Source of the DNA: Methylocystis rosea SV97
GTDB lineage: Bacteria; Pseudomonadota; Alphaproteobacteria; Rhizobiales; Beijerinckiaceae
Assembly: GCF_000372845.1 (NCBI RefSeq)
Contig: NZ_KB889963.1
Span: forward strand, 1,732,146 to 1,796,145
Reading direction: 5' to 3'
DNA: 64,000 bases
Within the stretch, counting starts at the first letter, position 1, and every line of letters begins with the position of its first letter. Positions 1 through 64,000 of this stretch are shown one piece after another. The translations under genes and the position numbers were made by a program. The notes beneath the pieces are model-generated. The model saw nothing but the letters and a program-made list of their open reading frames with translations, was not told the origin of the DNA and ran no database searches.

Positions 1-918
1 AATGTTGGCGGGAACGACGCCGGCCTTCGCCATCTTGTCGAAAAAGCTCTTCATCCGCGCGTCGGTGATGACGCCGACGCCATAGGTCAGCGCGTCGCCG
101 GAATCTACGATGCCGCGCTCCTTCATTTTGGCGAGGGAATAGGCGATCTGACCGTCGGTCATCTCCGGATTGTCGCGCTTGATCATCGCATTGGCTTGAG
201 CGTTGTCGCCATAGAGATAATTGTACCAGCCGACAATCGAGGCGTCGACGAAGCGCTGCACGAGGTCGGGAGTCTTGGCGATCGTGTCGGCGCGCGACTC
301 GATCGTGGTCGAATAGCCGTCATAGCCGTAGTCGTGCAAAAGAAAGACGTTGGGCGTGAAACCGCCCGCGCGCTCGATCGCGTAGGGCTCCGAGGTGAGA
401 ATTCCCTCCTGAATCGATGTCTTGTCGGCAAGGAAGGGCGCCGAATTGAAATTATAGGGCTTGGCGTTTTGGTCCTTGAACCCATAGGCCTGCTTCAGCC
501 ATTGCCAGACGGAAGCGCGCATGTCGCTGGCGATGAAAGCCGTCGCCTTCGGCAGATCTTCGAAACGATCGAGGCCGACGCCAGGATGCGACATGAAAAT
601 CACCGGATCGACCTGAAACATGCTGGCGACGGTGACGACCGGCACGTTCTGCTGCACGGATTCGAACATCTGAATGGTGTTTGCGCCCATCGCGAAGTCG
701 ACCCGGCCTGCGGCGAGCAGCAGCCGCGCGTTGAGCTGCGGACCGCCTTGCAAAAGGGTCACGTCGAGTCCGTAGCGCGCATAAGTGCCGTCGGCGATAG
801 CCTGATAGAATCCGCCGTGCTCGGCTTGCGCCCGCCAATTGGTGGCGAAGCGCACCTTGTCGAGCGCGAGGGCGGGCGCTGCGATGAGGAGAGCGATGAG
901 CAAGGCGACAAGGCGCAT
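1..918 (-). CDS. ABC transporter substrate-binding protein, THI5/NMT1-like (3' end cut by window)
   Basis: Periplasmic binding protein for an ABC importer of the NMT1/THI5-like class, which captures small N- or S-containing ligands such as pyrimidines, riboflavin or sulfonates. The 306 visible codons begin with a signal peptide (MRLVALLIALLIAAPALA), followed by the mature start LDKVRFATNWRAQAEHGGFY. That 'FATNWxAQAEHGGFYQA' opening is typical of the family, as are the segments QMFESVQQNVPVV and VDPVIFMSHPG. I chose the ATG at 918 because the signal peptide follows directly and a GGAG-like site lies about 10 bases upstream. The gene follows tldE by 51 bp on the same strand, so it is probably the next gene of that operon. 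The stop codon and any permease/ATPase partners lie outside the window, so the ligand cannot be assigned. Confidence 0.88.
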   Translation of the reverse strand, partial: MRLVALLIALLIAAPALALDKVRFATNWRAQAEHGGFYQAIADGTYARYGLDVTLLQGGPQLNARLLLAAGRVDFAMGANTIQMFESVQQNVPVVTVASMFQVDPVIFMSHPGVGLDRFEDLPKATAFIASDMRASVWQWLKQAYGFKDQNAKPYNFNSAPFLADKTSIQEGILTSEPYAIERAGGFTPNVFLLHDYGYDGYSTTIESRADTIAKTPDLVQRFVDASIVGWYNYLYGDNAQANAMIKRDNPEMTDGQIAYSLAKMKERGIVDSGDALTYGVGVITDARMKSFFDKMAKAGVVPANI

Positions 919-969
919 GGTGCGGGCTCCGGCTGCGAGGCGCGCATCATACATGAACTCGCGCGGGCT

Positions 970-2304
970 CTATATCCCGCTCGACTTCGACGAGAAATTG
1001 AAGCCTTCGACGAGCATCGCCGGCGCCGCCGGCGCGCCGCCTTCGCCCGCCGCGCGCCAGGTCCGACGCGTTGGACCGAGCGCTTTGATGTTGCTGAACA
1101 GCTCGCCCAATCGCTGATTGAAGCGCATGTTGCGCATGGGCGCGACGATCCGGCCGTTCTCGATGAGAAAATTGCCGTCGCGGGTGAGGCCGGTCAGCAG
1201 CAGGCTCTTCCGATCGACGATATTGGTGTACCAAAACCTCGTCACCAGGACGCCGCGCCGCACCGAGCGGACCATATCGTGCAGTGGAACGTCGCCGCCG
1301 GACATCACGAAATTCTGCGCGAAGGGGATTGGTTCGGATTCGGTCTTTTGCGCCCAGGCGCGTGAACGATAGAGCGTCGTCACAACGCCGTTCTCGACAA
1401 ACGCGCGGGCGCGATGCGGCACGCCCTCGTAACCGACGGCGGCTTCGGGCGCCAGCGGATCGGCCGGATCGACGCGGATCGTGAGCTTTTCGTCAAAGAG
1501 CTTCTCGCCCAAAAGCGCGCCGCCGCCAGGACGCGCGAAGAAGCTTCTCCCCTCGTCGGCGGCGCGCGCCTCCATTGTTCTGATGAGCCAAAAAGCGAGC
1601 TCGGTCGTCGCCTCCGGCTCGAGAACGACGGTATAGGCGCCGGGTTCGAGATCAACCGGCGTTACGTCATGGGCGCCCTTGGCGCAGGCGACGCGCGCGA
1701 TCGCCTCCGCATCGAGTCGATCGGCGAAGAATTGATGCGCGCCGGCCCAGCCCGACCAAGCGTCGGCGCGGTTGCGCGCCGTGGCGGAAAGATCGATTTC
1801 GCTGCGCCGCTCATAGGCGAAAAGGCCGGCGCTCGTCGCATATGCGTCAAATCGCCTTGCTGTCGTCGCGCAGCCGAAGGTGTCGACGCCGATGCGCGCG
1901 CCTTCGTCGATGACGCGCGCCGCCGCGTCCGCGAGGGCGTCGAGGCGCAGATTGGCGGTCGCGTCGTCATAGCGGTCGGAGAAACCGTAATTCTGCGGGC
2001 CGAGCGGCGCGACGTAATCCGGGTCGACGGGCAACATCCGCGCGATCTCTTCCGAGCGCGCCACGGCGCCGGCCAGCGCCGCGTCGTCGAAACGCGAGAT
2101 GCTGCAAGAGCCGATGCGCCCGCCAATATGTGACGAGATGCGCAGAGTGGCTTCCGCGGTCGCAAGATTGGTCGTCGCGCCGCCGCGCGCGAAGCGCAGA
2201 CTTTGATCCAAGCCGCCTTGGATATGCACGGCGCAGGCGTCGGCCTTGGAACGCGTGAGCGCCTTGTCGGCGATCGACTTTGCGTCGTCTGAAGAAAGAA
2301 ACAT
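970..2304 (-). CDS. tldE: TldE/PmbA-family protein (inactive partner of TldD)
   Basis: 444-aa member of the TldD/PmbA family. In characterised systems TldE/PmbA lacks the HExxxH zinc site and forms a heterodimer with TldD that trims unfolded or modified peptides, for example microcin B17 leader removal and CcdA degradation. The protein has no HExxxH motif but keeps the family layout: an N-terminal domain with the AVHIQGG strand near residue 25, and a C-terminal beta-rich domain with LEPGAYTVVLEPEA and GVLVTRFWYTN. Its length matches E. coli PmbA (about 450 aa). Only 3 bp separate it from the upstream tldD, so the two are almost certainly co-translated. Compared with canonical PmbA the sequence looks divergent, as does its partner. 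The assignment as the non-catalytic subunit is inferred from the missing motif and from the pairing. Confidence 0.87.
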   Translation of the reverse strand: MFLSSDDAKSIADKALTRSKADACAVHIQGGLDQSLRFARGGATTNLATAEATLRISSHIGGRIGSCSISRFDDAALAGAVARSEEIARMLPVDPDYVAPLGPQNYGFSDRYDDATANLRLDALADAAARVIDEGARIGVDTFGCATTARRFDAYATSAGLFAYERRSEIDLSATARNRADAWSGWAGAHQFFADRLDAEAIARVACAKGAHDVTPVDLEPGAYTVVLEPEATTELAFWLIRTMEARAADEGRSFFARPGGGALLGEKLFDEKLTIRVDPADPLAPEAAVGYEGVPHRARAFVENGVVTTLYRSRAWAQKTESEPIPFAQNFVMSGGDVPLHDMVRSVRRGVLVTRFWYTNIVDRKSLLLTGLTRDGNFLIENGRIVAPMRNMRFNQRLGELFSNIKALGPTRRTWRAAGEGGAPAAPAMLVEGFNFSSKSSGI

Positions 2305-2307
2305 GCG

Positions 2308-3858
2308 CTATGCGTCGTCGCTCGTGTTCAATACGCGCACGTTGTGAAAGAGCGCCGGGGGGCTGCCATGCGAGACCGGCGCCACCTGCACCGGCTCGGC
2401 CTTGCCGCAGGTGAAGGTGCCGTCGAGATGATAGGCGCTCGCGTCGCATAGCCCTGCGAGAGAGTTCCAAAATTGCGTGGTGCGGCCCTGATAGGCGCCG
2501 TCGCGCAGCAGCTCGCCGAGCTGGCCGTTCTTGATCTCATAGAAAAGCTGTCCGCCGAATTGGAAGTTGTCACGCTGCTGATCGATGCTCCAGCTGCCGG
2601 CGCCGACGACATAAATGCCGTTCTCGACATCGCTGATGAGATCGCTGAAGGAGCATTTCTGAGGGTTGGGCTTAAGCGAAATATTCGGCATGCGCTGAAT
2701 GGGAAAAGTCGTCGGACTGTCCGCATAGGCGCAGCCGTTCGAATGCGACAGACCGATGAGATGCGCCTGTCCAAGCGCCATCTGGAAATTCTTGAACACG
2801 CCCTTCTCGACGATGGCGAACTCGGCGGCTTCCGCGGGGGCGCCGTCGTCATCAAAGCCGATCGTGGCGAGCGCGCCGGGCTGCGCGCGATCGGCGACGA
2901 TCGTCATCAATTCGGAGCCGAACTGCAGTTTGTTGAGCATATGAGGTTTGACAAAGCTCGTTCCGGCGAAATTCGCCTCCCAGCCCAGCACGCGGTCGAG
3001 TTCGGTCGAATGGCCGACGGTCTCGTGAATGGTGAGCCACAGATTCGTTGGGTCGATCACGACGTCGTAGTCGCCCGGCGTCACTGGTTTGGCGCCAAGC
3101 TTCGCGCGCGCCTCCTCGCCGGCCCGCGCGGCTTCCTCGATCAGGCCGGCGCCGACGATGTAATCCCAGCCGGCGCCGCGCGCCGGCGCCAGGCAGTCGC
3201 GCGTCGCAAAATGGCCGCTGGCCCGGTCGATGGCGGTCGCCTGAAAGTTCGGCGCGACGCGCGTGCGGGTTTGATGAATGCGGCTGCCAAGACTATTGGC
3301 GAAGAAACGCTCTTCGCAGGTCGCCGAAAGCGACGCGTAACAAAAATCAGCGCCGTGATCACGCGCGCTGGCGATGATCGAAAGCAGCAGGTCGGCCTTC
3401 TCGCCCGCGGACACTTCGAAGGGATCGACGCCCATGGGCATGATCCATTCGGCTTCATGCACGGGCAGCCGCTCAAGCGCGATCGGCTGGGTTTGTATCC
3501 GCTTCACCGCGCGGGCGTTCTCCAGCGCGCGCTCGACGCCATCGCGCAGGCTCTGCGGATCGAGCCGCCGCGCGCCATAAAATCCCCAGCAGCCGTCGAG
3601 CAGCACGCGCATGCCGAAGCCTTGCGACGCCCGCTCGTCGAAACTTTCCAAGCGGTCGTCCTTGGCGAAGGCGTATTCGCGCCGCGTTTCGCCGATTCTG
3701 ACGTCGGCGTAACTGGCGCCGCTTTGCCTCGCGCCCGTCAGCGCGATATCGGCGAGATCGTAGAGCAGCGCGCGGTCCAGCGCGAAGGCGCTGCGGCCCC
3801 TCGCGCATGAGGCTTCGCTCGTCGAAGGCGGGGCGGCGGGCGCCATTGGTCGCTCCAT
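2308..3858 (-). CDS. tldD: TldD-family zinc metalloprotease
   Basis: 516-aa catalytic subunit of a TldD/TldE metalloprotease. The zinc-binding HExxxH motif is present as HETVGH at residues 278-283, followed by STELDRVLGWE. A conserved Cys-Gly-Lys near the C terminus (FTCGKAEPVQ) supplies the expected cysteine ligand. The N-terminal 25 residues are Ala/Ser-rich and may not be translated; Met5 is an alternative start. The 'HETVGHSTELDR...GTSF' context differs from canonical TldD, where HEAVGHGLEGD is followed by NRRGTSVF. I therefore read this as a separate TldD clade, as found in several non-enteric bacteria. The tldE partner lies 3 bp downstream, then an ABC binding protein. This context suggests peptide or RiPP-like substrate turnover linked to uptake, but that link is inference only. 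Confidence 0.88.
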   Translation of the reverse strand: MERPMAPAAPPSTSEASCARGRSAFALDRALLYDLADIALTGARQSGASYADVRIGETRREYAFAKDDRLESFDERASQGFGMRVLLDGCWGFYGARRLDPQSLRDGVERALENARAVKRIQTQPIALERLPVHEAEWIMPMGVDPFEVSAGEKADLLLSIIASARDHGADFCYASLSATCEERFFANSLGSRIHQTRTRVAPNFQATAIDRASGHFATRDCLAPARGAGWDYIVGAGLIEEAARAGEEARAKLGAKPVTPGDYDVVIDPTNLWLTIHETVGHSTELDRVLGWEANFAGTSFVKPHMLNKLQFGSELMTIVADRAQPGALATIGFDDDGAPAEAAEFAIVEKGVFKNFQMALGQAHLIGLSHSNGCAYADSPTTFPIQRMPNISLKPNPQKCSFSDLISDVENGIYVVGAGSWSIDQQRDNFQFGGQLFYEIKNGQLGELLRDGAYQGRTTQFWNSLAGLCDASAYHLDGTFTCGKAEPVQVAPVSHGSPPALFHNVRVLNTSDDA

Positions 3859-3913
3859 AATTCCCTCGATATGTTGGTCGTTTCGGCGGTGATTTGCAAT
3901 CGCCGTGTTACGG

Positions 3914-4597
3914 TTACGCTTCGCTGTTCCATCCGCATGCGGCGAGCGCCTTGCCCATATGCGCGGGCGGCGCAGCGACAGCTTCCACGGGCGGCTTGCC
4001 GTCCTGCATCGGCACGCTCACCGCGCGCGCATGAAGATGTAGCGGGGCTGAGTCCTCGCGGCGACCTGAGCCGTAGATGGGATCGCCGAGAATAGGCCAT
4101 CCCATCGCCTGGGCATGCACGCGGATCTGATGCGTGCGGCCGGTGTGCGGCGTCAATTCGATGAACGTCAGCGCGTTATCCGGACTTCCGCCAAGCACGC
4201 GCCAGGATGTTCTGGCGGGCAGGCCCAGCGGGTCGGGCCGCATCCACCAGCCGCGCGTCGCGTCGAGCCGTCCGAGCGGGAGGTCGATTTCGCCTTCCTC
4301 GCTCGCCGGGGCGCCTTCCACCACGGCCCAATAGGTCTTGCCGATTCGGCCGGACTTGAACAGCCTGCCGAGCCGCTCGAGAGCCTTACGGTGGCGCCCA
4401 AGAACGAGGCAGCCGGACGTGTCCTTGTCCAGTCGGTGGGCCAGCGCCGGCGGCCGCGGCAGGCCAAAGCGCAGCTGGTCGAAGGCGTCTTCAAGGCTCG
4501 GGCCGCCCTTCGGCCCGCGATGGACGGCGACGCCGGCGGGCTTGTCGATGATCAGCATCAGCCCGTCGCGGTGGAGCAGGCGAGAAAGGAGGTCCAT
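3914..4597 (-). CDS. RluA-family RNA pseudouridine synthase
   Basis: 227-aa pseudouridine synthase that isomerises uridine to pseudouridine in rRNA or tRNA. The RluA/RsuA-superfamily catalytic block HRLDKDTSGCLVLG carries the nucleophilic aspartate. It is preceded by the substrate-binding stretch LMLIIDKPAGVAVH and followed by LTPHTGRTHQIRVH and PILGDPIYG, all in the expected order. There is no N-terminal S4 domain, so this is a short, catalytic-domain-only member resembling TruC/RluA-like proteins. It lies 55 bp upstream of tldD on the same strand and could be read with it. The exact RNA target cannot be determined from sequence. Confidence 0.93.
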   Translation of the reverse strand: MDLLSRLLHRDGLMLIIDKPAGVAVHRGPKGGPSLEDAFDQLRFGLPRPPALAHRLDKDTSGCLVLGRHRKALERLGRLFKSGRIGKTYWAVVEGAPASEEGEIDLPLGRLDATRGWWMRPDPLGLPARTSWRVLGGSPDNALTFIELTPHTGRTHQIRVHAQAMGWPILGDPIYGSGRREDSAPLHLHARAVSVPMQDGKPPVEAVAAPPAHMGKALAACGWNSEA

Positions 4598-4635
4598 GGC
4601 GGGCTTATAGCAGCGATGCGCGCAAGAAAGCGGCG

Positions 4636-4935
4636 CTATTTCGCGGCCTCGGCTTTTCCGAGCGAAACCGCGCCGCCGACGAACTCTCCGTCGTAGAAAC
4701 AGCTCAATATCGTATGCTTGACGGCGCTGTAGAGAGTCGGCGGCTTGAGTTCCGTTCGTCGACCCGCGTTATGCAGATGATTTCGACGTCGTCGACGTCG
4801 GCGAAATACTCGACGAGTTTTCCCGTATATTCGACATAGGCGGATGCGCCGACGTGCTGGTTCGCGTCGTTGACGCCGTTCATGAGGACGACCTTGTCGG
4901 GGGTCCAAAACAAGCCGACATGGACGGCGAATGGC
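4636..4935 (-). pseudogene. Probable remnant of an SGNH/GDSL-type hydrolase
   Basis: On the minus strand a short frame (about 4913 to 4704) encodes WTPDKVVLMNGVND followed by a helix-like stretch ending in EYFADVDDVEIICIT. This resembles block III (VVLMxGxND) of SGNH hydrolases and the strand after it. An in-frame stop lies just upstream of this stretch, and the similarity stops abruptly. The downstream coding-like stretch ending near 4636 (...GEFVGGAVSLGKAEAAK) is in a different frame. I therefore read this as a decayed, frameshifted gene fragment between rluA-like and crotonase genes. The evidence is one motif plus context, so confidence is low. It may instead be chance coding-like sequence. 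Confidence 0.33.
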
Positions 4936-4983
4936 TGCTATTGAGCGATCCGGCGACGTTGAAACATTGCTGTACGAGGAACA

Positions 4984-5784
4984 ATGGCGATCATATCTGC
5001 GACCCCGAAGCTGCGCGTCACAATCGAATTCGGCGTCGCGCGCCTCTACATCGAAAATCCCGCCAAGCGGAACGCGTTCGACTTCGAGATGTGGCGCGCG
5101 CTGCCGCCGCTGCTGCGCGCCGTCGACGCGGCGGAGGACGCGCGCGTCCTCGTCATCAGCGGGGCGCCGGGTCTGCCGTTCTGTTCCGGCGCCGACATCA
5201 GCGAGTTCTCCAACCTGCGCGCGACGAGCGAAGGCGGGCGCCTCTATGAGGACGCCAATGTCGAGGCCTTCGACTCGATTTCGAATCTTTCCAAGCCGAC
5301 GATCGCGGCCGTGTCGGGCTTCTGCTTGGGCGGCGGATTCGGAATCGCCGCGGCTTGCGACCTGCGCGTCGCCGATGGGCAAGCGACGTTCGCGATTCCG
5401 GCGGCGAAGCTCGGCGTCGGCTATCCGCCGGCGGCGATGGCCTATGTCGTCGCCGCCGTCGGCCCGCAACTCGCGTTCGATCTCTTCTACACGGCCCGGC
5501 GCCTCACCGCAGTCGAAGCCAAGGAGCGCGGCTTCGTCAGCCGCCTCTTCGCCACCGAGAGTTTCGAAGGCGCGGTGCATGCGCTCGCAGAAAACATCGC
5601 CGGCGGCGCGCCTCTGACCTTGCGCGCCGCCAAGGCGGCGATCCGCGCCGCCGCAGGCCTGCCCGGCGCGTCGTCGCATGAACAATGCGAAGCGCTGACG
5701 AGCGCCTGTTTCGACAGTGCGGATTACATGGAAGGGCGCGCCGCGTTCCTCGAGAAGCGCGAGCCGAATTTTTCCGGGCGCTGA
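4984..5784 (+). CDS. Enoyl-CoA hydratase/isomerase (crotonase) family protein
   Basis: 266-aa crotonase-fold protein that should bind an acyl-CoA thioester. The CoA/oxyanion segments are clear: CSGADISEF and GFCLGGGFGIAAACDLRVA. In classical enoyl-CoA hydratases, catalysis needs two glutamates, one in GGGCELA and one in QPEILLG. Here the aligned positions are Gly (GGGFGIA) and Ala (IPAAKLG). The protein is therefore unlikely to be a standard hydratase and may instead be an isomerase, decarboxylase, hydrolase or CoA-binding relative. The PAAKLGVGYPP signature recurs in a subgroup of proteobacterial crotonases. The gene is monocistronic, and no beta-oxidation genes are nearby. Confidence 0.85.
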   Translation: MAIISATPKLRVTIEFGVARLYIENPAKRNAFDFEMWRALPPLLRAVDAAEDARVLVISGAPGLPFCSGADISEFSNLRATSEGGRLYEDANVEAFDSISNLSKPTIAAVSGFCLGGGFGIAAACDLRVADGQATFAIPAAKLGVGYPPAAMAYVVAAVGPQLAFDLFYTARRLTAVEAKERGFVSRLFATESFEGAVHALAENIAGGAPLTLRAAKAAIRAAAGLPGASSHEQCEALTSACFDSADYMEGRAAFLEKREPNFSGR

Positions 5785-6422
5785 CGTTACTCGCAGCTGG
5801 GGCGCGGGCCGTGGCGATGGGGGTCGTCGCCAGCGTAAACGCGCGCTTTGCTTATGCCAGGGCTTCGAACTCGGGTTAATTCAGCTCGCTTTGCCCGGCC
5901 TTGCGCCGGGCATCCACGCCGGGACATCGCGCAACGCATCGTGCGGAGACGGCATGCTCGGCTCATGTTCTGACATTTGCATCATGTCGTCGCGTGGATG
6001 GCCGCGACAAGCGCGGCCATGACGCGGTAAGAGGACGCCTTGTTAACCTGGATTCGGAGCCCCGTTGTTTATCCAGGTCGGCTTGACCGCGTGGGCATAG
6101 CGGTTACTGTTTCAGCGACTATTGGCGATGCCTATCCCCGTGTAGCGGCGAATTACGGGAAGGATTGTCTTGAGGCCTTTCAACAAAGGTTTGCGCAAAT
6201 CATCGTCGGCCGCCGGGGCCCAGCCGCGCCTCGGCGCGCTTCTGTTTTCCGCAACTCTAGTCGGCAGCGCCTTTCCGGCGGCGCGGCGTTGGTTGAATTA
6301 GAATGGTCGGCTCTGACTATGGCGGAGCAGCGCGAGAAGCTAACTGGCAACGACATTGTTGAAGTTGTGACCGTCGCCGCTCGGGCGGTGACAGTTGTCA
6401 AGCGGCGAGGCTGAGGTTTAGA
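5785..6422. other. Intergenic region with a REP-like element and no supported gene
   Basis: This 638-bp stretch separates the crotonase gene from the AT-rich membrane-protein gene. The first half holds a REP-like palindromic element (annotated separately). In the second half, frames are open on both strands, but their translations lack family motifs and sensible composition, and I see no ribosome-binding site in front of them. I therefore call no gene here. Confidence 0.6.
5891..6023. repeat. REP-like palindromic element (GCCCGGC...CATGAC type)
   Basis: Two GC hairpins bracket the element: GCCCGGCC-TTG-CGCCGGGC at the left and GGCCGCG-ACAA-GCGCGGCC followed by CATGAC at the right. The arrangement, including the ATCCACG linker, matches the element at 60531-60610, and a half copy occurs at 14836-14854. 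These are dispersed intergenic repeats of the kind common in alphaproteobacteria. Confidence 0.7.
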
Positions 6423-7112
6423 ATGTTCGAAACGCTGCATGAAAAAATATTCGGCCTTATGTTTATTGTTCTTCTCGTCTTTAGTGTAACAACTGTCATA
6501 TATTCATCGGATAAAACAAAATACCCGAAAATAGATACGCCTACGGTTCTATTAGGCGCAGCAGCCATCACGGTTGTGCTTACGCCATTGTTAATGCTGA
6601 TATCCCCAATTATTGAGTCTTTATCCAGGTATGTTTCGGATGGTAATCAAATTGCAGTCAGTAAACAGTATATATTTGGCTTTGTTGCGCGTCAATATGA
6701 CGTTTTTTGTAATGAATATGACGCATTTTGTGACAATGATACAGTATTCCATCAGTTGGATATTTTGGCGCTGGCCGCGTGCATAATAGCGGGCCTCAGG
6801 ATTGCGCTTTCTATAGGTTTGGCGTTACTTGGACGCCCGTCAAGCCTTGAGCATGTTAAAGCAATGGAGCGTTCTGGCAAGGGTCCGCTAGGCTATGCCG
6901 TTTGGATTATTTTACCTATAGGGGGTTTTTGGCTGGTCTCCTATCCAGGAGCATATAAAAGCGCTCTGCTTATAAAAAAATTACTGGAGAGCCATCCGGC
7001 CGTAATGCTCATTATCGTCGCATTGGCATTTGTATTCTCCGTGCAGTTTCTTACAGAATTGATACTGACGTATATTTGTTTTGCTGTTTTAAAGGCGCGG
7101 CGGCTTTGTTGA
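6423..7112 (+). CDS. Hypothetical multi-pass membrane protein, AT-rich
   Basis: 229-aa protein that I do not recognise. It has about five hydrophobic segments: near residues 10-28, 42-65, 113-138, 155-175 and 190-222. A hydrophilic loop at 66-112 contains two cysteines in CNEYDAFCDND. The gene is strikingly AT-rich, with AAA/ATA/TTT-type codons, against very GC-rich neighbours, and a REP-like element lies 400 bp upstream. Both points suggest horizontal acquisition. There is no partner gene on the same strand. I chose the ATG at 6423 because it opens the hydrophobic N terminus, but no strong ribosome-binding site is visible. Function unknown. Confidence 0.7.
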   Translation: MFETLHEKIFGLMFIVLLVFSVTTVIYSSDKTKYPKIDTPTVLLGAAAITVVLTPLLMLISPIIESLSRYVSDGNQIAVSKQYIFGFVARQYDVFCNEYDAFCDNDTVFHQLDILALAACIIAGLRIALSIGLALLGRPSSLEHVKAMERSGKGPLGYAVWIILPIGGFWLVSYPGAYKSALLIKKLLESHPAVMLIIVALAFVFSVQFLTELILTYICFAVLKARRLC

Positions 7113-7200
7113 ATGTATAGAGTGAAAGCTGAAGTTTAACAAAGTATAGTCTGGACTGGCCGTGGGGGCTAAAGAAGCTCGTGTGCAATCTCGCGCGTCA

Positions 7201-8907
7201 TCATCGATCGGCGCTCGCCTCCACCTCAAGAGCTTCCAAAATCTCGCTGGGCTTTCGCGCCAACACGTCGATCGCGTTGACGCCCTTTGGCGCGACGAAA
7301 CGCAGATGCAGGCGCTTCGGCTTCTCAATATAGGCCGAAACGGCGTCGGCGACTCGCTTGGCGTTGGCGCCGCCGCCGCCGAGCGCCGTAATCGCCGTCG
7401 CAGCGGCCTTGGCGTAATCGGCGCGCGCCTTTTCGACGGATGTTTTCTGCTCTTTGGCTTCAAGCGCGAGCACGCGATCGACGAGACCATCGCCTTCGAG
7501 CGTCAGGTCGATCGATTTGATCGACGTCGTGAGCATGGCGGCGCGCGAAATGAGGGGCGAGGACGAGAACGCCGCGCTCGATACATTGCCGAAGAGCGCC
7601 GAAAGATGCGCGACGCCCATGTTCTTCGCGTCGATCGCGACCGGCTCCAGCGCCGCTTCGGATGTTTTCTCGCGCCATTCTCCAGCGGCGACGCCGGAGA
7701 GCGCGAGTTCGCGATAGCCGAGCGCTAAGAAGTGCGCCGTCGTCTGCGTGTCGCCGCGCGCCGACAGATCGACGACGAAATTGTCGACGCGGCCGGAGAA
7801 TTTCGTCGGCGTCGTTGCAAGATAATTGCCGAATGTCGCGCTGGCGTTCTCGACGCTGAATTTCATTCGCGACGTTTCGCTGGTTTTGGAGTCGGGCAGA
7901 TCGGCGGCGACGCCGCGCACCTCGATGCGCGCGAGCTTGGGATAGGCGGCGCCCTCTAAAACCGGCGCCAGCTGCACTTCGTTCAGCGCAAATCGCTTGA
8001 CCGACAGATGGCCGCCGTCCGACGCGGCGAGCGAGAAATCGTCGACAAACATTTCGCCGGCGCCGGCGCCCGCCACTTTGCGCAGGCCGGCGCGCGCGAT
8101 CTTCGCCGTGAACGGCTTTCCTGCGGGCTCGCCCTTGCCGGCGGCGACGACATCGTCGACCTCGATCGACGCCGCCTCGAAGGATTGAAGCGCATCCAGG
8201 ACATCGCGCATCAGCGCGGGATCACCTTCGGGCTTCGCCGGATCGAGCTTCTCGAATCTTTCAACGAGTTTGCCGCCGGGAGTCCGCAGCGCGCGGCCGC
8301 GCACGCCCTCAATCTTCAGGCGGCCTGTCGTCAGAACGAGATTGGCGCTCGCGTCTTCAAGGCGCGAAGACTCGACGACTTCCTCCTCGACCAATGGCTT
8401 CAGAGGCGCATTGGCCTCGCTGCGCGTGGAGAGCGCCAGACGCGCGAGTTCGGCAAGATCGACGCCCTTGGCGATAGAGGCCCCCCAGAAGACGCGCTGA
8501 ACGCCGCCCTTCGTCGATTCGATCGTCTCCTCGCCGCCGTCGCCGCGCACGGTCGCCGCGCGTCCCGAAACGACATTCTCGAAAAGCAGCTTGCGATACG
8601 CGGCGCGCTCAATGTTCGACTCATTGCGGCTTTCGCTCGACATCGCCGGCACGGCGATTCGCCGCGCCGAAATGCGCGCAAGACGCGCCGCGACATTTGC
8701 GTCGCCGCTCAAAAACAGCGTGGCCAATTCCGTCAGCGGCAGACTCGCGCCTTCGATTTCGATGTGCGGGATACGATAGGTCGTCGCCCCGATCGTGATG
8801 ACGAGATTGTCGAGCGTCAGCGGCTTTTCGCCGGCGCCCGGCGAAGGCGCGGCGAAACTTATGAGCGAAAGCGACGTCACGACGCCGATGGCGAGGGATT
8901 TGCGCAT
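7201..8907 (-). CDS. Secreted/periplasmic protein of unknown function (568 aa)
   Basis: An N-terminal signal peptide (MRKSLAIGVVTSLSLISFAAPSPGAG) is followed by a long, soluble, Ala/Glu-rich protein with many repeated short beta-strand patterns, such as LTLDNLVITIG, FTAKIARAGLRKV, LSVKRFALNEVQL and IKSIDLTLEGDGL. Strand-rich segments alternating with 'L.V..L.....' patterns recall AsmA-like or lipid-transport-type periplasmic proteins, but I cannot place it in a named family. A basic, helical region near residue 490 (EAKEQKTSVEKARADYAKAAA) precedes the C terminus. It is divergent from sixA and appears to be transcribed alone. Codon use is like the host, so it is a resident gene rather than a recent import. 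Confidence 0.78.
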   Translation of the reverse strand: MRKSLAIGVVTSLSLISFAAPSPGAGEKPLTLDNLVITIGATTYRIPHIEIEGASLPLTELATLFLSGDANVAARLARISARRIAVPAMSSESRNESNIERAAYRKLLFENVVSGRAATVRGDGGEETIESTKGGVQRVFWGASIAKGVDLAELARLALSTRSEANAPLKPLVEEEVVESSRLEDASANLVLTTGRLKIEGVRGRALRTPGGKLVERFEKLDPAKPEGDPALMRDVLDALQSFEAASIEVDDVVAAGKGEPAGKPFTAKIARAGLRKVAGAGAGEMFVDDFSLAASDGGHLSVKRFALNEVQLAPVLEGAAYPKLARIEVRGVAADLPDSKTSETSRMKFSVENASATFGNYLATTPTKFSGRVDNFVVDLSARGDTQTTAHFLALGYRELALSGVAAGEWREKTSEAALEPVAIDAKNMGVAHLSALFGNVSSAAFSSSPLISRAAMLTTSIKSIDLTLEGDGLVDRVLALEAKEQKTSVEKARADYAKAAATAITALGGGGANAKRVADAVSAYIEKPKRLHLRFVAPKGVNAIDVLARKPSEILEALEVEASADR

Positions 8908-9046
8908 TAGGAAACCTTGGGAAGACGAACGGAGAGAGCTTGCACGCCGCGCCTTTCGGGGTAAAGAGGCGCGTAGTTTCGTCGCAGCCGGCGTTTAGCG
9001 AGGGGCGGCGCGTGGCGGCGCGGCGGCGCCGTGATAGAGAGGCCGC

Positions 9047-9583
9047 ATGCGTCGACTCCTGCTCCTGCGCCATGGCAAGGCCGACCGGCATTCGGCCGGC
9101 GGCGACCGCCAACGTCCGCTCACCCGTCGAGGGATGGAGGATGCACGGCGCATGGGCGAGTATCTGCGAGACGCCGACATCGTGCCGGGCCTCGCCGTCG
9201 CTTCCGATGCGCGTCGCGCCAAGCAGACCCTCGACCAGGTGCTTGAGGCGTTTCCAGGCCATGTCACGCATCTGATCGAGAATACGATTTATCTTGCGAC
9301 CGTCGACCATCTGGTCGAGATTTTGCGGCAGACGCCTGACAAGGTCGCGACGCTGCTCGCCGTCGGTCACAATCCCGGCTTTGCCGAACTCGCCTCATGG
9401 CTCGCCGGCTCGGGCGAGGCCGATGACTTGGCGCTGATGCGCTCTAAATTCCCAACGGCGGCGCTGGCGATGCTCGACTTTGAGAGCGATCATTGGGGGG
9501 ACGTCGGCAGGGGCGGGGCGCGACTTGCGCGCTTCGTCACGCCGGGCATTCTACGGGGCGAGGCGACGGAAGACCCCGACTAG
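9047..9583 (+). CDS. sixA: Histidine phosphatase, SixA-like
   Basis: 178-aa member of the histidine phosphatase superfamily, which uses a phosphohistidine intermediate. SixA dephosphorylates the phosphohistidine of HPt domains or of the nitrogen phosphotransferase system. The RHG catalytic motif is at residues 8-10 (LLLRHGKAD) and the second histidine is in VGHNPGF near residue 108. The conserved arginine is in SDARRAKQT. Length is close to E. coli SixA (161 aa). The last 21 codons and the stop are duplicated at 11076-11140. The stop codon forms part of a CTAG that borders a palindromic element immediately downstream. Confidence 0.9.
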   Translation: MRRLLLLRHGKADRHSAGGDRQRPLTRRGMEDARRMGEYLRDADIVPGLAVASDARRAKQTLDQVLEAFPGHVTHLIENTIYLATVDHLVEILRQTPDKVATLLAVGHNPGFAELASWLAGSGEADDLALMRSKFPTAALAMLDFESDHWGDVGRGGARLARFVTPGILRGEATEDPD

Positions 9584-9912
9584 AGCGCGCTGCGAAAAAG
9601 TGGGAACCGGTTTTTCGCGTTGAGCGCGCTCTAAACTTTTGGAATCGATCACGTTATCTGCGTTTGGGCGATTCCGCCCAAATGCAGCGTGATCTAGCGC
9701 AGTTCGCAAACCCGCAAAGAGCGGCCATGCTGATCGAAGCGCTCCTGACGATGCTGGCCGTAGCCGCGCCGCACAAGGCGCCGGCGGCGCTCGTCGCGCC
9801 CTCGTCGGCGTTCGCGGCGACGCCAAGCCCCGCCTATCAGCCTCAAACGCGCGCCGTGGACAATTGGCGCTTCGAAAGCGCGCTGGCGCTGGAGATGGCG
9901 CCTGTCGCCGCG
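9520..9912. repeat. Segmental duplication, copy A left arm (partner 11076-11352)
   Basis: The stretch from the sixA 3' end through the first 62 codons of the next gene recurs almost base for base at 11076-11352. The offset is 1556 bp before the palindromic element at 9584-9697 and 1440 bp after it. The difference is explained by that 114-bp element plus a 2-bp indel. This is a recent intrachromosomal duplication; a few substitutions separate the copies. Confidence 0.92.
9584..9697. repeat. Palindromic mobile-like element with CTAG at both junctions
   Basis: A two-hairpin element. The first hairpin has ends AGCGCGCT and AGCGCGCT with an inner stem GCGAAAAA/TTTTTCGC. The second runs from GATCACG to CGTGATC with an inner stem GTTTGGGCG/CGCCCAAAT. 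CTAG occurs immediately before it (9580-9583) and at its end (9694-9697). The duplicate locus at 11136-11139 has a single CTAG and no element, so this window holds both a filled and an empty site. No transposase is encoded; if mobile, it would depend on an enzyme supplied elsewhere. Confidence 0.85.
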
Positions 9913-10110
9913 CGGCCCGAACTCGCCGACTTGCTCGGTTTGCGCGTCGTCCTCGCGGTGCCTGACGAGGTGCGCCCGGCGCGCCTCGCCGCGCGGGAAG
10001 GAACGATCGGATCTTGGGAAAGGCAGTGGCATGAGGCGGAGGAATTCTACTTCGGGTCACTCATGCCGACAGCCAGCTTCGACGTGGTGGTTGCAGCTTC
10101 TGGAGATTAG
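9727..10110 (+). pseudogene. Chimeric frame: 5' part of duplicated gene fused to a kinase-like C terminus
   Basis: Residues 1-62 (MLIEALLTMLAVAAPHKAP onward to ALEMAPVAA) are nearly identical to the start of the intact gene at 11167. At base 9912 identity stops. The frame continues into RPELADLLGLRVVLAVPDE, then REGTIGSWERQWHEAEEFYF and a terminal SFDVVVA. That tail resembles the C-terminal end of uridine-kinase-like P-loop enzymes (arginine-rich lid, then a W..E..YF motif) without the P-loop. The frame is therefore a junction product and is unlikely to be functional. Its TAG stop lies 2 bp before the cupin start codon, which suggests the kinase tail and the cupin were neighbours before insertion. 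Confidence 0.7.
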
Positions 10111-10112
10111 GC

Positions 10113-10577
10113 ATGCCCGTCATCACGCCACAGCACTTCGTGACCGAAGACCGAGAACAAAGTGATGTCTGTGGTCCGGCGCGCGCGCACTGGATCAGCG
10201 AAGCGGCAGGGCTCACCCAGTTCGGCGCGCTTATCGAAATTCTGCAACCCGGGTCGCTGTCTTCCCTGAAGCATTGGCACAGCGCCGAGGACGAGCTGAT
10301 CTACGTCCTCGAAGGCGAAATCACGCTGATCGAGGGCGAGACCGAGACGATCCTTCGCGCCGGCGACGCGGCCGCTTTCAACGCTGGCGTCGCGGTCGGC
10401 CACCAGCTCCATAACCGCAGCAAACGTCCGACCCGGTGCCTGGTCGTTGGTGCACGTGCGCCTGTCGATGCGATCACTTATCCGTATCACGACCGCGTCT
10501 GTCATCGCGACCGTTCGCTTCCGGACGACATCTGGACCGATGGCTCGGGGGCGCCAGCTTCAAATCCATATCGCTGA
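10113..10577 (+). CDS. Cupin-domain protein
   Basis: 154-aa single-domain cupin. The metal-binding cupin motif 1 is visible as KHWHSAEDELIYVLEGE near residues 52-68, followed by the GDAAAFNAGVAVGHQL motif 2 near 92-107. Such small cupins bind a metal and act as isomerases, dioxygenases or storage/sensor proteins; the substrate is unknown. GGAG in the preceding kinase-like tail is a suitable ribosome-binding site for the ATG at 10113. The gene sits inside the segment (9913-10716) that interrupts copy A of a duplicated gene, so it arrived as a passenger. A second start is not needed. Confidence 0.86.
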   Translation: MPVITPQHFVTEDREQSDVCGPARAHWISEAAGLTQFGALIEILQPGSLSSLKHWHSAEDELIYVLEGEITLIEGETETILRAGDAAAFNAGVAVGHQLHNRSKRPTRCLVVGARAPVDAITYPYHDRVCHRDRSLPDDIWTDGSGAPASNPYR

Positions 10578-10716
10578 TCCTCCGCGCAGTTGGCGCCAGA
10601 TTGGCGCTTCCTGACGAAGCAGAGGCCAGTCCGACGGATGCAGCTCCACGGCATTCTAATTGCGGGGCGGCTCACAGCCAGTCGGCTTCAGGCTGCTCAA
10701 TTGAGCTGCTCGTCAA

Positions 10717-11074
10717 CTATGGGAGGCGCACGGCGCGCGCCATCGAACCGTCGCCCCGGACGATTGTCGCCGACCTGTCGCCGTCGCCCGCGCCGCGGTC
10801 GCCGCCGGCTGGCGTTTCGAATTGCTCCGGGGAGCTTGCGCGGATCGCCACTTACGCAGCCACCATAGCCCAGGGCGTCGTCGGCGGCGCCAACGAGGAT
10901 CTGGCGCTGTTCACCGCGGACGGCGCGCCGACCGAAAATCTGGCCAAGGTGATGGCGAATATGGCGGCGGTCGAGATCGGGCCGGCGCGGCCGCGCGACG
11001 CGGTGATCCGGATCGCCGTCGCGCAACTGCGCCAGCTGCTGGAAGAGCAAGCAAAGCCGCATGCGGGGCCATGA
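10717..11074 (+). pseudogene. 3' fragment of duplicated gene (copy A), with internal in-frame deletion
   Basis: This fragment resumes homology to the intact gene at 11167-12270. Bases 10717-10745 match 11541-11569, then homology jumps to 11894 and runs to about 12195 (GVSNCSGELARI through RIAVAQLRQ). The jump corresponds to a 324-bp deletion, exactly 108 codons, with the short direct repeat ATCG at both junctions in the intact copy. The frame is still open and ends at 11074, but the fragment has no start codon of its own after the insertion. It is a decaying copy. Confidence 0.8.
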
Positions 11075-11075
11075 T

Positions 11076-11352
11076 GCGACTTGCGCACTTCGTCACGCCG
11101 GGCATTCTACGGGGCGAGGCGACGGAAGACCCCGACTAGCGCAGTTCGCAAACCCCCAAGGCGGCCATGCTGATCGAAGCGCTCCTGACGATGCTGGCCG
11201 TAGCCGCGCCCCACAAGGCGCCGGCGGCGATCGTCGCGCCGTCGTCGGTGTTCGCGGCGACGCCAAGCCCCGCCTATCAGCCTCAAGCGCGCGCCGTGGA
11301 CAATTGGCGCTTCGAAAGCGCGCTGGCGCTGGAGATGGCGCCTGTCGCCGCG
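11076..11352. repeat. Segmental duplication, copy B (partner 9520-9912)
   Basis: The first 64 bases repeat the last 21 codons and stop of sixA (11076-11139), so this is a promoterless sixA tail. It joins directly, through a single CTAG at 11136-11139, to the leader and first codons of the intact hypothetical gene at 11167. It is the empty-site counterpart of the palindromic element in copy A. Confidence 0.92.
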
Positions 11353-12270
11353 ATCCGCCGGGCGCTCGGCGCCGAAGCGGGCGAACCGGCCCGCTGCGTC
11401 AAGCTCAACAATTACTGGTGCATCAAAAGCGCGGGCTGGAACGGCGAGATCGCCGCCGACGCCGACGGCCATGTCGCCTTCGCTTCGGCGGAGGAGGGCG
11501 CCGCCGTCGCGGCGCTGCTGCTGCGCCGGTACTATGTCGCCTATGGCAGGCGCACCGCGCGCGCCATCGTCGAGCGCTGGGCGCCGGCGCAATGTTCGCT
11601 TGTGTTCGCGCCCGCCGCGCCTCGGCGGCCGGCGGTCGCTCCCGGGCTGCCGGCGTCGCGCGGCGGCATGGCGCGCATGTCGCTGCAGCGCGTCGCGCCC
11701 ATGGGGATCGCGCCGCGCGGCATTCAGAACACGCTCCGCTCGCGCTGGTTGGCGGCGCATGGGCGCGGCGGGGTCAATCTGAAGACGGCGCGGCGACCGC
11801 TCGGAAAGCCCGTCGACCTGATGCCGGCGCCCTCGATCATGGCGGGCGTCTCCGAGCTTCCCGCGCGGCGGGAAAAGCTCACCGAGCTGATCGAACCGGC
11901 GCCCCGGACGACAATCGCCGACCTGCCGCCGTCGCCCGCGCCGCGACCGCCGCCGGTTGGCGTTTCGAATTGCTCCGGGGAGCTGGCGCGGATCGTCACT
12001 TACGCGACCAATATTGCCCAGGGCGTCGTCGGCGGTCCGAACGAGGATCTGGCGCTGTTCACCGCCGACGGCGCGCCGACCGAAAATCTCGCCAAGGTGA
12101 TGGCCAATATGGCGGCGGTCGAGATCGGGCCGGCGCGGCCACGCGACGCGTTGATCCGGATCGCCGTCGCGCAACTGCGCCAGATGCTGGAGGGGTCCGC
12201 GAAGCCGGAGGGCGATGCTGCGCCGGCGCGCCCCCCGGCGCATGCGCCGCCGGCGCATGCGGGTCGGTGA
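11167..12270 (+). CDS. Hypothetical protein with P5/muramidase-like segment, intact copy B
   Basis: 367-aa protein of unknown function. A hydrophobic N terminus (MLIEALLTMLAVAAPHKAPAA) may act as a signal or anchor. Residues about 64-140 contain CVKLNNYWCIKSAGWNGEI followed by a helix ending TARAIVERWAPAQC. That second pattern resembles the C-terminal part of phage P5-type structural/lytic proteins (Tyr..Tyr..T...I..RWAP), which is my only functional hint. The middle is Pro/Ala/Arg-rich and low in complexity. The C-terminal region (GVSNCSGELARIVTYATNIAQGV to RIAVAQLRQ) is a compact helical domain shared with the broken copy A. The tail PPAHAPPAHAGR is a short repeat. The only complete copy of the duplicated gene. 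Confidence 0.7.
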   Translation: MLIEALLTMLAVAAPHKAPAAIVAPSSVFAATPSPAYQPQARAVDNWRFESALALEMAPVAAIRRALGAEAGEPARCVKLNNYWCIKSAGWNGEIAADADGHVAFASAEEGAAVAALLLRRYYVAYGRRTARAIVERWAPAQCSLVFAPAAPRRPAVAPGLPASRGGMARMSLQRVAPMGIAPRGIQNTLRSRWLAAHGRGGVNLKTARRPLGKPVDLMPAPSIMAGVSELPARREKLTELIEPAPRTTIADLPPSPAPRPPPVGVSNCSGELARIVTYATNIAQGVVGGPNEDLALFTADGAPTENLAKVMANMAAVEIGPARPRDALIRIAVAQLRQMLEGSAKPEGDAAPARPPAHAPPAHAGR

Positions 12271-12279
12271 TTTTAGTTT

Positions 12280-13098
12280 TTAGGAGCGCGCCATCAGCTC
12301 GAGCGCCAGCCCGTAGACCTTCGTGCGGGCGGGTTCGGGTAGGGTTTTCAGCACTTCAAAATAAGTTTGCCCGGCGCCGCACATGCGGGCGTCTTCGAGC
12401 GGCGGCGTCGGCATCTTGCCGTCGAGCAGCGCGTCGATCTCGACCTTGTTCAGACCTCGCGCGGCGAGCGCGGTCTCCAACACCCGGAAGTCCGCCTCCG
12501 TCGGCGCGGTCCTATCGATTTTTTTGGCTTGTCCGCTGACGATGGCTTCGAGTCCCGCAAGCGCCATGTCCGAGACGATTTGGCGGCGAGAGGCGGCGAA
12601 TCGCTGGAAGTCGAGATTGGTCGCGCCGTAGAGGAAGGCGACGCACATGCGTTTGTCCTCCCGCGCCACCGCCTGCAGCACTTCCAGCTGCTTTTCGAAG
12701 ACGCGGGCGATCGGTTCTGGCTCGGCCTTCGCCGCGAGCGCGCCGCGGGAGGTTCGGATCCGGCGCACCGCCTCGGAAAGATAATAATCGACGCTCTGCT
12801 CTTCTTTCGTCTGCGCGAGGCGGGTAGCGAAATCATTGATCGCCGCTTCGTAGTCGGCCGTGAAGGTCTCGCGAAGTCTTGCGAAGTAGCGCGCATAATC
12901 CGGCGTCGAGGCGATCAGAGCCTCGATCTGCTGCCGTGCGCTTCCCTTGTCGACTTGCCCATTGGCGGGCGCCGCGATCCCCGATCCCGCATCGGCCATG
13001 CGCGGCGTGGGATTGAGGGCCAGCCAGGTCAGGCCGATGCCGGCTCCGACCGCGACGAGCGCCGCAGCCAGCAGCGCCAGAATTTTCTCCAGATACAT
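12280..13098 (-). CDS. Membrane-anchored hypothetical protein
   Basis: 272-aa protein with one N-terminal transmembrane helix or uncleaved signal (residues 5-28, ILALLAAALVAVGAGIGLTWLAL). It is followed by a charged, helical, periplasmic-looking domain rich in Arg, Glu and Ala. The conserved-looking patterns YARYFARLRETFTADYEA, KRMCVAFLYGATNLDFQRF and ARMCGAGQTYFEVLKTLP contain two cysteines that could form a disulphide. I do not recognise a family. It converges with the hypothetical gene ending at 12270, 9 bp away. Confidence 0.72.
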   Translation of the reverse strand: MYLEKILALLAAALVAVGAGIGLTWLALNPTPRMADAGSGIAAPANGQVDKGSARQQIEALIASTPDYARYFARLRETFTADYEAAINDFATRLAQTKEEQSVDYYLSEAVRRIRTSRGALAAKAEPEPIARVFEKQLEVLQAVAREDKRMCVAFLYGATNLDFQRFAASRRQIVSDMALAGLEAIVSGQAKKIDRTAPTEADFRVLETALAARGLNKVEIDALLDGKMPTPPLEDARMCGAGQTYFEVLKTLPEPARTKVYGLALELMARS

Positions 13099-13172
13099 CG
13101 CCGGCCTTTGCGTCTCTGACGGAAAGCGCGAAGCTTAAAGCATTGCGCAGGAGGGCGGAAGCGCGGCGGCGC

Positions 13173-13505
13173 TCATGCGCCGGTCAACAGGCGATGAAGC
13201 CGTGCGGTCTCGGCGCGGTGGGCGACGAGCAGGCTGATATGCCGGTTGAGATCATAGCTCCAATGGCCGCGCCGGGCGCGTTCGCCGCGCATCGCGCGCT
13301 CGATTTCCTTGAGCGCGGCGCGCGCCGCATCGGGCGATTCGCTGGCGATCGTCTCAGCCGACAGGCGATGGAAACGCGACAGCGCGCTCGTGCGGTCATA
13401 GGCGTTGAGACCCGCGGCGAGCGCGGCTTGGAGCGCCGCGCCAGCTGCTGTGGCGAAGCGGGCGGGGCGCTCGTTTTGCAGCGCTTGAACTGGCCTGTGC
13501 GTCAT
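13173..13505 (-). CDS. Small conserved-looking hypothetical protein (110 aa)
   Basis: 110-aa Ala/Arg/Leu-rich helical protein, with central patterns TSALSRFHRLSAETIASES and RARRGHWSYDLNRHISLL. It has no signal peptide or transmembrane segment. It is divergent from the DnaA-C-like/DUF6456 pair across a 118-bp region that holds inverted repeats, so it may belong to the same regulatory unit. Family unknown to me. The even codon bias and the sensible start at MTHRPVQ support it as a real gene. Confidence 0.6.
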   Translation of the reverse strand: MTHRPVQALQNERPARFATAAGAALQAALAAGLNAYDRTSALSRFHRLSAETIASESPDAARAALKEIERAMRGERARRGHWSYDLNRHISLLVAHRAETARLHRLLTGA

Positions 13506-13550
13506 GGATCATCCTCCGTGACGCTCAGAATGCTTTCCCTCAAACGGATG

Positions 13551-13581
13551 AGGATAAGCTTTTTATCCTTGAATAGGATTA
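13551..13581. promoter_or_regulatory. Putative operator: three AGGATAA/AGGATTA half-sites
   Basis: AGGATAA at 13551-13557 faces TTATCCT at 13563-13569 (a perfect 7-bp inverted repeat), and a third half-site AGGATTA follows at 13575-13581. The cluster is in the AT-rich divergent space between the 110-aa gene and the HTH-containing gene starting at 13624. Overlapping dyads in that position suggest a repressor or activator site, possibly for the downstream regulator itself. Confidence 0.45.
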
Positions 13582-13623
13582 TTTTCCAGCTTACGGTTGT
13601 TCGTCACCAAGCTGGAGACCTCG

Positions 13624-13968
13624 ATGTTTCTCGATCCGACGCTTATTCCGGGGCTTAGCGCCGCCGCGGCCGCCGCCGCAAAGGGCGCGCCCTTCGCCGA
13701 TCTCTTTTCTCCCCGCCGCTCCCGCGCCTCGGTCGCGCGGGCGCGTCAGCTCGCCGTCTATCTCCACCATGTCGCGCTCGGCGCTAGCGTTTCGGCCTGC
13801 GCCAAAGCTTTCGCGCGCGACCGGGCGACTGTCCGTCACGCCTGCGCGACGATCGAAGACTTGCGCGACGACCCGCTGTTCGACGCCGGCGCCCGCCGGC
13901 TCGAAATCGCGCTGGCCGCGCAGCGCGACATGATCTGCGCCCTCCTTGCGCAAGGGAGCGCGCAATGA
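13624..13968 (+). CDS. DnaA C-terminal-like helix-turn-helix protein
   Basis: 114-aa protein. The core RARQLAVYLHHVALGASVSA through FARDRATVRHACATIEDLRD follows the layout of DnaA domain IV, the DnaA-box binding HTH ('RQ..MYL.....S...IG..F..RDHTTV.HA...I'). It lacks the AAA+ ATPase, so it is not DnaA itself. I chose ATG 13624 because GGAG lies 6 bases upstream and the sequence starts cleanly with MFLDPTLIPG; a TTG at 13597 is in frame upstream. It overlaps the next gene by 4 bp, so the two are translationally coupled. Its probable role is as a transcriptional or replication regulator. Confidence 0.75.
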   Translation: MFLDPTLIPGLSAAAAAAAKGAPFADLFSPRRSRASVARARQLAVYLHHVALGASVSACAKAFARDRATVRHACATIEDLRDDPLFDAGARRLEIALAAQRDMICALLAQGSAQ

Positions 13969-14822
13969 AGAAAAGCGCGGGGACCCCAATCCGGGAGGAA
14001 ACCAGCCGCGCCATGCGCCGGCTGCTGCAGGCGCTTGCCGAGCCGGGGGCGCGCGGCGCGCTCAGCCCGCTCGAAGCCTCGACGCTCGTCGTGCTCGCCG
14101 CGCGTAAAGGCGTCACCGTGGCGCGCGCGCGATTTGCGGCGGCCGCTTCCGACGCCGCGCTCGCCGAAGGACTCGTGCGATGGGAGCAGGACGGCGCCGA
14201 GCGGCGGCTGGCGCTCACCGACGCCGGCCGCGCGCATCTGCGCCGATTGTCCGCGCCCGACGTCGATCAGGCGGAGCCGTTTCGCGCCCAGCACGCATCC
14301 TATGCGCTGCGCCAGCTCGAAAAGGCCGCGCGTCCGACGCTCATCAATGATGCGGAAAGTCCGCTCGCCTGGCTCGCGCGGCGAAAGGACCGCGAGGGGC
14401 GAAGCTTTCTCGACGCCGCGCAGCTCGAGGCCGGCGAGCGCTTCCGCCGCGACATCGAGCAGGCGCAGCTCCTGCAGCGCGTGACCGCGAATTGGGAGGC
14501 GTCGATCAACGCCGCCCGCCGCGGCGGCGACGCGGGCGCCGTCTCCGAGGTGGCGATCGATGCGCGCCGTCGTCTCGCGCGCGCCTTCGACGCCGTGGGG
14601 CCGGAACTGGCGGGCCTCTTGACCGACGTCTGCGGCTATCTCAAGGGCCTTGAGCTTGTCGAAAGCGAGCGCGGCTGGCCGCCTCGCTCGGCGAAAGTCG
14701 TGCTCAAAATCGCCCTCGATCGATTGGCGCGCCATTACGGGCTGGCGGTCGAAGCGCGCGGCCGCGACCGCGCCGACGCGCTGCTGCATTGGGGCGCCGA
14801 GGATTACCGGCCGAGGGTGTGA
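13965..14822 (+). CDS. DUF6456-type regulator-like protein
   Basis: 285-aa protein. The N-terminal third is helical and looks like a MarR/winged-helix-type region (EASTLVVLAARKGVTVARA, then WEQDGAERRLALTDAGRAHL). The C-terminal half contains the pattern ESPLAWLARRKD followed by AGERFRRDIEQAQLLQRVT and CGYLKGLELVESERGWPPRS. I associate this with the DUF6456 proteins found beside DnaA-C-like genes in Hyphomicrobiales. It overlaps the preceding HTH gene by 4 bp (ATGA). The role is probably DNA-associated regulation; that is inferred from fold-like patterns and pairing. Confidence 0.72.
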   Translation: MKKSAGTPIREETSRAMRRLLQALAEPGARGALSPLEASTLVVLAARKGVTVARARFAAAASDAALAEGLVRWEQDGAERRLALTDAGRAHLRRLSAPDVDQAEPFRAQHASYALRQLEKAARPTLINDAESPLAWLARRKDREGRSFLDAAQLEAGERFRRDIEQAQLLQRVTANWEASINAARRGGDAGAVSEVAIDARRRLARAFDAVGPELAGLLTDVCGYLKGLELVESERGWPPRSAKVVLKIALDRLARHYGLAVEARGRDRADALLHWGAEDYRPRV

Positions 14823-14823
14823 G

Positions 14824-15498
14824 TTAACCCGCGATGGCCGGGCTTGTCCCGGCCGCCAGCTGCACTCCTTCCTTTGGCGTCTGGGTAATCCAGTTACATC
14901 CACCCCAACTATCAAAGACTTCAAATGATTCTTCCATTATGAGAAATGATACGAAGTAGATTTTGCAGTTTAGAAATCGACAGTTATTAAAAATGGCTGC
15001 ATTCAAGATTTTGCCGGATCGAGATTTCTCATTGTCGACTACTATATAGTCAACAGCCGTATACAAATTCCTTTGTAAAATACAATTGACTGGAAATATA
15101 TTTAATGGTCCAACCAGCTCACAGTTTTCAAATGTTTTATTTTCAATAATACCGGGCCCTGGTGGCAGCAAGTCTCTCAAATTTATCCTCTTATTCAAAT
15201 AATGGATGTCCAACGGGTTTATCCGCTGCCCTTCCTGATAGAATAATCTGGTAATAGACATTTTTATCAAAGATATTTTTATTGATGTCATTACATATAC
15301 GGCAATAACGCCGACCAGTAGCCCCGAGAAGCCCGCGGCCACCCAACCTATTCTCCCGTAACTCGAAATCCACTCAGTCGTCGCTGCCGCCCACGCGGGA
15401 AGCGCAAAGCTGGCCAAAAGCGCACTTCCAGATAGAGCTTGCCAAATCGAGAGCGAGTTGCTCACCGTCGAAAGGACGTCGAAAAGCTTCTGCTTCAT
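14824..15498 (-). CDS. Hypothetical two-helix membrane protein, AT-rich
   Basis: 224-aa protein from ATG 15498 (MKQKLFDVLSTVSNSLSIW). It has two transmembrane helices near residues 22-42 and 48-72, then a soluble, Asn/Ile/Phe-rich C-terminal domain of about 145 residues. Base composition is far more AT-rich than its neighbours, suggesting acquisition. The last ~20 residues (QTPKEGVQLAAGTSPAIAG) are encoded by a REP half-element (14836-14854) and the adjoining repeat tail, so the original C terminus was probably elsewhere. No family recognised, and no operon partner. Confidence 0.62.
   Translation of the reverse strand: MKQKLFDVLSTVSNSLSIWQALSGSALLASFALPAWAAATTEWISSYGRIGWVAAGFSGLLVGVIAVYVMTSIKISLIKMSITRLFYQEGQRINPLDIHYLNKRINLRDLLPPGPGIIENKTFENCELVGPLNIFPVNCILQRNLYTAVDYIVVDNEKSRSGKILNAAIFNNCRFLNCKIYFVSFLIMEESFEVFDSWGGCNWITQTPKEGVQLAAGTSPAIAG
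14836..14854. repeat. Half REP hairpin overlapping a gene's 3' end
   Basis: GGCCGGG-CTTGT-CCCGGCC, the same hairpin in the opposite orientation as the right arm of the REP element at 60531-60610. It forms part of the last codons of the minus-strand gene ending at 14824. Confidence 0.7.
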
Positions 15499-15562
15499 AG
15501 CAAAGGTATTATCGGATTTTTTGCGAGGGGCACAGTGGTTGATCGCTGGTGCTCGCAAGCGA

Positions 15563-15985
15563 CTACGCCGCCATCGCCTCTTTGGCTTCTTTCTTGATGC
15601 GCTCGACCATCGACCGCAGGCCGTTGGCGCGCTGCGGCGTCAAATGTTCGGCGAGGCCGAGCTCCTTAAAGAGCGGCGCCGCGTCGGTTTCGACGATCTC
15701 CTGCGCCGGCCGCCCCGAATAGAGCGCCAGCACGAGCGCGACGAGGCCGCGCACGATATGCGCGTCGCTATCGCCGCGAAACGCGAGCGCGGTGCGTCCG
15801 TCGGCGTCGCGCGTCGGCGTCGTTTCGAGCCACACCTGGCTGGCGCAGCCGCGCACCTTGTTCGCGTCCGTATAGGCCTCTTTCGGCAGCGGCTCGAGCG
15901 TGCGCCCAAGCTCGATGAGATAGCGGTAGCGATCCTCCCACTCATCGAGCAACTCGAAATTGCCAATGATCTCGTCGATCTGCAT
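15563..15985 (-). CDS. sufE: SufE family cysteine desulfuration protein
   Basis: 140-aa SufE. It accepts persulfide sulfur from the SufS cysteine desulfurase and passes it to the SufBCD scaffold for Fe-S cluster assembly. The active cysteine is Cys47 in KVRGCASQVWL, the SufE signature. The conserved GLVALVLALYSGRPAQEI helix and the C-terminal LTPQRANGLRSMVERIK are also present. Length equals that of E. coli SufE (138 aa). No suf operon genes are adjacent, which is usual for sufE in alphaproteobacteria. Confidence 0.95.
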   Translation of the reverse strand: MQIDEIIGNFELLDEWEDRYRYLIELGRTLEPLPKEAYTDANKVRGCASQVWLETTPTRDADGRTALAFRGDSDAHIVRGLVALVLALYSGRPAQEIVETDAAPLFKELGLAEHLTPQRANGLRSMVERIKKEAKEAMAA

Positions 15986-16121
15986 TTGCTCCGCATCCTT
16001 CCGGCGAAGGCGTATTCTACCTCATTTCGGCGCTAAGCCGCGCCCTTTCCTTGGCGAGGGCCACGCCTTACATTCCGCGCGATGATCGCTGGCGCGCCGC
16101 GCCGCTCTCACGGAGATTTAT

Positions 16122-16718
16122 ATGAGCGACTTTTCCCGCTGGCGCGCCGTCGCCGCCGCGATTTTTCTGAGCCTGGGTCTTGCAGGCTGCGGCTACAATA
16201 CGATTCCGACGCTCGAAGAAAACGCCAAGGCGAAATGGTCGGACGTGCAATCGCAATATCAGCGCCGCGCCGATCTCATCCCCAATCTCGTCGAGACCGT
16301 GAAGGGCTACGCCAGGCAGGAGAAGGACGTGCTCACGTCCGTCGTCGAGGCTCGCGCCAAGGCGACGTCGGTCAAGGTGGACGCGGGTTCGCTGACCGAT
16401 CCTGAAAAAATGAAGCAGTTTCAGGAGGCGCAAAATCAACTGACCGGCGCGCTCGGCCGGCTGATCGCCGTGAGCGAAGCCTATCCGGATCTGAAATCGA
16501 ACCAGAACTTCCTCGCCCTGCAGTCGCAGCTCGAAGGCACCGAGAACCGCATCAATGTCGCACGGCGCGACTACATCGACGCGGTGCGGGAATTCAACAC
16601 GTCGCTGCGCACCTTTCCGACGCTTCTCTGGGCGAAGACCTTCTTCGCCGGCACGAAGCCGATGGCGGAATTCTCCGCGGCCGGCGCGGCGCAATCGCCG
16701 CCGGAAGTGAAGTTCTAA
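16122..16718 (+). CDS. lemA: LemA family lipoprotein
   Basis: 198-aa LemA protein. An N-terminal lipobox (LSLGLAGC, Cys23) indicates an inner- or outer-membrane lipoprotein. The LemA core follows: NTIPTLEENAKAKWSDVQSQ, then QRRADLIPNLVETVKGYA, NQLTGALGRLIAVSEAYPDL and RRDYIDAVREFNTSLRTFP. This helical bundle is found throughout bacteria, and its exact role is unsettled. It is often paired with TPM/DUF2207 genes; here it is instead immediately followed by cysE with no gap (TAA then ATG). The GGAG ahead of ATG 16122 supports the start. Confidence 0.93.
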   Translation: MSDFSRWRAVAAAIFLSLGLAGCGYNTIPTLEENAKAKWSDVQSQYQRRADLIPNLVETVKGYARQEKDVLTSVVEARAKATSVKVDAGSLTDPEKMKQFQEAQNQLTGALGRLIAVSEAYPDLKSNQNFLALQSQLEGTENRINVARRDYIDAVREFNTSLRTFPTLLWAKTFFAGTKPMAEFSAAGAAQSPPEVKF

Positions 16719-17561
16719 ATGATGAGCGCCGACGCGCCGACAGAAGAGCTGGTCGCGCGGGAGGCGATGTGGGCGCATATGCGCCGGGAAGCCGAGGAGG
16801 CGCTGCGTCTCGGCCCGTCGCTGACGCCTCTCATGCTCGGCGCGATCCTCAATCGCGCATCGCTCGAAGAGGCGGTGGTCCATCGCATCGCCGCGCGACT
16901 CGGCGCCTCAGCGGTGGATGCGGAGACGATCGCCGACGCCTTCCTGCAGGCGGTGCGCGACGACGCGGCGATCGCCACGGCCTTCCGCGCCGATCTCGCC
17001 GCCTATGTCGAGCGTGATCCCGCCTGCGGGCGGATGATCGAACCGCTGCTCTATTTCAAGGGCTTTCACGCGATCCAGTCGGCCCGGCTGGCGCATGCGC
17101 TGTGGCGCGGGCGGCGACATGACTTCGCCTATTACATCCAAAGCCGCGCCTCGGACGCGCTCGCGGCCGACATTCATCCGGCCGCGAGCTTCGGCAAAGG
17201 CTTGTTCCTGGACCACGGCACGGGCTTCGTCGTCGGCGAGACGGCGGTCGTGGACGATGACGTTTCCATCCTGCACGGGGTGACGCTGGGCGGCACGGGC
17301 AAGGTCGCGGGCGACCGTCATCCGAAGGTCAGGCGCGGCGTCATGATCGGCGCGGGCGCCAAGATTCTCGGCAATATCGAGATCGGCGCCTGTTCGCGGA
17401 TCGCCGCGGGATCGGTGGTGCTGCAGTCGGTTCCGCCCAATTCCATCGTCGCCGGCGTTCCGGCGAAGGTGGTCGGGACCGAATCGCGTATGGAGCCGGC
17501 GCGCGACATGGATCAGATCCTGCGCGGCCTCGCCTATGATTCTTTCGATTACGTCATCTGA
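16719..17561 (+). CDS. cysE: Serine O-acetyltransferase
   Basis: 280-aa CysE, which acetylates L-serine with acetyl-CoA to O-acetylserine, the first step of cysteine synthesis. The N-terminal helical domain (residues 1-140) is followed by the left-handed beta-helix of hexapeptide repeats. The catalytic DHGTGFVVGETAVV, ILHGVTLGGTG and DRHPKVRRGVMIGAGAKILG blocks are all present. A C-terminal tail (DQILRGLAYDSFDYVI) ends in Ile, as needed for binding cysteine synthase. It begins directly after the lemA stop, implying co-transcription. The sufE gene nearby also draws on cysteine. Confidence 0.95.
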   Translation: MMSADAPTEELVAREAMWAHMRREAEEALRLGPSLTPLMLGAILNRASLEEAVVHRIAARLGASAVDAETIADAFLQAVRDDAAIATAFRADLAAYVERDPACGRMIEPLLYFKGFHAIQSARLAHALWRGRRHDFAYYIQSRASDALAADIHPAASFGKGLFLDHGTGFVVGETAVVDDDVSILHGVTLGGTGKVAGDRHPKVRRGVMIGAGAKILGNIEIGACSRIAAGSVVLQSVPPNSIVAGVPAKVVGTESRMEPARDMDQILRGLAYDSFDYVI

Positions 17562-17699
17562 CCCGCGCCGCCGCGTCCGCTAAGGGCCGGGGCGATTGAG
17601 GCTTGCGCAGGGCCACGGTTCTCCTGCTATGTGTCGCCGGGCGGCGGCGCCGTTCCCAAGGGCCGGCGCAGGGCGGCGGCTGCCGGAGCAGGGGGATCG

Positions 17700-18677
17700 A
17701 TGCTCGAGATCGCGGTCCAGATGGACCCCTTGGAACGCATTAATTTTGCTGGAGATTCGACCTTCGCGCTGATGCTGGAGGCGAAGCGCAGGGGCCATCG
17801 CCTATGGTTCTACACGCCGGATCAATTGTCGCTTGAAGGCGACAGGCTGACGGCGCGGGCGCGTCGCATCGACGTTTTCGACGATTCTTCGCGCTATTAC
17901 ACGCTTGGCGAGGCCACCGACCTTGAACTCGGCGCCATGGACGTGGTGCTGCTGCGTCAGGACCCGCCGTTCGATCTCGCCTATATTACCTCCACGCATT
18001 TTCTGGAGCGGCTCGCGCCGAGGACTCTCGTCGTCAACGACCCCGCGCATGTGCGCAACGCGCCGGAAAAAATCTTCGTGATGGAGTTCGCCGATCTGAT
18101 GCCGCCGACGCTGATCACGCGCGACCGCGCGGCGATGGAGCGCTTTCGCGCCAAGCATGGCGAGATCGTCATGAAGCCGCTCTACGGCCATGGCGGCGCC
18201 GCGGTGTTCAAGGTCGCGCCGCGCGATCCGAATTTCGGTTCGCTGTTTGACATGTTCGCGACGACCTTCCGGGAGCCATGGGTCGTGCAGCGGTTCCTGC
18301 CGGAGATCGTGAAGGGCGACAAGCGCATTCTTCTCATTGACGGCGAGGCGCTGGGCGCGATCAACCGCATTCCGGCCGATGACGACATCCGCTCGAATCT
18401 GGTGCGCGGCGGGGCGCCGGCGGCGTCCGAACTCAATGCGCGTGAAAGAGACATTTGCGCGAGGCTCGGGCCGGAGCTGAAACGGCGCGGATTGGTCTTC
18501 GTCGGCATCGACGTGATCGATGGGTGGCTCACCGAGATCAACGTGACCTCGCCGACGGGGCTGCGCGCGCTAAAACGCATCGGCGGGCCGGATCTTGCGC
18601 CGCCGCTCTTCGACGCCATCGAGGCGCGTCTGGGCGCCCTGCGCGCATCGGGCCGATCGCCGGAATTGACTCCATGA
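17700..18677 (+). CDS. gshB: Glutathione synthetase
   Basis: 325-aa ATP-grasp enzyme joining gamma-glutamylcysteine and glycine to make glutathione. Visible blocks are [20 protein letters not shown] at the N terminus, [32 protein letters not shown] (ATP-binding), [19 protein letters not shown] and EINVTSPTG, the metal-binding end of the family. I chose ATG 17700, preceded by AGGGGGA, rather than the upstream ATG of the same frame, because the Met begins the conserved strand. The stop overlaps the glnD start (ATGA), so the two genes are translationally coupled. Confidence 0.95.
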
Positions 18678-21484
18678 ACGAAGCAGCGCCGCTCAGCGTT
18701 TTCGCCGGGCTTGATCCCAATGAGCAGTTTCGCGGTCTGCGGCAGGCGCTCGCGCCATCGGTCGCCGCGATCTGCAAGGGTGAGCGCGGCCATGCGCGGC
18801 GCACGGCGATCGTCGAATTGTTTCGCTCGGCTTTGGCGGAAGGACGCGAGATCGCGCGCGCCCGGCTTGAGGCGCGCGGCTCGGGACTGGCGTGCGCGAG
18901 ATTGATTTCAGGGCTCGAAGACGAACTGATCGGCGCCATCTACGATTATGTCGTGCGCTACGTTTACGTCGTCGACAATCCGACCTTTGCCGAGCGTCTC
19001 GCCATTATCGCGGTTGGCGGCTATGGGCGCGGGACGCTGGCGCCGGGCTCCGACATCGATCTTCTGTTTCTCGTGCCATATAAACAGACGCCGTGGGGCG
19101 AAAGCGTCATCGAGGCGATCCTCTATATTCTTTGGGATCTGCGTCAGAAGGTGGGCCATGCGACGCGCTCCGTCGCCGAGTGCATGCGTCAGGCCCGCGC
19201 CGACATGACCATTCGAACGACGCTTCTCGAAGCGCGCTTCATTCTCGGCAACGCCGAGCTGTTCAGCGAGTTCCGCGAGAGCTTCGATCGCGAGATCGCC
19301 CGTTCGGATGCGCGCGAATTCGTCTCCGCCAAGCTCGCCGAACGCGACGCGCGGGTGATGCGCGCCGGCGCGTCGCGCTATCTCGTCGAGCCGAATGTGA
19401 AGGAAGGCAAGGGCGGCCTGCGCGATCTCAACACGCTGTTCTGGATCGCCAAATATGTCTATCGCGTCCGTGAGGCGAAGGAACTCGTCGCCGCCGGCCT
19501 CTTCACCGCGGCGGAGCTCAGTCTCTTCGAGCGCTGCGAGGAGTTCTTGTGGCGCGTGCGCTGTCATCTGCATTTCGCGACGGGACGCGCCGAAGAACGG
19601 CTGGCCTTCGACGTGCAAACGACGATCGCCAGGCGCCTCGGCTATCACGACCGGAGCGGGCTGTCGCCGGTCGAGCGCTTCATGAAGCACTATTTTCTCG
19701 TCGCGAAAGAAGTCGGCGATCTCACCGCGATCGTCTGCGCGGCGCTTGAAGAAAAGCAGGCGAAGCCACGCGCCATCTTCGAGCGCTTTCTGCAGCCGTT
19801 TCGGCGCCGGCGCAGCCGCGCCCCGCAAGGCGACTTCATCGTCGATCACGACCGCATCAGCATTGTCGACGCCGATGTGTTCAAGCGCGATCCCGTTAAC
19901 ATCATCCGGCTTTTCTGGATGGCCGATCATCACGGCCTGCCGCTGCATCCCGACGCTTTGCGCGCAGTGACTCTGTCGCTGCGCCTGATCGACGCCAATC
20001 TGCGCGCGAACAAGGAAGCCAATCGGCTGTTTCTCGAAATCCTGCTCTCGCGCAACATGACCGAAATTACGCTGCGCCGGATGAATGAGACCGGCGTGCT
20101 TGGGCGGTTCATTCCGGATTTCGGCAAGATCGTCGCGATGATGCAATTCAATATGTATCATCATTATACGGTCGACGAGCATCTGCTGCGCGTGGTCGGC
20201 GGACTGTCCGATCTCGAAGCCGGACGCATGCCGGAGCATCAGCAACTCGTTGACGAAATCCTGCCGACGATCGTCAACCGCAAGGTGCTTTATCTGGGCC
20301 TGCTCCTGCACGACATCGCCAAAGGCCGAAAGGAGGATCACTCGCTCGCCGGCATGGAGGTGGCGCGCAGCCTGTGTCCGCGTCTGGGCTTCACCCCCGG
20401 CGAGACCGAATCCGTCGCCTGGCTCGTCGAGCATCATCTCACCATGTCGAGCTTCGCGCAGAGCCGCGATCTCTCCGACCGCGTCACCATCGAAAATTTC
20501 GCCGCCATCGTTCAGACGATGGAGCGGCTGAAGATGCTGTTCGTTCTCACCGTCTGCGACATCAACGCGGTCGGGCCCGGCGTGCTCGACGCCTGGAAGG
20601 CGCAGCTGCTGCGCGTGCTCTATTGGGAGACCGAGGTTGTGCTCGGCGGCGGCCATTCGGCGGTTGATCGCAAGAGTCGCGTCGCCGCCGCGAAGGCCGA
20701 GCTGCGCGCGGCGCTTCCAGAGTGGAGCGACGAGGAGTTCGACGCCTACGCCAAGCGTCACTATCCGGCCTATTGGCTCAAGGTCGACATCGCCCGCAAG
20801 CTGCGCCACGCGGAGCTGCTTCGCCAGATGAACGGCGCATCGGCGCCGCTGGCGACCGCGGTCGAACTCGACAGGACGCGCGGCGCCGTGGAGCTGACCG
20901 TCGTCGCGCCCGACAACCCGCGTCTGCTGTCGATCATCGCCGGCGGCTGCGCGGCTGGCGGCGCCAATATCGTCGACGCGCATATTTTCACCACTGCGGA
21001 TGGTCTCGCGCTCGACACGATCTTCTTCTCGCGCGCCTTTGATTTTGACGAAGACGAAATGCGCCGCGCCGGGCGCATCGCCGGCCTCATCGCCAGGGCG
21101 CTGCGCGGCGAGGTCGTCGTGTCCGAAGAGCTGCGGGCGCGCGCCAAAGCGCATCTGCCGACCGACGCCTTCTCGGTCGCGCCTGAGGTCGTCGTCGATA
21201 ACAGCCTGTCGAACGTCTATACGGTCATCGAGGTCTCGGGACTCGACCGCGAGGGGCTGCTGTTCGAGCTCACCAACGCGATTTCGCGGCTAAACCTCAA
21301 TATCGCCTCGGCGCATATCGTCACCTTTGGCGAGCGCGCCGTCGACGCCTTCTATGTCACGGATTTGACGGGAGCGAAGATCGCCTCACCTCAGCGGCAG
21401 GCGACGATCAAGCGCCAGCTTCTGGACGTGTTTCGCGGTTCCGGCGCGCGCGGGGCCAAAACGCCCGCCGCCGCCGCGACTTGA
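18674..21484 (+). CDS. glnD: Bifunctional PII uridylyltransferase/uridylyl-removing enzyme
   Basis: 936-aa GlnD, the glutamine sensor that uridylylates PII proteins (GlnB/GlnK) when nitrogen is scarce and removes UMP when glutamine is plentiful. The nucleotidyltransferase motif [19 protein letters not shown] is at residues about 115-133. The HD hydrolase domain has [15 protein letters not shown] near 543-557. Two C-terminal ACT domains follow, starting with [16 protein letters not shown] and [18 protein letters not shown]. Length is typical of alphaproteobacterial GlnD. It starts with a 4-bp overlap with gshB. Confidence 0.96.
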
Positions 21485-21540
21485 TTTTGACGTTTGGCGC
21501 GCAGATATCGAAGCCTTTACGAGAGAATGATGGTGACAGC

Positions 21541-22137
21541 ATGAGCGATCCAACGAACGCAGACAAGAAGGCTGAGTCGACCGAGAATCGGGGAGGCGCT
21601 GAGCCTTCATCCTTGTCGCAGCCGTCGGCCGAATCCGACATTGCGCAGCCGGAGCCGTTCACCGAGCTCGAGAATCTCTATGCCGAAAACGCAGGGTTAA
21701 AGGACAAGCTTCTTCGCGCGCTCGCCGAAGTCGAGAATGTGCGCCGTCGCGCCGAGCGCGAGATCGCCGACGCGAAAACTTATGGCGTGGCGAATTTCGC
21801 GCGGGAGATGCTGTCCTTCGCCGATAATCTGCGCCGCGCGATCGAGAGCGTGCCCGATGGGGCGCGCGCCGAGCCGGCGGTCGCGTCGCTGCTTGAGGGG
21901 GTCGACGTGATGGAGCGCGATTTTCTTGCGCGGCTCGCGCGCTTTGGCGTCAGGAAGATCGACGCCAAAGGCTCGCGCTTTGATCCTAATCAGCATGAAG
22001 CGCTCTTCGAAATTCCCGACGAGACGCAACCGGCGGGCACGGTGGCTCAGGTCGTTGAGCAAGGCTACATGATCGGCGAACGCGTGTTGCGGCCCGCAAA
22101 AGTCGGCGTGGCGCGCGGCGGATCAAAGCCGTCCTGA
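21541..22137 (+). CDS. grpE: Nucleotide exchange factor GrpE
   Basis: 198-aa GrpE, which releases ADP from DnaK. An acidic, disordered N terminus (residues 1-45) leads into the long coiled-coil helix (LYAENAGLKDKLLRALAEV, then RRRAEREIADAKTYGVAN) and the beta-wing domain, with FDPNQHEALFEIPDETQPAGTV and GYMIGERVLRPAKVGV. I chose ATG 21541 because it opens with MSDPTNADKK, the usual polar start. It lies 56 bp after glnD and 14 bp before corA, on one strand. dnaK is not in the window. Confidence 0.95.
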   Translation: MSDPTNADKKAESTENRGGAEPSSLSQPSAESDIAQPEPFTELENLYAENAGLKDKLLRALAEVENVRRRAEREIADAKTYGVANFAREMLSFADNLRRAIESVPDGARAEPAVASLLEGVDVMERDFLARLARFGVRKIDAKGSRFDPNQHEALFEIPDETQPAGTVAQVVEQGYMIGERVLRPAKVGVARGGSKPS

Positions 22138-22151
22138 CCGGGGCAGGGCGC

Positions 22152-23156
22152 ATGGACGAGCGAGCGACCGCGACAAAGCCCACGGAAGCCGGGGTTGTCG
22201 CAGCGGCGGTCTATCACGGTGGACGTAAGATCGCCGATATCGAGATCGATGAGGCCGGAGAGTGGACCAAGCGCGAAGGCTATGTCGTCTGGATCGGACT
22301 CTACGAGCCGTCACAAGGGCTGCTGGAGCGCGTTGGACGCCAGTTCTCACTGCATCACCTCGCCATCGAGGACGCCGTCAAGGCGCATCAATTCCCTAAG
22401 CTCGAAGAATATGAGGACAGCATCTTCATCGTCGCGCGCACCGCGCAGATGGTCGACGCTCGCATCGCCTTCGGCGAGACCCATCTTTTTGTTGGCGTCG
22501 GCTATGTCGTGAGCGTGCGCCATGGCGCGTCGAGTTCCTATGCGCATGTGCGCGAACGATGCGAGCAGCGCGCGGAGCGCCTTTCGGAGGGCGAGGACTT
22601 CATCGTCTACGCCATTCTCGATTTCATCGTCGACAACTACTTCCCGGTGCTCGACGCCATCAACGTCGAGGTCGAGGGCATCGAGGATCATGTGCTGACG
22701 ACGACCATGGGCAAGAGCGAGATCGAACAGCTCTACACGCTGCGGCGCGACTTGCTGCGGCTGCGCAACGCCGTCACGCCTCTGGCCGATGTCTGCCGGC
22801 GGCTGGAGCGCAGCGACGTCGTCGCCATCGATCCGGTCATGCGGCCGCATTTCCGAGACGTGCGCGACCATCTACGCCGGGTGCAGGAGCGCATCGACAC
22901 GATGCGCGAGACGCTCGCCTTCGCTTTCGAGGCGAGCCTGATGAACGCGCAGATCCAGCAGACTGATATCGCGCGCCGGCTCGCGGCCTGGGCGGCGATC
23001 CTTGCTGTGCCAACCGCTATCGCCGGAATCTACGGCATGAATTTCGAGCATATGCCCGAGCTTAAGTGGGAATATGGCTATTACGTCGTCCTCGGCGTGA
23101 CGGTGAGTATCTGCGGCTATCTTTATTTCCGGCTGCGTCGCGCCGGCTGGCTGTGA
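22152..23156 (+). CDS. corA: Magnesium/cobalt transporter CorA family protein
   Basis: 334-aa CorA-family divalent cation channel. The pentamer selectivity-filter motif YGMN (residues 294-297, followed by FEHMPEL) lies between the two C-terminal transmembrane helices (about 275-293 and 306-325). The preceding cytoplasmic domain has the long stalk helix (LRRDLLRLRNAVTPLADVC) and the EYEDSIFIV region. Usual substrates are Mg2+ with Co2+/Ni2+; which one cannot be read from sequence. Downstream of grpE by 14 bp, so it may share a transcript. Confidence 0.93.
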   Translation: MDERATATKPTEAGVVAAAVYHGGRKIADIEIDEAGEWTKREGYVVWIGLYEPSQGLLERVGRQFSLHHLAIEDAVKAHQFPKLEEYEDSIFIVARTAQMVDARIAFGETHLFVGVGYVVSVRHGASSSYAHVRERCEQRAERLSEGEDFIVYAILDFIVDNYFPVLDAINVEVEGIEDHVLTTTMGKSEIEQLYTLRRDLLRLRNAVTPLADVCRRLERSDVVAIDPVMRPHFRDVRDHLRRVQERIDTMRETLAFAFEASLMNAQIQQTDIARRLAAWAAILAVPTAIAGIYGMNFEHMPELKWEYGYYVVLGVTVSICGYLYFRLRRAGWL

Positions 23157-23374
23157 GCGCCGCCCGCCATCGCGGTCGAGGCGCGTCACCAATGCTCTCA
23201 CACTGCGCATGTCTGACGCGCAATCGCCTGCGATCGTTTCCTTGGGCCTAGCGCCTTACGAAAGTTTCATCCCGCCGCCATTGGCCGGCAAAGCGGTGAT
23301 CTCCATCTTCCATCTTGCGGCGACGTTGCGCTTCTCCTCCACGCGGCGTCGTTCAAGATGGAGATTTTCGAAAA

Positions 23375-24892
23375 ATGCCTATCGCAAACAATCCTCGCGC
23401 CCGCGCCGTTGAAGCGCCGCGCCGCGCGTCCCGTCTGGCGCTGATGGGCGCTGCGGCGGCGTTCGCGCTTAGCGCAGCGATCGGTCCGGCGCCGCTGACG
23501 CCGGCTTACGCCGAAGCGCCGCTTTCAGGATCTGTCACCGCCGCCGGACCCGCCTCCTTCGCGGACGTCGTCGAGCGCGTCAAGCCCGCTGTCGTCGCCA
23601 TCAAGGTCAAGGCCGTCGATGATCAGCAGGGCGGCGGCATCTTCGAGATGCCGGACGTGTCGCCTGACGACCCCATGTACCGCTTTTTCAAGCGCTTCGG
23701 CGAAGGTCAGGGTGGCCGTCCGCAAAAACACATGACGATGTCGCAGGGCTCTGGTTTCATCATCAGCCCGGACGGCTATGTCGTCACCAATAACCACGTT
23801 GTGGAACACGCCAGCGAAGTCGACGTTGCGCTCGACGACGGAAGAACGCTGCCCGCTAAGGTTGTTGGCACGGATAAGCGCACCGACCTGGCGCTGCTCA
23901 AGATCAGCGACGGCGCAAAGCTGCCCTATGTCGACTGGGGCTCTGCGGCGCCGCGCGTCGGCGACTGGGTGATCGCGGTCGGAAACCCGTTTGGCCTGGG
24001 TGGCTCAGTCACCGCCGGCATCGTTTCGGCGCGCGGCCGCGACATCGGCGCCGGCCCTTACGACGACTTCTTGCAGATCGACGCCCCGGTCAATCGCGGC
24101 AACTCTGGCGGGCCGGCGTTCGATTCGCGCGGCAATGTGATTGGCGTCAATACGGCGATCTATTCGCCTTCGGGCGGTTCGATCGGCATCGGCTTCGCCA
24201 TTCCGGCCGAGGTGGCCAAGGACGTCGTCGCGGCGCTCAAGGAAAAAGGCTCCGTGTCGCGTGGCTGGATCGGCGTCAAGATTCAGAACGTGACGCCGGA
24301 AATCGCCGACAGCATGGGGCTGAAGTCCACGAAAGGCGCGCTGATCGCGCAGCCGCAGCGGGGCGCTCCGGCGGAAGAGGCCGGCCTGAAGTCTGGCGAC
24401 ATCATCGTCGCCGTCAACGGCGACAAGATCGACACGTCGCGTGATCTCGCGCGCCGCATCGCGACCCTTGGCCCTGGCAAGACAGCGGACATCACCTATC
24501 TGCGCTCGGGCGGCGAAAAGACGGTGAAGCTGAAACTCGGCGCCCTTCCCGACGAACGGGAAGCGCGCGCCGATGATGAAGGCTTCTCGGAGCGGGGGCC
24601 GGAACTGTCCGGCCTTGGGCTCGAGGTCGCCCCGGCGGCCGACATCCGCGGAGCAGGCCGGGAAGGGCTGTTCGTGACGGATATCGATCCCTCCGGCGCC
24701 GCCGCGCAAAAAGGATTGCGCAGGGGCGACGTGATTATCGAGGCCGCCGGGCAGCCGGTGAGCTCGCGCGGCGAACTCGCCTCCGCACTTGAGGCGGCTC
24801 GCAAGGAGGGACGGCGCTCGGTGCTGCTGCGTGTGAAATCTGCGGACGGCGCGAAGTTCATCGCCGTTCCGGTGAGAGGCGGAGCCGGCTAA
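23375..24892 (+). CDS. degP: Periplasmic Do-like serine protease (DegP/MucD type)
   Basis: 505-aa HtrA-family protease and chaperone for misfolded envelope proteins. A twin-Arg-like/Sec signal region (residues 10-46, ending PAYAEA) precedes the trypsin-like domain with catalytic triad His141 (TNNHVVEH), Asp171 (KRTDLALL) and Ser244 (RGNSGGPAF). Two PDZ domains follow, near 275-380 and 405-500 (GWIGVKIQNVTPEIADSMGL; GLFVTDIDPSGAAAQKGL). I chose the ATG at 23375 because it begins the signal peptide and has GGAG about 11 bp upstream. An intrinsic terminator at 25005-25043 ends the transcript. Confidence 0.94.
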   Translation: MPIANNPRARAVEAPRRASRLALMGAAAAFALSAAIGPAPLTPAYAEAPLSGSVTAAGPASFADVVERVKPAVVAIKVKAVDDQQGGGIFEMPDVSPDDPMYRFFKRFGEGQGGRPQKHMTMSQGSGFIISPDGYVVTNNHVVEHASEVDVALDDGRTLPAKVVGTDKRTDLALLKISDGAKLPYVDWGSAAPRVGDWVIAVGNPFGLGGSVTAGIVSARGRDIGAGPYDDFLQIDAPVNRGNSGGPAFDSRGNVIGVNTAIYSPSGGSIGIGFAIPAEVAKDVVAALKEKGSVSRGWIGVKIQNVTPEIADSMGLKSTKGALIAQPQRGAPAEEAGLKSGDIIVAVNGDKIDTSRDLARRIATLGPGKTADITYLRSGGEKTVKLKLGALPDEREARADDEGFSERGPELSGLGLEVAPAADIRGAGREGLFVTDIDPSGAAAQKGLRRGDVIIEAAGQPVSSRGELASALEAARKEGRRSVLLRVKSADGAKFIAVPVRGGAG

Positions 24893-25004
24893 GGCCGCTT
24901 AAGGACTTCTTGCGTCGAGGCCGTCACACTGCACCCGCCCGCAGCCGGTCTCCGCAACGAAGAGCGTCGGGCAGAGCCAGTCCCCTCCTGGCTTCCGAAC
25001 GCGG

Positions 25005-25043
25005 GGCAGGCTGGCGCACAATGCGCCGGCCTGCCGTTTTTTT
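25005..25043 (+). terminator. Intrinsic terminator after the DegP-like gene
   Basis: A 14-bp stem (25005-25018 pairing with 25022-25035, one G-T wobble) with a 3-base loop is followed by GTTTTTTT. It lies 112 bp after the protease stop and just upstream of the response-regulator gene, so it separates the two transcripts. Confidence 0.88.
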
Positions 25044-25065
25044 GCAATCTCAGCTATAGTGAAAC

Positions 25066-25749
25066 ATGCGCATTCTGATCATTGAAGACGACAGCGAAGC
25101 GAGCGAATACCTCGTCAAGGCGTTCCGTGAACAAGGCCATGTCGCCGAACACGCCGCCGACGGGCTTTCTGGCTATGGACGCGCCAGCGAAGGCGGTTAC
25201 GACGTGCTGATCGTCGACAGGATGCTGCCCAAGATGGACGGGCTGTCGCTGATCTCGGGCTTGCGCGAGCAAGGCGTTCAAACGCCGGCGCTCATTCTCT
25301 CCGCGCTCGGCCAGGTCGATGACCGCGTGAAGGGTCTGCGCGCGGGCGGCGACGACTATCTGCCAAAGCCCTACGCCTTTTCGGAATTGCTGGCGCGGGT
25401 CGAGGCGCTGGCGCGCCGCCGGGTCGGGCCCAAGGGCGAAGAAACCCAATATCGCGTAGGCGATCTGGAGCTCGATCGGTTGTCCCACAAGGTGACGGTC
25501 GGCAGCCAGGAGGTGGTGCTTCAGCCGCGCGAGTTCCGGCTGCTGGAATATCTGATGAAACATGCCGGCCAGGTGGTGACCCGCACCATGCTCCTCGAAA
25601 ATGTCTGGGATTACCATTTCGATCCGCAGACCAATGTCATCGACGTGCATATTTCCCGTCTGCGATCGAAGATCGACAAAGGCCGCGAGAACCCGCTTCT
25701 GCACACCATCCGCGGGGCTGGGTATATGATCCGTGACGGCGCTCGGTAA
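25066..25749 (+). CDS. OmpR/PhoB-family response regulator
   Basis: 227-aa DNA-binding response regulator. The receiver domain has the acidic pair EDDSEAS at residues 7-9, the phospho-acceptor Asp51 in VLIVDRMLPKMDG, and the lysine in LPKPYAFSE. The C-terminal winged-helix domain carries VLQPREFRLLEYLMKHAGQVV and NVIDVHISRLRSKIDKG. It resembles QseB/TctD/CusR-type regulators by length. The histidine kinase starts inside its last codons (17-bp overlap), so the two form one operon and are a cognate pair. The signal is unknown. Confidence 0.93.
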   Translation: MRILIIEDDSEASEYLVKAFREQGHVAEHAADGLSGYGRASEGGYDVLIVDRMLPKMDGLSLISGLREQGVQTPALILSALGQVDDRVKGLRAGGDDYLPKPYAFSELLARVEALARRRVGPKGEETQYRVGDLELDRLSHKVTVGSQEVVLQPREFRLLEYLMKHAGQVVTRTMLLENVWDYHFDPQTNVIDVHISRLRSKIDKGRENPLLHTIRGAGYMIRDGAR

Positions 25750-27145
25750 GCTTTTCCGCACGACAGCGTTCAAACTGTCGATCGCCTATCTCGTGCTGTT
25801 CTCGATTGGCGCGGGACTCGTGCTCGCGCGGGTCGGCGCACGCGTCAAGGAAGTGCTCGATGAGCAGATCGAGCAAACCGTCGACGCCGAAATCCGGGCG
25901 CTGTCCGAACAATATGCGCAGGGCGGCCTGCGCCAGCTCGTCAATGCGGTGGAGCGCCGCGTGCGCGCGCCCGGCGGTTCGCTCTATCTGCTCTCGAGTC
26001 ATGCCGGGGACGTCATCGTCGGCAATATCGAGCCGCCGAATTTCACGCCCTCCGGCGGCACGGAACTCGTCGAGACGCCCTATGAGCGACGCGGCGAGCC
26101 GGGCGTCAAGCATCCGGCCTTGCTGCGGCTGTTTCTGCTTCCCGGCGGCTTTCGCCTGCTCATCGGCCATGACATCGAAGATCATGAAGTGCTTCGCGGC
26201 ATATTGCGCCGCGCGCTCGGCGTGTCGCTGTTCTGGCTCGCGCTCGTCGGCGCGCTTGGCGGCTTGTTCGTGTCGCATCGCATGCTGGAGCGCGTCGACG
26301 TGATGTCAGGCTCGGCGCGCCGCATCATGGCGGGCGATATGCACGAGCGACTCGCCATCTCGGGCGCCGGCGACGAACTTGACCGGTTGGCGGAAAACTT
26401 CAACGCCATGCTCGAACGCATCAGCGAGCTGATGGCCGGCTTGCGCGAAGTTTCCGACAACATCGCGCATGACCTCAAGACGCCGTTGACCCGATTGCGC
26501 AACCGCGCCGAGGCGGCCTTGCGGGCGGGCTCAAACGACAGCGAGCATCGTGCGGCGCTCGCCGCCGTGATCGAAGAGTCTGACAACCTCATCCGCGTGT
26601 TCAACGCGCTTTTAATGATCGCGCGGGCGGAGGCGGGATATTCGAGCGACAATATGGCCGTCTTCGACGCCGATTCCGTCGTGCGCGACATCGCCGAGAT
26701 GTATGAGCCCGTCGCCGAAGAGCAGGGCGTCCATCTCGATGTCGCGGCGCAGGACGGACTTGCGGTCACCGGCAGCCGCGAACTGCTCGGGCAGGCGCTC
26801 GTAAATCTCGTGGACAACGCGCTGAAATATGGCGGGACAGGCGACGCGCCGCGCATCGCCATCGAGGCTCGGCGCGTCGGCGATCGTGTGGAGATCATCG
26901 TCGCGGACCGCGGACCCGGCATCGCGCCATCGGATCGCGAGCGCGTCGTGGGACGTTTCGTGCGGCTTGAGAATTCCCGTTCGCGGCCAGGCTCAGGTCT
27001 CGGGCTGTCGCTGGCGGCGGCGGTTGCGCGGATGCATCATGGCGCGTTGCGGATCGAAGACAACGCGCCTGGATTGCGCGTGGCGCTGTCGCTGCCCGCG
27101 ATGCGGACAACTGTCGGCCCGACGGCGCGGATGGAACGCGCATAA
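25733..27145 (+). CDS. Two-component sensor histidine kinase (HAMP-HisKA-HATPase)
   Basis: 470-aa membrane kinase. TM1 (about residues 14-34) and TM2 (163-183) flank a periplasmic loop of about 130 residues. A HAMP domain (MLERVDVMSGSARRIMAGDM) follows, then HisKA with phospho-acceptor His246 in SDNIAHDLKTPLTRLRNRA, and a HATPase with the N-box LVNLVDNALKYG and G-boxes ADRGPGIAPSD and GSGLGLSLAAAV. The GTG start at 25733 lies in the response-regulator gene. The 3' end (27037-27145) overlaps antisense with the converging PAS kinase gene. Regulates in concert with the adjacent OmpR-type regulator; stimulus unknown. Confidence 0.93.
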   Translation: MTALGKLFRTTAFKLSIAYLVLFSIGAGLVLARVGARVKEVLDEQIEQTVDAEIRALSEQYAQGGLRQLVNAVERRVRAPGGSLYLLSSHAGDVIVGNIEPPNFTPSGGTELVETPYERRGEPGVKHPALLRLFLLPGGFRLLIGHDIEDHEVLRGILRRALGVSLFWLALVGALGGLFVSHRMLERVDVMSGSARRIMAGDMHERLAISGAGDELDRLAENFNAMLERISELMAGLREVSDNIAHDLKTPLTRLRNRAEAALRAGSNDSEHRAALAAVIEESDNLIRVFNALLMIARAEAGYSSDNMAVFDADSVVRDIAEMYEPVAEEQGVHLDVAAQDGLAVTGSRELLGQALVNLVDNALKYGGTGDAPRIAIEARRVGDRVEIIVADRGPGIAPSDRERVVGRFVRLENSRSRPGSGLGLSLAAAVARMHHGALRIEDNAPGLRVALSLPAMRTTVGPTARMERA

Positions 27146-29475
27146 GGCGCAATCTTCGCGGATGCGCCGGGTTCGACCACGCGCGCCTTCAAAGGGGTCA
27201 CCGTCGCTGAGGCGGCCGGCAGCCGCATCATGACGACCGTGCCTTCTCCAAGACGGGAGCGGACGCGCAGCGCGCCGCCATGCAGCTCGATGAGGGCGCG
27301 GGCGATGGCGAGGCCGAGCCCGGACCCCCGCATGCCGTTCTCCATCAGATCAGCGCATTGTTCGAACGGCTTGCCGAGCTTGGGGATGGCGCGCGGGTCG
27401 ATGCCGCGCCCCGAATCCTCGACATAGACGTCGATCGCGCCGCCATGCGCTCGCGCGCGCACCCGCACCACGCGTCCGAATTCGCTGAATTTGACGGCGT
27501 TGGACAGAAAGATGCTGAGCGTCTTGACGATCGCCGCTTCGTCTCCGACGCAACGCAGGTTCTCGCGGGCGTCGGCGACAAGCTCGATGTTCTTCACGTC
27601 GGCGCGCGCGCGCCAGGCTCCGACGGCTTTGCGCAGCGCCTCGGCGACGTTGATCTCCCGTTCGGCAAGACGCACGAGGCCCGCTTCGAGACGCGACATG
27701 TCGAGAATGTCGGACAGAACTTCGTTGAGGTAATTGCCGCCCTGGCGTATGCCGCAGCAATATTCGAGATATTTTGGCGAACCGAGCGCGCCGAACGGCT
27801 CCGCCTCCATCATTTCCGAAAAGCCGATGATGGCGTTGAGCGGCGTGCGCAGCTCATGGCTCATATTGGCGAGGAATTCCGATTTCGCCACATAAGCGGC
27901 TTCCGCCTCGGCCTTTTGATGATGATACTGCTCGGCGAGAGTCGCGAGCTGCTGCGCCTGCATCTCCAGCGTCTGTCGCGAGCGGGTCAAATCGGCGACG
28001 CTTGCGGTGAGTCGGCGCTCCGATTCACGCAGCTTCTCCTCGTTGCGCTTGAGCGCGGTAATATCGGCGCCCACGGAGACATAGCCGCCATCCTTGGTGC
28101 GGCGCTCGTTGATCTGAAGCCAGCGGCCGTCGATGAGCTGCGCCTCATAGGTGCGGGCGTCTGGCGAAGGTCCGTCTGGCGAAGCGACCTGGGTGCGGAT
28201 CAGCGGCGCGGTGGCGCAGCTCATGATCTGCCGATAGTTGGCTCCGGCGGATGCGGCTTCCAGCGAAAGCCCATGCAGCGAGAGAAATTTCGAATTGCAG
28301 GTCACGAGGCGGTTCTTGGCGTCCCACAGCACGAAGGCTTCGGAAATGGCGTCGATTGCGTCGCGCAGGCGCAAATTGGCCATCTCCGTTTGTTCGGCGA
28401 GCGCGCGTTGCTCCGAAACGTCGATTGCGATTCCAATCAAATGCTTGCCGGCTTCCCGACCATCTTCGACGATCTGCGCCCGCGCGCGCAGCCAGATCCA
28501 TTCGCCGGCGGCGTTCTTCAGCCGGAACTCATGATCGACGCTGTTCGTCCGTGCGCTCGCGACCATGTCGGCCATCGTCTGGAAGTCGCCGTCGTCGGGA
28601 TGCAGCAGCGCACTCAATTCGGTATAGGAGAGGGAGCGGCGGTCGGCCGGCAGCCCCAACATTTCATACATGGAGTCCGACCAGGAGATCCGGCCGCGCG
28701 CAATGTCCCATTCCCAAAGGCCGCATCGGCCGCGCGAAAGCGCCGCCTCGAGGCGTCTGCGGATCAGCGTATTGGCGCGTTCGACGTCCTGACGGCGCCG
28801 GCTCTGGCGGAAATAGGCGAGGACGATGACGAGCAGCAGCAGCGTGGTGCAGGCGAACAGCAGCGCATAGCGGGACGCGATCACGCGCCATTCGCCCAGC
28901 ACATTGTCCACGGGATAAATCATCGCCACCTGACCGAATGGCGTCGGCAGCTTCCTGACGCTCACGAGCGCGGGAACGCCATCCGGCAAAGTGACGCGCA
29001 AGACGCCGGCGTTGTCGGCGAAGTCGACGAGGGCATCTTCGGCGCCGATGGCTTGCGACAGCGTGAGGTCTTTCGAAGGAATTGGCGGAAAGGCGGCGGC
29101 GACGCGGCCGCGCTCGTCCGTCACCAGAATGCGGCGTCCTCGCGCCAGCGCGCCTTGCGGCACGAGCTGATTGAGCGGCGCGCCGAACGGCTTTTGCGCG
29201 TCGGTCTGGATTTTATCGCGCAGGTCCTGCGACACGGCGCGAACGAATAGATCAAGATCGTCGACCGCCTGCTCGACCAGTCGATCCTGCATCGCGCTGG
29301 TCAGCGACACGACAAAGGCGGCGAGAGAGACGAGGCAAACCGCGCAGGCGGCGAACGCCAGAGGACGCAGCCAGGAGAAGTCCTTCAGGCCCTTTGCGCC
29401 GTCCTCATCGAACCGGCACGCTCCCCACACGGTATGGGCGTGAGTCTTCACGCGGGCAGCGGGAGCGCGCGCCAT
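27037..29475 (-). CDS. PAS-domain hybrid-less sensor histidine kinase (PleC/PdhS-like)
   Basis: 812-aa kinase. Transmembrane helices near residues 36-58 and 208-228 enclose a periplasmic sensor domain. Two PAS-like domains follow (about 250-365 with WEWDIARGRISWSDSMYEM, and 370-480 with AISEAFVLWDAKNRLVTCN), then a coiled coil. HisKA carries phospho-acceptor His540 in MSHELRTPLNAIIGFSEMM, and the HATPase has FLSNAVKFSE, VEDSGRGIDP and GSGLGLAIARAL. The HisKA sequence, with EPFGALGSPKYLEYC, is reminiscent of PleC/PdhS developmental kinases, but I cannot fix orthology. GGAGG 7 bp before ATG 29475 supports the start. The last ~36 codons overlap, antisense, the converging kinase gene. Confidence 0.9.
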   Translation of the reverse strand: MARAPAARVKTHAHTVWGACRFDEDGAKGLKDFSWLRPLAFAACAVCLVSLAAFVVSLTSAMQDRLVEQAVDDLDLFVRAVSQDLRDKIQTDAQKPFGAPLNQLVPQGALARGRRILVTDERGRVAAAFPPIPSKDLTLSQAIGAEDALVDFADNAGVLRVTLPDGVPALVSVRKLPTPFGQVAMIYPVDNVLGEWRVIASRYALLFACTTLLLLVIVLAYFRQSRRRQDVERANTLIRRRLEAALSRGRCGLWEWDIARGRISWSDSMYEMLGLPADRRSLSYTELSALLHPDDGDFQTMADMVASARTNSVDHEFRLKNAAGEWIWLRARAQIVEDGREAGKHLIGIAIDVSEQRALAEQTEMANLRLRDAIDAISEAFVLWDAKNRLVTCNSKFLSLHGLSLEAASAGANYRQIMSCATAPLIRTQVASPDGPSPDARTYEAQLIDGRWLQINERRTKDGGYVSVGADITALKRNEEKLRESERRLTASVADLTRSRQTLEMQAQQLATLAEQYHHQKAEAEAAYVAKSEFLANMSHELRTPLNAIIGFSEMMEAEPFGALGSPKYLEYCCGIRQGGNYLNEVLSDILDMSRLEAGLVRLAEREINVAEALRKAVGAWRARADVKNIELVADARENLRCVGDEAAIVKTLSIFLSNAVKFSEFGRVVRVRARAHGGAIDVYVEDSGRGIDPRAIPKLGKPFEQCADLMENGMRGSGLGLAIARALIELHGGALRVRSRLGEGTVVMMRLPAASATVTPLKARVVEPGASAKIAPYARSIRAVGPTVVRIAGSDSATRNPGALSSIRNAP

Positions 29476-29597
29476 CGATAGCCTCCAAATTGATTGTGAT
29501 GCGAACGCGGCTTACGAGCGAATCACCTTCATTCGAATCTCTCGACGCGCGATTGTCCAGAACTTAACGCGACGTTAACGACTCTTTTTTGGGCGCC

Positions 29598-32234
29598 TCA
29601 GCCAAGCGCCCGCGTGGCGATGTCGCGCAGGTCCGCCGAAAGATTTTCCTGCGCGACGATATGCTTGAGCCGGGCTTCGATGAGGTCGCGGCGCCGCGAC
29701 TCCATCGTGCGCCAGGAACGCAGCGCCGAGAGAAGCCGTGCGGACACCTGGGGATTCTTCGGATCGACTTCGAGAACCACGGCCGTCAGCAAATCATATC
29801 CCGACCCGTCGAGCGCATGGAAGCGCGTGAGATTGCCGTTGGCGAAGGCGCCGATCAAAGCGCGCACGCGGTTGGGGTTGCTCATCGAAAATTCCCGGTG
29901 GGTCATCAGACCCAATACGCGCTGTGTGGTCGCCGCTTCCGGAATCATCGCCTGCAGCGAGAACCATTTGTCGATGACAAGCGCGTCACCGGCATATTGT
30001 GCGTAAAACCGGGCGAAGGCCTCCTCGCGCGCGTGGCCGCCGAGAAGCGCCAATGTCGCGAGCGCGGCGAGCTTGTCCGTCATATTCCCGGCGGTTTCGA
30101 ACTGCGCCGTGGCCAGAGATCGACCTTTGTCAGCATCGCCCGCGGCCAGGAGATCAAGCGTCACGTTGCGCAATGCCCGGCGTCCCGCGCTCGCGGCGTC
30201 GGGCGTAAAGGCGACAGCGGCGGAAAAGCGCGCTTGGATCGCGTCGAGCTCTGAGCCAAGTGACCTGCCGATCTCCGCGCGCAACGCCATGCGCGCCTCA
30301 AAGAGCTGATCCGGGTCGACGTCGCGCCCTTTTTCGCGCGCAAGATCGATGTCCGACGGCAGCGACAGCGCCTGTGCGACCAAAGCCGGATCGTCCTCGG
30401 CCTTGGCGAGCAGCAGTCGCAGCGCTTCGCTCAGCCCCCCGGCGTCAAGAGCGCCGGTCTCGAGTCGACCGAAGATCGCCCGCAAGGCGAGGCTTTGCGA
30501 CGCCTGCCAGCGATTGAACGGATCGTCGTCACAGGCGAGCAGACGCTCGAGATCCTCGCTCACAGGCGCCGGCTCGAGGCGCACAGGCGCGGAAAAGCCG
30601 CGCAGCAGCGAGACCACGGGCCGTGACGGAATCTCGCGGAAACGGATGACGCGCTCGGCGCTGTCCAGTTCGATCAGACCACGGGCAAGTTCAGTCGGCG
30701 CCGCGTCTTCGCTCACGAGATCGAGCTTTTGCCCATTCTCGCCAAAGAGCGCGACCGCCAGCGGGATCACGACCGGCTTCTTGTCGGTTTGACCCGGCGT
30801 TGGAGGTGTTTGCTGACTGAGCTTCAAGGCAAACGTCTGGGCGGCGGAATCGTATTCGCCTGACGTCGTCACGACGGGCGTCCCCGCCTGACTGTACCAA
30901 AGCGCGAAATGCGTCAGGTCACGGCCGGACGATGCGGCGAAGCAGGAGAGGAAATCTTCGATCGTTGCGGCCGTCCCGTCGAAACGTTCGAAATAAAGAT
31001 CCATGCCGCGGCGGAATTTGTCTTCGCCGATCAGCGTCCGCAGCATGCGGATGATTTCAGCGCCCTTCTCATAAACGGTCGACGTATAGAAATTGTTGAT
31101 TTCCTGATAGACGTCCGGACGCACGGGATGTGCGAGCGGACCTGCGTCTTCGGGAAATTGCGCGAGGCGCAGGCCGCGCACGTCGCCGATGCGCTCAACC
31201 GCGCGCGAGCGCATGTCAGCTGAAAATTCCTGGTCGCGGAAAACTGTCAGCCCTTCCTTGAGGCACAGCTGGAACCAGTCGCGGCAGGTGATGCGATTGC
31301 CCGTCCAATTGTGGAAATATTCGTGCGCGATGACTCCTTCGATGCCGGCGTAATCGCCGTCGGTCGCGGTGTCAGGCGAGGCGAGCACATATTTGTCGTT
31401 GAAGATATTGAGGCCCTTGTTCTCCATCGCGCCCATGTTGAAGTCGGAAACGGCGACGATGTTGAACACGTCGAGATCATATTCGCGGCCGAATTTCTCT
31501 TCGTCCCAGCGCATCGAGCGCTTCAGCGCGTCCATCGCATAGGCGGCGCGCGATTCCTTGCCATGTTCGACGTAGATGGCCAGTTCGACGACGCGGCCCG
31601 ACATTGTCGTGAATTGGTCGCGCACAACGCCCAAATCGCCGCCGACGAGCGCGAACAGATAAGAGGGCTTGGGGAATGGATCGCGCCAGAGGGCATAGTG
31701 GCGATTGGAGCCTGCAACATCGCCATGCTCGACCGGATTGCCGTTCGACAGCAGGATCGGCGCGTCGCTTTTCTCGGCTTCGATGCGCGTCGTATAGACG
31801 CTGAGCACGTCGGGCCGGTCCAGGAAATAGGTGATGCGGCGAAAACCTTCCGCCTCGCACTGCGTGCAATAGGCCGAGCCGGAGCGATAGAGCCCGGAAA
31901 GCTGCGTATTGCCGCTCGGATTGAGCTCCGTGTCGATTTCCAGCGTAAAAGGCGCGTCGGGGACATTGGTGAGAGTAAAGCGATCGGGCGTCGCTTCATA
32001 TTCGCCGGGCCCGAGCGTGCGGCCGTCGAGCTTCACGCCCAGCAGCATCAACTCGTCGCCGTCGAGCACGAGGGGTGCAGAAGAATCCCCCGCGGGATTG
32101 CGGCGCAGCGCCAGTCGCGCGGAGACGCGAGTCTTGGTCGGATGCAGGCTGAAATCGAGTTCGACGGAATCGATCGCGAAATCGGCAGGACGATAATCGG
32201 CGAGCCGGATGGCGGCGGTCGAAGGATGACGCAT
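29598..32234 (-). CDS. pepN: Aminopeptidase N
   Basis: 878-aa M1-family zinc aminopeptidase that removes N-terminal residues from peptides. The substrate-anchoring GAMEN motif is at residues 268-272, and the zinc site is HEYFH at 304-308 (VIAHEYFHNWTGNR) with the third ligand Glu in LKEGLTVF near 327. The C-terminal DUF3458-type Ig-like and alpha-solenoid domains (AVVLEVDPKNPQVSARLLSA, then WRTMESRRRDLIEARL) are complete. I chose ATG 32234 because GAGGAG precedes it and the family begins with the conserved RLADYRPADF; an upstream in-frame ATG would add 58 Arg-rich residues. Confidence 0.96.
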   Translation of the reverse strand: MRHPSTAAIRLADYRPADFAIDSVELDFSLHPTKTRVSARLALRRNPAGDSSAPLVLDGDELMLLGVKLDGRTLGPGEYEATPDRFTLTNVPDAPFTLEIDTELNPSGNTQLSGLYRSGSAYCTQCEAEGFRRITYFLDRPDVLSVYTTRIEAEKSDAPILLSNGNPVEHGDVAGSNRHYALWRDPFPKPSYLFALVGGDLGVVRDQFTTMSGRVVELAIYVEHGKESRAAYAMDALKRSMRWDEEKFGREYDLDVFNIVAVSDFNMGAMENKGLNIFNDKYVLASPDTATDGDYAGIEGVIAHEYFHNWTGNRITCRDWFQLCLKEGLTVFRDQEFSADMRSRAVERIGDVRGLRLAQFPEDAGPLAHPVRPDVYQEINNFYTSTVYEKGAEIIRMLRTLIGEDKFRRGMDLYFERFDGTAATIEDFLSCFAASSGRDLTHFALWYSQAGTPVVTTSGEYDSAAQTFALKLSQQTPPTPGQTDKKPVVIPLAVALFGENGQKLDLVSEDAAPTELARGLIELDSAERVIRFREIPSRPVVSLLRGFSAPVRLEPAPVSEDLERLLACDDDPFNRWQASQSLALRAIFGRLETGALDAGGLSEALRLLLAKAEDDPALVAQALSLPSDIDLAREKGRDVDPDQLFEARMALRAEIGRSLGSELDAIQARFSAAVAFTPDAASAGRRALRNVTLDLLAAGDADKGRSLATAQFETAGNMTDKLAALATLALLGGHAREEAFARFYAQYAGDALVIDKWFSLQAMIPEAATTQRVLGLMTHREFSMSNPNRVRALIGAFANGNLTRFHALDGSGYDLLTAVVLEVDPKNPQVSARLLSALRSWRTMESRRRDLIEARLKHIVAQENLSADLRDIATRALG

Positions 32235-32536
32235 TTCGCTCCTCAGGGCTAGGGCCACGTTTCTGCGGTGATTATAGAACGGTAGCCGTCGTTTGCGACG
32301 TCCAGAGCCGCCGAATACGGAAGCGCACGGCCTGTTTCTTTTGGAAAATCTCCGGCGAGCGGCCGAATTGCCTTGAGCCTGTCGCCGCATCCGGGCAAAA
32401 TCAGCCATCGCGGCGCCGTAGGAATGCGGCGGCCGCTGTTGTGCGCGTCACTTCAGCGTGCGCCGCTTCGCCTCTGGAGCGCGTCCCAATGCCCTCGACA
32501 GCGGAAGGCAGGCGGACGGCCTGCAAAGCGAAGGTT

Positions 32537-33706
32537 ATGATCAGTCACATGCGGCGGGCGCTTGCTCCTATCTTTGGCCTTCTTGTTCTCTCTGGCCTTT
32601 CCGTTCTTGGCGGCCTTCTGACATTCAGCGCTCCAGCCGTGCAAGCTGCACCGGCTGAGACCCAGAACCTGGAGCCGATCCTCGTCAAAATCAGCGAAGA
32701 TCAGATGCGCGTCGCCGGCGTTGAGACTCAGCCCGTCGAGAAGGAGTCGGGCATGGGCGAACTCGTCGTGCCCGGCGTCGTCGCGGTGCCGCCGCAGCAA
32801 CTTCTCATTGTGGCGGCGCCCGCCGCCGGTCTCGTCGAGACTCTGCTCGTCGCAATCGACGAGGATGTCAAACAAGGCGCGCCGATCGCGACGTTGAAGT
32901 CGTCGGAACTCATCGAAGCCCAGCGCGCCTTCCTGCACGCTGTCTCGGAGGCGAACCTCGCGGCGGAGAAGCTGCGGCGCGACGAGCAGCTGTTCAAGGA
33001 GCATATCATCGCCGAGCGGCGATTGATCGTCACGCGCGCCGAGGCGACTCAGGCGCGCTCGGCGCTCGATGAGCGCAGACAAATTCTGTCGCTGGCCGGC
33101 ATGACGGATCAGGAGATCAATGCGCTTCAGCGTGATCGCAAGCTCGCAAGTGCGCTTGTCGTGCGCGCGCCGGTCACCGGCACCGTCCTGCAGCGACACG
33201 GAACCACCGGAGAGCGCGTGCAGGCCTCGGCGCCCCTCATCACCATTGCGAGGCTCGACCCCATCTGGGTCAATCTGCAGATCCCCCTTGGCCGCGCCGC
33301 TGGACTGGACAACGTCGACCGCGTGCATTTGCCGTTAGCGGGCATCGACGGCAGACTTATTCGCATCGGCCGCACCGTGGACGCGGCGACGCAGTCGGTC
33401 ACGGCGGTGGCCGAGTTTCGGACTGGATCGAGTCCTCTGCGCCCTGGCCAAGCGGTCCAGGCGATCCTGCGCCTTAAGGGCGGCGACGTTTCCCAGTGGC
33501 GCGTTTCCGCTGACGCGCTCGTGAACTTCAAAAATCACAATTGGGTGTTCGTGCGCTCGCCGGAAGGCTTTGTCGCGACCCCGGTGACGCTACTTTCCGA
33601 GACACCGCAGTCCGCGTCCGTCCAGGGCGCGCTCAAGGCGGGTGAGCGCGTTGCGACCCGCGGCCTGCTGACCTTGCTGGCGGAACTCGCCGAGGCCGAA
33701 AGGTGA
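32537..33706 (+). CDS. RND efflux periplasmic adaptor (CzcB/CusB-like)
   Basis: 389-aa membrane-fusion protein linking the RND pump to its outer-membrane channel. A signal/anchor segment (residues 9-38, LAPIFGLLVLSGLSVLGGLL) precedes the adaptor core. This has a lipoyl half (VAAPAAGLVETLLVAIDEDV, KQGAPIATLKS), a helical hairpin (residues ~125-190), the second lipoyl half (VVRAPVTGTVLQRHGTTGERV) and the beta-barrel region (LDPIWVNLQIPL). ATG 32537 fits best; the family lacks the extra residues upstream. It is first in a three-gene operon with the pump and TolC-type channel. Confidence 0.9.
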   Translation: MISHMRRALAPIFGLLVLSGLSVLGGLLTFSAPAVQAAPAETQNLEPILVKISEDQMRVAGVETQPVEKESGMGELVVPGVVAVPPQQLLIVAAPAAGLVETLLVAIDEDVKQGAPIATLKSSELIEAQRAFLHAVSEANLAAEKLRRDEQLFKEHIIAERRLIVTRAEATQARSALDERRQILSLAGMTDQEINALQRDRKLASALVVRAPVTGTVLQRHGTTGERVQASAPLITIARLDPIWVNLQIPLGRAAGLDNVDRVHLPLAGIDGRLIRIGRTVDAATQSVTAVAEFRTGSSPLRPGQAVQAILRLKGGDVSQWRVSADALVNFKNHNWVFVRSPEGFVATPVTLLSETPQSASVQGALKAGERVATRGLLTLLAELAEAER

Positions 33707-33715
33707 CGATACGCA

Positions 33716-36700
33716 ATGCTTGAAAGACTGATTCGTGTCGCGCTCCAGCAGCGGCTGCTCGTCTTTCTTGGCGCACTTGGCATCGCCGGGTGGGGGGCGG
33801 TCAGCTATTTCAAACTGCCGATCGACGCATTTCCAGACGTCGCGCCGGTGCAGGTGCTGGTCGCCATGCGCGCGCCGGGCCTCACGCCAGAGGAGTTGGA
33901 GGCGCGCGTCACTGTGCCGATCGAGCTCGCGGCGAAGGGCATTCCCAGCCTTGTTCGCATGCGCTCGATGACGCGTTATTCGGTGACGCTGATCACCTTC
34001 GAATTTTCGGAAGGGACAGACATCTACTGGGCGCGGGCGCAGGTGAACGAGCGTCTGGCGCAGGCGCAGAGCCAATTGCCGGAAGGCGTCTCCGGCGGCC
34101 TCGCGCCCATCGTTACGCCGCTCGGCGAGATGGTGATGTTCACCATTGTCGGCGGCGACCTCACGCCGACGGAGCAACGCACGTTGCTCGACTGGACGAT
34201 ACGTCCGGCGATCCGTGGTCTGCCAGGCGTCGCCGACCTCAACGTGCTCGGCGGCTTCGTACGCACCTTCGAAGTGGCGCCGTTCCCCGCCGCCATGGCG
34301 TCTCGCGGCGTCACGGTGGAGATGCTCCAGTCGGCGCTTTCCAACAACAATAAAAACGACGGCGCGGGGCGCGTGCGCGATGGCGAGGAAGCGTTGCTCG
34401 TGCGCGCCGAAGGCCGCTTGCGATCGCTGGAGGAAATACGGTCTGTCGTCATCGCCGCGCGGGACACCGGCATCGTGCGCGTCGGCGACGTCGCCGAAGT
34501 GCGCAATGGCGCGTTGCCGCGCAACGGCGTCGTCGTGCGTAACGGCGAAGGCGAGGCGGTGTGGGGGCTGGTTCTGGGTCTGCGCGGCGCCGACGCGAGC
34601 ATTGTCGTCAAGGGCGTGAAGGAGCGGCTGGCCGAAATCGAGCCGACGCTGCCGAAAGGCGCCAAGATCGAAATCTTCTACGATCGCAGCGAATTGATCG
34701 GCAAGGCGGTCTGGACCGTGCAGAAGGTGCTGATCGAGGCGATCGTCCTTGTCGTCATCCTGCTCGTCTTGTTCCTCGGCGATCTTCGCGCCGCGATCGT
34801 CGTGTCGGTCATTTTGCCGCTCGCCGCGCTCGCCACGTTCGGCATCATGCGCTGGTGGGGGCTCTCGGCGAATATCATGTCGCTCGGCGGTCTTGCGATC
34901 GCCATTGGACTTTTGGTCGACTGCGCGGTCGTCGTCGTGGAGAACGTCGAACATCGCATGGCGCACGCGCATGATGTCAGTCTTTCCGATCGCATTTTCA
35001 TGACGCTCGAAGGGACTCGCGAGGTCGCCGTCCCGCTCACGTCCGGCGTGGTCATCATCGTCACCGTGTTCCTGCCGCTGCTCTCTCTCGAAGGGCTGGA
35101 AGGGCGTTTGTTCGCGCCGGTGGCGCTGACCATCGCCTTCGCGCTTGGATCGGCGCTCGTGCTGTCGCTCACCGTCGTGCCGGCGCTGAGCGCGACGTTG
35201 CTGAAGCCGGGCCATGCCGACGAGCCCTGGCTTGTGCGCAAGCTCGCCGCCGTCTACGAGCCGCTGCTCAAGCGCGCCCTCGACAAGCCGTTAATTGTCG
35301 GCGCGGCCGCCGTCATTGGCCTCGTCGTCGCCTTCACCGCTTATGCGCGCATCGGCCAGACCTTCATGCCGGTGATGAACGAAGGCACGCCCGTCATCAC
35401 CATCCGCAAACATCCGACGATCAGCGTCAATATGGCCGCGGAGACCGACATGCGCATTCAGCGCGCAATCATGGAGCGCGTGCCGGAAGTCAAGGGAATG
35501 ATGGCCCGGGCCGGCGCCGACGAGCTCGGCATCGATCCCGTCGGCCTCAACGACACCGATAATTTCCTGACGCTTGCGCCGCAAAGCGAATGGCGCGGCA
35601 AGGATATCGATTGGCTGATGGGCGAGATCCGCGCCGTGCTCGATAGCATGCCCGGCATTTCCTACGCCTTTTCGCAGCCGATCGACATGCGCGTGCAGGA
35701 AATGATCATCGGCGCCCGCGGCGACGTGGTCGTCAAGATATTTGGCGACGATCTCGATGAGCTTAACCGCCTCACCCGCGAGGTTACCGCGACATTGCGC
35801 AAGATCAAGGGATCGCGCGACGTTTTCGGTCTGCAGAACGACGGCATGCGCTATCTGACGGCGCGCGTCGATCGGCTGGCTGCGGGGCGCTTTGGCCTCA
35901 ACGCCGGCGAGATTCAGGACGCGCTGCGCGTTTGGGTCGACGGTCAGCCGGTCGGCATCGTGCTGGAAGGGCCGATCCGCACGCCGCTCGTCATCCGCGG
36001 CTCGGAAACCTCGCGCCGCTCATCCGTCGATTTCGCGCGGCTGCCGATGGTGTCGTCGGAAGGCAAAGTCGTCGAACTGTCGCAACTCGCCGACGTGCGC
36101 GTGGAAAACGGGCCGATCCAGATCATTCGCGAGGAAGGCCGTCGCTTCGCCACCGTCCTCGCCAATGTGACGGGACGGGATCTTGTCGGATTCGTCGACG
36201 AAGCCAAGAAAGCCGTCGCCAAAAACGTAAAGACGCCGCCGGGATATCGCTATCAATGGGGCGGCCAGTTCGAAAACCAGCAACGCGCATCGGCCCGACT
36301 CGCGATCGTCGTGCCGATCGCGCTGGCGCTGATTTTTCTCTTGCTTTATCTAACCTTCAACTCGGTGCTACAGGCGACGCTGGTGTTCTGCAATGTGCCT
36401 TTCGCGGCGATCGGCGGCATTTTGGGCCTGTGGCTTTCGGGAGAATTTATGTCCGTGCCCTCGTCGGTCGGCTTTATCGCGCTTATTGGAATCGCGGTGC
36501 TCAATGGCGTCGTGCTCATCTCCTACATCAACAAGCTTGTGGCTGAAGGCACGCGCAGCACGCGCGAAGCGGTGTTAGAGGGCGCGCGTCGGCGCATGCG
36601 GCCCGTTATGCTCACCGCCACCATCGCGGCCTTCGGCTTGATACCGTTCCTGTTCGCGCATGGGCCCGGCGCCGAGATCCAGCGCCCGCTCGCCATCGTC

Positions 36701-36862
36701 GTCATTGGCGGGTTGATCTCGGCCACGGCGCTGACCTTGATCCTGCTGCCGATCCTTTATGACCGCACCGCCAATCTGGGCTTGGTCCTTCGTCAGAAGT
36801 TCCGCGCGCGCGCGATGCGGCGACCCGCGCCGATGCATGAGCGCGAGGACGCTCGCGCATGA
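33716..36862 (+). CDS. Heavy-metal efflux RND permease (CzcA/CusA type)
   Basis: 1048-aa, twelve-helix proton/metal antiporter of the HME-RND class, the inner-membrane pump of a tripartite exporter. The proton-relay helix TM4 reads GLAIAIGLLVDCAVVVVEN, with Asp402 and Glu409 retained. The first Asp of the CzcA-type DFG motif is replaced by Ala-Ile, as in CusA-like and some other HME proteins. The periplasmic porter loops include SQPIDMRVQEMIIGARGDVV and FGDDLDELNRL, closer to the CzcA pattern. The stop overlaps the start of the channel gene (ATGA). Metal specificity (Cu/Ag versus Co/Zn/Cd) is not settled by sequence. Confidence 0.94.
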   Translation: MLERLIRVALQQRLLVFLGALGIAGWGAVSYFKLPIDAFPDVAPVQVLVAMRAPGLTPEELEARVTVPIELAAKGIPSLVRMRSMTRYSVTLITFEFSEGTDIYWARAQVNERLAQAQSQLPEGVSGGLAPIVTPLGEMVMFTIVGGDLTPTEQRTLLDWTIRPAIRGLPGVADLNVLGGFVRTFEVAPFPAAMASRGVTVEMLQSALSNNNKNDGAGRVRDGEEALLVRAEGRLRSLEEIRSVVIAARDTGIVRVGDVAEVRNGALPRNGVVVRNGEGEAVWGLVLGLRGADASIVVKGVKERLAEIEPTLPKGAKIEIFYDRSELIGKAVWTVQKVLIEAIVLVVILLVLFLGDLRAAIVVSVILPLAALATFGIMRWWGLSANIMSLGGLAIAIGLLVDCAVVVVENVEHRMAHAHDVSLSDRIFMTLEGTREVAVPLTSGVVIIVTVFLPLLSLEGLEGRLFAPVALTIAFALGSALVLSLTVVPALSATLLKPGHADEPWLVRKLAAVYEPLLKRALDKPLIVGAAAVIGLVVAFTAYARIGQTFMPVMNEGTPVITIRKHPTISVNMAAETDMRIQRAIMERVPEVKGMMARAGADELGIDPVGLNDTDNFLTLAPQSEWRGKDIDWLMGEIRAVLDSMPGISYAFSQPIDMRVQEMIIGARGDVVVKIFGDDLDELNRLTREVTATLRKIKGSRDVFGLQNDGMRYLTARVDRLAAGRFGLNAGEIQDALRVWVDGQPVGIVLEGPIRTPLVIRGSETSRRSSVDFARLPMVSSEGKVVELSQLADVRVENGPIQIIREEGRRFATVLANVTGRDLVGFVDEAKKAVAKNVKTPPGYRYQWGGQFENQQRASARLAIVVPIALALIFLLLYLTFNSVLQATLVFCNVPFAAIGGILGLWLSGEFMSVPSSVGFIALIGIAVLNGVVLISYINKLVAEGTRSTREAVLEGARRRMRPVMLTATIAAFGLIPFLFAHGPGAEIQRPLAIVVIGGLISATALTLILLPILYDRTANLGLVLRQKFRARAMRRPAPMHEREDARA

Positions 36863-38217
36863 GGGTCGGCGCGGTTTTCACAGCATTTTCCCTGATAGCG
36901 TTCGCTTCGCTTTTCGAGACGGGAGTCTTTGCACAGGAGCAGAACGAGCCGGCGGAGATGCAGATAAAGGCGTCTGTTAAGCCGTCACCCAAGAAAGCGC
37001 GCGTGACATCGCCCAAGAAAGCCGGCGCGCGGCCGCCGTCCCAGCGAAGCGGCGGCGTGTTGGCGAAACATCTTGAGATGGCTGTCCTGATCGACGCCCA
37101 AAGCCGGTCGCTCGAGGCGCAGTTTCGCGCCATCTCCGCGCGTTACGCGACAGTCAATTCGCTCACGCCAGGCTCGCCTTATGTCGCAGGCTATCAGCGC
37201 AATGCGGCCGCCGGCAATCTACGCAATTACAACGAGACCGAACTTGAGGTCGGCATGCCGTTATGGCTGCCGGGGCAACGTGACGCCCTTGCGGGAACAG
37301 TGAACACCGGACTCTTCGAGGTGGAGGAGCGCCTCGCGCTCCGTCGATTGGAAGTCGCTGGCGTTTTGCGCGACGCATGGTGGAACGCGCAACGTGCGGC
37401 GCGGGAAGTTTCCGTTGCGCGCAATCGCGTCGCCACTGCGCGCGATATCGGCGCGGACATGACGCGCCGCGTCGAGCTTGGCGACGCCGCCCAGACCGAT
37501 GCGCTGCTTGCGAAGAATGAAACGCTCGCCGCTGAAACGGAGCTTGCGCAGTCGGAGGGCGCGGTAAAAGTGGCGCAGGTCACCTACATGGCCTTGACCG
37601 GCGGCGCGCCGCCCAGCGGCGCGCTGGAATCGGTGCGCCCGGCCATCGACATCGAGGAGCATCCGTCGCTGCGCGCCCCGCGCGCCGCGCTTGCGCGGGC
37701 GCGGGCGCAGGCGGAGCTTGTCGACGCGACGCCGATCGATAATCCCGAAATCGGAATTTTTGGCCGCCAGGAACATAACGATCAATATTCGACCGACCCG
37801 TCGCAGCAAATTTCCGACCAACGCACCGATGCGACGACAGTTGGCGTGCGCTTACGCATTGCGATTCCGACCGCCGGTCGAAATGAGCCAAGACGCGCCG
37901 AGGCGCTTGCCGAAATGGATCGCGCCACCGCTGAATATGAACGCGCGAAGCGCGTCGTGCTGGCGGAGATAAAAGCTGCGCGTGAATCATTGGCGGCGGC
38001 GCGGCGCGCGGCGACATTCGCCAACGCCCGTCTCGTCGTCGCCAACGACCAATTCGAACTGTCGCGCAAAGCGTTCAAGCTCGGCGAACTCAGCGCCTTC
38101 GATCTTTATCGCGTGCGCCAGATTCAACTCGATGCGCAGCGCATGGAGGCGAACGCCGAGATCAATGTCGGCGTCGCGATCTCCCGACTCAATCAGGCGC
38201 AGGGATATGCGCCTTAG
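36859..38217 (+). CDS. TolC-family outer-membrane efflux channel (CzcC-like)
   Basis: 452-aa outer-membrane factor of the RND exporter. A signal peptide (MRVGAVFTAFSLIAFASLFE, cleaved near FAQ) is followed by a Lys/Pro-rich linker (residues 40-65). The two coiled-coil helical repeats of the OEP fold come next: LVVANDQFELSRKAFKLGE, with helical repeats around 75-240 and 285-440. It overlaps the permease gene by 4 bp, so it is the last gene of the operon. A palindromic repeat follows its stop directly and may act in mRNA 3'-end protection. Confidence 0.92.
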   Translation: MRVGAVFTAFSLIAFASLFETGVFAQEQNEPAEMQIKASVKPSPKKARVTSPKKAGARPPSQRSGGVLAKHLEMAVLIDAQSRSLEAQFRAISARYATVNSLTPGSPYVAGYQRNAAAGNLRNYNETELEVGMPLWLPGQRDALAGTVNTGLFEVEERLALRRLEVAGVLRDAWWNAQRAAREVSVARNRVATARDIGADMTRRVELGDAAQTDALLAKNETLAAETELAQSEGAVKVAQVTYMALTGGAPPSGALESVRPAIDIEEHPSLRAPRAALARARAQAELVDATPIDNPEIGIFGRQEHNDQYSTDPSQQISDQRTDATTVGVRLRIAIPTAGRNEPRRAEALAEMDRATAEYERAKRVVLAEIKAARESLAAARRAATFANARLVVANDQFELSRKAFKLGELSAFDLYRVRQIQLDAQRMEANAEINVGVAISRLNQAQGYAP

Positions 38218-38318
38218 AGCGCCTCCTGATCACATGGAATCAAGTGATCGATAAGAACCGCTCAAATCATAATGTTGGAGCAGGGCCCGATCGAAAAAGT
38301 CTGTCAATGTTTTCGGAC
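38217..38318. repeat. Dispersed palindromic element after the RND operon
   Basis: It starts AGAGCGCCTCCTGATCACATGG and carries TGATCACATGGAATCAAGTGATCGA, which pairs with itself. It ends near CAGGGCCCGATCGAAAAAGTC. The TGATCACATGGAATC... with GCTCAAATCATAATG...GGAGCAG arrangement is a dispersed intergenic repeat found in many alphaproteobacteria. It begins at the last base of the channel gene. Confidence 0.6.
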
Positions 38319-38344
38319 CTGCCCGCGCGTCGGCGACGCGCGCT

Positions 38345-39226
38345 CTATTGACATTTGCGCACGAAGTCCGCGATGCGCGCAATCGTCGGCTGATCAAGCA
38401 ACAGCGGCGCGTGCGCCTGGCCTTCGACCCAGGCCCGCTCAAGGCGTGGCGCCCGCCGGGCCATCTCGTCAAAGACCTCAGGCGAGAGAATGTCCGAGTT
38501 CGCGCCGCGGATGGCGAGGATCGGAACATTCGACAGCGCGGCGAAGTCGTCCCAATATTCTTCAGGCTCCATATCGGGCGCTACGGCGTCGAGCGTATGC
38601 GACAGGTCGGGATCGTAGCGCAGCTGAACCTTGCCGTCTTTCTCGACAAAGGTGAGGCGCGCATAGTCCTCCCACTCCTGCGGCGAGACGCCGGAAAAAT
38701 CGACGCCGGCGGTCATCCGCATCAAGGCGATCGCTTCGCGCATGGAGGCGATTGGCGGCAGTCTTCCAACGTAGCGCTTAATGCGGAGCAGGCCGGCATG
38801 CTCGATCTTCGGTCCGATGTCGTTGAGCACGGCGCCGCGTACGACGCCCGGCCGGCGCGCCGCGATGCGCATTGTGTGAAGACCGCCGCGTGACGTCCCG
38901 ATGAACGCCGCTTGCTCGACGCCCGCGTCGGCAAGTTGAGCCATGATGTCGGCTTGCTCGACGTCGAAGTCATAGCGGCGCCAGTCCTGATCCCAGTCGG
39001 ACCGGCCGCGTCCACGATAGTCGAGGGCAAGAACCCTCCGGCCGTCAGCTTGCAGGGTCCTGGCGATGCGATCGAAATCATCGGCCGAGCGTGCAAGCCC
39101 CGGCAGGCAAACGACCGGGAGGAGCGGACTCCCGCCGCCCGGCGGCGCGGGATAGTCCAAATAATGCAAGCGGAGCCCGTCGGCCGCGCGAATGTAGCGG
39201 CTAACCGGCTCTTGCCCAGACGTCAT
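38345..39226 (-). CDS. Alpha/beta hydrolase
   Basis: 293-aa alpha/beta-hydrolase-fold protein. The nucleophile elbow is GTSRGG (Ser in FIGTSRGGLHTM near residue 110), preceded by the oxyanion strand VVCLPGLARSADDFD and LALDYRGRGRSDWD. The acid Asp is in VPILAIRGANSDIL, and the catalytic His in VEGQAHAPLLLDQP near the C terminus. Substrate unknown. I start at ATG 39226 (MTSGQEPVSRYIR); a longer frame upstream lacks family similarity. It is divergent from accA by 173 bp, and it converges with the RND operon. Confidence 0.88.
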   Translation of the reverse strand: MTSGQEPVSRYIRAADGLRLHYLDYPAPPGGGSPLLPVVCLPGLARSADDFDRIARTLQADGRRVLALDYRGRGRSDWDQDWRRYDFDVEQADIMAQLADAGVEQAAFIGTSRGGLHTMRIAARRPGVVRGAVLNDIGPKIEHAGLLRIKRYVGRLPPIASMREAIALMRMTAGVDFSGVSPQEWEDYARLTFVEKDGKVQLRYDPDLSHTLDAVAPDMEPEEYWDDFAALSNVPILAIRGANSDILSPEVFDEMARRAPRLERAWVEGQAHAPLLLDQPTIARIADFVRKCQ

Positions 39227-39399
39227 GGAACGACCATTCCCGCATGATGAACCTGCCCCCGTCGCAGCGACATTGACGCGATGAATCGGGTTTTTCAACT
39301 GCGCCGTTGGCGCTTTGTGTTCCTTGACTTCAAAGCCGGTTGCGGCGAGTTTGCCCGCGCCCGCGAGGCGTCCCTCGCCTAAAGGAAAACGCCGCCTCA

Positions 39400-40365
39400 A
39401 TGCGCTCCTATCTCGACTTCGAAAAGCCCGTCGCAGAACTCGAAACCAAGGTCGACGAACTGCGCGCGCTGGCCGAAAACGGAGAGGCCGTTTCGATCGG
39501 CGAGGAGCTCAACAAGCTCCAGGCCAAAGCCGCGAAGGCGCTCGCGGATCTCTACGCAGGACTGACGCCCTGGCAAAAGATCCAGGTGGCGCGGCACCCG
39601 CAGCGACCACATTTTTCCGATTATGTGCGGCAGCTTTTCGACGAGTTCACGCCGCTCGCCGGAGACAGGCTGTTCGGCGAGGACTTCGCGATCGTCGGCG
39701 GCTTCGGGCGCTTCCGCGGCGAGCCGATCTGCGTCATCGGCCAGGAGAAGGGCTCGGACACGTCGAGCCGGCTTCATCACAATTTCGGCATGGCGCGGCC
39801 GGAAGGCTATCGCAAGGCGGTCCGCCTGATGGAGCTCGCCGACCGTTTCGGTTTGCCGGTGGTCTCGCTTGTCGACACGGCTGGCGCTTTTCCGGGCATT
39901 GACGCCGAAGAGCGCGGGCAGGCCGAGGCGATCGCCCGCTCCACCGACGTGTCGCTCTTGCTCGGCGTGCCCAATGTCGCGGTGGTGGTGGGCGAGGGCG
40001 GCTCCGGCGGCGCGATCGCGATCGCCGCCGCCAACAGAGTGCTGATGCTTGAGCACTCAGTCTACACGGTCGCATCGCCCGAAGCCTCGGCCTCGATCCT
40101 GTGGCGCGATTCCGCCAAGGCGCAGGAGGCGGCGACGAGCATGAAAATTACAGCGCAGGATCTCTTAAAGTTCGGCATCATCGACCTGATTGTGACGGAG
40201 CCGCCGGGCGGCGCCCATCGCGATCCTCAGGCGGCCATTGGCGCCGTCGGCGACGCGCTCGCCAAGGAACTTGCCGGCCTGGCCAATCTTTCGCGCGAAC
40301 AGTTGAGACAATTCCGCGCCGACAAGTTTTTGGCCATGGGCCGTAAACTTGAAGAGAAGCGTTAA
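39400..40365 (+). CDS. accA: Acetyl-CoA carboxylase carboxyltransferase subunit alpha
   Basis: 321-aa AccA, half of the carboxyltransferase that moves CO2 from biotin carboxyl carrier to acetyl-CoA, giving malonyl-CoA for fatty acid synthesis. Diagnostic stretches include RSYLDFEKPVAELETKVDEL, TPWQKIQVARHPQRPHFSDY, SLVDTAGAFPGIDAEERGQ and GEGGSGGAIAIAAANRVLML. The ATG at 39400 follows AAGGAAA. The C-terminal REQLRQFRADKFLAMGR is as in other alphaproteobacteria. The D subunit is encoded elsewhere, as is usual. Confidence 0.97.
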   Translation: MRSYLDFEKPVAELETKVDELRALAENGEAVSIGEELNKLQAKAAKALADLYAGLTPWQKIQVARHPQRPHFSDYVRQLFDEFTPLAGDRLFGEDFAIVGGFGRFRGEPICVIGQEKGSDTSSRLHHNFGMARPEGYRKAVRLMELADRFGLPVVSLVDTAGAFPGIDAEERGQAEAIARSTDVSLLLGVPNVAVVVGEGGSGGAIAIAAANRVLMLEHSVYTVASPEASASILWRDSAKAQEAATSMKITAQDLLKFGIIDLIVTEPPGGAHRDPQAAIGAVGDALAKELAGLANLSREQLRQFRADKFLAMGRKLEEKR

Positions 40366-40517
40366 CGTAAATTCCAGAAGATCGGCCCTAAAAGCGCGCA
40401 CATGCGCGATTCTTTGCGAATTCGGACATGTTCTCGTCCCATTATTTGTCTTTCGTGATCAGCGCGGCGGCTCGCTTCCGAGGCCTGCGAGGCGACTGCG
40501 CCGCCAGAGGGGACACT

Positions 40518-41777
40518 ATGAAGACTCGAGGCATGGCGCCGGCGCTGGGGCTTGCCGTCCTGGCCGCCTTTGCGCTCTCAGCCTGCGAGCAGAGCGGTCT
40601 CGCGCATCGCTCGCTTGCGCCGATCCCCTCCGAGACTGTCGCTCTGATGGAGCAGGCCGGCACGACCAAGGAAGCGCCGATGCTGATCCGCGCCTATAAA
40701 AAGGAAGCGGAGCTCGAAATCTGGAAGATGCGGTCGGACGGTCATTACGTCCATCTGAAGACGTTTCCGATGTGCCGCTGGTCGGGTCAGCTCGGCCCCA
40801 AGCGTCGCCAGGGCGACCGCCAAGTGCCGGAGGGCTTTTACGCCATCGGCCCGGCGCAGATGAATCCGAACTCAAGCTATTATCTGTCGTTCAACGTCGG
40901 CTATCCGAATGCGCTCGACCGCGCCCTTGGCCACACCGGCGGCGACATCATGGTGCATGGCGCATGCTCGTCGGCCGGCTGCTTCTCCATGACCGACAAG
41001 CAGATCGCCGAAATCTACGCGATCGCCCGATCTTCGCTCGGCGGCGGTCAACGCGCGATTCAGATGCAATCCTTCCCCTTCAAGATGACGGCGGAAAATC
41101 TCGCCAAACATCGTCTCGATCCGAACATCGACTTCTGGAAGCAGCTCAAGGAAGGCTCCGATCATTTCGAGGTGACCTTGCAGGAGCCGCAAGTCGCCTT
41201 CTGTAATCGGCGTTACGTGTTCAACGCCGCCGGCGCGGCCAATCTCGATCCGGAGGCCGCCTGTCCGCCGCTCAAACAGGATCCGGAGATCGCCCAGGCG
41301 GTGGCCGAGAAGAGCGCCAAGGACCAAGCCAAGATCGCCCAGCTCGCGCAAAGCGGCGTGAAGCCGGTGCGGATCGTTTATCAGGACGGCGGCCAGCACC
41401 CGGCCTTTGCGTCGCGGGTTCCAGAGGTGAGCCGCCCGGAGACGATCGTTCCGCCGACCGAAATCGCCCTCGACGAGAAGCCAAATCGAGGCGCCGGGTC
41501 GGCAACCGCCAATCTCGCCGTCAAATCTCCGGTCGTGACCTTGGCCGGGGCGAAGGCCGCTGACGAAAGCCGGCAAACGCGCGTCGTCGCGATGGCGCCG
41601 ATGCGCAGCGACCACCGCGACATGTCCGCGCTTGCGGCCTCGGATCCAAGCCCCACCAACAGCCTTAAAAAATTGGCGCGTTCCAACAGGGACGCATCAG
41701 CGGGAGATATTCCGACGCCGCCGGCCTCTATTGGCGTCAGGAAATCCGCCGCCGCTCATTCATCCAAATCTTTTTGA
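40518..41777 (+). CDS. L,D-transpeptidase (YkuD family) lipoprotein
   Basis: 419-aa lipoprotein of the L,D-transpeptidase family, which cross-links peptidoglycan or anchors lipoproteins to it. The lipobox LSAC places Cys23 at the mature N terminus. The catalytic motif HGACSSAGCFSM is at residues 147-158, with nucleophile Cys155, and the upstream fold is KEAELEIWKMRSDGHYVHL. It resembles the YafK subclass. A long C-terminal extension (from ~265) is Ala/Pro/Lys-rich and probably periplasmic and disordered. I chose ATG 40518, which has GAGGGG upstream; an in-frame upstream extension is not needed. A strong terminator follows. Confidence 0.9.
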   Translation: MKTRGMAPALGLAVLAAFALSACEQSGLAHRSLAPIPSETVALMEQAGTTKEAPMLIRAYKKEAELEIWKMRSDGHYVHLKTFPMCRWSGQLGPKRRQGDRQVPEGFYAIGPAQMNPNSSYYLSFNVGYPNALDRALGHTGGDIMVHGACSSAGCFSMTDKQIAEIYAIARSSLGGGQRAIQMQSFPFKMTAENLAKHRLDPNIDFWKQLKEGSDHFEVTLQEPQVAFCNRRYVFNAAGAANLDPEAACPPLKQDPEIAQAVAEKSAKDQAKIAQLAQSGVKPVRIVYQDGGQHPAFASRVPEVSRPETIVPPTEIALDEKPNRGAGSATANLAVKSPVVTLAGAKAADESRQTRVVAMAPMRSDHRDMSALAASDPSPTNSLKKLARSNRDASAGDIPTPPASIGVRKSAAAHSSKSF

Positions 41778-41799
41778 GACTCTCGGATCCTTCGAACTC

Positions 41800-41830
41800 A
41801 AAGCCGCGCCTAGGCGCGGCTTTCTTTTTC
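41800..41830 (+). terminator. Intrinsic terminator after the L,D-transpeptidase gene
   Basis: Perfect 11-bp stem AAAGCCGCGCC/GGCGCGGCTTT (41800-41810 and 41813-41823) with a TA loop, followed by TTTCTTTTTC. It lies 23 bp after the stop codon. Confidence 0.92.
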
Positions 41831-41882
41831 TAGAGCGGTGGCCGGCGACTAGCTGAAGCTTTGCCGTGTAGCGAAAAATATC

Positions 41883-41911
41883 TTGACTCTTGTGCGGCGC
41901 AGCAATATAAA
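41883..41911 (+). promoter_or_regulatory. Sigma-70-type promoter of an sRNA gene
   Basis: TTGACT at 41883-41888 and TATAAA at 41906-41911 are spaced by 17 bases, close to the ideal sigma-70 layout. The expected transcription start is near 41918. No open frame with a ribosome-binding site follows; a terminator follows instead within 95 bp. Confidence 0.85.
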
Positions 41912-41917
41912 AGTGCG

Positions 41918-42006
41918 ACGCAGCGAGAGTTGTCTTGCTTCGTAGCCCTCCTTGGGCGTTTCCTCCCTTGACTTGGGCCGCTGGTTCGTCCGGCGGCCCT
42001 TTTTTA
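41918..42006 (+). ncRNA. Small trans-acting RNA gene, suhB/MmgR (alpha-r8)-like
   Basis: A transcript of about 88 nt is bounded by the promoter at 41883-41911 and an intrinsic terminator. The terminator has the stem GGGCCGCTGG/CCGGCGGCCC (41975-41984 with 41990-41999), a loop TTCGT and a run of six T (42000-42005). An unpaired GUUUCCUCCC stretch at about 41958-41967 is anti-Shine-Dalgarno-like and matches the conserved motif I associate with the alphaproteobacterial suhB/MmgR (alpha-r8) sRNA family, which is linked to Hfq and to carbon-storage regulation in rhizobia. Family assignment is by memory of the motif and terminator. The sRNA terminator overlaps the cobB stop codon on the other strand. 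Confidence 0.6.
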
Positions 42007-43416
42007 TGCCATCAGGTGAAAAAACGAGCCTGAGACGCCATTTCTCGCCAGTCCGGCCGGGCGTTCATCATCGCTATAGGCGTCACGCGCCAGCGCGAAG
42101 GGCGGGCCCTCTTCGCGAAGAACAGTCGCATAGTGAAATTCATGGCCGCGCAGTCGAAATCCGACATCGCCCAGCGGGTGGTCCGCCGTGAGTTGCGCCT
42201 GCCGATAGCCGAGATGCAACTTGCGCTGAGCGAAGCTCGTTTCCAGTTCCAGCAGTCCGGCCATTTCATGCGCCTCGCCCGCCGCGTCGATCAGCGCGCG
42301 GCCGAGAACCATGTAGCCGCCGCACTCGCCATGGACCCAGTGCTCTTTAGCGAAACGCCGCAACCCCTTTATGAAGGACTGCGCCGCCGACAGCCGGCCG
42401 GCGTGCAGCTCCGGATAGCCGCCCGGCAGCCAGCAGAGATCGCAATCTTCAGGCGGCGCCTCATCGGCGAGCGGTGAGAAGAAGCAAAGCTCCGCGCCGG
42501 CGTCGCGCCAGCTCTGCGCGAGATGCGGATAGAAGAAGGAAAAAGCGTCGTCGCGCGCGACCGCGATGCGCTGGGCGGGGGGCGGGAGCGCCACGACGCT
42601 TGTCATTCCCGACGCCCGCGCACCGGGCGATCGGGAATCCAGAGCCGCGACAGGCGCGTCTGGCGTCATGCTGGATTCCCGATCGCTTCGCTTGCGCGAA
42701 GCGTCGGGAATGACATCGCCTATTGCGGCGATCGTCGCGCAAGCGACAATCGCCGCGACATCCACATGCGCTTCGATGAAATCGGCCAGCGCCTCGAGAC
42801 GCTCGTCGAGACCTTGCGTTTCGCCGGCCTGCACCAGCCCCAGATGGCGTTCGGGGAGAGCAACCGCCTCATTGCGGGGCAGCGCGCCGAACACCGGGAT
42901 GCCAAGCGCCTCGATCGCTTCGCCGGCGAGCCTGCGGTGACGCTCGGAGCCGACGCGGTTCAGCACGACGCCGGCGACCTTTACGCGCGCGTCGTGTCCA
43001 GCGATGCCGCGAATAATCGCCGCCGCCGTCTGCCCTTGGCCGGAGACGTCATGAACGAGCACGACCGGCCAGCCGAGCATAGCGGCGATGTCGGCGCTGG
43101 CGCCGATTCCCGCCGCCCCGCCGGGCGCGCCGTCAAAGAGCCCCATCGCGCCTTCGGCGATCACGATGTCCGCGCCTTCGCTCACCCGCGCGGCGAGCCG
43201 CGCAATCAACGCCGCATTCATCGCCCATGAATCGAGATTGACGCCGGGTCGGCCGGTGGCCGCCGCGTGAAAGGCAGGGTCGATGTAATCCGGCCCGCAT
43301 TTGACGGGGGCGACGCGTAAGCCGCGCCGCATCAGCGCGCGCATCAGGCCGAGCGTCAGCGTCGTCTTGCCCGAGGAGGAGCGGGCGGCGCCGATCAGCA
43401 GGCCAGGCGCGTTCAC
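42004..43416 (-). CDS. cobB: Hydrogenobyrinate/cobyrinate a,c-diamide synthase, with in-frame repeat insertion
   Basis: 470-aa CobB, which amidates the a and c carboxylates of hydrogenobyrinic acid (aerobic route), using glutamine and ATP. The N-terminal DTB-synthetase-like domain has the P-loop [13 protein letters not shown] (residues 9-21) and [11 protein letters not shown]. The C-terminal class-I glutaminase domain has [10 protein letters not shown], the nucleophile Cys in [10 protein letters not shown], and FHYA. Between them, residues about 235-272 ([20 protein letters not shown] and after) are encoded by a palindromic element at 42602-42714 that keeps the frame open. Last gene of the cob operon; overlaps cobM by 4 bp. 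Confidence 0.94.
42602..42714. repeat. Palindromic element inserted in frame inside cobB
   Basis: The ends form a perfect inverted repeat: GTCATTCCCGACGC at 42602-42615 and GCGTCGGGAATGAC at 42701-42714. A nested pair, GATCGGGAATCCAG and CTGGATTCCCGATC, lies at 42629-42642 and 42671-42684. The 113-bp element sits in the linker between the two domains of CobB, so it encodes extra residues without stopping translation. Confidence 0.85.
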
Positions 43417-44177
43417 CCTTCGCCTCTCGGCCGAAAGCGGCGATCATAGTCCGCGTCGTAAAGCGCGCTTTCGCGGAAATCTTCGCTCGCGAGCGCCGGT
43501 CCGACGAGAATGAGCGCGGTGCGCTCCATCGGCGTCTCGGACGCGCGCCCTTCAATGTCGGCGAGCGTTCCGCGCACGACGCGCTCATCGGGCCAAGAGG
43601 CGCGATAAACGAGCGCCACGGGACAGCCGTCGCCATAATAAGGCGTCAGCTCCTCCACGACCCGCGCGAGAACATGGATCGAGAGATGGATCGCGAGCGT
43701 CGCGCCGGATTGCGCGAATGTCGCCAATCTTTCGCGCTCAGGCATCGATGAGGCGCGCCCCGACGTGCGCGTCAGCACCAGCGATTGCGCGACTTCGGGC
43801 AGCGTGAGTTCGCGCTTCAACGCGGCGCTCGCCGCCGCGAAGGCGGGAACGCCCGGCGTCATTGTGCAAGGAATGCCGAGCGCGTCGAGGCGGCGCATCT
43901 GCTCTCCAACGGCGCTCCAGATCGAAAGATCGCCCGAATGCAGCCGCGCGACATCGAGCTCGGCGTCGTGCGCCTGCTGCATCTGAGCGATGATGTCGTC
44001 GAGCGAGAGCGGCGCGGTGTCGACGATGCGCGCGCCCGGCGGACAATGCGCGAGGATTCCCGCGGGCACGAGCGAGCCGGCGTATAGGCAGACCGGGCAT
44101 CGCGCGATGAGATCGCGCCCGCGCAGGGTCAGCAAATCGGCGGCGCCAGGACCGGCGCCAATGAAATGCACGGTCAT
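43413..44177 (-). CDS. cobM: Precorrin-4 C11-methyltransferase
   Basis: 254-aa SAM-dependent methyltransferase that methylates C11 of precorrin-4 to precorrin-5. It begins with the tetrapyrrole-methylase GxGxG-type motif [18 protein letters not shown]. Class blocks are [33 protein letters not shown] and [23 protein letters not shown], the last two typical of CobM/CbiF. C-terminal [10 protein letters not shown] is intact. Overlaps cobB (4 bp) and cobE (4 bp). Confidence 0.96.
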
Positions 44178-44590
44178 GAGTTATTCTCTTCGCCGCGCTT
44201 CGCCAGAGCGCAGGCGGCGACCGGCGTCGTCACGCGCGGCGCGACGAGGCGACTGTTGGGTCCGGCGCCGACGAGCGCCGCGGCTTCGGCGACGCTGCCC
44301 ACGCCGAACATCGCCTGCACGCGCGGCGAATGCGTCGCCGCGGTCGCCTTGCGGGCGCGCAGCGCGGCGAGCGGCAGAAAGACGAGTTCAAGCCCAAGTT
44401 CGCGCGCCGCCTCGTGCACCCCGGCTTCCTGCGCCTTGCTTTCAAGCGCGTAGAGCCTCGCCTCGCTGAGGTCGACCTTATGCGCCTGCGCAACGCGGCG
44501 CACGAGTTCGACGATATCGTTCGCGGCGACGCCGCGTCTTGCGCCGAGCCCGAAGGCATATGTCGCGTTCATCTCTTTGTCGCTCGCCAT
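44174..44590 (-). CDS. cobE: Cobalamin biosynthesis protein CobE
   Basis: 138-aa CobE, which corresponds to the C-terminal domain of CbiG. It is part of the aerobic pathway and is thought to help handle precorrin-5/acetate loss. The pattern [21 protein letters not shown], followed by [19 protein letters not shown] and [17 protein letters not shown], is typical. Start codon choice: ATG 44590 gives MASDKEMN; Met7 is possible. It overlaps cobL by 22 bp. Small size and the central operon position are consistent. Confidence 0.9.
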
Positions 44591-45771
44591 TGTGTGACCG
44601 CCATCGCGGGATCAAGCGCATGGAAGCGGCCGATCGGGCGCGCATGCGCTATCTGCAGATGTATGAGCTCGCCGCCCTTGTCGCGATAGGCGTCGGCGAG
44701 CAGCGATTGAGTCTCAATCGTTACGGCGTTGACGACAATGCGTCCGAAGCGAGGGAGCGCGTCCCACGCGGCGGCGAGCGTCGCCGCATCGGCGCCGCCG
44801 CCGATGAAGATCGCCTGCGGCGGTTCGAGTTCAACGAGCGCTTGCGGGGCTTCGCCCTTGATGATGCTGAGATCCGGGACGCCGAGCGACAGCGCGTTGC
44901 GCGCGATGCGCGCCGCACGCTCCATGTCTCGTTCAATAGCGATGGCGCGGTTTGCGGGATCGCTCAGCATCCATTCGATGGCGACGGAGCCCGCGCCGGC
45001 GCCGACGTCCCACAGCAATTCGCCCTTGCGCGGCGCGAGCGCCGAAAGCGTCACGGCGCGGATGTCGCGTTTGGTGAGCTGCCCGTCATGCTCGAACCAA
45101 TCATCGGGCAGGCCCGGCGTACGCGGGATGACCGCTGCGTCTTCGCCGGCTTCCACTTCGACGGCGACCGTATTAAGCGGCGCAATGTCATTGAGCCCGA
45201 AGGTGTCGGCGCGCGCGTCGCGGACGCGCTCATGCGCGCCGCCGAGCCGCTCGAGCACAAAGACGCGCGATCCGCCCATGCCGCGCTCGGCGAGATGGCG
45301 CGCAAGGTGTGCCGGCGTCGACTCGTCCCAGGAGAGCGCGATGATCTTTGCGCGCGGCTGCAGATGCGGCGTCACGCGCTCAAAGGCGCGGCCGTGCAGC
45401 GACAACAGCGCGCAATCCTGCAGGCTCCATTTGAGTCGCGCGGCCGCGAGCGAAAACGCCGAGGGCGCCGGAACGCAGAAAATTTCGTCAGGCGCGACAT
45501 GGCGCGCTATGAGATCGCCGACGCCGTAGAAGAAGGGATCGCCTGAGGCCAGAACCACCGTGGGCTTGCCGCGCTGCGCCAGAATTCTCGGCAAGGCGTC
45601 GGAGAGCGGCGAGGGCCACTGCAGGCGCTCCGCCGGCGCGTCGATCATCGCGAGATGTCGCGCGCCGCCGACGATCAGCGAGGCTTGCGCGACGAGCGCG
45701 CGCGCCGCCGGCGCGAGAGCGTCGGCGCCGTCTTCGCCGAGGCCGATCAGCGACAGCCATGGCGCGTTCAT
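44569..45771 (-). CDS. cobL: Precorrin-6Y C5,15-methyltransferase (decarboxylating)
   Basis: 400-aa fusion of CbiE- and CbiT-like domains. The N-terminal half (LSLIGLGEDGADALAPAAR and LASGDPFFYGVGDLIARHV) is the tetrapyrrole-methylase fold for C5. The C-terminal half is a class-I Rossmann methyltransferase (GELLWDVGAGAGSVAIEWML near 245-264, AIFIGGGADAATLA) for C15 methylation and decarboxylation of the C12 acetate. This fused form belongs to the aerobic pathway. It overlaps both neighbours, cobE and cobJ. Confidence 0.95.
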   Translation of the reverse strand: MNAPWLSLIGLGEDGADALAPAARALVAQASLIVGGARHLAMIDAPAERLQWPSPLSDALPRILAQRGKPTVVLASGDPFFYGVGDLIARHVAPDEIFCVPAPSAFSLAAARLKWSLQDCALLSLHGRAFERVTPHLQPRAKIIALSWDESTPAHLARHLAERGMGGSRVFVLERLGGAHERVRDARADTFGLNDIAPLNTVAVEVEAGEDAAVIPRTPGLPDDWFEHDGQLTKRDIRAVTLSALAPRKGELLWDVGAGAGSVAIEWMLSDPANRAIAIERDMERAARIARNALSLGVPDLSIIKGEAPQALVELEPPQAIFIGGGADAATLAAAWDALPRFGRIVVNAVTIETQSLLADAYRDKGGELIHLQIAHARPIGRFHALDPAMAVTQWRATKR

Positions 45772-46520
45772 ATCGACTTCCGCGACGTATAGACCCAGTC
45801 GCGCGCGCCCTCGCGCGCAATGCGCCGCGTGCCGCTGGCGCCGATGACGACAAGCGTCGACATATCGACCCTGGCGCCCTCGGCTTCATCAAGTCGCGTC
45901 AGAATGATCTCTTCATTCTCGCGACCGACGGATTTCGCGAGGCCAACGAATGTCTCGCCGGGAAGATGACGACGCAGCAGCGCAAAGGCGTCGTCGATGC
46001 GCGTCGGCCGGGCGCGGGACGCGGGATTGTATAACGCGATGACAAAGTCGCCTTGCGCGGCATGTTCCAGCCGCTTGGCGATGACGTCCCACGGCTTGAG
46101 ATTGTCGGACAGCGAGATCGCGCAAAAGTCATGGCCGAGCGGCGCGCCGAGCCGCGCCGCCGCCGCCTGCATCGCCGAAACGCCGGGCAGCACGCAAATA
46201 TCGAGATCGCGCCACTCCCGCGGGCCGCAATCGACCGCTTCAAACACCGCCGCGGCCATTGCGAAGACGCCGGGATCGCCGCCGGAGACGACGGCCACGT
46301 GGCGACCCTGCGCGGCGCGCGCCAGCGCCTCCTGGGCGCGGTCGATCTCGACGCGGTTGTCGCTTGCAAGCCGTGTCTGTCCTGCGCGCTCGGGAACGCG
46401 CGCGACATAAGGCGCATAACCGATAATGTCCTGCGCCTCATCGAGCGCCGCCTGCGCCTCGTGAGTCAGCCATCGCGCGTCGGCCGGACCAAGGCCGACA
46501 ATGTCGAGCGCGCCGCTCAA
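45768..46520 (-). CDS. cobJ: Precorrin-3B C17-methyltransferase
   Basis: 250-aa SAM-dependent enzyme that methylates C17 and contracts the ring (precorrin-3B to precorrin-4). It has the LDIVGLGPADARWLTHEA start, then the SAM-binding VAVVSGGDPGVFAMAAAV block, and DFCAISLSDNLKPWDVIAKR, which is diagnostic for CobJ/CbiH. C-terminal STLVVIGASGTRRI is intact. It overlaps cobL by 4 bp and cobI by 4 bp. Confidence 0.96.
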   Translation of the reverse strand: MSGALDIVGLGPADARWLTHEAQAALDEAQDIIGYAPYVARVPERAGQTRLASDNRVEIDRAQEALARAAQGRHVAVVSGGDPGVFAMAAAVFEAVDCGPREWRDLDICVLPGVSAMQAAAARLGAPLGHDFCAISLSDNLKPWDVIAKRLEHAAQGDFVIALYNPASRARPTRIDDAFALLRRHLPGETFVGLAKSVGRENEEIILTRLDEAEGARVDMSTLVVIGASGTRRIAREGARDWVYTSRKSI

Positions 46521-47281
46521 GGGCGCCGGCCTCGCCCCGGCACAAGCGCCATCGAGAAATAGGGCGCGTCATCGTCGCGCTTGTCGGCGAAGCGCATGAT
46601 CTTTTCGCCGGGCATCGCGCCGCGTTCGACATAGATCGCGCGATCGATGACGCCGGCGCGAGTCATCGCGCGGCGCAGCTTGGCGAAATTGCCGCCGAGC
46701 TTCATCACCACCGCGGCGTCGGTTTCGGCGAGGCGCGACGCAAGTCTGTCTTCGTCGAGAGTCGCCGGGAGAACGGTGAGAATGTCGTCCCCCCAGGCCA
46801 TCGGCTGGCGCGCCGCGGCGAAACATCCCGACATGCCCGAGACGCCGGCGCAAATCTCGATCCGAAAGCGCGCATCGAGCCGCGCGAACATATGCATGAA
46901 GGAGCCGTAGAGCAGCGGATCGCCTTCACAGAGCAGCGTCACGTCGCGGCCGGCTTCGAGCACGGCGCGAATGCGCATCACGCAATCTTCATAGAAGTCC
47001 TGAAGCGACGAGACATATTCCGGCTGATCGAAAGGAATCTCCGTTGTCACCGGATAGAGCAGCGCGATCTCTTCGCAGCCAGGCGCGAGATAGGGCGCGG
47101 CGATCGCGCGCGCGTGGCTTGCGCGTCCGCGCTTGGCGAAGAAGGCGACGACGTTCGCCGCGCCGATGAGGCGCGCTGCCTTGACAGTCACAAGCTCCGG
47201 ATCGCCAGGACCGAGTCCGACGCCGATCAGCGCCCCGAGCGTCGCGACGGCTTCTTGCGATGTCGAGGCGAGCGCGTTCAT
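46517..47281 (-). CDS. cobI: Precorrin-2 C20-methyltransferase
   Basis: 254-aa CobI that methylates C20 of precorrin-2. Family hallmarks are LIGVGLGPGDPELVTVKAAR, VTLLCEGDPLLYGSFMHMFA and ICAGVSGMSGCFAAARQPMA. I chose ATG 47281, which overlaps the cobH stop region; a longer frame upstream is the shadow of cobH. C-terminal KRDDDAPYFSMALVPGRGRR is as in homologues. The gene is in a dense overlapping operon. Confidence 0.95.
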   Translation of the reverse strand: MNALASTSQEAVATLGALIGVGLGPGDPELVTVKAARLIGAANVVAFFAKRGRASHARAIAAPYLAPGCEEIALLYPVTTEIPFDQPEYVSSLQDFYEDCVMRIRAVLEAGRDVTLLCEGDPLLYGSFMHMFARLDARFRIEICAGVSGMSGCFAAARQPMAWGDDILTVLPATLDEDRLASRLAETDAAVVMKLGGNFAKLRRAMTRAGVIDRAIYVERGAMPGEKIMRFADKRDDDAPYFSMALVPGRGRRP

Positions 47282-47910
47282 TCCTGCTCGCTCGCCAGCG
47301 CATTGATGGCGGCGGCGGCCATGGCGCTGCCGCCCTTGCGGCCTTTCACGATCACGAAGGGGACGCGGCCGTATTCGCGCAGCGCGTCCTTCGATTCCGC
47401 CGCGCCGACGAAGCCGACCGGCATGCCGATGATGGCGGCCGGAGGCGCCGCGCCTTCGTCGATCATCTCGAGGAGGCGAAACAGCGCGGTCGGCGCATTG
47501 CCGATCGCGACCAACGCGCCATCCATACGATTGCGCCACAGTTCCAGCGCCGCGGCGCTGCGCGTGGTGCCGATCTCGGCGGCGAGCGCCGGCACGCGCG
47601 GCTCGAGCAGCGTGCAGACCACCTGGTTTTCCGCCGGCAGACGTGAACGGGTGACGCCATGCGCGACCATGTTGGAGTCGCATAGGATCGGCGCGCCCTT
47701 CTGCAGCGCGTCGCGCGCCGCCGCAACAAAGTCCGGCGAGAATTCGATGTCGTCGGCGAGTTCCACCATGCCGCAGGCGTGGATCATGCGCACGGCGATC
47801 TTTTCCTGCTCGGGCGTGAAACGCGAGAGATTCGACTCGGCGCGAATGGTTGCAAAAGAGCGCGCATAAATCTGCACGCCTTCATGGATATAGTCGAAGC
47901 GGCGGCTCAT
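47278..47910 (-). CDS. cobH: Precorrin-8X methylmutase
   Basis: 210-aa CobH that moves the methyl group from C11 to C12, giving hydrogenobyrinic acid. The family sequence FDYIHEGVQIYARSFATIRAE and SRFTPEQEKIAVRMIHACGM are clear. The active-site histidine lies in MIHACGMVELADDIEFSP, and GAPILCDSNMVAHGVTRSRL is also conserved. Length equals the family's. It overlaps cobI (ATGA) and cobG. Confidence 0.97.
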   Translation of the reverse strand: MSRRFDYIHEGVQIYARSFATIRAESNLSRFTPEQEKIAVRMIHACGMVELADDIEFSPDFVAAARDALQKGAPILCDSNMVAHGVTRSRLPAENQVVCTLLEPRVPALAAEIGTTRSAAALELWRNRMDGALVAIGNAPTALFRLLEMIDEGAAPPAAIIGMPVGFVGAAESKDALREYGRVPFVIVKGRKGGSAMAAAAINALASEQE

Positions 47911-49187
47911 TGCGTCCGACCGCTTGCGCGCGCGGAGAGTTCGCGCATGACGGCCTCGAAGGTCAGCGATCGGAAGCGCGGCGCGCCGTCGGCGCCGCCG
48001 TTCTCGATGAGATCGAATCCTTCAGCGCAGGCAAGCAGCGTGATGGGCGAGGCGCTCTGCCGGGCGCAGCCTTTTGCGCAGCCCGAAAGATGTAGGCCAA
48101 CGCCGTCAGCGCCGCCGATCTTTTGCGCCAGCGCCGCGAGATCCATGACATGCGCGCGCGTCTCGGCGGCCGCCTGCGGACATTCCGGCGCTCCGGGACA
48201 GGCGATGACGGCAAGGCGCTTGTCGTCTGCCGACGTGATGAAGTCGCGGTTTTCCGCGCGCGAGACGACGCGTCGCGCGTTGTCCTCATCGGGCGTGACG
48301 ATCAGCAGGGCGCGCCACGGCGTGAGGCGCAGTTCGCCTGTTCCCTCGCTTTGTGCAAAATCGGCGACCGCCGCGAGTTCGTCTGCGCGCCAGCGGCCGA
48401 AAGGCGCGCCGACGCCGGCGAAAGCGACGGCGCCGCGGCGCTGGGCGCCAAAAATTTGCGACCATCGCGCAGGCGCGGGCGCTTCCTTGCAGAAGCGCAT
48501 GACGAATCCGGCCGCGCGTGGCAGCGCGTCGGCGCCGAGCGCCTCGACCAACGCGCGGACGCGCCTGAAGCTATTCGCATGACAGTCACGCAGCTCCACG
48601 AAGGCGCGCGCAAAGCGCAACGCCACGTCGAGCGCGTCATCGGTCGCGACGACGACGGCGCGATTGGAAACGCCAGCGATGCGAATTGCGACCTCCCCGT
48701 TTGCAATCGCTTCGATCCGAATGTCGGCCTCGACGTCGGCGATCGACAGCGCGCCGCCATCATCGAGAAGAAAAAGAAATTTCGGCGGAAGCGCGCGCAG
48801 CGCGCCATCGCGCTGTAGCTCAGCGGCGAGCTGCGCCGCCATGGCGTTGGCGTCGAAAGCGCCAGCGACGAGTCCGGCGAGCGGCGACGTGATGACATTC
48901 GTGACGCGTTCGGCGTCGGCGCTCGGCGCGAGCATGCCGATCGCCTCGAGGCAGCGCAGGGCTTCGGCGATCGTCGCCTCGCTGATTCCGCGCAGCTGCA
49001 ATTGCGCGCGCTGCGAGAGATCAATCAGCCCATTGCCGCAGTTGTCCGCAATTCTCGCGATCTCACGCGCCTGCGCCGCGCTCATGCGAGAGCCGACCGC
49101 CTTGGCGCGGATCAGCAAACCGTCGCCGCTCGGCATCGGCGCGAAGGCTCCGGGACACCAGCCCTTGATCTCAGGCCTCGGCTGCAA
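47907..49187 (-). CDS. cobG: Precorrin-3B synthase (Fe-S and O2-dependent)
   Basis: 426-aa CobG that hydroxylates precorrin-3A with O2, using a [4Fe-4S] cluster and mononuclear iron, before ring contraction. It resembles sulfite/nitrite reductases. Fe-S cysteines appear in ACPGAPECPQAAAET and LHLSGCAKGCARQSA. The N-terminal RPEIKGWCPGAFAPMPSGDG is also conserved. Its presence shows the aerobic pathway. It overlaps cobH and starts inside the 3' end of cobN (17 bp). Confidence 0.94.
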   Translation of the reverse strand: MQPRPEIKGWCPGAFAPMPSGDGLLIRAKAVGSRMSAAQAREIARIADNCGNGLIDLSQRAQLQLRGISEATIAEALRCLEAIGMLAPSADAERVTNVITSPLAGLVAGAFDANAMAAQLAAELQRDGALRALPPKFLFLLDDGGALSIADVEADIRIEAIANGEVAIRIAGVSNRAVVVATDDALDVALRFARAFVELRDCHANSFRRVRALVEALGADALPRAAGFVMRFCKEAPAPARWSQIFGAQRRGAVAFAGVGAPFGRWRADELAAVADFAQSEGTGELRLTPWRALLIVTPDEDNARRVVSRAENRDFITSADDKRLAVIACPGAPECPQAAAETRAHVMDLAALAQKIGGADGVGLHLSGCAKGCARQSASPITLLACAEGFDLIENGGADGAPRFRSLTFEAVMRELSARASGRTQ

Positions 49188-52100
49188 GACGCCCTCCCTC
49201 TTGGTGTTCGATATCGCTTAAGGCGCCGCGCACGCTGTTGCGTTGCGTATTCCACAAGCCGCGCGCGAGCGCTTCGTTAAAAACGCGCGCGATGGCGGTG
49301 AGCGCGCGGGGATTCTCTAAAGCAAGAAAACCCCGTGTCGCATCATCGCCTAAGGTGGCGTCAAAAGCGAGATCGAATTGCGCGTCGCTGATGAGGCCGC
49401 TTGTCGCGGCGAAAGCATAGAGATTGTCGATCGTCTCGGCGATTTCGCCGGCGCCGCGGTGACCGTGCCGCTTCTGGCCTTGCAGCCATTGGGGATTGGC
49501 GAGCCGCATGCGCAGGATGCGCGCGATTTCGTCTTTCAGAGCGCGCGGCCGTAACCGTTCCGGCCGCGTCGCATCGATATGCACCAAATCGGCGTCGCCG
49601 CCAAGCATGGCGTTGGCGGCGGCAAAGCCCCCCTCGTAATCGGCGAAGGCGGGTCCGATCAGAACGTCGACTTCCGCCATGTCTTGCACATGGACATGCG
49701 CATCGGCGTCAGCGACGCGCGCGCTGAACGCCGCGACGGCTTCGTTGCTTTCGCCAGCGCGATCATAGGCGTGACCCGCGGCGCAAAGATAGGCGCGCGC
49801 AAGATCGTCACGGTCCGACCATTCGCCGCGCAGCACGCGATCGCTCACGCCAATTCCGTAAGTTCCATCAGCGGCTCCGAAGACGCGGCGCAGATCATCG
49901 GCCGTTTTCAGCGGACTGATTTCAGCGTCTTCATCGCGCGCGGCGACCGCGCGCACGGCGTCGTCGAACAGCGCGATGAGATTTCCGAACATGTCGCGAA
50001 ACAGCCCCGAGACCTGCAGCGTCACGTCGACGCGCGGAAACTCGAGCCGCGCCTGTGGTAGAATTTCGAAGCCGATGACGCGCGCGCTCGCCGTGTCCCA
50101 GCGCGGCGCGACGCCAAGAAGCGCGAGCGCTTGCGCGAAATCTTCGCCGCCGGTGCGAATTGTGGCGCTGCCCCACAGGTCGAGCATGATGCGGCGCGGG
50201 AATTCGCCATGCAGTTGCGCGTGACGCGTCATCACCTCGGCGGCGGCGCGCCGGCCAATGTCATAGGCCGTTTGCGTGGGCGCGTGGCGCGGATCGATGC
50301 AATAAAGATTGCGTCCCGTAGGCAGAACGTCGGCGCGCCCGCGCGACGGCGCGCCGGCCGGACCGGGCTCGACGAAGCGGCCCGCAAGCGCGGCGATCAG
50401 CGCGTTGCGTTCGGCGTGCGCGCAGGCGCCCCGCGCGGGATCGGCGATTGAATGGTCCTGGGTGCGCCCGAAGACATGGAGTCCGTCGCCGATGCGCATG
50501 TCCTTGAGGTCGCACATCCAGGCGTCGAGCCGCGTCAAAGTCTCGGCGATGTCCATCTCGCGCGAGACGCCGCATTCGGCGTCAAGGCCGCTGCGCTCGG
50601 CTTCGTCGATGATCGCGCCGGCGATGAGTTTCGCGCGGCGCGCGTCGAGCGCGCTTGCTGTCGCATATTCGTCGAGAAGCGTTTCGACTTTCGCCGCCGC
50701 GTCGAACAGTTCGGCGTCGACAAGCGGCGGCGTCAGATGGCCGATGGTCACGGCGCATGTGCGTCGCTTCGCCTGCGCGGCCTCGCCGGGATCGTTGACG
50801 ATGAACGGATAGATGAGCGGCGTTGGGCCGAGCACCGCTTCAGGCGCGCACGCCTCGGACAGCATGACTGATTTGCCGGGAAGCCATTCGAGCGTGCCAT
50901 GCGCGCCAAGATGAATGAGCGCATCGATCTTTTGCACATGCCGCAGCCAAAGATAGAAAGCGACATAGGCGTGACGCGGCGGGCGCTGCACGTCGTGATA
51001 GGATTCGTAGCGCTCCGTGCGCGCGCCGCGATCGGGCTGCAGCGCGATGACGAGCTTGCCGGCTTCGAGACAGGAAAAGCGGAAGGCGCCGTCGACGACG
51101 GCAGGATCATCTTGCGGCGCGCCCCAGGCGTCGTTGACGCTCGCGACGAAAGATGCGGGGAGGGTCGATAGCAAGGCCAGATAGTAGGCGAGCGGGAAGC
51201 GGTTAGCCTGATATCCATCTTCCAGAGCGCGTATCACCCTCCCCTCGCAAACCGGGTGCTCCCGGTTTGCGCTTCTAGAATGGCCAAAGTCGGCAACAGC
51301 CGACTTTGGCTGGGGGAGGGTCGAACCGCGAAGCGGTTCGGGGTGGGGCGACGTTCCACAATACGCAGAGTCACCCCCACCCGCGTCGCTTCGCGACGCG
51401 ACCTCCCCCCTCGAGGGGGAGGTGGGCGCCGCGCCAACGTCATATCCCGCCTCTTGCAACGCCGAGACGATCTCATGCACGCTCGCCTCGGCATCGAGGC
51501 CGATGGCGTAGCCGCCCCGGCCGCGTCGCGTCGGATAGTCGGAGAGAATGAGCGCGAGGCTTTTTTCCGCGTTGGGTTTGCGCCGCAGCCGCGCCCAGTT
51601 CAAAGCGAGGTCCGCGACGAAGTCGATGCGCGAGCGTTCCGGCGCATGCCGCGTCTCGCTGAATTCCGCCGCAAGACGCAGCGGCGCTTCCTCCTTGAAG
51701 GAAATCGCGCGCGTGAAGATGCGCCCGTCAACTTCCGGCAGAACGACATTCATCGCGAGATCGGCGCCGTTCGCGCCGCGCGTCGAGCCTTCCCATGCTT
51801 CGCGTGAAGAGGTGGCAAGTGCGACCTGCAGCACCGGCGCGTCCGCGCCATCGAGCACGCTTCCCATGTCGCGACGTGCCGAAAAGGCGGTGGCGTTGAT
51901 AATGACGTCGGGCGCGAAGGATTCGAGCGCGCCCGAAACGAAGGCTTCGCTCTCCGCCTCCTTCAGGCTCGCGACATAGATCGCCTCGACGGAGAACCCG
52001 CGCTCAGCCAGCGCATCGGCGAGCGCGACGATCGGCGCAACGTCGTCGGCGAGGAACATGGCGCGATAGAAGACGATTGTCGCGCGTAACGCGCCGTCGC

Positions 52101-52653
52101 CGCGACAGGCGGCGTCGAACCGCCCGGCGCTGGCGACGCAAGCGCTTTCGCGCCACTGCGCCGGATAGCCGGCGATCGTCGCGGCGTAACCGAGAAAGGA
52201 ACGCAGATTGTCTGGACCGCCATCCTGCAAGAAACGCCAAATTCGATCGAGCGTCTGCGCGTCGAGCGTCGACGCCTGCTTCAGGCGCGCGTCGTCATGC
52301 ATATCGCCGGGCGTGATCGCGAGGGCGATTCCCTTCGCGCGCGCAAGCGCCTCGAGCTGCTCGACGCCATAGGGCCAATATTCTTTGCCGCCGAGCAGCC
52401 GCACGACGATCAGCCGCGCATGTCGCGCCACAGCGTCGAGATAGAGATCGACGGAGTAGGGGTGCTTCAATTGCGCGAGCGACGCGCAGCGAAAGCTCGG
52501 GAGAGTCGCGCGACTTTGCTCATAAAGCCGCGCCAGCAGCCGCAGCTCGGAATCCGAAAAGGATAGAAACACGATCTCCGCGGGAGATTGACCGAGATCG
52601 ACCGCGCCGCCGGCGTCGTCGAGATTATGGAGATCGCGCGGGAGAAGATGCAT
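49171..52653 (-). CDS. cobN: Cobaltochelatase subunit CobN, with in-frame compound repeat insertion
   Basis: 1160-aa large subunit of the ATP-dependent aerobic cobaltochelatase (CobN with CobST), inserting Co2+ into hydrogenobyrinate a,c-diamide. The N-terminal region (HLLPRDLHNLDDAGG), the block AHGTLEWLPGKSVMLSEACAPE, and the C-terminal ATSGLISDAQFDLAFDATLG and FLALENPRALTAIARVFNEA are typical. Residues about 410-473 (APTSPSRGEVASRSDAGG and after) come from a GC-rich repeat (51235-51425) with five hairpins, which sits in a linker after EIVSALQEAGYDV. cobS and cobT are not in the window. Second-largest gene of the operon region after none other; it follows cobW by 6 bp. Confidence 0.94.
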   Translation of the reverse strand: MHLLPRDLHNLDDAGGAVDLGQSPAEIVFLSFSDSELRLLARLYEQSRATLPSFRCASLAQLKHPYSVDLYLDAVARHARLIVVRLLGGKEYWPYGVEQLEALARAKGIALAITPGDMHDDARLKQASTLDAQTLDRIWRFLQDGGPDNLRSFLGYAATIAGYPAQWRESACVASAGRFDAACRGDGALRATIVFYRAMFLADDVAPIVALADALAERGFSVEAIYVASLKEAESEAFVSGALESFAPDVIINATAFSARRDMGSVLDGADAPVLQVALATSSREAWEGSTRGANGADLAMNVVLPEVDGRIFTRAISFKEEAPLRLAAEFSETRHAPERSRIDFVADLALNWARLRRKPNAEKSLALILSDYPTRRGRGGYAIGLDAEASVHEIVSALQEAGYDVGAAPTSPSRGEVASRSDAGGGDSAYCGTSPHPEPLRGSTLPQPKSAVADFGHSRSANREHPVCEGRVIRALEDGYQANRFPLAYYLALLSTLPASFVASVNDAWGAPQDDPAVVDGAFRFSCLEAGKLVIALQPDRGARTERYESYHDVQRPPRHAYVAFYLWLRHVQKIDALIHLGAHGTLEWLPGKSVMLSEACAPEAVLGPTPLIYPFIVNDPGEAAQAKRRTCAVTIGHLTPPLVDAELFDAAAKVETLLDEYATASALDARRAKLIAGAIIDEAERSGLDAECGVSREMDIAETLTRLDAWMCDLKDMRIGDGLHVFGRTQDHSIADPARGACAHAERNALIAALAGRFVEPGPAGAPSRGRADVLPTGRNLYCIDPRHAPTQTAYDIGRRAAAEVMTRHAQLHGEFPRRIMLDLWGSATIRTGGEDFAQALALLGVAPRWDTASARVIGFEILPQARLEFPRVDVTLQVSGLFRDMFGNLIALFDDAVRAVAARDEDAEISPLKTADDLRRVFGAADGTYGIGVSDRVLRGEWSDRDDLARAYLCAAGHAYDRAGESNEAVAAFSARVADADAHVHVQDMAEVDVLIGPAFADYEGGFAAANAMLGGDADLVHIDATRPERLRPRALKDEIARILRMRLANPQWLQGQKRHGHRGAGEIAETIDNLYAFAATSGLISDAQFDLAFDATLGDDATRGFLALENPRALTAIARVFNEALARGLWNTQRNSVRGALSDIEHQEGGRLAAEA
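51235..51425. repeat. Compound palindromic element inserted in frame inside cobN
   Basis: Five perfect or near-perfect hairpins lie in 191 bp: GCAAACCGGG/CCCGGTTTGC (51247-51270), GCCAAAGTCGGC/GCCGACTTTGGC (51283-51310), CGAACCGC/GCGGTTCG (51322-51340), CGCGTCGC/GCGACGCG (51382-51400) and CCCCCTCGAGGGGG (51406-51419). CACCCTCCCC at the left end pairs with GGGGGAGGTG at the right. The reading frame stays open across all of it. The translation TSPSRGEVASRSDAGG is a recognisable product of this repeat family. Confidence 0.85.
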
Positions 52654-52659
52654 GGCGTA

Positions 52660-53691
52660 TCACGGCTGCGCCAGCGTCGCGATCACCGCGTCGCGATTGA
52701 GGCCTTTCTCGCCGATGATCACGACGCGACTCATGCGCTGCTCATCGGCTCTCCACGCCCGATCGAAATGATGTTCGATGCGCGCGCCGACGCCTTGCAC
52801 GAGCAGGCGCATGGGCTTGCCGATAACTTCGACGAATCCCTTGATGCGCAGCACGTCATGCGCGCGCGCCGCTTCGGCGAGTCTCGCAACCAGCGCCGCC
52901 GGATCGGCGACCGCCGAGAGCGACACGACGAAACTGTCGAAGTCATCATGGTCGTGTCCGGGCTCGGCGTCATGATGCGACGGACGGGTCGCCAGATCAT
53001 CCTCCGCCGCCGCGGAAAGGCCGAGCAGCACGAGCGGATCGACTCGCCCGCCGCTGGCGCGCACGATCTTCGCCGCTTTCCGAGCGCCTCGCGCCAAACG
53101 GTTTGCGACGTCGCGTTCTTCGTCGGCGCCCAGCAGATCGGTCTTGTTGAGGATGATAAGATCGGCGCAGGCGAGCTGATCTTCGAACACTTCTTCAAGC
53201 GGATTGTCGTGATCGATCGTCTGCGTGTCTTCGCGCTCCTTGGCGATGGCGTCGAGATCGTCGGCGAAACGGCCCTCCGCCACGGCCTTGCCGTCGATGA
53301 CGGCGATGACGCCGTCAACCGTCAGCTTCGAGCGGATCGCCGGCCAATCGAACGCCTTGACGAGCGGTTTGGGCAGAGCCAGTCCGGACGTCTCGATGAT
53401 GATGTGGTCAGGACGCTTGTCATGCGCGAGCAGCGCTTCGATCGCCGGGATGAAATCATCGGCGACGGTGCAGCACAGACAGCCGTTGGCGAGTTCGACG
53501 ATGTTTTCTTCCGGGCAGTTTTCGACGCCGCAGGCGCGCAGGATTTCGCCGTCGACGCCGACGTCGCCGAATTCATTGATGACGAGCGCCAGACGTCGAC
53601 CCTTGGCGTTCTCGAGCACATGACGAATGAGCGTCGTTTTCCCCGCGCCAAGGAAGCCGGTGATAATCGTTGCAGGGATTTTGGCGCTCAT
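52660..53691 (-). CDS. cobW: CobW-family GTP-dependent metallochaperone
   Basis: 343-aa G3E-family GTPase linked to cobalt delivery to CobN. The P-loop GFLGAGKTT (residues 12-20) and the Zn/Co-binding CLCC motif (71-74, NGCLCCTVADD) are diagnostic. NKTDLL provides guanine specificity. A His/Asp-rich insert (HHDAEPGHDHDDFDS) and the C-terminal CobW domain (DVLRIKGFVEVIGKPMRLLV) follow. It is placed between cbtA and cobN, matching a role in metal supply to the chelatase. It overlaps cbtA by 4 bp. Confidence 0.95.
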   Translation of the reverse strand: MSAKIPATIITGFLGAGKTTLIRHVLENAKGRRLALVINEFGDVGVDGEILRACGVENCPEENIVELANGCLCCTVADDFIPAIEALLAHDKRPDHIIIETSGLALPKPLVKAFDWPAIRSKLTVDGVIAVIDGKAVAEGRFADDLDAIAKEREDTQTIDHDNPLEEVFEDQLACADLIILNKTDLLGADEERDVANRLARGARKAAKIVRASGGRVDPLVLLGLSAAAEDDLATRPSHHDAEPGHDHDDFDSFVVSLSAVADPAALVARLAEAARAHDVLRIKGFVEVIGKPMRLLVQGVGARIEHHFDRAWRADEQRMSRVVIIGEKGLNRDAVIATLAQP

Positions 53692-54350
53692 GAGAGTTCC
53701 TGTTGGCGCGACTGGAGTCGCCAGACGAGACCGGCGAGCGCGCCGGCAAGCGCCCAGCTGATCGCCTGCACGGCGAGAGAGGCGGCCGCGAAGCGCGCGG
53801 CGAGTTCCGCGGGCGCCGTGCTCTCGGGCGTCGCGGGCTGCGGCGCGAAGAAATGCGGCGCGACGATCAACACGACGCCGGCGATTTTTGCCGCGGTCGA
53901 GTCAAGCCGCAACAAGGCGAAGAGTCCGGCGCCGGTCGACAGCGCTGTCGCAAGCCACCAGATTTGGCGCACGGCGAGATCGGTTTCCGCCATGCCGGGA
54001 AGCTGCGGCGCGAGGCCGAGACTCGTCGCGAGCCCGGTTGCGGCGAAGGCGCAGGCGCCCCAGAGCGCGGCGCGGCGCGGCGCGATGGCGTCGCCAGAGA
54101 AAAGCATCGCGGCGAGAAGAATGAGCGCATAGCCGATCGAGACGGCGATCGTCGCGGCGCTGGTCGCCGCCGTGCGGCTCAGGCCGGAAAGCGCCGCGCT
54201 CGCTTCGCCGCCGTCATGCGCATGCTGCGCCGCCTCATAGACCTCGGAGGCGAGGATGAGCGGCGTCGTGGTGAAGTGCTGCAGGGCCGCGACCGCAAGC
54301 CCGGCGACAAGGCCGGCGATCAGGCCGGTCGTCAAAACGCGCGCGATCAA
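53688..54350 (-). CDS. cbtA: Cobalt transporter subunit CbtA
   Basis: 220-aa membrane protein of the CbtA family, a predicted cobalt importer typically under B12-riboswitch control. It has about five transmembrane helices (near residues 8-28, 65-85, 95-115, 128-148, 190-210). Characteristic stretches are LVAGLAVAALQHFTTTPLIL and EVYEAAQHAHDGGE, a metal-binding-like His/Glu segment, and GMAETDLAVRQIWWLATALS. It follows cbtB by 12 bp and overlaps cobW. Confidence 0.9.
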   Translation of the reverse strand: MIARVLTTGLIAGLVAGLAVAALQHFTTTPLILASEVYEAAQHAHDGGEASAALSGLSRTAATSAATIAVSIGYALILLAAMLFSGDAIAPRRAALWGACAFAATGLATSLGLAPQLPGMAETDLAVRQIWWLATALSTGAGLFALLRLDSTAAKIAGVVLIVAPHFFAPQPATPESTAPAELAARFAAASLAVQAISWALAGALAGLVWRLQSRQQELS

Positions 54351-54362
54351 GCGCGTTGCGGC

Positions 54363-54548
54363 CTAGTGACAGGGGAAGGAGAGCGCGTGGCGCGTGTCAT
54401 GCGCCGCGTCATGCACGCTTTCTGGATAGGCGAAGCCCGCAAGCCAAACGAGCCCGAAGCCGAGAGTAAGCGCAACAACGGCGGCCTTCAGCGCCTCAAG
54501 TCTCGAAGAGGGGAGGGCGGCGGCGTTGGCGGATGATTTGGCGTTCAT
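54363..54548 (-). CDS. cbtB: Cobalt transporter subunit CbtB
   Basis: 61-aa, single-helix protein (transmembrane about residues 20-41, LKAAVVALTLGFGLVWLAGF). Its C terminus is His-rich: VHDAAHDTRHALSFPCH, the CbtB signature that likely binds cobalt. It is the first gene after the B12 riboswitch; AGGGAG at 54555-54560 is its ribosome-binding site, directly next to a GC hairpin that could mask it. Confidence 0.92.
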   Translation of the reverse strand: MNAKSSANAAALPSSRLEALKAAVVALTLGFGLVWLAGFAYPESVHDAAHDTRHALSFPCH

Positions 54549-54606
54549 ATCGGTCTCCCTGCCGCCCCACCGGCGGCGATGCGATGCGCGTGGCGATCCA
54601 AATTGA

Positions 54607-54782
54607 TCGCCCTGACGGCAGGTCTCCTGGCTCCCGGGTCGTCGGACCGCGCCGCCTTCCCAAGCCTCACGCTCAGTGGCAGATGGCGCGGACCTTGCCG
54701 GCTACAGTTGCGGGGGCAGCCGCGGATAGGGGCGTAATGCCCACGCCGCGTTCCCTTTTCACTTCTTGCGAAGGACCGTCCT
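54607..54782 (-). promoter_or_regulatory. Cobalamin (B12) riboswitch
   Basis: Read on the minus strand, the 5' part GGTCCTTCGCAAGAAGTG and GAAAAGGGAACGCGG is followed by GCTGCCCCCGCAACTGTA, GCCACTGAGCGTGAGG, GGGAAGGCGGCG, and the B12 box AGCCAGGAGACCTGCC (54617-54632). All are in the expected order. Between the aptamer and cbtB lie the hairpins GGCGATC/GGATCGCC and GCCGCC/GGCGGC (54561-54577). The latter abuts the ribosome-binding site of cbtB, so B12 binding probably blocks translation initiation. It should control the whole cbtB-cobB operon. Confidence 0.95.
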
Positions 54783-54834
54783 GACTAGTCATATGCGCGG
54801 CTTAGGCTTCCGTCAAACCGGCCGAGGAGCGCCT

Positions 54835-55476
54835 GTGACCGAGATGAATGAAGAGGACGAGGCGCGCCGCCATCGTCTCAAGATGGAGAAGCGCAAGGCC
54901 GTCCAGGACGCCGAGGTCGCCGGCAAGACGGTCGCCCGCAAAGGCCTGCTGATGGTCCACACTGGCGCCGGCAAGGGCAAGTCGACGGCGGCCTTCGGGC
55001 TGGCGCTGCGCGCGCTCGGCCATGGCTGGAAGATCGGCGTCGTTCAGTTCGGCAAGGGCCAGTGGCAGACAGGTGAGCGCAACATGCTCGAAAAGCTTGG
55101 CCAAGAGTTCGGCCAAGAGTTCGGTCAAGTTGCCTGGCATACGCTCGGCGAGGGCTTCACCTGGGAGACCCAGGACCGCGCGCGGGACGAGGCGGCGGCG
55201 CGGCGCGCCTGGGAGAAGGCGTGCGAACTGATGGACGACCCTCACATTCGCCTGCTGGTGCTCGATGAATTGAACATTGCGCTGCGCTACGAGCATTTGC
55301 CGCTGGAGGAAGTGCTTAGCGCGCTCGCCGCGCGGCGCGACGATCTCAACGTCGTCGTGACCGGGCGCAACGCCAAGCCGGAGCTCATCGCCGCAGCCGA
55401 TCTCGTCACCGAGATGACCTTGGTCAAGCATCATTTCGGCGCTGGCGTCAAAGCGCAGGAGGGAATCGAATTCTAA
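54835..55476 (+). CDS. cobO: Corrinoid adenosyltransferase CobO
   Basis: 213-aa CobA/CobO-type enzyme that attaches the 5'-deoxyadenosyl ligand of ATP to cob(I)yrinate a,c-diamide. The P-loop HTGAGKGKST is at residues 42-51, and GEGFTWETQDRARDEAAAR and LLVLDELNIALRYEHLPLEE follow. I chose the GTG at 54835 because GAGGAG lies 6 bases upstream. A 12-bp tandem duplication encodes GQEFGQEF near residue 88. Divergent from the riboswitch, so the B12 riboswitch does not sit in its own mRNA. Confidence 0.95.
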   Translation: MTEMNEEDEARRHRLKMEKRKAVQDAEVAGKTVARKGLLMVHTGAGKGKSTAAFGLALRALGHGWKIGVVQFGKGQWQTGERNMLEKLGQEFGQEFGQVAWHTLGEGFTWETQDRARDEAAARRAWEKACELMDDPHIRLLVLDELNIALRYEHLPLEEVLSALAARRDDLNVVVTGRNAKPELIAAADLVTEMTLVKHHFGAGVKAQEGIEF

Positions 55477-55656
55477 CCTGAAACCTGTTCTGAAGCCCGC
55501 CGGCATATCGCTCTTGGCAGCGGCTCGCGTAGAGAATACGCTTTGCGGGCAGGCAGTTCCGTGGCGGACAGGGACGCGCGCCAGCGACGCGAGCAGGCAT
55601 CCCGAGGCGCGTCAGTCCTGGCTGAACTCTCAACATCATCTGGACCCGAAAGCTCG

Positions 55657-56700
55657 ATGGACGTTTACGGCGCGCTCCGCTTTTCCGCTGCGAAGATCTC
55701 CAACGAACTGTTTTCGGCGGGATCGATTTTTTCGGTCTACTCCCTGGCGACGACGTTTCTCATCGCCGTTGGCGCGCTGGCCTATCAGCGCAAGATGCGT
55801 CGGGGGCGCGTCAACCCGCGGGCCATGGCGCGGGCGATCTTCGACAAGAGACTCCTGCTATCCAAATCTTTTGCCGCGGACGTCAAGCTCTTCGTCCTGA
55901 GCGTCGTTCTCATGCCGGTCGTGGTGGGCGCGCTTGTTCTATCGACGAACGGCGTTGCGACCGCCGTGAGCGCCGCGCTGCGTAGTTCGTTTGGCGCTTT
56001 TGCGCCGACCTCTTGCTGTGACCTTTCGATAAAGCTCTTCTCTACCGCCGTGCTCTTTTTGGCCTATGAGATCGGCTATTGGGTCGATCACTACCTCAAG
56101 CATCGAATCCCGTTTTTGTGGGAGTTCCACAAGGTGCATCACACCGCCGAGGTGCTTACCCCGGTGACGAATTTTCGCAATCATCCGATCGACAACATCT
56201 TTTTCGGCTACATGCTGGCGATGTTCATTGGCGGCGCGTCAGGCATATTGGCGTGGGTCTTTGGGCGAACCACTGAATCCTTCACGGTCGACGGGAAGAA
56301 CATCCTTTTCATCTTCTTCCTTTGGACGATCGGGCATCTTCAACATTCGCAGTTCTGGATTCCCTTTCGCGGGATTTTGGGACACATCGTCCTTAGCCCC
56401 GCGCATCACCAGATTCATCATTCGACAGATCCCCAGCACTTCAATCGCAACTTCGGCAGCGTTCTTGCCATTTGGGACTGGATGTTCGGATCGCTCGAGA
56501 TGCCTACGAGCAAAAACCCGCGCCTCAAATACGGGGTCGAGGAAGACGCCGCGGACCCGCATTCGTCATTCGGATTATTGGCGACCCCGATTTATAGAGC
56601 CGCCCTCGCGCTCTGGGGCGCGCTCGCCGACGCGTGGAATGCAGCGAATGAGCGACTCGAGCAGCGCCGTCAAAGGCTGAAGAGCACAGGCATATTATGA
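55657..56700 (+). CDS. Sterol desaturase / fatty acid hydroxylase family protein
   Basis: 347-aa membrane di-iron enzyme of the sterol desaturase/fatty acid hydroxylase family. The eight-histidine clusters are HYLKH (residues 145-149), HKVHH (158-162) and HHQIHH (250-255), plus GHLQHSQFW. About five hydrophobic segments surround them. Its substrate could be a fatty acyl chain, carotenoid, sterol or hopanoid; none is implied by context. I start at ATG 55657 (MDVYGALRFSAAK); 38 upstream residues read poorly. The DMT exporter gene overlaps its stop by 4 bp. Confidence 0.88.
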   Translation: MDVYGALRFSAAKISNELFSAGSIFSVYSLATTFLIAVGALAYQRKMRRGRVNPRAMARAIFDKRLLLSKSFAADVKLFVLSVVLMPVVVGALVLSTNGVATAVSAALRSSFGAFAPTSCCDLSIKLFSTAVLFLAYEIGYWVDHYLKHRIPFLWEFHKVHHTAEVLTPVTNFRNHPIDNIFFGYMLAMFIGGASGILAWVFGRTTESFTVDGKNILFIFFLWTIGHLQHSQFWIPFRGILGHIVLSPAHHQIHHSTDPQHFNRNFGSVLAIWDWMFGSLEMPTSKNPRLKYGVEEDAADPHSSFGLLATPIYRAALALWGALADAWNAANERLEQRRQRLKSTGIL

Positions 56701-57626
56701 GCCGCGTTCGCGCCGACTTGCTGCTTGTGCTTGCGGCTTTTATCTGGGGGACGGCCTTTATCGCGCAAAAAAACGCCGGCGAGCTTATGGGGCCGATCAC
56801 CTTCGTCGGCGTCCGTTTTCTCCTGTCGTGCGTCGCGCTCGCGCCGCTGGCCCTCTATGAGGGCCGTCACAGTGAGTCTTCCCTAAAAAAGGGCGATTTG
56901 GCGCTCGCCGGCCTGATCGGCTTGTGCGTCTTCCTCGCCGCGGCTTTGCAGCAAGTCGGCCTTGCCACGACGACGGCGACCAACGGCGGATTTCTCACGG
57001 CGCTATATGTCGTGCTCGTTCCAGTATTTGTCTTTGCGCTGACCGGCGTACGACCCCGGCAGGTCGTTCTCGTCGCGGGCCTCGGGTCCATCGTGGGCGC
57101 CTGGCTGCTGACGGACAGCGGCCAGCTGCAGAGTTGGACGTCGGGCGACGCCTTGGTTTTGATTGCGGATATTGCGTGGGCGGCCGGGATCAGTCTCGTC
57201 CCGACTTTTCTCGCTCGCGCCAATCGGCCGTATTTTTTGGCTTTCGCGCAGTTCGGCGTCATCGGCGTTCTTGGAACTGTCGTGGGCCTCGGCGGCGAGC
57301 CTTTTTCGCTCGAGGGCCTGAGCGCCGCCCTGCCGTCGATTCTCTATGCGGGGCTTTGCTCCGGAGGGATCGCCTTCACGCTTCAAATCGTGGCGCTCAA
57401 CTACACGCCAGCGGCCGAAGCCGCCCTTATCATGTCGCTGGAGAGCGTTTTCGCGGCCTTGTCGGGCGTCATCCTGCTATCCGAGCGCCTCACCACGCCG
57501 GCGATGCTGGGCGGGTTGCTCATCTTGCTCAGCGCCGTGCTCGTCGAAGCTGGACCGGCCGCACAAAATATATGGGCATCGCAATACTGGAGTCGGCTGT
57601 CGCAAGTGTGGAGTCGGGCGCGCTAG
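56697..57626 (+). CDS. DMT-superfamily (EamA) transporter
   Basis: 309-aa protein with ten predicted transmembrane helices in two EamA repeats, e.g. RADLLLVLAAFIWGTAFIAQ, ATNGGFLTALYVVLVPVFVF and LAGLIGLCVFLAAALQQVGL in the first half, and ALNYTPAAEAALIMSLESVF with ALSGVILLSERLT in the second. These are typical of EamA metabolite exporters (amino acids, nucleosides). Substrate unknown. It overlaps the sterol-desaturase gene by 4 bp, so the two are co-translated. A hairpin (57644-57676) follows the stop. Confidence 0.9.
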   Translation: MSRVRADLLLVLAAFIWGTAFIAQKNAGELMGPITFVGVRFLLSCVALAPLALYEGRHSESSLKKGDLALAGLIGLCVFLAAALQQVGLATTTATNGGFLTALYVVLVPVFVFALTGVRPRQVVLVAGLGSIVGAWLLTDSGQLQSWTSGDALVLIADIAWAAGISLVPTFLARANRPYFLAFAQFGVIGVLGTVVGLGGEPFSLEGLSAALPSILYAGLCSGGIAFTLQIVALNYTPAAEAALIMSLESVFAALSGVILLSERLTTPAMLGGLLILLSAVLVEAGPAAQNIWASQYWSRLSQVWSRAR

Positions 57627-57643
57627 CCGTCCGAAAAAGTGGA

Positions 57644-57676
57644 AGCCGACGCTCGATCACGTCGAGAACGTCGGCT
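57644..57676 (+). terminator. Hairpin after the DMT transporter (no T-run)
   Basis: AGCCGACG/CGTCGGCT with an inner CTCGA/TCGAG stem encloses a 5-base loop. It lies 18 bp after the DMT transporter stop codon. No T-tract follows, so it may be a 3'-end stabiliser or part of a dispersed repeat (CCGAAAAAGTGGAAGCCG precedes it) rather than a true terminator. Confidence 0.4.
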
Positions 57677-57726
57677 CCAAAATGATCTGCGCGGTAACCG
57701 GCCGATCACCCGCCAGAAAGACAAGG

Positions 57727-57757
57727 GCCGGGAGCTTTCGCGCCCGGCGAGTCTTTT
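57727..57757. terminator. Possible shared terminator hairpin
   Basis: GCCGGG/CCCGGC stem (57727-57732 with 57743-57748) followed on the plus strand by GAGTCTTTT. It lies between the converging DMT transporter and the 63-aa gene. Modest strength. Confidence 0.4.
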
Positions 57758-57772
57758 CGGCAGGGGTATGTA

Positions 57773-57964
57773 TTACTGGATCATGCGGGCGGTAGAGCCA
57801 ACGCCATCGCCCTGCATGCCGTTGCGGTTGCCCGTGCCGTTGGTTCCTTCAGGAGAGATCCAGTCCGGAACCCAGGTCAGAGCGACGACGACGAACGCGA
57901 CGAAAGCGGCGACCCAAAGCAGCATCTTGCCGATATCGCCGGTATTGTGAACGTTGACGGCCAT
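57773..57964 (-). CDS. Small single-helix membrane protein (63 aa), unknown
   Basis: 63-aa protein: MAVNVHNTGDIGKMLLWVAA starts it, with one transmembrane helix (about residues 14-35) ending in WVPDWISPEG. The tail is Asn/Gly-rich (NGTGNRNGMQGDGV) and polar. A Shine-Dalgarno-like CAGGGGG lies 8 bases before the ATG at 57964, so it looks translated. It converges with the DMT exporter and does not belong to its operon. I recognise no family. Confidence 0.6.
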   Translation of the reverse strand: MAVNVHNTGDIGKMLLWVAAFVAFVVVALTWVPDWISPEGTNGTGNRNGMQGDGVGSTARMIQ

Positions 57965-58386
57965 GCGTTTTCCCCCTGTTCTTGATTTTACGTGAATGCT
58001 TGCCGCATCGAGAGGGAGCCTAGCTTGTTTCGGATCGGATGGCAATGCGCTCTTCTGGGGACTGAAACGCCGGCCAAAAAAGCAACAATACCTTTGAATT
58101 TCAACAAGTTAACGTGCGACAGAACGTCGCGGACGTTGCAAAAATTGAGCGCACTTCCTTGTCTTCGTTTCCCTTCGAACGCCGATAAGCCAGCCAGGCG
58201 TCAAACGACTAAAGCGTCCGAGCGGGGTTGGCCGGCGGCGGCCCTTGCCGGATGTAGGCGCATCGCCTATAAGCGCGCCATTCCACAGGCGAGAGTTACG
58301 CGGCGTCTGCCTCAAGACGTCGCTCCGGTGGCCGGATCTCCGGCCTCTTTACTCTCTCGCCGAGGTTCAACCGGAGAAAAGACACT
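57965..58386 (+). promoter_or_regulatory. Intergenic region with rpsB promoter/leader
   Basis: This 422-bp gap holds AT-richer sequence (58085-58145) likely to contain the rpsB promoter, then a structured leader. The leader has an outer stem GGCGAGAG/CTCTCGCC (58288-58295 with 58354-58361). It encloses an imperfect hairpin (about 58302-58321, GGCGTCT/AGACGTC) and GGCCGG/CCGGCC (58330-58345). A GGAG at about 58372 and ATG at 58387 follow. The fold looks like a three-way junction that could mediate S2 autoregulation. Confidence 0.55.
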
Positions 58387-59430
58387 ATGGCTCTGCCCGA
58401 TTTCACCATGCGCGGCCTCCTGGAGGCCGGCGCTCACTTCGGCCATCAGTCGCATCGCTGGAACCCGAAGATGGCGCCTTTCATCTTTGGCGCCCGCAAC
58501 AACATCCACATCATCGATCTCGCCCAGACGGTGCCGCTGCTCCATCAGGCGCTGAAGACGATTTCGGACACCGTCTCCAAGGGCGGCCGCGTGCTGTTCG
58601 TGGGCACCAAGCGCCAGGCGCAGGAGCAGATCGCCGACGCCGCCAAGCGCAGCGCTCAATATTACATCAATTCCCGCTGGTTGGGCGGCACGCTCACCAA
58701 CTGGAAGACGATTTCCGGATCGATCACCCGTCTGCGCAAGCTCGACGAGATGCTTTCGGCCGGCGCTTCGGGCATCACTAAGAAAGAGCGCCTGCTGCTG
58801 ACCCGCGAGCGCGACAAGCTCGAAAAGGCGCTCGGCGGCATCAAGGATATGGGCGGCACGCCGGATTTGATCTTCGTGATCGACACCAACAAAGAGCAGC
58901 TCGCGATCAAGGAGGCGAATCGCCTCAAGATTCCCGTCGTCGCCGTGCTCGACACCAATTGCGATCCGGATGGCGTCACCCATCCGATCCCCGGCAACGA
59001 CGACGCGGGCCGCGCCATCGCGCTCTACTGCGATCTCGTGGCGAGAGCCGCCATCGACGGCATTTCGCGCAGCCAGGGCTCGGTGGGAATCGATATCGGC
59101 GCCGATGAGTCGCCGGCGCTTGAGCCCGCGCTCGCCGTGGTGCGCGAAGATTTGCGTCCCGCCGAAGCCGCCGGGACGGATGCGGAGACGCCTCTCGAGG
59201 CCTTCGAACTGCTGTCGGCGCCGCGCGGCGCGCCGGACGATCTCGCCAAGCTGCACGGCGTCGGCCCGCAGCTTGTCAAGAAGCTGAACGACGCCGGCGT
59301 CTATCACTATTGGCAGCTTGCCGCGATGACTTCGGCGGAAGTCGAAAAACTCGACGGCGAGTTGAAGCTGAACGGCCGCATTGCGCGCGACGGCTGGGTC
59401 GATCAGGCGAAGGCGCTTCTCGCCGCCTAA
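58387..59430 (+). CDS. rpsB: 30S ribosomal protein S2 with C-terminal helix-hairpin-helix extension
   Basis: 347-aa S2, about 100 residues longer than E. coli S2. The core has [40 protein letters not shown] and [21 protein letters not shown], followed by [20 protein letters not shown]. The added C-terminal part contains a helix-hairpin-helix-like segment [20 protein letters not shown] and a terminal helix, an extension seen in several alphaproteobacterial S2 proteins. A Shine-Dalgarno GGAG precedes ATG 58387. It starts the rpsB-tsf operon. Confidence 0.96.
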
Positions 59431-59519
59431 TCGACCCGTCAGGTCCAATGCTTAAGACGCGCGCGCCGGTCCAATGGGCCGGCGTCGTCGCATGACTCCC
59501 TTAAGAAGGAATTTCAGCC

Positions 59520-60446
59520 ATGGCTACGATCACCGCCGCCCTTGTAAAGGAACTGCGCGAGAGCACCGGCGCGGGCATGATGGATTGCAAGGCGGCGCTC
59601 ACCCAGACGGACGGCGCTTTCGAAGCGGCGGTCGACTGGCTGCGCAAGAAGGGCCTCTCCAAGGCCGCGAAGAAAGCCGATCGCGTCGCCGCCGAAGGGC
59701 TCGTCGCCGCGCTCGTTTCAGACAATTCCGGCGTCGTCGTCGAGGTGAATTCGGAGACGGACTTCGTCGCCCGCAACGCCGATTTCCAGACGCTTGTGAA
59801 GAACATCGCCGAAGTCGCCTTAAAAAGCGGCAAGAGCGACGTCGAGGCGCTCGGCAAGGAAGCCTATCCCGGCGGCGGAACGGTGAGCGAAGCGATCACC
59901 CATGCGATCGCCGGCATCGGCGAGAACCTGACGTTGCGCCGCGCCGCCGCGCTTAGCGTCAGCGAGGGCGTCGTCGGCCGTTACGTGCATGCGCAGGTCG
60001 TCGACGGCCAGGGCAAGATCGCGGTGATCGTCGCGCTCGAATCGAAGGGCGACAAGGACGTGCTGGCGACGCTCGCGCGCCAGCTCGCCATGCATGTCGC
60101 CTCGGCGAATCCGCTGGCGCTTGACGCCTCGGGCCTCGATCCGGCGACGGTCGAGCGCGAAAAGAAGCTGCTTGCCGAGAAGAACGCCGGCAAGCCGGAG
60201 AATGTGCTGCAGAAGATCATCGACTCCGGCATCAAGACCTACGCCAAGGAGGTCTGCATGCTCGATCAGGTCTCCAACCATCCTGACCACAGCGGCAAGA
60301 GCGTCGCCCAGGCGGTCAAGGAGATCGAAGGCAAGGCCGGCGCGCCGATCGCCATCAAGGGCTTCGTGCGCTATGCGCTCGGCGAAGGCATCGAGAAGCA
60401 GACGAGCGACTTCGCCGCCGAGGTCGCGGCCGCCGCGAAGGGGTAA
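59520..60446 (+). CDS. tsf: Translation elongation factor Ts
   Basis: 308-aa EF-Ts, the nucleotide exchange factor for EF-Tu. The N-terminal UBA-like [20 protein letters not shown] and the TDF segment [20 protein letters not shown] are diagnostic. The core [20 protein letters not shown] is present. AAGGA before ATG 59520 fits. A small GC hairpin (CGCCGG/CCGGCG) lies between rpsB and tsf. Terminator at 60482-60510 ends the operon. Confidence 0.97.
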
Positions 60447-60481
60447 GTCACTCCCTCCGCTTGTGGTAAAAAATTAGTGCG

Positions 60482-60510
60482 GGCCGGGGCGTTTACCCCG
60501 GCCTTTTTTT
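60482..60510 (+). terminator. Intrinsic terminator after tsf
   Basis: GGCCGGGG at 60482-60489 pairs with CCCCGGCC at 60496-60503, loop CGTTTA, followed by seven T (60504-60510). It ends the rpsB-tsf transcript 35 bp after the tsf stop. Confidence 0.94.
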
Positions 60511-60530
60511 GTGTCCGCGAACCTCTCCGC

Positions 60531-60610
60531 GTCATGCCCGGCCTTTTTCCGGGCATCCACGGGTCTGCTCAGCGGCGTCGCGTGATGGCCGGGACAAGCC
60601 CGGCCATGAC
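60531..60610. repeat. REP-like palindromic element (GTCATGCCCGG...CATGAC)
   Basis: GTCATG at 60531-60536 and CATGAC at 60605-60610 bound the element. Inside are GCCCGGCC/GGGC and GGCCGGG-ACAAG-CCCGGCC. It is a sister copy of 5891-6023. The rest of the 60511-60824 gap carries no gene; a ribosome-binding site for the SDR gene (AAGGAG) lies at its end. Confidence 0.8.
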
Positions 60611-60824
60611 GGCTGAACGTCCGCGCCGTCACTCCCCACGCATCGCCGCGGCGACCTTCGCCTTCGCCTCATCCTCCTTAGGCCGCGTGCGCGAAGAAGG
60701 CTGCACCAGCTGTTGGCGATGCTCTGGTTGTTGCGCCCGCGCGAAACAATCGCCGGCGGGCGGCGTTTAGGCTCCGGACATTGGTTTTCGTCGCAATGCG
60801 AAGATCAAGCAGAAGGAGCAGCGC

Positions 60825-61814
60825 ATGCGCGCCAAGAAGACCGCCGCAGACGAAATGATTCGCGGACCGCGCGTTGAGAGCGCGATCGAAGCCGCGACCT
60901 CCGTGCTCGGCTTTGACGATGCGCGTTCCCCGCGGGAACTGCGCGATCCGCGCGAGCTCTATCCCAAGCCGCCCTTCGAGAAGCAGACGCAGCCCTGGCC
61001 GGGTCTCGCCGGCCTTATGACGCCGCGTCCCGATCATGGCGAGGAGAGCTACCGAGGCTCGGGGCGTCTCCTTGGCCGCAAGGCGCTCATCACCGGCGGC
61101 GACAGCGGCATTGGCCGTGCCGCAGCGATCGCCTTCGCCCGCGAAGGCGCCGATGTCGCCATCAATTATCTGCCCGAGGAGGAAGCGGACGCGAAGGAGG
61201 TCATGACTCTCCTGGGCGAGGCGGACGTCAATGCGGTGGCGCTTCCGGGCGATATTCGCGACGAAGGCTTTTGCCGCAAGCTAGTCGACGATGCGGCGCG
61301 CGATCTCGGCGGCTTGGATATTCTCGTCAATAACGCCGCGCGTCAGCATGCGCGCAAATCGATTCTCGACATTACGACCGAGGATCTCGACTGGACGTTT
61401 CAAACCAATCTCTACGCGCTGTTCTGGATCACGAAAGCCGCGATTCCGCATCTCCAGCCGGGATCGTCGATCATCAATACGAGTTCGATCGTCGCCTTCG
61501 ATCCTTCGCCGCAGCTTCTGGATTATTCGGCGACCAAAGCCGCCATTCTCAATTTCACCAGATGTCTGGCGAAGCAGCTCGCCGACAAAGGCATCAGGGT
61601 CAACGCCGTCGCGCCCGGCCAGTTCTGGACGGCCCTGCAGCCGAGCGGCGGACAATTTCCCGATCATCTCGCCGAATTTGGCGTCGATACGCCGCTGGGG
61701 CGCCCGGGACAACCGGCAGAAATCGCGCCGCTTTATGTGCTGCTCGCGTCAAGCGAGGCGAGTTTCACGACGGGCCAGGTGTTTGGCGCGACGGGCGGCG
61801 AGGTGGGGCCTTGA
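60825..61814 (+). CDS. SDR-family oxidoreductase with N-terminal extension
   Basis: 329-aa classical short-chain dehydrogenase. The NAD(P)-binding glycine motif is TGGDSGIGRAAAIAFAREGA near residues 90-109. NNAA is present as LVNNAARQH. The active-site Ser is in INTSSIVAFDPSP, with Tyr and Lys in LDYSATKAAIL. An N-terminal ~80-residue extension with PRPDHGEESYRGSGRLLGRK matches the YhdF/YghA subgroup, often glucose or stress-linked oxidoreductases. Substrate unknown. AGAAGGAG precedes ATG 60825. It interrupts the tsf-pyrH neighbourhood. Confidence 0.92.
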   Translation: MRAKKTAADEMIRGPRVESAIEAATSVLGFDDARSPRELRDPRELYPKPPFEKQTQPWPGLAGLMTPRPDHGEESYRGSGRLLGRKALITGGDSGIGRAAAIAFAREGADVAINYLPEEEADAKEVMTLLGEADVNAVALPGDIRDEGFCRKLVDDAARDLGGLDILVNNAARQHARKSILDITTEDLDWTFQTNLYALFWITKAAIPHLQPGSSIINTSSIVAFDPSPQLLDYSATKAAILNFTRCLAKQLADKGIRVNAVAPGQFWTALQPSGGQFPDHLAEFGVDTPLGRPGQPAEIAPLYVLLASSEASFTTGQVFGATGGEVGP

Positions 61815-61843
61815 CGCCGTGTCAGCCGGATGGCGCGCGACAG

Positions 61844-62335
61844 CTATGCCGCTAGATGTTCGATGATCTGATCCAGCAGCATCAGATCATCGCCTGCTGC
61901 TGCTTCCCAATCGGTGTCTCGGAAATCGGGGTCCGCCCCTACATTGATGTAGACCCAGAAGTTACTCAGCCGAAATAAGCAAGTCCTTGCCTTAATGAGC
62001 ATAAGCTCGTTCTGCGTGGCGTCCATATCGAGGATTAGTTGGGGAAGCTCATGGGCGATGCGGTTCCGATATTTTCGTATCTCTTGAATCGCATCCATCT
62101 CGTCAGCGCTGATCGCGTCGAAGTGGTCTCGAAGATACAGCAAACTCGCCTCAAACACGTCTCTGTGCCGCGCCAGCACGTCATGCTCATAGGTTTTGAA
62201 GGGCAGGCCGGGACCAAAAAAAGTATTGGCATAGAAGTTCTTGACCCTCTCGATCACGAGTTTTTTTAGTAACTCGAACGACAAGAGGATGAGGCCTGCG
62301 TGTGATAGATGTTCCCGAACATCTTCGGGCTTCAT
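61844..62335 (-). CDS. HEPN-like hypothetical protein
   Basis: 163-aa helical protein starting MKPEDVREHLSHAGLILLSF. The central RKYRNRIAHELPQL contains an R-x4-H pattern (RNRIAH), the RNase-like motif of HEPN-domain proteins. The flanking DHFDAISADEMDAIQEIRKY and LMLIKARTCLFRLSNFWVYI are compatible with a HEPN four-helix bundle. No MNT nucleotidyltransferase partner lies beside it, so a toxin role is not shown. It has a less GC-rich composition than neighbours and may be an insert. A longer start (8 residues more) is possible at 62359. Confidence 0.6.
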   Translation of the reverse strand: MKPEDVREHLSHAGLILLSFELLKKLVIERVKNFYANTFFGPGLPFKTYEHDVLARHRDVFEASLLYLRDHFDAISADEMDAIQEIRKYRNRIAHELPQLILDMDATQNELMLIKARTCLFRLSNFWVYINVGADPDFRDTDWEAAAGDDLMLLDQIIEHLAA

Positions 62336-62773
62336 GTGCTCAATTCTGGACGATGTCAAATTGCAAGCCTTTGTTTGTTGGGGAATTTGGCTGTGTATAT
62401 TACCACCTGATCTTTGCCGATGCCGAGGCTTCTACGATGGGGTTCCATGAAAACGGTTAGATGTTAGCTTTCTATAGGTTGGCCATCCGGACGCGACCGA
62501 GGAAAGTGGAGTGTGTTCAAGACGGTTGCCCTAAAAAAAGATGAATGAGCAATTCTTGCAAGTTGCAGTTTTGGGTGCGCCTACGACAGAGGCTTTGAGC
62601 TTCCGATAGTGCCGTGCGGAACACGGCGGCAACAGCAGTTAGGCCCGTGGGCTAAGGTTTTTGTTTGGGGCTTTGGCCCGCTTGCGCCTGTGCGTCACGA
62701 CTGCCTCACTTGCGGGCGCCGCTCGGCGTCCGTAAGAAGAACGCGCCCCGCCTCAGTCAGCGAGATCCGCCTC
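62336..62773. other. Intergenic region without a supported gene
   Basis: This stretch between the HEPN-like gene and pyrH is less GC-rich at its 5' side (62340-62560). The frames in it are short or extend pyrH upstream with unlikely sequence. I see no clear hairpin terminator or repeat. A pyrH promoter is expected in the AT-rich part but I cannot assign it firmly. Confidence 0.5.
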
Positions 62774-63502
62774 ATGTCCGACCTCACGTCGACGCGACGA
62801 TTCAAGCGTGTGGTCGTCAAGCTGTCCGGGGAAGCCCTGCAGGGGTCGGCGCCGCACGGGCTTGACGCCGTCACGCTCGCCCGCATCGCCGCCGACCTCG
62901 CGACCGCCGCGGACGCGGGGCATGAGATCGCCGTCGTCGTCGGCGGCGGCAATTTCTTTCGCGGCATCAAGGGGGCCGACACCGGCATCGAGCGCGCGCG
63001 CGCCGATTCGATCGGCATGCTGGCGACGGTGATGAACGGGCTGGCGCTGGAGCAGGCGGTCGAAGGTCAGGGGCGGCAGGCGCGCTGCCTCTCCGCCGTC
63101 ACCATGCCGTCCATATGCGAGTCCTTTTCGCGCCGCGCCGCCCTGCATCATCTGGCCAAGGGACGCGTCGTCATTGCGGCCGGAGGCACCGGCAATCCCT
63201 TCTTCACGACGGACACTGGCGCGGTGTTGCGCGCCGCGGAGCTCTCCGCCGACGCGGTGCTCAAAGCTACTCAGGTCGACGGCGTCTACACCGCCGATCC
63301 CAAGCGCGATCCGACCGCGCAGCGCTACGACCGTTTGAGCCATGACGAGGCGATCGCCAGAAACCTGGCGGTGATGGATACGGCGGCCTTCGCGCTCGCC
63401 CGCGAGAATAAGATCCCAATTCTCGTCTTTTCGATCGCCGAGGCCGGCGCCATCGACATGGCGCTTTCCGGTCGGGCGCGCGCCACCCTCGTAGCGCCGT
63501 AA
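62774..63502 (+). CDS. pyrH: UMP kinase
   Basis: 242-aa hexameric UMP kinase, phosphorylating UMP to UDP. Blocks: RVVVKLSGEALQGSAPHGLD, AVVVGGGNFFRGIKGADTGI, RADSIGMLATVMNGLALEQA and ATQVDGVYTADPKRDPTA are characteristic. I chose ATG 62774 (MSDLTSTRRFKRVVVK) because the upstream in-frame extension (55 residues) is Arg/Cys-rich and not part of the family. It precedes frr as in most bacteria. Confidence 0.97.
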   Translation: MSDLTSTRRFKRVVVKLSGEALQGSAPHGLDAVTLARIAADLATAADAGHEIAVVVGGGNFFRGIKGADTGIERARADSIGMLATVMNGLALEQAVEGQGRQARCLSAVTMPSICESFSRRAALHHLAKGRVVIAAGGTGNPFFTTDTGAVLRAAELSADAVLKATQVDGVYTADPKRDPTAQRYDRLSHDEAIARNLAVMDTAAFALARENKIPILVFSIAEAGAIDMALSGRARATLVAP

Positions 63503-63673
63503 GCCCCTTTCGCGCACGACGAGAAATCGTGCAATAAATCCTGCGCCGCGGAGCCGCAGCGCCGGCGAGGGCGGCGGCGTGCGCCTTTTCGACGCGCCAC
63601 ATTGGAAAACATAAGAAGCCGAGCCGCGCGAGTGTTCGTGAGAGCGGCGACAGATCAAAGACAGGTTGTGAAC

Positions 63674-64000
63674 ATGGCGGAAATTTTTGACCTTGCGGAT
63701 ATGAAGCGCCGCATGCAGGGCGCGGTCGCGACGCTCAAGCACGAATTCGGCGGGCTTCGCACGGGACGCGCCTCGACGAGTTTGCTCGATCCGATTCATG
63801 TGGAAGCCTATGGGCAGGTTTCGCCGCTCAATCAGGTCGCCACCGTCAGCGTGCCCGAGCCGCGTCTTCTTTCGGTGCAGGTGTGGGACAAGGCGCTGGT
63901 CATCGCCGTGGACAAGGCGATCCGCGAGGCCAATCTCGGTCTTCAGCCGACCGTTGAAGGTCAGAACTTGCGCATACGCATGCCGGAGCTGAACGAACAG
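63674..64000 (+). CDS. frr: Ribosome recycling factor (3' end cut by window)
   Basis: 109 codons visible of about 185. ATG 63674 starts [20 protein letters not shown], then [40 protein letters not shown] and [20 protein letters not shown], all matching RRF, which splits post-termination ribosomes with EF-G. It lies 171 bp after pyrH on the same strand. The gap has a GC-rich hairpin-forming part but no gene. Confidence 0.97.

Follow-up and report, generated by a model that had tools for sequence, protein, structure and literature searches.

The end of a SixA-like histidine phosphatase gene and the start of the gene downstream of it occur twice in the stretch of Methylocystis rosea SV97 DNA analysed here (64,000 nucleotides, hereafter the window), once with a palindromic element between two CTAG tetranucleotides (copy A) and once with a single CTAG at the same point (copy B). 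This raises the question of whether the empty copy is a site that the element never entered or one that it has left, and of what exactly is duplicated when the element inserts. The initial annotation of this DNA had described the filled and the empty copy with exact borders, and the coordinates proved right (Table 1). Its offset arithmetic was reproduced as well: the repeat finder gave offsets of 1556 (9507-9586 against 11063-11142), 1442 (9694-9717 against 11136-11159) and 1440 (9721-9912 against 11161-11352), and the change from 1556 to 1440 between the copies is made up by the element (114 bp) together with a 2-bp indel in the spacer. The order in the window is SixA-like gene, element, 186 bases of copy A, a cupin-gene segment, the 3′ remnant of copy A, and copy B. 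The SixA-like gene matched PF00300 (E 9.7e-10) and also the sixA model TIGR00249 (E 2.5e-18), yet it stayed under the cut-off of the latter (66.4 of 74.5 bits). The protein encoded by copy B had no match in Pfam or NCBIfam. The left CTAG consists of a C followed by the stop codon (TAG) of the SixA-like gene, and base 9583 is shared, being both the third base of that stop codon and the first base of the element.

Table 1. Features of the locus, in positions of the window
Feature	Position	Strand	Basis or remark
SixA-like histidine phosphatase gene	9047-9583	+	ORF; stop codon TAG at 9581-9583
Left TA of the duplicated target (YTAR, here CTAG)	9581-9582		End base counts over 62 independent copies; empty alleles with one TA
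Arm 1, hairpin	9581-9633	+	DNA fold; helices 1-3
Mobile element proper, GAGCGCGCT...AGCGTGATC	9583-9694	+	112 bp; invariant inner G and C; empty alleles
Private T of the core filled alleles (family consensus A)	9621	+	Alignment
Linker with GANTC site GAATC at 9642-9646	9634-9646	+	DNA fold
Arm 2, hairpin, with GATTC (GANTC) at 9670-9674 in and beside the loop	9647-9694	+	DNA fold
Right TA copy	9695-9696		End base counts
Copy A, 5′ part of the gene downstream of sixA	9727-9912	+	Cut at about 9912
Copy A, 3′ remnant of the gene downstream of sixA	10742-11041	+	300 bases
Copy B, sixA-like tail	11074-11139	+	Empty site: one CTAG at 11136-11139, TA at 11137-11138
Copy B, complete gene downstream of sixA	11167-12270	+	367 aa

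The two end sequences of the element that adjoin TA are GAGCGCGCT and GATCACGCT. Read inward, the ends agree by eye at 7 of 9 bases, or at 10 of 12 with the flanking CTA, and further in the arms are separate hairpins. Folded as DNA, the 118-nt stretch reached −43.9 kcal/mol against a mean of −17.4 (sd 2.6) for shuffled sequences (z −10.3; 0 of 200 shuffles as good), so the arms are far beyond chance. In the alignment of copies, 95.8% of the cells were paired across 52 distinct rows, with 95.1 for the shuffled versions. Fifteen cells were changed on both sides of a pair (shuffled mean 2.2; 0 of 500 as high), but these changes were confined to four pairs, all within arm 2; since 28 of 500 shuffles reached this pair count and slid versions gave 3 to 6, we draw no function from the covariation. 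At least one GANTC was present in 51 of 54 rows and at least two in 41, the expectation being 0.46 per row as obtained by shuffling the first 20 rows. Two of the six reading frames are open in the focal copy, and 48 of the 54 rows have an open frame. BLAST matches lay at 15 places in the genome of strain SV97, the focal site counted (16 rows, one of them an overlapping reverse match). That such elements are widespread, as the initial annotation held, was confirmed for the order with a covariance model of 54 copies, which had matches in 85 of 199 genomes. In a draw from the class it was found in 9 of 190 genomes, strain SV97 included, and 7 of the 9 were outside the order; 10 of 20 distant copies inspected by eye had TAG as their left end and GATCTA as their right end.

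The comparison of borders covered 74 copies in 17 genomes, and 62 of the copies counted as independent by their flanks after 12 had been set aside as likely orthologues, some by loose flank likeness. The innermost bases of these 62 were invariant (left G 62/62, right C 62/62), and the next ones nearly so (left T 58/62 and A 58/62; right T 58/62 and A 54/62). The outer left base was a pyrimidine in 56/62 and the outer right base a purine in 57/62. A target duplication of the four bases CTAG had been proposed at first. CTAG/CTAG borders occurred in 26 of the 62 copies, but in the remaining 36 the two 4-mers were never equal (0/36), the commonest combinations being TTAG/CTAG (8) and CTAG/CTAA (4). 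The observation that the initial annotation had named as refuting its reading, CTAG as an internal and invariant part of the element on one side only, was made in part, the G of the left CTAG and the C of the right one being invariant parts of the element. The border counts are accounted for by a duplication of TA within YTAR, with the G and the C supplied by the element, and the empty alleles have a single TA left. Among the 45 copies with both TAs intact, 38 had YTAR and 26 CTAG, compared with 112 and 18 of the 927 TA sites in the window (binomial 2.5e-28 for the YTAR excess). We conclude that the duplicated target is TA within YTAR, with a preference for CTAG, and that only TA is doubled. 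An exception is one further copy in the own genome (locus 3 below, L014), where TA is missing from the right end and the junctions of the empty alleles differ among themselves, which counts against the history preferred below.

As the first base of the element is G, its entry into a TAA or TAG stop codon rebuilds TAG. Over 168 nt at the left end, the frame that reads this TAG as a stop codon was open in 28 of 55 copies and the other frames in 16 and 15 (Fisher p 0.006), while at the right end there was no difference between the frames (17 of 49 against 17 and 15). A preference of the element for stop codons is a lead only.

The TA rule also bears on the source of the element. The initial annotation had suggested looking for a REP-associated transposase, which would make this a REP-like element moved in single-stranded form by a RAYT (TnpA-REP), the tetranucleotide CTAG serving as a guide that is not copied. 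The hairpin arms do adjoin the tetranucleotide, as such a guide would have it. However, the genome of strain SV97 contained no match to PF01797 in a search whose control was positive in 5 of 14 genomes, and the purine after the right CTA, together with the single TA of the empty sites, needs a TA duplication. We consider this source barely credible.

A search with the copy B protein gave matches in 30 of 61 genomes, the own genome included. We took 25 relative loci, leaving out the partial or more distant L045-L050, and as L038 was unreadable, 24 were read. The site is polymorphic among Methylocystis species, the window itself contributing one filled allele (copy A) and one empty allele (copy B). 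In eight relatives the element occupies this very TA in the orientation seen in copy A (G018, G004, G016, G005, G021, G028, G036 and G035a). Orthologous loci without the element, which the initial annotation had suggested looking for, do exist: a single CTAG was found in G023, G015 and G013, which belong to the core group of species, and in G035b outside the core. The four outgroup alleles have CTGA or CTAA at the site, and the eight distant alleles have CTGA (6), CTAA (1) or CTAG (1). The empty G013 and the filled G004 and G028 have in common a 1-bp deletion in the spacer, at most 7 bases from CTAG; the right flanks of G028 and G013 are partial. G015 (about 40 contigs) and G013 (about 240 contigs) are draft assemblies from which a palindrome could drop out, a point against counting their sites as losses, whereas such an assembly loss is less likely for G023 (4 contigs) and the genome of the window (2 contigs).

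The filled state in the core most likely goes back to one insertion, as indicated by an alignment of the seven core filled alleles with 74 other copies (likely orthologues among them). One column separates the two sets, with T in 7/7 core filled alleles and A (60), G (7), C (6) or T (1) in the others; the three nearest other copies are one base away from the consensus of the locus. As this T is common to all seven, we assume one core insertion event, and a history of independent core insertions was rejected on the same ground. The filled alleles of G036 and G035a do not have the private T, and may represent the same older insertion or a separate one. If CTAG were a hot spot that had been hit repeatedly and independently, the strong preference for it (26/45 copies against 18/927 TA sites) and the fill of this distant pair, which could be a separate event, would be explained. 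The core insertions nevertheless have one orientation and a private T that is absent from 73 of the 74 other copies, and repeated insertion is very unlikely.

Whether the empty alleles precede or follow this insertion was addressed with trees built on the flanks, the element being excluded; the AU tests presume the absence of recombination, and recombination between the species is evident. The seven core filled alleles as one clade were rejected without copy B (p-AU 0.0027 on 1.7 kb and 2e-7 on 0.5 kb) and, with copy B, on the 236 bases beside the site (p-AU 0.005). On 1.2 kb with copy B, a tree of five filled and four empty alleles from which G028 and copy A were excluded, the five filled alleles as one clade were likewise rejected (p-AU 1.6e-4). 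The same applied to the empty alleles as one clade (p-AU 0.0014 without copy B, 1e-55 on 1.2 kb and 0.003 on 236 bases). As judged from the flanks, then, filled and empty alleles interleave. Over 1.2 kb, copy B pairs with the filled G018 (support 97/96), and its grouping with G015 was rejected (p-AU 3.7e-5). The core needs two changes without copy B and four on 1.2 kb with it, three of which are forced by the starred branches; assuming a single gain, the starred branches imply two losses without copy B and three with it. In the 236-base tree most forks are unresolved and the core requires three changes. Beside the site, copy B is allowed to group with G018 (p-AU 0.47) and with copy A (p-AU 0.19), and this ambiguous placement, together with its first 186 bases being nearer to copy A and G016 than to G018, counts against the history preferred below. 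Of the two alternatives given in the initial annotation, insertion or precise excision between CTAG repeats, the second agrees better with the trees than a pre-insertion site does. They suggest that the empty site of copy B arose by loss more likely than that it was never hit.

The two copies do not have one common history over their whole length. The initial annotation had placed them in one duplication, which holds at most beside the site, where A and B are allowed as sisters, and is too simple because the 3′ remnant of A is closer to G016 than to copy B: it has 97.7% identity to this sister species and 92.0% to copy B, while the matching part of copy B has 95.6% to G018. The first 186 bases of copy A differ at 3 positions from G013 and at 5 from copy B; those of copy B differ at 5 from copy A, 5 from G016 and 10 from G018. 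Over its final 50 sixA bases, copy B is identical to the filled G018. On these identities, copies A and B are mosaics, the 3′ part of A coming from another lineage. A tandem duplication of the whole pair was ruled out for the 3′ part by the identities of the remnant and is allowed beside the site, where a local duplication is possible.

Such mosaicism gives room to a different history, in which the empty state is ancestral, a single insertion took place, the filled allele spread by homologous recombination in short tracts, and copy B was never filled. It shares with the preferred history the single origin of the filled state in the core. It draws further on the clear mosaicism (the start of copy A is nearest to G013, its remnant to G016, and copy B over 1.2 kb to G018) and on the mean difference of 2.0% between the core elements, which is below that of most flank windows. 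What weighs against it is that, near the site, the empty alleles agree with filled relatives, G013 carrying the spacer haplotype of G004 and G028 and copy B the sixA end of G018, so that the tracts would have been only a few bases long each time. Moreover, the element is present at this TA in two alleles from outside the core, G036 and G035a. We regard this history as a live rival but as rather improbable, and loss as the probable cause of the empty alleles rather than allele conversion. Short conversion tracts could still move the empty state without an exchange of markers, which counts against loss.

Five further copies of the element in the own genome were followed by searching their flanks in nine genomes; four of the five loci could be aligned in nine or ten genomes and the fifth in two. 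At locus 1 (unscored in G013 and G004), G018 and G016 are empty, with the first bases of the element joined to the right flank, a junction that reads as a deletion footprint and thereby speaks for loss, and in G005, G015 and G021 arm 1 is shortened or gone. The loss at locus 1 left a junction other than the CTAG type of the focal site, a difference that counts against the history preferred below. Locus 2 (unscored in G013) has a single CTAG in G021. Its empty alleles in G004 and G016 have TTAG, against CTAG or a changed base in the filled alleles, and this too does not favour exact loss. Locus 3 is filled only in the own genome and G023. Locus 4 has the spacing of a filled site in all nine genomes, as seen from match positions. 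At locus 5, the element is filled or shortened in 5 of 10 cases, cut off in one (G013) and next to another right flank in four (G016, G021, G023 and G004).

At the focal site, ten direct repeats of at least 4 bases, CTAG included, lie near the borders of the filled allele, the longest measuring 6 and 5 bp. None of the four core empty alleles used these longer repeats, an observation that counts against slippage, and all four have the CTAG product. Such uniformity speaks for a mechanism acting at the hairpin feet or at the element ends. Deletion by strand slippage is a known fate of palindromes in other bacteria, and removal may have occurred in this way between the CTAG repeats at the hairpin feet. 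The same identical product despite longer direct repeats would, however, also be left by an IS630-like transposase that still recognises the ends and removes the element exactly. Matches to DDE_3 (PF13358), the hallmark of IS630-type transposases, were found in 23 of 37 genomes, the own genome included. Terminal repeats at TA that start with GAG were present at 6 of 30 inspected loci (at most five different IS, as L275 and L296 are the same); in 6/6 of them a C precedes the left TA. The scan for them required TAG at both ends, and the CTAG-bordered ends of L275 were found without that filter as well. An inner stretch of the element scores like these repeats, only 7 of 127,950 window positions scoring as high, itself included, with a matrix that was derived from the ten ends found in this analysis. 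Compared with an IS of the own genome (L278), the element has the TA-GAGCG start in common and 7-8 of 20 bases overall. Among 55 loci, comprising the best ones per genome, no IS had ends closely like those of the element; 8 of the 55 matched at least 11 of 14 end bases, and the best of them, L283, is another copy of the element. The deletions that remove hairpins at other loci resemble slippage. We think slippage the probable route of loss, and removal by a transposase improbable. The original mover of the element would be a putative IS630-family transposase.

Taken together, these results are probably best explained by one insertion of a CIR-type TA transposon in the core, followed by at least two exact losses, or three if copy B is rightly placed. 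A short, non-autonomous DNA transposon would insert at TA inside YTAR, preferably CTAG, duplicating TA alone and restoring with its initial G the TAG of a stop codon. Within the core Methylocystis, a single insertion would have placed it in the stop codon of the SixA-like gene, and it would since have been removed exactly, leaving one CTAG, at least twice, the third time depending on the 1.2-kb placement of copy B. Copies A and B would be mosaic alleles, of which at least the 3′ part of A came from another lineage. An empty sister site, as this locus illustrates, is no proof of a pre-insertion state. More speculatively, and in our estimate improbably, CIR-type repeats in general may be mobilised by IS630 and exactly excisable, settling in TAR stop codons from which an enzyme or hairpin-driven slippage empties them without a scar. 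If so, occupancy would behave, on the time scale of species, as a character that can revert.

The family itself belongs to a known kind. Small elements with a TSD and TA at their termini include ERIC and the Correia elements, in which, however, the two ends form the stem (PMC2229807), in contrast to the two arms and linker found here. RUP of Streptococcus pneumoniae, an IS630-driven MITE described as about 107 bp long with TA targets and with IS630 terminal repeats proposed as its source (PMC2229807), resembles our element in length and target. It differs in that the ends of our element resemble IS630 ends in the first bases only and that the partner IS was not found. Among Rfam families, the two-arm layout of BASRCI27 from Brucella aligns end to end (22 bits, E 0.004, against a gathering score of 59.8), and arm 1 aligns with BASRCI408, also from Brucella (E 0.00065, with a score far below the gathering score of 398). 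Our guess is that BASRCI27 is a copy of Bru-RS, a repeat of 103-105 bp in Brucella (PMC2267715), or of CIR.

The closest agreement is with the CcrM-associated intergenic repeats (CIR) of Caulobacter, Brucella and other alphaproteobacteria (Chen and Shapiro 2003, via PMC2229807). These are described there as about 110 bp long, with two long inverted repeats forming two arms and a linker, GANTC at the terminal loop and TA ends. With 112 bp, two arms and a linker, GANTC in the loop, TA ends and an alphaproteobacterial host, our element fits the CIR type, an assignment made by description and not by a sequence test. The own genome has one RAMA-domain match (PF18755; control positive in 1 of 14 genomes, Caulobacter), which is presumably CcrM. 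In its passages on CIR, Delihas 2007 gives the TSD as unknown, TIR as absent and stops in all six frames, and this 2007 review calls for more information on CIR movement (PMC2229807). Among the matches listed in our literature search (titles and abstract openings, subscription journals being thinly covered), none dealt with the TSD of CIR or with that of these elements in Methylocystis. If the element is a CIR, this locus provides the insertion rule, the exact ends and a reason for the tolerance of stop codons, and the set of filled and empty alleles from several species lets clean loss be assayed in nature. Among the new points, the best supported are the TA/YTAR rule of a CIR-type repeat and repeated exact loss at one stop codon. 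In contrast to the CIR of Delihas 2007 as described in those passages, the element reported here duplicates TA, targets YTAR, has partly similar ends (7 of the first 9 bases) and has two of its six frames open.

Compensated base-pair changes in the element, a CIR-type palindromic repeat, were confined to its second hairpin arm, with pairs 94-116 and 99-112 the richest in the A1 alignment of element copies. Such arm 2 changes were also seen between orthologous copies at a single site, namely between genomes G000 and G023 at locus L014, one of the element loci compared across genomes. This pattern could reflect selection on the hairpin, or repair templated by the palindrome.

Among the 39 genomes searched with the arm 2 pattern, allowing up to three mismatches, the copy number of the element varied strongly among Methylocystis genomes. 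Matches were absent from 20 of the 39 genomes at this threshold, while 36 were counted in G029, a genome assembly that is 64% complete. Genome G009 (4.7 Mb) is very rich in insertion sequence copies, with 83 matches to the DUF4096 transposase domain (PF13340).

The TAG at the left end of the element lay in an open frame in 28 of 55 copies, compared with 16 and 15 for the other frames (set of 62 copies independent by flank). This skew is what a preference for stop codons as sites, or a higher tolerance of the element there, would look like.

Two further features of the window are listed below. One of them, a second palindromic repeat, is similar in layout to the element and aligns, with a local score of 134 (versus 50 on the other strand), with a repeat close to this locus in L026.

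Further features in the window
Feature	Position	Strand
Cupin-gene segment (PF07883) splitting copy A of the sixA-downstream gene	9913-10741	
Sister-subfamily palindromic repeat	38209-38322	minus

The Rfam families RF02600 and RF02599, both described as 'Brucella sRNA', align weakly with the element. This likeness raises the question of whether these families may represent copies of palindromic repeats instead of dedicated sRNA genes.
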